A DNA stretch of 20,248 nucleotides from the IMG/VR virus record IMGVR_UViG_3300035698_008425, positions 1 to 20,248 of that record; one strand, given 5' to 3'. The translations under genes were made by a program, and so were the position numbers. This stretch comes from a virus. Under the pieces are notes generated by a model. That model was not told the origin of the DNA and did not search any database. It saw only the letters and a list, made by a program, of their open reading frames with translations. This document shows, one piece after another, positions 1 to 20,248 of the stretch. Within the stretch, counting starts at the first letter, position 1; every line of letters begins with the position of its first letter.

Positions 1-274
1 AATTCCCATAAGCATCACCGTTCCAAATATGACAATTGTTATACACTAAATATTTAATATTAGTATCACCTTTTAAAAACCAAAGTAATTCGGTTACCAT
101 AGTTTTAAATGCCATTTTTTTTGTAGTAAGGAGAGGAAATCCATCAGCCATATTATGTCTGATTTGTCTACCGAAAATAGATTTAGTTCCAGTTCCGGTT
201 CTATCTTTTTTCTCTACTCCATTATCCAAAATGTCTTGTAGTAGTAGTTGGTATTGTTTATCTAAATTGTTCAT
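1..274 (-). CDS. thyA: Thymidylate synthase, N-terminal part (runs off left edge)
   Basis: Thymidylate synthase makes dTMP from dUMP using methylene-tetrahydrofolate; phages carry it to supply DNA synthesis. Hand translation from the ATG at 274 gives 91 codons open to the window edge. Family landmarks are clear: [16 protein letters not shown] near residues 24-39 (phosphate-binding loop), FPLLTTKK near 46-53, [15 protein letters not shown] near 62-76, then [11 protein letters not shown]. The active-site Cys lies outside the window. The start is supported by a Bacteroidota-type promoter ending about 20 bases upstream; there is no Shine-Dalgarno, only an A-rich leader. Two copies of a 19-bp repeat sit upstream and may control it. 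The family call is very secure; whether the gene is complete cannot be seen. Confidence 0.95.
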
Positions 275-291
275 ATTTTTTTTATTTAGTA

Positions 292-323
292 CAAAGATAC
301 AAAATTTATTTAAATTTTCCTAA
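292..323 (-). promoter_or_regulatory. Bacteroidota-type promoter of thyA
   Basis: On the minus strand, TTAG (320-323) is followed by exactly 20 bases and then TATCTTTG (292-299), matching the Bacteroidota primary-sigma pattern of a -33 TTG-like box and a -7 TAnnTTTG box. The predicted leader to the thyA ATG is only about 12-20 bases and nearly all A and T. Confidence 0.75.
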
Positions 324-328
324 TTAAA

Positions 329-347
329 GTGTATTATATTACACTTT
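329..347. repeat. 19-bp operator-like repeat, copy 1 (upstream of thyA promoter)
   Basis: GTGTATTATATTACACTTT, with imperfect dyad symmetry (GTGTA, 6 bases, TACAC). It begins 5 bp upstream of the thyA -33 box. An exact second copy lies at 391-409. The placement suits an activator or repressor site; the binding protein is unknown. Confidence 0.65.
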
Positions 348-390
348 TTGTTAAATAATGTCCCTTATATCGGACAAAATTCGAGTTATT

Positions 391-409
391 GTGTATTATA
401 TTACACTTT
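391..409. repeat. 19-bp operator-like repeat, copy 2
   Basis: Exact copy of the element at 329-347, 62 bp away centre to centre (about six helical turns), in the same orientation. Both copies lie in the otherwise non-coding stretch between thyA and the gene ending at 454. Confidence 0.65.
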
Positions 410-453
410 ATCGTAATTATTCATCGTGTTTATCCAATAATAAGTTTGCAACT

Positions 454-741
454 TCAATTGAAATTAAATTTTCGTTGTATAATTTCCAAATCTTTTTCCC
501 ATAAACGTTTTTTTGGGTTATTCTTTTTATGTTTGATATATTCTTGTCTCATAATATTTAAAATATCGGCCTCACTTTCATAGTAGTATCCTTTTTGTTC
601 TATTTTAGTAATTAAGGTACGAACTTCTATTGAGATTTTAAGTTCTTCTTCTGACTTGAAATTATTATCTTTTAACCATCTATCCATTTCTTTTAGAAAT
701 TTTAGTTGGGTTTCATCTACAAATGTTGCGTTATTGTACAT
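454..741 (-). CDS. Uncharacterised charged small protein (95 aa)
   Basis: Not recognised. It is a soluble, strongly charged and mostly helical-looking protein with no membrane segment, signal peptide or cysteine; the C-terminus is lysine-rich (HKKNNPKKRLWEKD near residues 70-83). It starts one base after the stop of the upstream gene (TAA T ATG), so it is probably translated by coupled reinitiation and is the last gene of the operon from the promoter near 1900. It is likely a small phage accessory protein; no function is inferred. Confidence 0.75.
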   Translation of the reverse strand: MYNNATFVDETQLKFLKEMDRWLKDNNFKSEEELKISIEVRTLITKIEQKGYYYESEADILNIMRQEYIKHKKNNPKKRLWEKDLEIIQRKFNFN

Positions 742-742
742 A

Positions 743-1192
743 TTACCAAGAAGATTGATAGTAGTAATCCTCTGAGGTTTCTACTAATGGTTCTAAAATT
801 TCTATGGTATTATCAATAGATTGTAAATACCACTCATCATATTCAGTATTACCAAAAAAGAATCCACTTTGGGTTGGTAATAAACTATCTGCTAAAGAAT
901 TATCTTTTTTGATTTCCTTACATATGTTTAACAAAATGTAAAGTTGGTCGGTGGTTACATAATACTCACCACAATTATCATTACCATCTTGTACATTATC
1001 TACAAACCATTGGTGAATTGCATTAGCCTTTCTCCAATATCCAACTTCTTCTTCAATGTTGGTAATTTTCTTGGTGTTAATAGTAGCTACATTCTCACCA
1101 CCTTTTCTAACAATAACTTCGTAATTAGCATCACCCTTATGTTCCCAATGTTTCACATAAGTTTTTTTACTCAAATACATATCTAATCCCAT
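743..1192 (-). CDS. Conserved phage hypothetical protein of the MGLDMYL type (149 aa)
   Basis: The N-terminus MGLDMYLSKKTYVK, the segment GYWRKANAIHQWFVDNVQDG (near residues 51-70) and the LLPTQSGFFFGNTEYDEWY stretch near 104-122 are, as I recall, typical of a family common in phages and some bacteria with no established function. A conserved W/H/C set (WRKANAIHQWF, NCGEYY, CKEIK) might bind a ligand or metal, but that is inference. No membrane segment is visible. It sits 20 bases after the 209-aa gene and one base before the 95-aa gene, so the three form one operon. There is no Shine-Dalgarno; the leader is A/T-rich. Confidence 0.85.
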   Translation of the reverse strand: MGLDMYLSKKTYVKHWEHKGDANYEVIVRKGGENVATINTKKITNIEEEVGYWRKANAIHQWFVDNVQDGNDNCGEYYVTTDQLYILLNICKEIKKDNSLADSLLPTQSGFFFGNTEYDEWYLQSIDNTIEILEPLVETSEDYYYQSSW

Positions 1193-1212
1193 ATCTATAT
1201 AATTTTAATTTA

Positions 1213-1842
1213 TTATGCTGCCAATTCTTCTTCAGTATAACCAAGTTTCTTTAACTCAGTTTCTAACTCATTCATATGTTTTTGTAACTTCTCAATAGTT
1301 CCTTTCTTCCAAAACGAAGAATTAAAGTTTACAAATTGTTCCCATAGGGTATTTCCCACCATTTTTCTATCGTAATTTGAAGGGTCAAACTTTTTCCAAT
1401 TTGATAACCAATATTCTACTGAATCCCATTTAGGGTCATTTGAAACAAAGATATAAGAAGGAAAATATTTCATCGGTGTACCATTGGTAGTTTCTACATT
1501 ATCTTCTCTACAATTGTAGATATCATACATACCATCAAATGAACCACCTTTTAAGGAATTGGAAAACGACTTGATATCTTCGTAGATTTCGTAAGGAACC
1601 TGTGAACCATTCTTACTCCATACGTTTACCCTCACCGAAGAACCACCACTATAAACCTCAGAATTACTCCATACAGTAATTCTATTACCATATTTTTTCT
1701 TTACATATTGTTTGATGATAGAAGCCGTATTTTTTGCTCCCATATAGATATAATTGGTTATACCTTTGTTATCACTTTGAACTGCGTTTGCAGGTAAAGT
1801 GAATGTTTCTCCTAAATACTGAATGTTTACGTTTTTACTCAT
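1213..1842 (-). CDS. Phage protein with LPD29-like domain (209 aa)
   Basis: The central part (about residues 43-110) shows ITVWSNSEVYSGGSSVRVNVW followed by GGSFDGMYDIYN. This resembles the LPD29 domain, a module of unknown function found in large polyvalent phage and plasmid proteins, here in a short stand-alone protein. A second conserved-looking stretch is KYFPSYIFVSNDPKWDSVEYW (about 125-145). The C-terminus is a probable coiled coil (EKLQKHMNELETELKKLGYTEEELAA). The leader has a small hairpin at 1870-1883 and no Shine-Dalgarno. First gene of a three-gene operon with the 149-aa and 95-aa proteins. The domain assignment is from memory of the pattern and needs a profile search. Confidence 0.75.
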   Translation of the reverse strand: MSKNVNIQYLGETFTLPANAVQSDNKGITNYIYMGAKNTASIIKQYVKKKYGNRITVWSNSEVYSGGSSVRVNVWSKNGSQVPYEIYEDIKSFSNSLKGGSFDGMYDIYNCREDNVETTNGTPMKYFPSYIFVSNDPKWDSVEYWLSNWKKFDPSNYDRKMVGNTLWEQFVNFNSSFWKKGTIEKLQKHMNELETELKKLGYTEEELAA

Positions 1843-1869
1843 GATGTGTGTTTTAAGGTTTAAGTTTTA

Positions 1870-1883
1870 GAGGGAAACCCCTC
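1870..1883 (-). other. Short hairpin in mRNA leader
   Basis: On the minus strand GAGGG, GTTT, CCCTC forms a 5-bp GC stem with a 4-base loop, about 10-15 bases into the predicted transcript from the promoter at 1892-1931 and 28 bases before the ATG at 1842. No U-run follows on the coding strand, so it is not a terminator. It might protect the 5' end or modulate translation. Confidence 0.4.
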
Positions 1884-1891
1884 AATTATTA

Positions 1892-1931
1892 TTACATAGT
1901 AAATATACGAATAAACTTTCTATTTACCAAA
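1892..1931 (-). promoter_or_regulatory. Left-arm promoter P1 (drives 1842 to 454)
   Basis: Minus strand: TTTG (1928-1931), 20 bases, then TATATTTACTATGTAA (1892-1907). The core is shared exactly with P2 and P3, and the box spacing is identical in all three and in the thyA promoter. A 26-bp repeat lies 4 bp upstream of the -33 box. Confidence 0.75.
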
Positions 1932-1935
1932 TTTA

Positions 1936-1961
1936 AAATGTTAAAGTTTTGTTAAAGTTTT
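1936..1961. repeat. 26-bp direct repeat upstream of P1
   Basis: Exact 26-bp match to 2556-2581. Internally it is a near-tandem pair of TTAAAGTTTT units (1941-1950 and 1952-1961). It begins 4 bp beyond the -33 box of P1, the same distance as the other copy from P2, which suits an activator site or UP-like element. It also contains the stop codon of the 57-aa gene. Confidence 0.75.
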
Positions 1962-2125
1962 CGAACTACATATCCACTATGGAGTTCATCTAAATATCCT
2001 GCCATGTTTTCGTGAGAACAATACTCTTTTGCAGTTTCAAAATTATTAAATTTTTCAATTAGTTCATCTTTAAGGCCTGCGAAAATCTTTCCTTCTTTTG
2101 TTACTTTATAATATACTCCAAACAT
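1952..2125 (-). CDS. Small uncharacterised protein (57 aa)
   Basis: Hand translation from the ATG at 2125 gives MFGVYYKVTKEGKIFAGLKD and continues through FETAKEYCSHENMAGYLDE to a C-terminal YVVRKL. It starts 10 bases after the stop of the 111-aa gene and is almost certainly its operon partner from P2. The composition is that of a real soluble protein, with a likely beta hairpin then helices. The leader (AAAGATATG) lacks a Shine-Dalgarno but matches the leader of the 38-aa gene. The stop codon falls in the 26-bp repeat. Function unknown. Confidence 0.7.
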   Translation of the reverse strand: MFGVYYKVTKEGKIFAGLKDELIEKFNNFETAKEYCSHENMAGYLDELHSGYVVRKL

Positions 2126-2135
2126 ATCTTTAAAT

Positions 2136-2471
2136 TTAAATTGAACTTTCCATTCTCTGAACTCTATTGTGGTGGTCAGCCTCTGAATACTCCACTACTG
2201 ATAATGCCGGGTTGAATTTGGTCATATACTTACCACCATTGGTGTAATTTCCAATCACCATATCGATGAACTCTTTTAACATATAAGTTCCATCAGAAGA
2301 ACCGAACCCATGTCCTTCTGGCCAGTCACTTGTCCATTCTTCTGCAATTTCTAATGCAGTTTCATATAAATCCCATTGTGGAATTTCTTCATCTTTTACC
2401 ATTTCGTTGAATCCAACGATTCTACTTTTGGCTTTAAAAACTAAATCTTGTGGATGTACTAAATAATTCAT
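2136..2471 (-). CDS. Uncharacterised acidic phage protein (111 aa)
   Basis: Not assigned to a known family. Soluble and acidic; the most distinctive part is IAEEWTSDWPEGHGFGSSDG (about residues 43-62), a Trp/Gly-rich loop followed by a helix TYMLKEFIDMVIGNY, and a C-terminal HHNRVQRMESSI tail. No signal peptide or membrane segment. Its promoter P2 lies 41 bases upstream, the leader is A-rich with no Shine-Dalgarno, and the 57-aa gene follows 10 bases after its stop. Probably an early or middle accessory protein, by position only. Confidence 0.8.
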   Translation of the reverse strand: MNYLVHPQDLVFKAKSRIVGFNEMVKDEEIPQWDLYETALEIAEEWTSDWPEGHGFGSSDGTYMLKEFIDMVIGNYTNGGKYMTKFNPALSVVEYSEADHHNRVQRMESSI

Positions 2472-2511
2472 AATTTAAGGGTTTTAAGTGTTTAATATAT
2501 CTCTCTCAATC

Positions 2512-2551
2512 TTACATAGTAAATATACAACATTTTTTTGTACATTCCTAA
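2512..2551 (-). promoter_or_regulatory. Left-arm promoter P2 (drives 2471 to 1952)
   Basis: Minus strand: TTAG (2548-2551), 20 bases, TATATTTACTATGTAA (2512-2527). It has the same core and spacing as P1 and P3, and the second copy of the 26-bp repeat starts 4 bp upstream of its -33 box. Confidence 0.75.
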
Positions 2552-2555
2552 TCCT

Positions 2556-2581
2556 AAATGTTAAAGTTTTGTTAAAGTTTT
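2556..2581. repeat. 26-bp direct repeat upstream of P2
   Basis: Exact match to 1936-1961, in the same orientation and at the same distance from its promoter. It contains the last codons and the stop of the 38-aa gene (2561-2563). Confidence 0.75.
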
Positions 2582-2677
2582 ATGTTTTAATTTACGGGTA
2601 TATTTTTTATGATTACTAAAAATATTAGGTCTTGTTGCCATTTTTCGTTCTTCATTTGTTATAATAATTGTTTTCAT
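2561..2677 (-). CDS. Very small basic protein (38 aa)
   Basis: Hand translation from the ATG at 2677: MKTIIITNEERKMATRPNIF and on to RKLKHKTLTKL, with a basic C-terminal half. The evidence that it is real is contextual: a promoter (P3) identical in core to P1 and P2 ends about 11 bases upstream, and the AAAAAAGATATG leader matches that of the 57-aa gene. The stop codon lies in the 26-bp repeat that precedes P2. No family recognised. It could alternatively be a leader peptide for the following genes, although P2 makes that less needed. Confidence 0.55.
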   Translation of the reverse strand: MKTIIITNEERKMATRPNIFSNHKKYTRKLKHKTLTKL

Positions 2678-2688
2678 ATCTTTTTTAT

Positions 2689-2728
2689 TTACATAGTAAA
2701 TATACGAAAAAAAGTTGGTATATCCAAA
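2689..2728 (-). promoter_or_regulatory. Left-arm promoter P3 (drives the 38-aa gene)
   Basis: Minus strand: TTTG (2725-2728), 20 bases, TATATTTACTATGTAA (2689-2704). Its -33 box lies in the loop of the terminator hairpin 2707-2747, and its -7 box directly adjoins the hairpin's U-run side. It lacks the 26-bp upstream repeat. Confidence 0.7.
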
Positions 2729-2747
2729 TGATTTACCAACTTTTTTT
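2707..2747. terminator. Intrinsic terminator after the dioxygenase gene
   Basis: AAAAAAAGTTGGTA (2707-2720) and TACCAACTTTTTTT (2734-2747) form a perfect 14-bp stem with a 13-base loop. U-runs are present on both strands, so it can act in either direction. It lies 28 bases past the stop of the dioxygenase gene and separates the tail region from the left-arm genes. Confidence 0.85.
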
Positions 2748-2774
2748 AAATTATTTTGTTATATTTATAACAAT

Positions 2775-3551
2775 TTATTCACCCCAATGTATATTTCTAA
2801 GAGTATAAACATCAATTGGTTCTCGTTTCATATGCTCACCTTGATTAAAGTTTGCACCTTTTTTAAGATATCCACCTAAGAAGTTTCTTCTCATTCTATT
2901 GGAATTATTTTCATCTGATCCATGAACCGTATGTGAATGTAATATTACCACTTCACCTTTTCTTAAAAACCCTTCGATTTTTCTGAAATCATGTCCTTCA
3001 GGTAATACACATGGTTTACCTCTTTCGTTTCTCCAAAATTTAGGATTAGTTTTAGTTCTTTCTTCATCCACTTCAATTGGTAGTGTTGGTAATCTATGTG
3101 AACCTTCCAAATTCCAAACTGCCCCATTTTCTTTATCATGATTATCAAGTGCTAAAGCAGTATTTACAATTTCATTGTGGTTACATCCAGTATAGAATGC
3201 ATTTTGATGCATATCTCTACCTAATTGTCCTGGTGGTTTGAAATATCCCCAAGTTTGCATTCCTACAAGTTCACCCTCCATTAGAAACTCACAAGCTTCT
3301 ATTATCTTAGGATGTGAATATAATTTTTCTATTAGTTTAGAATTTTTATGTGGATATGCTATCGGATCCCACTCTCCCCATTCTTCACCATTATCTTTGG
3401 TAGTTAATTGTCTTTGTTGACGAAGTTTTTCAAGTTCTTCGTTAATTTCATCACATTCTTCTTCTGTAAGAAGTTGTAATACAGTCCATCCTCTATACCT
3501 CCAATCGAAAGTAATTTGTTGGATTTCTTCATTTGTTAAATGGTTAAACAT
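2775..3551 (-). CDS. Phytanoyl-CoA dioxygenase (PhyH)-like protein, iron motif altered
   Basis: The 258-aa protein has the PhyH-family layout of a non-haem Fe(II)/2-oxoglutarate oxygenase: a double-stranded beta-helix core with the proximal motif at RDMHQNAFYTG (His115), ALDNHDKENGAVWNLEGSH (about 134-152), and the distal HSHTVHGSDENNSNRMRR with His210 and Arg220-222 for 2-oxoglutarate. Family members normally have HxD; here residue 117 is Asn (codon AAT), so the carboxylate ligand appears lost. PhyH-like genes are frequent in marine phages, with substrates mostly unknown. It stands alone, with a TATATTTATA motif 18 bases upstream and a strong terminator behind it. Possibly a modified or inactive enzyme, or one modifying a virion or nucleotide component. 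Confidence 0.85.
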   Translation of the reverse strand: MFNHLTNEEIQQITFDWRYRGWTVLQLLTEEECDEINEELEKLRQQRQLTTKDNGEEWGEWDPIAYPHKNSKLIEKLYSHPKIIEACEFLMEGELVGMQTWGYFKPPGQLGRDMHQNAFYTGCNHNEIVNTALALDNHDKENGAVWNLEGSHRLPTLPIEVDEERTKTNPKFWRNERGKPCVLPEGHDFRKIEGFLRKGEVVILHSHTVHGSDENNSNRMRRNFLGGYLKKGANFNQGEHMKREPIDVYTLRNIHWGE

Positions 3552-3568
3552 ATGTAACTTATTTTATA

Positions 3569-3578
3569 TATAAATATA
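3569..3578 (-). promoter_or_regulatory. Late-type promoter motif before the dioxygenase gene
   Basis: Coding strand TATATTTATA, ending 18 bases before the ATG at 3551. The same motif, with at most one mismatch, precedes seven other gene starts in this window. No TTTG/TTAG box is seen 20 bases upstream. Confidence 0.5.
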
Positions 3579-3968
3579 TTATTTATGAAATTGTAATAAA
3601 TTTGGAAGATATAATTTTAAATTTTTTATACTATTGGATGCTAATTTTATTGAAATTCGATTTGATTCAAGTACCCCTTTATCAGCAATACCACCGGTTT
3701 TATCATATATGGGATTTATTGGTCCTGAAATTCTCCACTTTAATTTAGTTCCCATATAAAATGAATTGTTCGAAGTAAATCCATATGTGTTAGAAGATAT
3801 CTCATATATAGGAGAACTACTATCATTTGCTTTTCTAACAAAATATCTAATAATATATCCTCTATTATAATCAATATCTGTTGGAGTTGGTAGAGATGAT
3901 TTTATTTTAACCGGACCTGGTAGTAAATCTGGTTTTCTTAATTTTTTATATTGGTCTATAATGTTCAT
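3579..3968 (-). CDS. Probable baseplate-associated structural protein (129 aa)
   Basis: Not assigned to a named family. Mostly beta-strand-like; notable segments are RGYIIRYFVRKANDSSSPIYE and FYMGTKLKWRISGPI. It is the last gene of the tape measure-baseplate operon, which suggests a baseplate or wedge component. Start choice: a longer start at 3977 overlaps the hub stop, but GAGGA at 3978-3982 lies 9 bases from the ATG at 3968 and only one base from the longer start, and TAG T ATG matches the junction style elsewhere. I therefore choose 3968. Confidence 0.75.
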   Translation of the reverse strand: MNIIDQYKKLRKPDLLPGPVKIKSSLPTPTDIDYNRGYIIRYFVRKANDSSSPIYEISSNTYGFTSNNSFYMGTKLKWRISGPINPIYDKTGGIADKGVLESNRISIKLASNSIKNLKLYLPNLLQFHK

Positions 3969-3969
3969 A

Positions 3970-6597
3970 CTACACATTCCTCATTTGAGATTCAACACTT
4001 GTAATCCAAATATCAGAAATTTCATGTTCAACTTGAGTTATTTGAAATACTCTATTTGCATATTTGGCGGGTAAATCTGTTATCGTAAATATATCACCAA
4101 CCTTCAATCCACTAACACCATGAATACTAAAATTAAATTTTATTGGTAATAAGACAGGATTTAAAGAATGCGAATCTTCACCATCCTTTTTAGATTTTTT
4201 AAAATCACATAGTTCAAATTGTTTTAATAATAATGGGTCATCATATGTACCAACCCACAATACTTTACTAATACCTTGTTGTTCATCGGTTGTAAGAGCT
4301 GCTTCAATATTTGCCCACCAACCAGTATCTACTCTCATTACATCACTTCTATCAATTCCACGTGGAAACACTCCAGCCTTTGACATAAAGTAATCATAAT
4401 TGGCATTTCTAATTTCTTCCTTTTCACTAGATTCCCATAATCCGGTACCTTCTCCGATTGAATTAAAACCTATGGATGCCTTAGTACTAACTGCACCCCA
4501 TAGGTCTTTAGCATATTGTTTCGTATCACTCCAATCACCAAAACTTGAATTTTCAGAATCTATTTTATCTTGAACAGATGATGAGTAGGCCCTAGCATCG
4601 GCAATTTCTTTATCACTATCGGTAAGTAACCTACTAATACTATCAAGTGATTGAGCAACTGGACATGGTTGTGATGAAAATATATTACTATCAAAGTTAA
4701 TGGGTTGTTTTTCTAAAGAACTACCAGGTGAATCACTTGCATTTGCAGTAGAGCCACCATCTGCATTTTTAGATGATGTATCATTTCGTTGAGCAATTAC
4801 CATATTTGCAACTTCTTTTGGTATATCCATTGAAAAATCTACGGATAAAAAGGGTGTTTTTACTCCTTGTGATTGGAATATAGTAGTAACTATATCAGGT
4901 ATACCATCTTCATCTCTCTTAGCTGCACCTTTACTTAACCCAAGAAAAGTTTTATCAACAACTCGCATAATTTCATTTCCATCGGTAGTAGACCCTGCAG
5001 CAATTATTTGAAAATCCCAATATAAATTTACTGATGATGAAAATCCATTTAGAATATCCAACATTACCTCATACATCACAAATCCACTTTTTTCCATACA
5101 TTCTATGAAAAAATCAAAATTAATGTACAAATCCTTTAAGTACCCATATTGATATTTAAGCCCTTTGGTGGTTGTTATAGTAGCATCCCATGGAAAAGAT
5201 AATTCTTCACTATCTTCTAACCTTGGGAAATAAAATTCTTTCTCTATTTGAGTACCTTGTTGAGCACCGGTGGTTGCATGGCCATCTATAAACTTAGTTT
5301 CATCAAAAATCCCGTCTACCGGAAATTCCAATCGAGAACCCGAAGGAGTAGCAGATAAAGCTTCTGTAATTCCAAAATCGGGTAGAAATTTGTTTGGTAT
5401 GTATAATTTAGATTTATTAGTTGAAAATATGTGTTTGTGAGCTCTACACTTTGTTTCAGATATATCAATATCTTCTATTGTTCTTAATTTTAAATTTTTT
5501 ATACCTTCTGGTGTAGTTACTACATAATCTGCACATCCAGTATCAACTTTTTTAGCTACGGCAGTTGTTTTAAGAATTTCATACGCAAGTTCAAATCTTA
5601 TAAAACTATCTGAAGATAAAAGTGGTGTATCATTAGGAACTTTTAACTTTAAATCTGTTCCATCACTTTTTATATTTGTTTTCTTTAAGTTTGATAGGTA
5701 ATCTTCTCTAAGATAGTCATCCATATTAATGAAGTTAGCGGGATTACTCCATTTTAGATTATCTATTAAATTTTTAATGTTACCGATTTGTTTTGCAAGG
5801 GGTAATTTATTATACATTTGCATAAATAAAGATTTACCAATATTATCTCTATCATCAACCGCATCTTCTATTTGTTTTGGAGAAAATTTTATACCACTTG
5901 CTGCTTGTGTTACATCTATAAGAACTCCTTTATGATTTGATAAATAAGATGGAAGTTCTCCTTGCGAAGTTAACTCAACTTGAATATCAAAAGTTTCATC
6001 ATCTGCATAATTCATTTGACCACCAGTGACCACTCCTAAAAATGCATCGTAGGTTCCTTGAGATGATGCACGTTTATCTTTTAATACTGATAAGTTTTGA
6101 TATTGAATTAAATCACATACAGTAACTGCAGCTCCTGCACCTGCTCTTTGTTGATATGATTTTGAAGTATTAAATCCCCATTCAATTAAAGCATAATATC
6201 CTGGTTCTAAGAAGTGATTTGTAAGAGCAGTTGCCTGTCCTTTGGTATAACATTTTATAGTAAATTTACATTTACGAGTTAACCCCTCCGAACCATTCTG
6301 TACACTCACAGATGCTATTGTTGGTGAGGGTCTACTTTGTCTCACATCTTCTTTAGCATAGTAAGATGTTTTATTATCAGCAAATTTTCCAATTCTACCA
6401 GAGATACTACCAACACCATAACGAGTATCCATGTTATCATCGGAAGTTAAGGATTCTATTATCAGGCCGGGACCAACCATAGAGATTCCACGAAACCAAG
6501 GTTGTAAAGATGATACGGCTAAATTATCTCCCGCTCTATCTAATATTACCTTTGAGATTGTAGAATCTATATTGGATAAATTAGGAAATCCACTCAT
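3970..6597 (-). CDS. Large baseplate hub protein (875 aa)
   Basis: The N-terminal region (about 90-143: ASVSVQNGSEGLTRKCKFTI, then NHFLEPGYYALIEWGFN) and the C-terminal region (about 800-875: GLKVGDIFTITDLPAKYANR, VFQITQVEHEISDIWITSVE) carry patterns typical of hub proteins of contractile tails (gp27/gp44-like beta-barrels at the end of the tail tube). Between them lies a long insert rich in Ser and Asp, without a visible lysozyme domain, so cell-wall cutting would be done elsewhere. It follows the gp53-like gene by 5 bases with no Shine-Dalgarno, so translation is probably coupled. It likely forms the central hub through which DNA leaves. Confidence 0.8.
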   Translation of the reverse strand: MSGFPNLSNIDSTISKVILDRAGDNLAVSSLQPWFRGISMVGPGLIIESLTSDDNMDTRYGVGSISGRIGKFADNKTSYYAKEDVRQSRPSPTIASVSVQNGSEGLTRKCKFTIKCYTKGQATALTNHFLEPGYYALIEWGFNTSKSYQQRAGAGAAVTVCDLIQYQNLSVLKDKRASSQGTYDAFLGVVTGGQMNYADDETFDIQVELTSQGELPSYLSNHKGVLIDVTQAASGIKFSPKQIEDAVDDRDNIGKSLFMQMYNKLPLAKQIGNIKNLIDNLKWSNPANFINMDDYLREDYLSNLKKTNIKSDGTDLKLKVPNDTPLLSSDSFIRFELAYEILKTTAVAKKVDTGCADYVVTTPEGIKNLKLRTIEDIDISETKCRAHKHIFSTNKSKLYIPNKFLPDFGITEALSATPSGSRLEFPVDGIFDETKFIDGHATTGAQQGTQIEKEFYFPRLEDSEELSFPWDATITTTKGLKYQYGYLKDLYINFDFFIECMEKSGFVMYEVMLDILNGFSSSVNLYWDFQIIAAGSTTDGNEIMRVVDKTFLGLSKGAAKRDEDGIPDIVTTIFQSQGVKTPFLSVDFSMDIPKEVANMVIAQRNDTSSKNADGGSTANASDSPGSSLEKQPINFDSNIFSSQPCPVAQSLDSISRLLTDSDKEIADARAYSSSVQDKIDSENSSFGDWSDTKQYAKDLWGAVSTKASIGFNSIGEGTGLWESSEKEEIRNANYDYFMSKAGVFPRGIDRSDVMRVDTGWWANIEAALTTDEQQGISKVLWVGTYDDPLLLKQFELCDFKKSKKDGEDSHSLNPVLLPIKFNFSIHGVSGLKVGDIFTITDLPAKYANRVFQITQVEHEISDIWITSVESQMRNV

Positions 6598-6602
6598 AAC
6601 GT

Positions 6603-6893
6603 TTATTTATTAAAATTTGAAATTATTTGGGTATAGTTTTCAGGTATCCTTAAAGTTGTACCATCAGCAACTGCGAACGAAGCATCGTGTATATTATTAG
6701 CTGCTGCAATAATCCACCATAACGATGAATCACTATAAAAATCATTAGCAAGAGTATCTAATCGATCTCCCCCTTGTGTAACAATATATATATCATTATT
6801 AGATTTAGGAATATTCGGATATCGTTTAGCACGATAAACAACTCTACCATCATTTAATTTTTTTCTATCGTTTCTTTCGTATCTACTTGCCAT
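6603..6893 (-). CDS. Baseplate wedge protein, gp53/LysM-like (96 aa)
   Basis: The LysM-like fold is visible at about residues 35-88: DIYIVTQGGDRLDTLANDFY, SSLWWIIAAANNI, and GTTLRIPENY. In contractile phages this small protein (T4 gp53 and relatives) joins baseplate wedges around the hub rather than binding peptidoglycan. The N-terminus is basic (SRYERNDRKKL). It begins one base after the preceding stop (TAA T ATG), with AGGA 7 bases upstream. Position between the tube-end protein and the hub fits the role. Confidence 0.85.
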   Translation of the reverse strand: MASRYERNDRKKLNDGRVVYRAKRYPNIPKSNNDIYIVTQGGDRLDTLANDFYSDSSLWWIIAAANNIHDASFAVADGTTLRIPENYTQIISNFNK

Positions 6894-6894
6894 A

Positions 6895-8988
6895 TTATAA
6901 TCCTATACTTTTTTGATAACGAGTTTTTCTTTCTATAAGTTCTTTGTGAGTTCCATCGGGTGATAATTTAGCATATGCATCTTCTGAATATTCTTCATTT
7001 GCAGGTGATATCATAAAAACATCACCAGGATATAATATAAATCTAAATGATAGGGGTATACTTGATTTTGGTACTAATTTTATTCTAGAATCAAATTGTT
7101 GAGCTCGTATCAGTACAATTGATTGAGCTTCGGTTAATCCATTTTTATTTTCAACTTCTTTAGAAGCTTCTAATGGAGTTTTACCTTTTAAGTTATCTGC
7201 TCCAGCGGATTGATTACTAATAGCAGGAGTTATACCCATTTCAGAAAGTACAGGTGGTTTAATTGATGTTTTCAATCCCCCTAATCCTTTTAAAACTTTT
7301 GGTTTTAAATCAGTTATACTTGTAGTAGGTAATTTAACTAATCCACGTGAATCAGGCACTGCTAAAGCCTCTACTTTATTAATTGTACCATTTGAGTTCA
7401 TTCTTTCGTTTTCCGAAAAATTTCCTCTATTTTCTAATGCTTCTTTGTTTGCTTGTTGTGCTTCTTTTGATAATCTATATCCATATAAATTTGTCATAGA
7501 AGATGGTGTTTCTATAAACTTAATCCCTATTGCAACATCTATTAATTTTGGTAAGTATCCAATTTTCCCATTAGTTTCCCAATTAGAATTATCAGGTACA
7601 GTATATGTTAAAGATTCAATAAATCCATCTTTATCATGATACACATCACCCAATTTAAATTGGATAATAGGTGGATTTACTAAATTGTTAGAATTTATAG
7701 ATGGGTAAGTTAGTTTAGTTAAAAATTGTATTTTTTCCCAATTATTTAATAATTCAGTAGGAGACATACAAAATATCTTAAAATTGAAAGATACACTACG
7801 TTCTATTCCTGAATAAGTGTAGAAATTAAATGGGTTTCCTAAAAATTTATTAGAGTTCCAAGTTGGAGATACATTTTCTGTAATTCCGGTTATAGTTGCT
7901 CTAAATGGCATTTTAGTTTGTCCTCTCTTACCAATATTAAATGGAATTAAATCCTTAGCTATGGTAGTATCACCATCTTTAAGAGTACCATACTCATCTA
8001 TTGTATATTTTTCAATATCGGTTATAGATAACTGATTTAATTTATCGGTTTTTGAACCAATTCCATATTTAGTTTCTAAACTATTTGCTAAAATTGGTGA
8101 TGGTGTAACAACACCTTCGTTATTTGTGTTAGAAGAATATCTATTTGATGGATCGTAGCTAGATTGTGGTTGATTCCATATAGGATTTCCTTTTGAATCA
8201 TTTAATTGTTGAAATGCATATTCAGATTTACCAAACCGACCGATGGTCTCTTTTCGTTGTGTACCATATATGGGTGATACCAATGATAAATCTAACTTAG
8301 TTCCTTCTAAATCTACGTTTACACTACCAGTTGATGGTAATCTAAAAGATTTCTTAACATCAGTATAAGTTCTATCATTAGAAGTATATTCTACTGCATA
8401 TTGTTTTTGAGTAGCAGTTCCAGCTTCTTGACCGTCTCCAAATAAAGCACCTCTGAGTTTATCCTTTGCAACTCCAATTCCTTGGCCAAGTGCTTGTTTT
8501 CCAATAGTTTTTGGATTTCCACCTCCTGTATCTTTTAAAAATTTACCAACTAAAGAACCGTTAGGCCCATATCCATCCTTTGTAATTGGAGTTTGAGAAT
8601 TTGCACTTTCTAATTTTGAAGTAGTTATATTATCTGGAGTTTTACTCTTACGTAATTCAATTATTTTATCAGCTACCTTAGAAGGAATTAATCCGGAAGG
8701 AATACCTAATTTATCGTTTACAAAGTTTCTAGCTTGTGAGATTTTTCCACCAATCAATCCACCACCAGCATTACCTCCATTTGCATTAGATTTCATCTCT
8801 TCAACTAAAGGAGTTGAACGAAGTGCAATACGAGTTGCTTCGTTACCATAGATAAGAGGATTATTCAACTCCACAAGTGATTTAATACGAATTCCACTCA
8901 CTTCTTGTTCGATGAGTGTTTTGGTATCAGATTTAACTGCTTTATCTTGTGGTGAACCTTTAAATAGTTCTAAGAGTGTCTTTCCCAT
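6895..8988 (-). CDS. Baseplate/tail-tube-end protein (gp48/gp54-like role, 697 aa)
   Basis: No firm family, but a middle section (about 380-510 from the start) has the pattern of tube-initiator proteins: IERSVSFNFKIFCMSPTELL, NNWEKIQFLTKLTYPSI, IIQFKLGDVYHDKDGFIESL, PKLIDVAIGIKF. The C-terminus has FRFILYPGDVFMISP. The first third is low-complexity and basic, with Gly/Lys/Thr-rich linkers. Position directly after the tape measure fits a protein capping the tube at the baseplate. Start choice: a TTG at 8997 is possible, but AGGGA lies 9 bases before the ATG at 8988 (MGKTLLELFKG), so the ATG is preferred. Confidence 0.7.
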   Translation of the reverse strand: MGKTLLELFKGSPQDKAVKSDTKTLIEQEVSGIRIKSLVELNNPLIYGNEATRIALRSTPLVEEMKSNANGGNAGGGLIGGKISQARNFVNDKLGIPSGLIPSKVADKIIELRKSKTPDNITTSKLESANSQTPITKDGYGPNGSLVGKFLKDTGGGNPKTIGKQALGQGIGVAKDKLRGALFGDGQEAGTATQKQYAVEYTSNDRTYTDVKKSFRLPSTGSVNVDLEGTKLDLSLVSPIYGTQRKETIGRFGKSEYAFQQLNDSKGNPIWNQPQSSYDPSNRYSSNTNNEGVVTPSPILANSLETKYGIGSKTDKLNQLSITDIEKYTIDEYGTLKDGDTTIAKDLIPFNIGKRGQTKMPFRATITGITENVSPTWNSNKFLGNPFNFYTYSGIERSVSFNFKIFCMSPTELLNNWEKIQFLTKLTYPSINSNNLVNPPIIQFKLGDVYHDKDGFIESLTYTVPDNSNWETNGKIGYLPKLIDVAIGIKFIETPSSMTNLYGYRLSKEAQQANKEALENRGNFSENERMNSNGTINKVEALAVPDSRGLVKLPTTSITDLKPKVLKGLGGLKTSIKPPVLSEMGITPAISNQSAGADNLKGKTPLEASKEVENKNGLTEAQSIVLIRAQQFDSRIKLVPKSSIPLSFRFILYPGDVFMISPANEEYSEDAYAKLSPDGTHKELIERKTRYQKSIGL

Positions 8989-9000
8989 TTTATTCAATCC

Positions 9001-11769
9001 CTATCCTTGTTGGAAGTTATTAGTTGTATCTCTTCTTTGATTTTTAGTCACATATTTACCAAATTTCTGGCCATCTATTATGAAATCTTTTGGTGCAACA
9101 GTTGCTGCAATTAAGTTTTGCATTTGTGCTAACATCTCTGTTTGGTATTCGGATAAACTACCTTCTTCCAAACCACTTGCTTCTTCACTACCACCATTTT
9201 CTCCACCTAAACCAAATAGTTCTGCAACGATTGCAATTCCAGCGGATGCAGCAGCAATACCCAATAATGTTGGTAATGCAAATAATCCAGCAGCTCCTAA
9301 GAACATCAATGAACCAGCTAATCCCATAAATGCAAGAGATAATAATCCAATGGATGCAACTTTTTCTAATGTAATATTATCCATTAGAGTTACAATACTT
9401 GTAGTTACATGGTCTATAATAGTTCCAACTCCACTAAAAACACTTGTTATTATCGTTCCAAATGATTCTAATAATGGTGATAGTAAAGATAATGCATAAG
9501 TTAATGGTATTAAAGCAACACCAAGTGCTGCTAATAAACCAATTCCAATAATTGCAACTCCAGAAGTTCCACCGAATAGAGATAATCCAACTGCTAATGC
9601 TTTCAATCCGGCTCCTGCAGGAATTCCCCCAATTGCAATGGCAGCTAAACCTATTGCTCCAAGTGTCATTGCTGCAAATCCTATTGCCGCTAATATCAAG
9701 TTTCCTGCTCCTGCCGTAACAGTACCAGTTCCCATCATTCCCAATCCGATTGCTAAATTCATTAATCCTGTTCCTGCTGATGTTCCAAGTGCTGAAACTA
9801 CTGCTAAACCAGGATACGCTAATGTGAAAATCAGAAATCCTATTCCTGTTGGTATTAAGTTAAGTGCTCCAAATAATACTTTTGGTGTACCCATTTCTTT
9901 CAACCCTCCAGCTAAATCTTTTAACTTATCTCCCATTGATGGGCCTGCAACAGCATCAGGTACTTCTACGTTTTCTGCAATTGATTGTACCTTATCCGTA
10001 GCTAAATCTGCTCCTTTTTCTGCAATTGCATCTTTTCCTTGTGCTGCAATAGAACCAGCTCCATACTTACCAACTACACCATCACCAATACCCATTGCAT
10101 CACCGATTTTAATAGCAGCAGCTTTGGCTAAGTGAATAGGATACATTATTAAATGTTTTAATCCACGGCCTAATCCCCTTACCATACCACCAATAGAAGT
10201 TCCCATTGATTGTAAACCCATATTCATCTGACCGGTTGCAATTACCATGGAACCAAATCCTTTAAGACTAGAACCAAGAGGTCCAGTTGCAATAGCGGTA
10301 AGTGATTCTTTCATAGAATCAAATGTAGATAGTTGCATGGTACCATCATCATTTAACTTATCCATATTGGATGCCATTTTTTGAAGTTCATCAGTAGATA
10401 ATCCCAATGCAGCGGCTGCTGCTCTTTTTTGGAAAATATCCATTCTGTTAAATGCTTCAATACCACCCATTTGATTCAGTGCTTCTTTTACCGATGCACC
10501 TATCTTTCCTTCATATGCTAATTGTCTTGCTTTGTTAAGGTTAATATTTCTACCTAACATTGCACCCAATTCTAATTCTTTTGTAATTGATGATTCAAAA
10601 TCTAAAAGGTTATCAGTTACATTTGTTAGGGTACCCATGTTTACCCCAAGTTTAGCTGCAGCTACTGCAGCTTCTCCTATATTCTGTCCTCCTTGTGCAC
10701 CATATTCAGCAAATGCTTTTGCTGAACTAGCTACATCAGCCATAATCGCAGATGGCATTAATCCATTTGCTTTTGCCAATTGTTTGGTAGATTCGGCAAG
10801 ATTTTGTGCGGTTTCAATAGAACCACCATTTAATCTTGCAAAGTTACCAGTAAGTTGTGCCGCTTGTTCACCACTAATACCCATATTAGTAGCCATTAGG
10901 GAAGTGTTTAACTTAGTCTGAAAAGAAAGTTGTTCTATTCCACCAAATTCACTTTGTAATCCCTTAGCACTCTCTAATGCATTCGGAAAAATAGTTCCTA
11001 ATAAAGTAACTTGTGAGGTTGCACCAGTCAACCCACCTACAAAACCACCCATTTCACGAGTAGTTTTACCAAGTGCTTCCGTAATATATCCAGCTCCTAC
11101 TATCAATGAACCAACTACACCACCAACGGTTTTAGTTAGTACTGATGCAGTATCAAGTACACCACCGATTGCATCTTTAATTGATTTATAAGCAGATATT
11201 TGTTTTTCTAATTGTTCTTGCTCACCTTCAGTTAACGCAGATATATTTTTAGCAGTTTCAAATTTATTTTTTTCTATATCTAATAGATACTTAGCATCTT
11301 TACCAAGATTTTTCATAGAACCCATTTGAGATTCTATCTGTCTGATAATTTCTGCCCTTGATATTACATCTTCTGCTGATAATCCTAATAATTCTTGATT
11401 TAACGAAGCTATACTTGATAATTTAGCCTCAGTAGCAGGGTACATATCTAATCCATTTTTGGAATACTCTAATCGTTTTCTTTCAGAATCAACAAATGAT
11501 GCTTGAATACCAGTCAATCCCTTTAAAGATTGTTCTTGCTGCATTAAATCAGAAATCTGCTCTTTACTTATTGTACGAGAATTTTGGATTTGTTCGTTTA
11601 TTTCTCTTAATAATCTTACTTTTTCTTTATAGGCAGAATTTGATTTTTTAATTTCATCAGTAAGTGCACCCGTTCGTTTGACTTCATCATCAAGTATCTT
11701 TTTGGCATCATTTTTTATCGCGTTAGCATCACGCAATAGTTTATTTATTTCTGCTTGAGAGAGTGCCAT
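9001..11769 (-). CDS. Tail tape measure protein (922 aa)
   Basis: The tape measure sets tail length, fills the tube and leaves with the DNA. Visible: a charged coiled-coil N-terminal fifth (1-200), a hydrophobic segment (about 204-230), an Ala/Gly-rich middle, a long hydrophobic run (about 631-855, with several membrane-spanning-length stretches), and a short hydrophilic C-terminus (VAPKDFIIDGQKFGKYV) of the sort seen at tape measure ends. Length is typical for a myovirus. It lies 10 bases after the 69-aa gene, with AGGA upstream of ATG. Position after the chaperone genes and before the tube-end protein is diagnostic. No peptidase or lysozyme domain was seen. Confidence 0.92.
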   Translation of the reverse strand: MALSQAEINKLLRDANAIKNDAKKILDDEVKRTGALTDEIKKSNSAYKEKVRLLREINEQIQNSRTISKEQISDLMQQEQSLKGLTGIQASFVDSERKRLEYSKNGLDMYPATEAKLSSIASLNQELLGLSAEDVISRAEIIRQIESQMGSMKNLGKDAKYLLDIEKNKFETAKNISALTEGEQEQLEKQISAYKSIKDAIGGVLDTASVLTKTVGGVVGSLIVGAGYITEALGKTTREMGGFVGGLTGATSQVTLLGTIFPNALESAKGLQSEFGGIEQLSFQTKLNTSLMATNMGISGEQAAQLTGNFARLNGGSIETAQNLAESTKQLAKANGLMPSAIMADVASSAKAFAEYGAQGGQNIGEAAVAAAKLGVNMGTLTNVTDNLLDFESSITKELELGAMLGRNINLNKARQLAYEGKIGASVKEALNQMGGIEAFNRMDIFQKRAAAAALGLSTDELQKMASNMDKLNDDGTMQLSTFDSMKESLTAIATGPLGSSLKGFGSMVIATGQMNMGLQSMGTSIGGMVRGLGRGLKHLIMYPIHLAKAAAIKIGDAMGIGDGVVGKYGAGSIAAQGKDAIAEKGADLATDKVQSIAENVEVPDAVAGPSMGDKLKDLAGGLKEMGTPKVLFGALNLIPTGIGFLIFTLAYPGLAVVSALGTSAGTGLMNLAIGLGMMGTGTVTAGAGNLILAAIGFAAMTLGAIGLAAIAIGGIPAGAGLKALAVGLSLFGGTSGVAIIGIGLLAALGVALIPLTYALSLLSPLLESFGTIITSVFSGVGTIIDHVTTSIVTLMDNITLEKVASIGLLSLAFMGLAGSLMFLGAAGLFALPTLLGIAAASAGIAIVAELFGLGGENGGSEEASGLEEGSLSEYQTEMLAQMQNLIAATVAPKDFIIDGQKFGKYVTKNQRRDTTNNFQQG

Positions 11770-11779
11770 TTATATAATC

Positions 11780-11989
11780 CTATTCTAAATCTTTTAACAT
11801 TTTTTCTAATTCTTTAGCAGCTTTATCTAATTGTTCCATTTTTTTAACAATAGGAACTGGTATATCTTTTCTACTCTTAGCTTTTTGTAATGCTGCATTA
11901 GTTGCATTTGATTTTAATCCATCAAAGAATGCATCGGAAAACTTTTTGGCAGAACCAAATAATCCTTCATTTATCTTTTCTTTTGACAT
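11780..11989 (-). CDS. Small basic helical tail-module protein (69 aa)
   Basis: Not recognised. Lys/Ala-rich, with a clear C-terminal coiled coil (KKMEQLDKAAKELEKMLKDL). A strong Shine-Dalgarno, AAGGAG, lies upstream and a TATATTTATA motif 32 bases upstream, so it opens the tape measure-baseplate operon (11989 to 3579). It sits between the tail chaperone and the tape measure, 10 bases before the latter. A role with the tape measure during assembly is a reasonable guess from position and shape, without sequence evidence. Confidence 0.75.
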   Translation of the reverse strand: MSKEKINEGLFGSAKKFSDAFFDGLKSNATNAALQKAKSRKDIPVPIVKKMEQLDKAAKELEKMLKDLE

Positions 11990-12020
11990 AGGGAATTTCT
12001 CCTTTATAGTTTTATACTAC

Positions 12021-12030
12021 TATAAATATA
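12021..12030 (-). promoter_or_regulatory. Late-type promoter motif for the tape measure-baseplate operon
   Basis: Coding strand TATATTTATA, 32 bases before the ATG at 11989 and immediately downstream of the terminator at 12035-12065. Such a terminator-promoter order is what one expects at a transcription-unit boundary. Confidence 0.6.
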
Positions 12031-12034
12031 GGGT

Positions 12035-12065
12035 AAAAAAAAAGTGAGGAAATTACTTCCTCACT
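12035..12065 (-). terminator. Intrinsic terminator after the tail chaperone unit
   Basis: AGTGAGGAA (12043-12051) pairs with TTCCTCACT (12057-12065): a perfect 9-bp stem and 5-base loop, followed on the minus strand by a run of nine U (12035-12043, the last overlapping the stem). The stop codon of the frameshifted extension (12053-12055) lies in the loop, so the hairpin also encodes the last residues. Confidence 0.85.
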
Positions 12066-12283
12066 CTTACACCAGGTCCAGAAGACTTTGATGATTTACT
12101 TTGTTTATCGTATTCTGACTTTTCTTGTTTCTTTGCATCTAAAAGTTTCTTAAAATAAAACTTTCTCCAATGGATTGGCATTGTATAAACTTCAGACCAC
12201 GTGAAACCATTTCCATAATTAACCATTTCCCATATCTGAGAATGGAGTTGAATACTATAATCACTCGGCAGGGTAAAAAAACC
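12053..12283 (-). CDS. +1-frame extension of the tail assembly chaperone (about 76 aa)
   Basis: This frame is open from just after a TAG (12284-12286) to the TAA at 12053-12055. Its product reads GFFTLPSDYSIQLHSQIWEM, then FTWSEVYTMPIHWRKFYFKK and a charged C-terminus ending GPGVRVRK. It overlaps the end of the gp26-like gene and lies +1 to it; a run of seven U at 12275-12281 allows tRNA-Phe to slip with full pairing. The fusion would be about 330 aa, ending zero frame four residues after the shift (Y-P-A-E). In many tailed phages a G/GT-type frameshifted chaperone sits exactly here, between tube and tape measure. Alternative: separate translation from internal ATGs (for example MVNYGNG or MPIHWRK). 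Confidence 0.7.
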   Translation of the reverse strand, partial: GFFTLPSDYSIQLHSQIWEMVNYGNGFTWSEVYTMPIHWRKFYFKKLLDAKKQEKSEYDKQSKSSKSSGPGVRVRK

Positions 12284-13028
12284 CTACCCCAAATGGGATA
12301 TCAAGTGCCTCCGTTTCACCAGTTATTTCTGAAGTGAATTCGTATTTTAAATCCAAATCAGGTGAAATTTGTTTCACGTGGTTTCTAATTGCTTTACTAT
12401 CCCTTGCAAGTAAATTATTTTGTACCCATTTGTTGATAAATCCTCTTTCGGTATTACCATCAACTTCATGTATCATATATCTTAAACGAGTTGATACATC
12501 TTGAGAAACAACATCTTTACCTTTGGCCAAACGATTCATAGCTTGAATATCAGCATTAATGTTCATCTCATCTTTATGAGTAAGTAATTTTATTTTAATT
12601 TTTTTCTTTGAAATGGGTAAATCTAACTCATATAAATTAGCAGAGTTAAGAATAGAGGTATCTATTTCTTTTATTTGAATTTTAGATAAATCTATTGTTA
12701 CCTTTTGAGGTTCCAATGTAAAGGGGTCTGTTACCTCTACTTGATAATCAGCACCATATCCCAAAACACGAGTTGCAAGTAAGATTGCGTTTTTATCACC
12801 AATGAAAATATCACCAATATCTAATCCAGGTTCTACAACCACAGATTCGAATAACTTATCAAGTACCACACCTTTTCTTATCAAATTTTGAGATGCAAGT
12901 ATATCTTCTTCTTTTGCAGTCATATATTTGATTTCAATTGTACCCTTTGATAATGGATGTCCTTCTGGATAAACTTTACCTTGTGATGGTAGTTCAATCA
13001 CTTCGGTAGGAAAATCGTAATTTGCCAT
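12261..13028 (-). CDS. gp26-like tail/baseplate assembly chaperone, zero frame (255 aa)
   Basis: The N-terminus VIELPSQGKVYPEGHPLSKG and then IEIKYMTAKEEDILASQNLI, VLDKLFESVVV, IGDKNAILLATRVLGYGADY match the pattern of the T4_baseplate family (T4 gp26 and marine-phage relatives). Members are encoded just before the tape measure and are thought to act in tail or hub assembly rather than stay in the virion. The C-terminal part (about 150-255) is charged and helical. The last codons GVGFFYPAE include the U7 slip run. Start: ATG at 13028 after an A-rich leader without Shine-Dalgarno; a TATATTTATA motif lies 25 bases upstream. It stands as its own transcription unit between two terminators. Confidence 0.8.
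   Translation of the reverse strand: MANYDFPTEVIELPSQGKVYPEGHPLSKGTIEIKYMTAKEEDILASQNLIRKGVVLDKLFESVVVEPGLDIGDIFIGDKNAILLATRVLGYGADYQVEVTDPFTLEPQKVTIDLSKIQIKEIDTSILNSANLYELDLPISKKKIKIKLLTHKDEMNINADIQAMNRLAKGKDVVSQDVSTRLRYMIHEVDGNTERGFINKWVQNNLLARDSKAIRNHVKQISPDLDLKYEFTSEITGETEALDIPFGVGFFYPAE
12267..12288 (-). other. Candidate frameshift (slippage) hairpin with U7 run
   Basis: On the minus strand GGTAGGGT (12281-12288) and ACCCTGCC (12267-12274) can pair as an 8-bp stem with one U-G pair and a six-U loop; seven U in a row (12275-12281) form the slip run. Zero frame reads GGG TTT TTT TAC; after +1 it reads GGG TTT TTT ACC CTG. Ribosomal +1 slippage or loss of one U by the polymerase would give the same product. 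Confidence 0.6.
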
Positions 13029-13052
13029 AAACTTTTATTTAATTTGTTTGTA

Positions 13053-13062
13053 TATAAATATA
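13053..13062 (-). promoter_or_regulatory. Late-type promoter motif for the tail chaperone
   Basis: Coding strand TATATTTATA, 25 bases before the ATG at 13028 and just downstream of the terminator at 13081-13113. No -33 box at 20 bases. Confidence 0.6.
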
Positions 13063-13080
13063 TAATTTCAAAAAAAGTTG

Positions 13081-13113
13081 AAAAAAAAGGATTCTCACAA
13101 AGAGAACCCTTTT
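13081..13113 (-). terminator. Intrinsic terminator after the tail tube gene
   Basis: Arms 13085-13096 and 13102-13113 (AAAAGGATTCTC with GAGAACCCTTTT) form a 12-bp stem with one A-C mismatch and a 5-base loop, followed on the minus strand by an eight-U run (13081-13088). It lies 25 bases past the stop of the tube gene. Confidence 0.85.
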
Positions 13114-13137
13114 AAAAATATTTAGTATTGAGGAGTA

Positions 13138-13626
13138 TTAGTATTCTAAAACTGCGTAATCGTAAGATAACGTTAAAGTGATATCTGAAACATCATTGGA
13201 TGCCCATTCCAACGAACCGAAGTTTGCTGATTGGATAAATGCTCCTTTGATTTTCCAATTTTCAATTTTATCACCAACTGGTCCTAACATATAGATATCT
13301 ACATCTTTTTTGTAAAAATCTGCATATCCATCTCTACCAGTTAAAGATTCATGTGAGGTTCTAATCCACTCCATTACTTGTTGTGCTCCACTTGGAACAA
13401 TTGGGTCAAATAATGTAATTTCAATATCCTGCCACTCACCTTTACCTTTTAATTGTCTTTTAACATTAATGTGGTCAAGTGTTATCTTTTCGAACGTAAT
13501 TGAAGGTCTGGTTGCAGCCTTAATAAGATAAGATTGGATTCCATCAATTTCCATGATGTATCTGTTCTTCATCTTCGGTTCGAAGTTCGTGTAGAACATA
13601 TCGTTAAATTCTAATACTTCTGCCAT
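13138..13626 (-). CDS. Tail tube protein, T4 gp19-like (162 aa)
   Basis: The tube protein stacks as rings to form the inner channel of the contractile tail. Visible: FNDMFYTNFEPKMKNRYIME near residues 7-26, IQSYLIKAATRPSITFE near 30-46, a beta-rich middle with WQDIEITLFDPIVPSG, and the C-terminal FGSLEWASNDVSDITLTLSY. Length is normal for gp19-like tubes (about 160). An AGGAG Shine-Dalgarno lies upstream. It follows the sheath gene by 51 bases and is closed by its own terminator, consistent with very high expression. Tube proteins are abundant virion components. Confidence 0.92.
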   Translation of the reverse strand: MAEVLEFNDMFYTNFEPKMKNRYIMEIDGIQSYLIKAATRPSITFEKITLDHINVKRQLKGKGEWQDIEITLFDPIVPSGAQQVMEWIRTSHESLTGRDGYADFYKKDVDIYMLGPVGDKIENWKIKGAFIQSANFGSLEWASNDVSDITLTLSYDYAVLEY

Positions 13627-13649
13627 TTTGTTTATTCTCCTATTATACT

Positions 13650-13659
13650 AATAAATATA
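13650..13659 (-). promoter_or_regulatory. Late-type promoter motif for the tail tube gene
   Basis: Coding strand TATATTTATT (one mismatch to TATATTTATA), 24 bases before the ATG at 13626, between the sheath stop and the tube start. It would let the tube be transcribed apart from the sheath. Confidence 0.55.
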
Positions 13660-13677
13660 GTTTTTTTTTATTTTTAA

Positions 13678-15978
13678 TTATGCCGTAAAACTAGCACCAG
13701 TTGGTAGAATGTTGAAATCAATTACAATGAATTCAGCCGTCTTAGTAGGTTGTAAGTAAATAGCCCCTGCCAAGATGTTTCTATCGATTACATCGGGTGT
13801 GTTGTTAGATTCATCCATTACTACTCTAAAAGAGTATAATCCTTGTCTTTGTTGTATTCCTTCTAAATAAGGATTTACTGTGTTTAAGAATTTAGAACGA
13901 GTAGTTGATGTGTTTTGTTCGAATACCAAGTATCTTGATGTAGATGCGATATACTTTTTAACTTTAATCAACAATCTTCTTACGTTAATTCTATCTAAAG
14001 CAGATGCTCTATCTTGTAAGGTTTTTTGTCCGAATGCAACGATACCCTCACCTGGGAATTGTGCGATTGGGTTAATTTTTCCTTCATATAAAGTATCTCT
14101 TTCAGCGTGTGTTAATCTGTTTAGAACTGAAACTGCTCCTACAATACCACCTCTGTTTAAACCTGCGGGTGCGAACCATTCAGCTGCAACTGCATCGTTT
14201 GATGCGTATATTCCTGGCATCAATACTGATGGTGGAACTGTTGTAAGTTTGTTTGTTCTTGAATCGATTGTTTTAACCCATGGGTAGTAAGTTCCAACAT
14301 AGTTAGAATCTACTGCAGAACCTTGTTCTACTGCTAAATCAATTGAATCGTTATAATCAGTTACATCACCAATGAAGAATGCATCTTCTCTAGCTTCTAC
14401 CATATCAGTTACTTTATCAAATACGTAAGAGTGTAATCTTCTTACAACACCTGGTACAGATACTAAGTTAATATCAAAATCATCTGGATTAGATACTGAA
14501 GCAATTGCTTTTACATATGCAACTGAACCATTTTTCATTGAATTTGATAAATCAAATCCTTGTGAGTTTCCAGCTCCCCAATCTGTATCACCTGCTTTAG
14601 CAGATGCAATTGTTGGAGATATACCATCAAATCCACCTTGGAATCCAATTGTAAATTGTCTTTTGTTTACATCAGCAGAATCAGAACCAGTCAATTCGTA
14701 TGATAAAGTACTATCGAATGCAAATGCAACGTTAGAACCTACACCAGTACCATTAGGAATTGGTTTAAGGTAATTTTCGTTATCAATTTTAACTACCGAT
14801 GTTTCTAAATCAATACCACTAAAAGAAGTAGTAGATGATGCAGTGTTTGTAGAAGAACGAGTTGAAAATACTACTGCAGGTACTTCAGTTTCAGTTGTTA
14901 CTAATACAGTATTAGTATAAGCCCCATGTCCGAAAGGTCCTGCGATGATTGGGAATGAACCTTCTTCTACCGTTTCAACTCTTACGAATTGAGAACGATT
15001 AGTGTAATCACCATTGAAAGTTTGTTTTCCATTTGTATCAATAGTAACGTTTACATCACCAATAATCTTTTTGATATAATTTTGAGATGCAGGGTCCATT
15101 GTTAAGTTATTGTATGTTTCTAATACAGATTTTCTTTTATCAGTATCAGAGAATCCTCTAATCATTAATGAGAAGGTAGAATAATCAGTAGAGTTCGTTG
15201 AACCAGCTGCTTTTACGTTAAAGATAGATACTTTATACTCTTTGTTAGAGTAAGTACCATCACCTAAAGTATGTAATTTAAATAAATTACTTCTTTCACC
15301 TGAAATTAATTGAGATTGAATCCAAGGAGTAGATGCGTGTTGAATATCAAAACTAAAATCTTGTTCTGGCATTGTTTCTAAAACTATCTGTCCTCCTGCA
15401 AGTAACTCATCTGATTGATTAGTTGCTGCTGATTCATAGTAGTTGTAAACATATGCATTTTTAGAACCTCTTGCATTCTCACCGAATACATCAGATAAAT
15501 CGTTACCAGCAGATGGTAAGATAGATGCAGATAATTCAGTTCCTAATTCAGAACCACTAATTGAGAATACAGATGCAGATGGTTGAGAATCAATAACAGT
15601 ACTTGGTAAACCTACTGATTCATCGCCTTTATGTGTTACATTAAGAGTTCCCACAACTTGTATACCAGTTGAACCACTTACTTTAATTGCAATTGGGTCA
15701 ACGTGAGAATAACCACCAACGTGTCCAACACGAACGATAGTTACTGTTCCAGCTTCTCTTAAATAATTTTGTACGGTATATCCCGTATAGTATGAACCAT
15801 CGGGTGTACCGAATATTGATTCGAATTCCGATTGGGTATTTACTACCGTTGGTACAAATGCCGGCCCTTTATGGAAAGGTCCTATAATTGCTGCTCCGAT
15901 TTCCCCAATACCTTGTGATAAGAAAGAAAGGTCATTTTCTCTCGTAAATACACCAGGTGATACAATCTTTTCTGCCAT
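13678..15978 (-). CDS. Contractile tail sheath protein (766 aa)
   Basis: The sheath contracts to drive the tube through the cell envelope. The N-terminus EKIVSPGVFTRENDLSFLSQ and IGAAIIGPFHKGPAFVPTVV are typical of sheaths, as are RVGHVGG near 82-88, the conserved C-terminal RINVRRLLIKVKKYI, NPYLEGIQQRQGLYSFRVVM and AEFIVIDFNILPTGASF. The middle (about 100-500) is a variable, Ser/Thr-rich, surface-exposed part that makes the protein longer than minimal sheaths. An AAGGAG Shine-Dalgarno precedes the ATG. It leads the sheath-tube-chaperone block, each gene with its own promoter motif. Confidence 0.95.
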   Translation of the reverse strand: MAEKIVSPGVFTRENDLSFLSQGIGEIGAAIIGPFHKGPAFVPTVVNTQSEFESIFGTPDGSYYTGYTVQNYLREAGTVTIVRVGHVGGYSHVDPIAIKVSGSTGIQVVGTLNVTHKGDESVGLPSTVIDSQPSASVFSISGSELGTELSASILPSAGNDLSDVFGENARGSKNAYVYNYYESAATNQSDELLAGGQIVLETMPEQDFSFDIQHASTPWIQSQLISGERSNLFKLHTLGDGTYSNKEYKVSIFNVKAAGSTNSTDYSTFSLMIRGFSDTDKRKSVLETYNNLTMDPASQNYIKKIIGDVNVTIDTNGKQTFNGDYTNRSQFVRVETVEEGSFPIIAGPFGHGAYTNTVLVTTETEVPAVVFSTRSSTNTASSTTSFSGIDLETSVVKIDNENYLKPIPNGTGVGSNVAFAFDSTLSYELTGSDSADVNKRQFTIGFQGGFDGISPTIASAKAGDTDWGAGNSQGFDLSNSMKNGSVAYVKAIASVSNPDDFDINLVSVPGVVRRLHSYVFDKVTDMVEAREDAFFIGDVTDYNDSIDLAVEQGSAVDSNYVGTYYPWVKTIDSRTNKLTTVPPSVLMPGIYASNDAVAAEWFAPAGLNRGGIVGAVSVLNRLTHAERDTLYEGKINPIAQFPGEGIVAFGQKTLQDRASALDRINVRRLLIKVKKYIASTSRYLVFEQNTSTTRSKFLNTVNPYLEGIQQRQGLYSFRVVMDESNNTPDVIDRNILAGAIYLQPTKTAEFIVIDFNILPTGASFTA

Positions 15979-16022
15979 GTTTATTACTCCTTATTATTGT
16001 TTTTTGTATTATAATACTCTTA

Positions 16023-16032
16023 TATAAGTATA
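16023..16032 (-). promoter_or_regulatory. Late-type promoter motif for the sheath gene
   Basis: Coding strand TATACTTATA (one mismatch to TATATTTATA), 45 bases before the ATG at 15978, in the short gap after the 95-aa gene. A weaker example of the motif. Confidence 0.4.
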
Positions 16033-16057
16033 ATGAAAGTTACCGAAGAATAAATTA

Positions 16058-16345
16058 CTATTCTTTAGTTTCTTCCTCTTTTGGAACTGGAGTAAACTCA
16101 CCGGTTGTTGGGTCGTAGTTACCATCTCCATATTTTTCATTCAAACCTTTGAATAATTCTTGTTCTTGTCCTTGTAATTCTGAATGCGTTTGTAATAACT
16201 GAGATTCAACTCCTTCTATTTCACTAATCCTTCTTTTCTTTTCAATAGTAACTTGTCCTAATTGTGTGAACACATTTGCTACCTCTTGTCTTAGTTGATT
16301 AATTGAGTTAACTTCTTCCTCAGTAAATTTAATTGCTTCCGCCAT
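16058..16345 (-). CDS. Small coiled-coil protein of the tail region (95 aa)
   Basis: Not assigned to a function. It is almost entirely a predicted coiled coil (about residues 7-70: FTEEEVNSINQLRQEVANVF, then EKKRRISEIEGVESQLLQTH) with an acidic, proline-containing tail. There is no membrane segment or cysteine. Small helical proteins of this type often occur beside tail genes in marine T4-related phages, as I recall. The leader is A/T-rich with no Shine-Dalgarno. Encoded between the Hint protein and the sheath; might be an assembly factor. Confidence 0.75.
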   Translation of the reverse strand: MAEAIKFTEEEVNSINQLRQEVANVFTQLGQVTIEKKRRISEIEGVESQLLQTHSELQGQEQELFKGLNEKYGDGNYDPTTGEFTPVPKEEETKE

Positions 16346-16386
16346 AACTTTTTAATTTAATATTTTGTGTTTGTTAATGTTATATA

Positions 16387-16396
16387 TATAAATATA
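16387..16396 (-). promoter_or_regulatory. Late-type promoter motif before the 95-aa coiled-coil gene
   Basis: Coding strand TATATTTATA, 42 bases before the ATG at 16345. The flanking TA-repeat (16381-16390) makes an accidental match somewhat easier here. Confidence 0.45.
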
Positions 16397-16425
16397 TGGA
16401 TTTCTCCCAAACGTTAAATTTATTT

Positions 16426-17715
16426 TTAATTTTCAAATGTATGAGAGAATGTTAATGTAGATGAAAATACCCCATACACACCCATTTCTCTTGCCCTTAC
16501 TCTAGCATACCAAGTTCCAGTTGAAAGACCTGATACATTTAATGAGGTTGTACTAAATGTGCCTGAGTGTGTTACATCAGGTGATGAAAAATCAGAGTTA
16601 TTATCAACATCTAAATCATAATCAGTTACACCAGTAGTACCAGTTGCGGCCGGAGTTGTCCAACTTAAATTAGAGTTTTGAGCACCAGCTGGGTTATTAT
16701 ACGTAATGGTTGGTGCAGAAGGTCCTGCAAAATCACTAAAAGTATCACCACCTTTATTGTGGGTAATATATCCATTTACTAAGTAAGTATCTTCTTGTTC
16801 TACATCAATAGATACAATTTCAACTGTCTTATTAGTTATATCAATTGAAGTTACATTAACTTCAAGTAATGAACTACCATTTTGTTTAATTAATTTATCA
16901 CCAATTACCAAATTGTGTAATTCTTTAAATCTATATAAACCATCTACTGAATCTTTTACCAACATTGGGTGGTCTGCTGTTCCTGTAATTTCACCATCAT
17001 TTACATTATAATATCTTGATGCAAATGAATACGTAAGATTAGTTACAACAACATCTTTAGATACTTCACCTAATTCTGAAGATGACCATTTTAAGAAATC
17101 ACTATCAGAATCTTGTCCTAATCCAGATAATGAATAACCTTTTAAGATATCACCTTCTTCCAAATCCCCTGCATCTATGATTTGACCATCTGCCAAAAGA
17201 ATTGGTGAATCTGCAGTTAAACATAATGCAGCTGAGTTACCATCATACGAATCTACTGAATATATAGTTTTATCTTTATTTGTTCCCAATCCAGATGCAT
17301 CTCCATTATTAAGATTAAATGGTTCACTATAAGATACTCTTAGTGTATTTGAAGCAACAGCCAATCTAGTATCTGTGTTTGCTCTATTTGAGAATGTTAT
17401 TGTTGCTGTTTTATTTGGTGAAGCACCAATACTAATTGTTGTTCCAGCTGCAACCGACCAAGTAAAGTTTGGTGTATAACTAGCTAATCTACCATCATGG
17501 TTTCCCCCTGCTCCACTAAAAGATAGTGTGTAATTTTCAGAGGTATTTTCCACACCATAGGTGAAACCGCTGATTGAACCAACCGAAGTGATTGCGAACG
17601 ATGAAAAACTAATGTTTGAACCCGCAGATGGTGTTGAACCCATTACATCTGAAATTGTTGCAGTAGTTGCTGCTGATGAATCTCTGAGGTTTGCTAATGA
17701 TAAATTTGTTGCCAT
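16426..17715 (-). CDS. Structural protein with embedded Hint (intein-like) domain and fibronectin III-like domain (429 aa)
   Basis: Three parts are visible. Residues about 1-160 are Ser/Thr/Gly-rich and beta-like. Residues 165-320 form a Hint domain: Cys165 in CLTADSPILLADGQ, GDLEEGDILKGYS, the TxxH motif in GTADHPMLVKDS (Thr246, His249), and the end YLVNGYITHN (His319, Asn320). Residues 331-429 look like a fibronectin type III module (SAPTITYNNP, NLSWTTPAA, LSTGTWYARVRARE). Residue 321 is Lys, not Cys/Ser/Thr, so full splicing is unlikely, but cleavage at either end is possible. No homing endonuclease insert. AGGAAAG precedes the ATG. Its place beside fibre and tail genes suggests a virion surface or fibre-associated protein. 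Confidence 0.8.
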   Translation of the reverse strand: MATNLSLANLRDSSAATTATISDVMGSTPSAGSNISFSSFAITSVGSISGFTYGVENTSENYTLSFSGAGGNHDGRLASYTPNFTWSVAAGTTISIGASPNKTATITFSNRANTDTRLAVASNTLRVSYSEPFNLNNGDASGLGTNKDKTIYSVDSYDGNSAALCLTADSPILLADGQIIDAGDLEEGDILKGYSLSGLGQDSDSDFLKWSSSELGEVSKDVVVTNLTYSFASRYYNVNDGEITGTADHPMLVKDSVDGLYRFKELHNLVIGDKLIKQNGSSLLEVNVTSIDITNKTVEIVSIDVEQEDTYLVNGYITHNKGGDTFSDFAGPSAPTITYNNPAGAQNSNLSWTTPAATGTTGVTDYDLDVDNNSDFSSPDVTHSGTFSTTSLNVSGLSTGTWYARVRAREMGVYGVFSSTLTFSHTFEN

Positions 17716-17724
17716 AATACTTTC

Positions 17725-18726
17725 CTATACATTATAAATATTAAGTAGTTCCCTTACCCACCTATCTTTATCAGTAAAATTTTTAACCATATACTCTTTT
17801 AATGATAAAAAGTACTTATTTTTTTCTTCGTAGGGAGTTTGTTGTAACTCTTTATAAATATCATCAAAATCTTTTTTAAATGAAGCTCGATATGGATATT
17901 CGAAATCACTACACCAAGAAGTATGTAAAATTGGTAATTTTCCCCAATCAACTGCTTGAAATATTGAATAACCAAATGGTTCATTGGTAAAACAAGAATG
18001 GGATATTCCCCAATCCATATCATAAAATTTATCAGCAAATTCCGCTTTAAAATGATATATTCTCATTTTACGTGTATCCATTTTTAATCCTTGTTTCCAA
18101 ACACCATTAAATTCAACGGAATCTGTAAAAACATATACTTTTTTACCATCTAAGAAATGTGGGTTTTTTCTTCCTTCACTTCTTGCGGCAAATCCTAAAT
18201 TATTTGAATCAAATAAAGGTTTATTTTGTTTAAACTCATAAAAGTTAGGTATATTTTTGTTTTTATATCTGATATCATATAATCCTATCCAAATAGAATG
18301 CTTTGCCCATTCGTTTACTTTTTGTTCCCAATCTGAATCAATATAAGGATGATGTGCAAAGGATGCATCTGTCCCTAATTGTGATTTTAAGATATGGTCT
18401 ACTGAATTATGTAAAACATTTGAATAAATTTTGTGTTTATTATCTTCAATTACACCCATTGGTTTATAGTGACCATGTAGGATATGAATTCTTCTACAAT
18501 CTTTAACTATTTTTTCAAATTTCTTTAAATCATCACCATGCCAATGTGCTTCGATTGGAAATTGGTAATCATAATCTCTAAAATTGTTAGGTTTGTTTCT
18601 ATGTATAAGAAGTACTGGTTTAACCGATAATTTTGGTGCTATTTCTTCTAACCAAATATTAACCCAAGTATCAGTTCCTGCGTTTACCCAAGGTCCTCCA
18701 CCAGTAGTGTAATAAACATCGTACAT
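17725..18726 (-). CDS. GT-B-type glycosyltransferase-like protein (333 aa)
   Basis: The C-terminal half has the signature of retaining GT-B glycosyltransferases: CFTNEPFGYSIFQAVDWGKLPIL (about residues 245-267), matching the family's EPFG and nucleotide-sugar site. The second Glu of the usual E-x7-E is Gln (E249 to Q257). Other features: the N-terminal MYDVYYTTGGGPWVNAGTDT, and RIHILHGHYKPMG near 79-91. There is no signal peptide or transmembrane segment, so it would be cytoplasmic. It lies 3 bases after the tail-fibre-like gene and 9 before the Hint gene, in one operon. A virion-protein or DNA target is possible; the sugar is unknown. Confidence 0.7.
   Translation of the reverse strand: MYDVYYTTGGGPWVNAGTDTWVNIWLEEIAPKLSVKPVLLIHRNKPNNFRDYDYQFPIEAHWHGDDLKKFEKIVKDCRRIHILHGHYKPMGVIEDNKHKIYSNVLHNSVDHILKSQLGTDASFAHHPYIDSDWEQKVNEWAKHSIWIGLYDIRYKNKNIPNFYEFKQNKPLFDSNNLGFAARSEGRKNPHFLDGKKVYVFTDSVEFNGVWKQGLKMDTRKMRIYHFKAEFADKFYDMDWGISHSCFTNEPFGYSIFQAVDWGKLPILHTSWCSDFEYPYRASFKKDFDDIYKELQQTPYEEKNKYFLSLKEYMVKNFTDKDRWVRELLNIYNV
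17733..17742 (-). promoter_or_regulatory. Possible late-type promoter motif before the Hint gene
   Basis: Coding strand AATATTTATA (one mismatch), 18 bases before the ATG at 17715. It overlaps the last codons (LNIYN) of the glycosyltransferase-like gene, so the resemblance may come from coding sequence. This is the least certain of the set. Confidence 0.3.
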
Positions 18727-18729
18727 ATT

Positions 18730-19632
18730 TTATTTTTTCACAATAATCTTTCCAGAAAAGTTCGAAGAGAACGTAACAGTTAATGAATCGGTTGATGTCG
18801 TTTCTATATCAGAGGGAATTTCCATCTTATTAGTATCAGTATTCCATGCCTGTACGAATGGATAACTCTCGTCTAAGGAATGAGAAACTGCGTAAGATGT
18901 ACTACCACTAACATCTACACGATAGGTTGTTAGAGCATCTGAGGATATGATATGACCACCTTTTGCAACTACTACAATACCACTTTCTGATGAGGGAAAT
19001 GTAATAGTAACATTATTGTTATCAGTAAGTACTACTGATTGTGGTATGATTTGTTCGTATGAACCATCATATACAGATACTATTATGTTTTTTGAATCAA
19101 AATTGTGATTTACCACAATTGAAGTTTGTGAATCAAAGGAAGATGTTACCGTTGTTGATTCTACAATACTTGATGATACTTGTAAATTTGTTAATCCACT
19201 ACCATCACCAACGAAAAAATCTGCAGATGCAGTTCCTACGTATAAATTATTCCATTTTTTAGTATCTGAACCTAAGTCAAACTCTAAATTGGAATCGGGT
19301 AAAAATGATGAGGATATATCTGCGGTGAATGAAACTGAATCGGTATTTGAATCACCAATTGTTATATTTCCACCAAGGGTTAGGTTACCACCAATAGTAG
19401 TATTACCTGAAATGTTTAATGAAGATGCTGATATTTGGCCTTGTAGTGTTAAAGAACCACTTACTACTGAATTTGTGGTTAAAATTTCTTGAATAGATAA
19501 TGTACCATCATCTTTTTCAAAGAATATTCTACCATCGTAGGTATTTAATGCCAATTCTCCTAATTCTAAATTGGATGTATTTGGGATTTTACCTTGTACG
19601 GAAGTTCTTTTTAGTTTTACTACTTGTGCCAT
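18730..19632 (-). CDS. Tail-fibre-like structural protein (300 aa)
   Basis: The N-terminus VVKLKRTSVQGKIPNTSNLE, LGELALNTYDGRIFFEKDDG is the typical attachment region of phage tail fibres and receptor-binding proteins. Then comes a Ser/Thr/Gly repeat region (GNTTIGGNLTLGGNITIGDS, about 76-95) that resembles triple-stranded fibre shafts, and LEFDLGSDTKKWNNLYVGTA (116-135). The C-terminal part holds two related beta modules, about 171-224 and 246-300, ending SGIVVVAK and SGKIIVKK. No S74 domain. It starts after a terminator, with no clear Shine-Dalgarno. Probably forms a short fibre or adhesin with the neighbouring S74 protein. Confidence 0.8.
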   Translation of the reverse strand: MAQVVKLKRTSVQGKIPNTSNLELGELALNTYDGRIFFEKDDGTLSIQEILTTNSVVSGSLTLQGQISASSLNISGNTTIGGNLTLGGNITIGDSNTDSVSFTADISSSFLPDSNLEFDLGSDTKKWNNLYVGTASADFFVGDGSGLTNLQVSSSIVESTTVTSSFDSQTSIVVNHNFDSKNIIVSVYDGSYEQIIPQSVVLTDNNNVTITFPSSESGIVVVAKGGHIISSDALTTYRVDVSGSTSYAVSHSLDESYPFVQAWNTDTNKMEIPSDIETTSTDSLTVTFSSNFSGKIIVKK

Positions 19633-19657
19633 ATATATGACTTCTGTTTTAGTTTAT

Positions 19658-19667
19658 TATAATTATA
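19658..19667 (-). promoter_or_regulatory. Late-type promoter motif before the tail-fibre-like gene
   Basis: Coding strand TATAATTATA (one mismatch to TATATTTATA), 26 bases before the ATG at 19632, immediately past the terminator hairpins at 19678-19726. Confidence 0.4.
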
Positions 19668-19670
19668 TGA

Positions 19671-19726
19671 AATAAAAAAATCCTTATATAAGGATTTAAA
19701 ACTCCCCACTTATATGAAATGGGGAG
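19671..19726 (-). terminator. Tandem terminator hairpins after the S74 fibre gene
   Basis: First on the minus strand is CTCCCCA with TGGGGAG (19702-19708 and 19720-19726, loop 11). The second is a perfect palindrome, AAATCCTTATATAAGGATTT (19678-19697), followed by a U-run (19674-19680). They lie 24 bases past the stop of the S74 gene. Confidence 0.85.
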
Positions 19727-19750
19727 GGTAAATCTACCTTTATTTGAGTA

Positions 19751-20248
19751 TTATCCTAATTTGGATTTTAATTCCTCGATTTGTTTTTGTTGTTCTTTAA
19801 CTGCTTCAATTAAAAGGCCGGTTAGTTTAGCGTAATCTACACCTTTATATCCGTTTTCTCTATCATGAACCAATTGTGGGAACACTACCTCTACCTCTTG
19901 TGCAATAACACCAACGTTTGGTAAAGTTTGTTGTAATTCATCAGCGTTTGAATTCCAATCCCAAGTTACACCATTTAATTGTTGTACTTTTTGGATTGGG
20001 TTTTGAATATTCTGAATGTTATCTTTTAACCTCTTATCTGAAGATGCATATGCAACAACATCACCACCTACGTTCAATGCTCCACTAATACCAACACCTC
20101 CAGTAACTATAAGAGCTCCTGTCGTTATAGTTGTAGAAGCAGTTGAGTTAGAAAGGGTAATAATACCAGTTGCTGTATCAGTAGCATCACTTCTAAGGTA
20201 TTTACCATCGGTTTGAGTAGTAATATCAAAAGATGTTATATATCCTGC
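19751..20248 (-). CDS. Tail fibre C-terminal part with S74 intramolecular chaperone (runs off right edge)
   Basis: The reading frame is open from the window edge through 165 codons to TAA at 19751; no start is present, and the TTG at 20077 is internal. Residues read SDATDTATGIITLSN, GALIVTGGVGIGGALNVGGD (a fibre-shaft end), then the S74 domain: SSDKRLKDNIQNIQNPIQKV, LNGVTWDWN, NVGVIAQEVEVVFPQLV, YAKLTGLLIEAVKEQQKQIE. The Ser and Lys of SDKRLK match the dyad of the endosialidase-type chaperone, which trimerises the fibre and then cuts itself off just before that Ser. The C-terminus is a coiled coil (EAVKEQQKQIEELKSKLG). Most of the fibre lies beyond the window. Confidence 0.93.
   Translation of the reverse strand, partial: AGYITSFDITTQTDGKYLRSDATDTATGIITLSNSTASTTITTGALIVTGGVGISGALNVGGDVVAYASSDKRLKDNIQNIQNPIQKVQQLNGVTWDWNSNADELQQTLPNVGVIAQEVEVVFPQLVHDRENGYKGVDYAKLTGLLIEAVKEQQKQIEELKSKLG

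Follow-up and report, generated by a model that had tools for sequence, protein, structure and literature searches.

A gp26-like tail chaperone gene probably read in two frames through a +1 slip site in phages related to T4

Comparative analysis strongly supports the view that a gene for a gp26-like tail assembly chaperone, present on a 20,248-nt stretch of viral DNA (IMG/VR virus record IMGVR_UViG_3300035698_008425, positions 1 to 20,248; hereafter the window), very probably yields two products, a short chaperone and a longer form reached by a +1 shift. Frameshifting of tail chaperones is classical. An earlier note based on the letters of the window had interpreted the gene as a +1 frameshifted tail chaperone, and this interpretation is supported by the sequence comparisons presented here. 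These establish that the two-frame layout and the slip element are conserved, that the extension is under selection and where the gene lies; production of the fusion, the exact slip codon, the product ratio and the function are inferred from them.

Layout of the two-frame gene and proposed decoding

All genes of this region lie on the minus strand of the 20.2-kb contig, in the order sheath, tube, gp26-like gene, +1 extension, a small open reading frame (ORF) and tape measure. The tail sheath protein (13678..15978) matches PF17482 and PF04984, and the tail tube protein gp19 (13138..13626) matches PF06841 (E 6e-11) and PHROG 4542 (E 2e-30). Downstream of the chaperone gene, the ORF list contains a 69-aa frame (11780..11989), followed by a 922-aa protein (9001..11769) that we assign as the tape measure protein because tblastn aligns it with the protein annotated as tape measure in Flavobacterium phage immuto (26% identity, E 8e-17). 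The chaperone gene is therefore situated between the tube and tape measure genes, as the earlier note had proposed, with the 69-aa ORF intervening before the latter. ORFs of about 65-85 aa are found at the site of this small ORF in most of the checked loci of the window's clade, and no counterpart was seen at that place in the checked loci of the immuto group. Elsewhere on the minus strand, the window encodes a 429-aa fn3-like protein (16426-17715) with an inserted Hint/intein-like segment (CLTADSPILLADG...YLVNGYITHNKGG), whose matches to PF07591 PT-HINT (E 0.0014) and fn3 (E 3e-4) are both under their cutoffs, and a protein of the Phytanoyl-CoA dioxygenase (PhyH) family (2775-3551; E 1e-18).

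The gp26-like frame (12261..13028, minus strand) spans 255 codons and terminates at a TGA (12263-12261), its 3' end being GGG TTT TTT TAC CCT GCC GAG TGA; both its length and its end just past a run of seven U, located exactly at 12275-12281, agree with the earlier description. The same holds for the 76-codon +1 frame, GFFTLPSDYS...VRVRK, which directly follows its own stop codon, a TAG, and then remains open up to a TAA at 12055-12053. With one base skipped, the protein would continue F F T L P S D Y S ... V R V R K; the part of this frame read after the slip amounts to 74 codons (12056..12277, minus strand; FTLPSDYSIQLHSQIWEMVNYGNGFTWSEVYTMPIHWRKFYFKKL...). The TAA is embedded in a hairpin of 13 pairs followed by a T run (12035..12068, minus strand), which resembles an intrinsic terminator and matches the terminator that had been noted at the end of the extension.

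According to the decoding scheme that we propose, most ribosomes would terminate at the UGA and produce the 255-aa short form (TAC-N, gp26-like), and a minority would skip a single base within the U run, as the tRNA-Phe in the P site re-pairs from UUU onto the overlapping UUU (UUC in some relatives). In the window, the slip could occur after either of the two UUU codons. Slipped ribosomes would then read the +1 frame and yield the long form (TAC-NC), which would end in a small helical domain and is predicted to be 324 aa in length (250 + 74), slightly shorter than the figure of about 330 aa given before, with GVGFFTLP as the expected junction peptide (sequence ...GVGFFTLPSDYS). This C-terminal domain would correspond to the T domain of lambda and to the final part of T4 gp51. 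If the pair functions as gpG and gpGT do in lambda, the tape measure protein may be coated by the short form, and tail tube subunits may be recruited by the long one.

Conservation of the arrangement and of its coding signature

Relatives were collected by scanning IMG/VR with the window's gp26-like protein, which gave 80 loci (48-79% identity), and with gp26 of Flavobacterium phage immuto, which gave 80 more. Each set contains 79 loci that reach the gene end, and in all of them (79/79 and 79/79) the +1 frame remains open through the point where gp26 terminates. Seven records of the phage collection are alike in this respect: Microcystis phage Mel-JY01, Flavobacterium phage immuto, Bacillus phage SP-15, Rhodothermus phage RM378, Streptococcus phage GXN1, Listeria phage LIS04 and the uncultured LR756508, the first six of these being isolates. 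The same pair of frames, which the earlier note had suggested looking for in related phages, is thus present at all 165 other complete junctions, and no relative without an open +1 frame was found in this clade. At each of these 165 junctions, which represent 142 distinct gp26 proteins, an in-frame TTT followed by T or C lies near the end of the gp26 frame, and from it the +1 frame is open; it must be kept in mind that the slip codon was defined by the search itself, so that 165/165 means that such a site always exists and does not reflect an independent choice. The nine-base sites of these relatives are TTTTTTTGG (75), TTTTTTTAC (45), TTTCTTTGG (35) and TTTCTATGG (4), together with six single variants.

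When the window and a duplicate of SP-15 are counted, 167 extensions are available, 158 of which are complete and have 65-106 codons; the other 9 end at contig ends, and none of the 167 contains a premature stop. This conservation is essential to the argument, because 14% of random starts in the window stay open for at least 72 codons, and the open frame of the window alone hence proves nothing. Only the finding that 165 relatives keep the frame open, with not a single premature stop among them, excludes a chance origin. With respect to detection, tblastn with the extension as query recovered a single phage record, LR756508, the gp26 proteins of SP-15 and GXN1 used as queries found only themselves or one distant relative, and the mixed alignment A1 offered no stretch conserved enough for scanning. 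Where the extension would be encoded, the deposited annotations have short hypothetical proteins of 36 (L083:4836-4946), 78 (L082:4740-4976) and 39 aa (L084:3821-3940), and in none of them are the two frames joined.

The extension is also under purifying selection, for which the earlier note had proposed a test: the median dN/dS is 0.20 for the part past the gp26 stop and 0.16 for the gp26 part, values that are approximate because many pairs are close to saturation at synonymous sites. Conservation in the +1 frame sets in at the slip point, upstream of which this frame is closed at a median distance of 8 codons. Codon usage at the slip region was analysed in 96 non-redundant sequences, with the remainder of the same genes as background. 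For the second Phe, TTT is used in 74/74 cases against a background of 74.6% (product of chances 4e-10, a figure that ignores relatedness), the Tyr codon after the run is TAC in 34/34 (background 26%), and the Pro codon is CCT in 93/95 (background 35%), CCT being the codon that yields Leu in the +1 frame. Such constraints are what one would expect of a sequence translated in both frames from precisely this position.

Nature of the slip and alternative readings

The earlier note had also suggested looking for a conserved U run, a point that can be refined. The slip region is kept, in that UUU followed by U or C occurs in 165/165 relatives, but the run of seven itself is not essential, since 45 of the 165 lack it. 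What all sites have in common is that the triplet overlapping UUU in the +1 frame is UUU or UUC, both decoded by tRNA-Phe. A +1 slip of the P-site tRNA-Phe accounts for every variant, including UUUCUAU, where a slip on the following codon would not pair.

These variants bear on two of the alternatives. Transcriptional slippage on the T7 run would generate mixed mRNAs, from which standard translation would yield the fusion; T7 is present in 120/165 relatives, and a hairpin-like element lies directly upstream. However, the 45 relatives with broken or shorter runs (UUUCUUUGG, UUUCUAUGG, UUUUACCC, UUUUUUCAC, UUUCGUCCC) have the same open +1 frame and extension, and it is UUU followed by U or C, and not the homopolymer, that is universal. 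The dispensability of U7 argues against transcriptional slippage as the general route, which we regard as very improbable, and favours instead the re-pairing of a P-site tRNA-Phe from UUU onto UUY. A -2 shift would lead into the same frame as a +1 shift; on U7 it would keep pairing and add one Phe (GVGFFFTLP), and in other viruses GUU_UUU is known as a site of -2 shifts that look like +1 (PMC10885494). As judged by reading the sequences, however, the UUUCUUUGG and UUUCUAUGG classes (UUUC) allow no cognate re-pairing at -2, whereas UUU to UUC at +1 is perfect, leaving the -2 shift with a similarly slight probability.

Two further alternatives concern the gene itself. The extension might be a separate gene, overlapping or following gp26 and translated from its own internal start. 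Gp51 of cyanophage S-PM2 is annotated as a gene of its own with an ATG, the downstream ORF of one huge-phage relative (L182) has GGAG seven bases ahead of its ATG, and in the window an ATG at 12226 could begin a 57-aa protein. Against this, the conserved part begins at the slip point in the window's clade, the first ATG lies past codon 20 in 63 of the 167 extensions and is missing altogether in 14, and sequences resembling a Shine-Dalgarno motif are rare, being found at only 10/167 first possible start codons; nor would constraints on codons in two frames be expected at the slip site of such a gene. A stand-alone start with a Shine-Dalgarno sequence, named in advance as a finding that would speak against frameshifting, is not conserved anywhere in this clade, and we give a separate gene little credence, as little as the two preceding alternatives. 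Finally, the frame break could be a sequencing or assembly error, homopolymers being error-prone and the window being a single metagenome contig. The same frame relation in 165 others, with 142 distinct gp26 proteins and complete isolate genomes among them, refutes this reading, so that the error in the U run against which the earlier note had cautioned is excluded by isolates and many contigs, and its probability is close to nil. The preferred reading is a +1 ribosomal shift on the slip codon.

As to elements that may assist the +1 shift, no stimulatory RNA structure was found downstream of the slip (mean z -0.75, empty consensus). Directly 5' of the slip site, the sequence AUCCC-AUUU-GGGGU, with G-rich codons, may form a short hairpin in the window (12285..12300, minus strand), and the corresponding AUCCC-NNNN-GGGRU of the relatives could fold as a five-pair hairpin. 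The Gly codon at -9 is GGG in 53/88 cases, compared with 6.8% elsewhere, and GGG is again frequent at -3. The only pair of this hairpin that joins two third codon positions covaries (CG 22, UG 8, UA 7, AU 6), with 86% of cells paired versus 31-53% in slid controls; the covariation score was reached in 4 of 500 shuffles, relatedness being uncontrolled. The segment would be covered by a ribosome positioned at the slip site, and an association of this upstream hairpin or G-rich element with slipping is suggestive only. The hairpin at 12285-12300 together with the T run also resembles a terminator.

Relation to gp26 and gp51 and comparison with known systems

The window's gp26-like protein matches PF12322 (T4_baseplate; E 2e-7, 31.4 bits against a curated cutoff of 24.5) and the baseplate hub family PHROG 150 (E 5e-13). 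PF12322 also covers T4 gp26 (E 9e-64) and T4 gp51 (E 4e-52), the latter consisting of a gp26-like domain and about 48 further residues, and T4 gp26 and gp51 thus resemble a short and a long form, each encoded by a gene of its own. AF2 models were computed separately for gp26 and for the extension, from alignments that left out the phage-collection rows. The gp26 model (mean pLDDT 88) resembles T4-like baseplate hub (assembly) proteins among the BFVD viral models, for example that of SP-15 (E 2e-18). Foldseek found no significant match for it in the PDB, and the top solved structure with VIA-align is the HK97 tail assembly chaperone 2ob9_A (Z 5.5, next row 3.3; 96 aligned residues of a 107-residue chain, rmsd 4.9), at a Z below the level that excludes common folds; this match between a predicted model and a structure agrees with a chaperone fold, and may also reflect a common arrangement. 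The extension is modelled as three helices (mean pLDDT 81). Searches with the extension alone gave nothing significant among viral models and weak matches only in Pfam (DUF6760 in 4 of 40 members, best E 0.003), and the fusion profile had no match to PDB sequences at E 1.

Profile comparisons connect the extension to other C-terminal parts of the family. It matches the Bacillus-type extension (93%, E 2e-7), the LR756511-type set (95%, E 3e-8) and cyanophage gp51 (88%, E 3e-6), part of this last link stemming from K/E-rich helices, and cyanophage gp51 in turn matches the T4 gp51 tail (98%, E 2e-14). The direct comparison of the extension with the T4 gp51 tail was not significant (E 0.04-0.23), and the pooled profile matches this tail at 96% (E 1e-8).

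In S-PM2, gp26 precedes a 57-aa gp51, which is followed by a large gene at the position of the tape measure. A scan with S-PM2 gp26 yielded 80 loci, one of which is S-PM2 again, so that this phage is counted twice among the 81 cyanophage-type loci. All 81 (L194:4472-5364 and L195-L274) have T_TTT_TTC in the -1 phase ten bases ahead of the gp26 stop, and their -1 frame continues into gp51 without a stop. Several of these junctions are without any ATG for gp51. The invariant U_UUU_UUC, the open -1 frame and the several junctions lacking an ATG suggest that the cyanophage gp51, annotated as separate, is probably a -1 frameshift extension of gp26. The huge-phage LR756511 and three relatives, as well as L185 (together L089, L182-L185), likewise have an in-phase T_TTT_TTC and a -1 frame open into the T-like domain. 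In L182 and L183 of this set, GGAG ahead of an ATG is present as well, and both routes are possible there.

With respect to earlier work, chaperone shifts in the +1 direction are already known: the shift in the HSTV-2 chaperone is very likely +1 (PMC5009743), and the training set of PRFect includes 350 cases of forward slip sites. T4 has long been listed as an exception to tail chaperone frameshifting (PMC5009743). The chaperones of T4-like phages were reportedly identified by Vladimirov, Gautam and Davidson (Virology 2022), and the PRFect authors cite Vladimirov et al. 2022 for T4-like phages with one short and one fused copy. What looks new here is that a large branch of the T4-type gene, mostly from uncultured phages, has the +1 UUU-U/C site, and that the direction apparently differs within one family. 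The abstract of the study by Vladimirov and colleagues reportedly names genes 26 and 51, and frameshifting is said to be kept in several T4-like groups.

Tail chaperone frameshifting is among the best conserved recoding events of phages, and a family in which a +1 shift, a -1 shift and two genes apparently serve the same end would be a natural experiment on the evolution of shift direction and product ratio. The +1 slip site also comes with an unusually large comparative data set, and annotation would be corrected, as the conserved domain is mostly absent or cut short in deposited genomes. We moderately favour the view that one chaperone family makes the same pair of products by clade-specific decoding: +1 on UUU-U/C in Flavobacterium, Microcystis, Bacillus and uncultured phages, -1 on U_UUU_UUC in cyanophage-type and some huge-phage relatives, and two genes in T4, the +1 site being without an adjacent stop or downstream structure and perhaps relying on the small upstream hairpin or G-rich element, a type of +1 signal that has been little studied.

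A close functional parallel is the gpG/gpGT pair of lambda (Xu, Hendrix, Duda; reviewed in PMC5009743), which is likewise encoded between the tail tube and tape measure genes and in which the long form carries an added small C-terminal domain. In lambda the shift is -1, whereas the window gene would shift +1 on UUU-U/C and has an N-terminal part belonging to the T4 gp26 family. PF12322 is common to the window protein, T4 gp26 and T4 gp51, and the build of gp51 matches the predicted long form, but T4 uses two genes where the window would use one gene and a shift. Cyanophages of the S-PM2 type have gp26, a T-like gp51 in another frame and a large gene in the tape-measure position, but with a -1 architecture. 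With regard to mechanism, a close known case is prfB (release factor 2), whose +1 shift occurs at CUU_U, or at UUU_U in a minority of species (PMC5009743), with the P-site tRNA moving onto UUU and a G-rich sequence upstream, as is proposed here; unlike in prfB, the slip codon in the window has no stop codon in the A site, the stop following several codons on.
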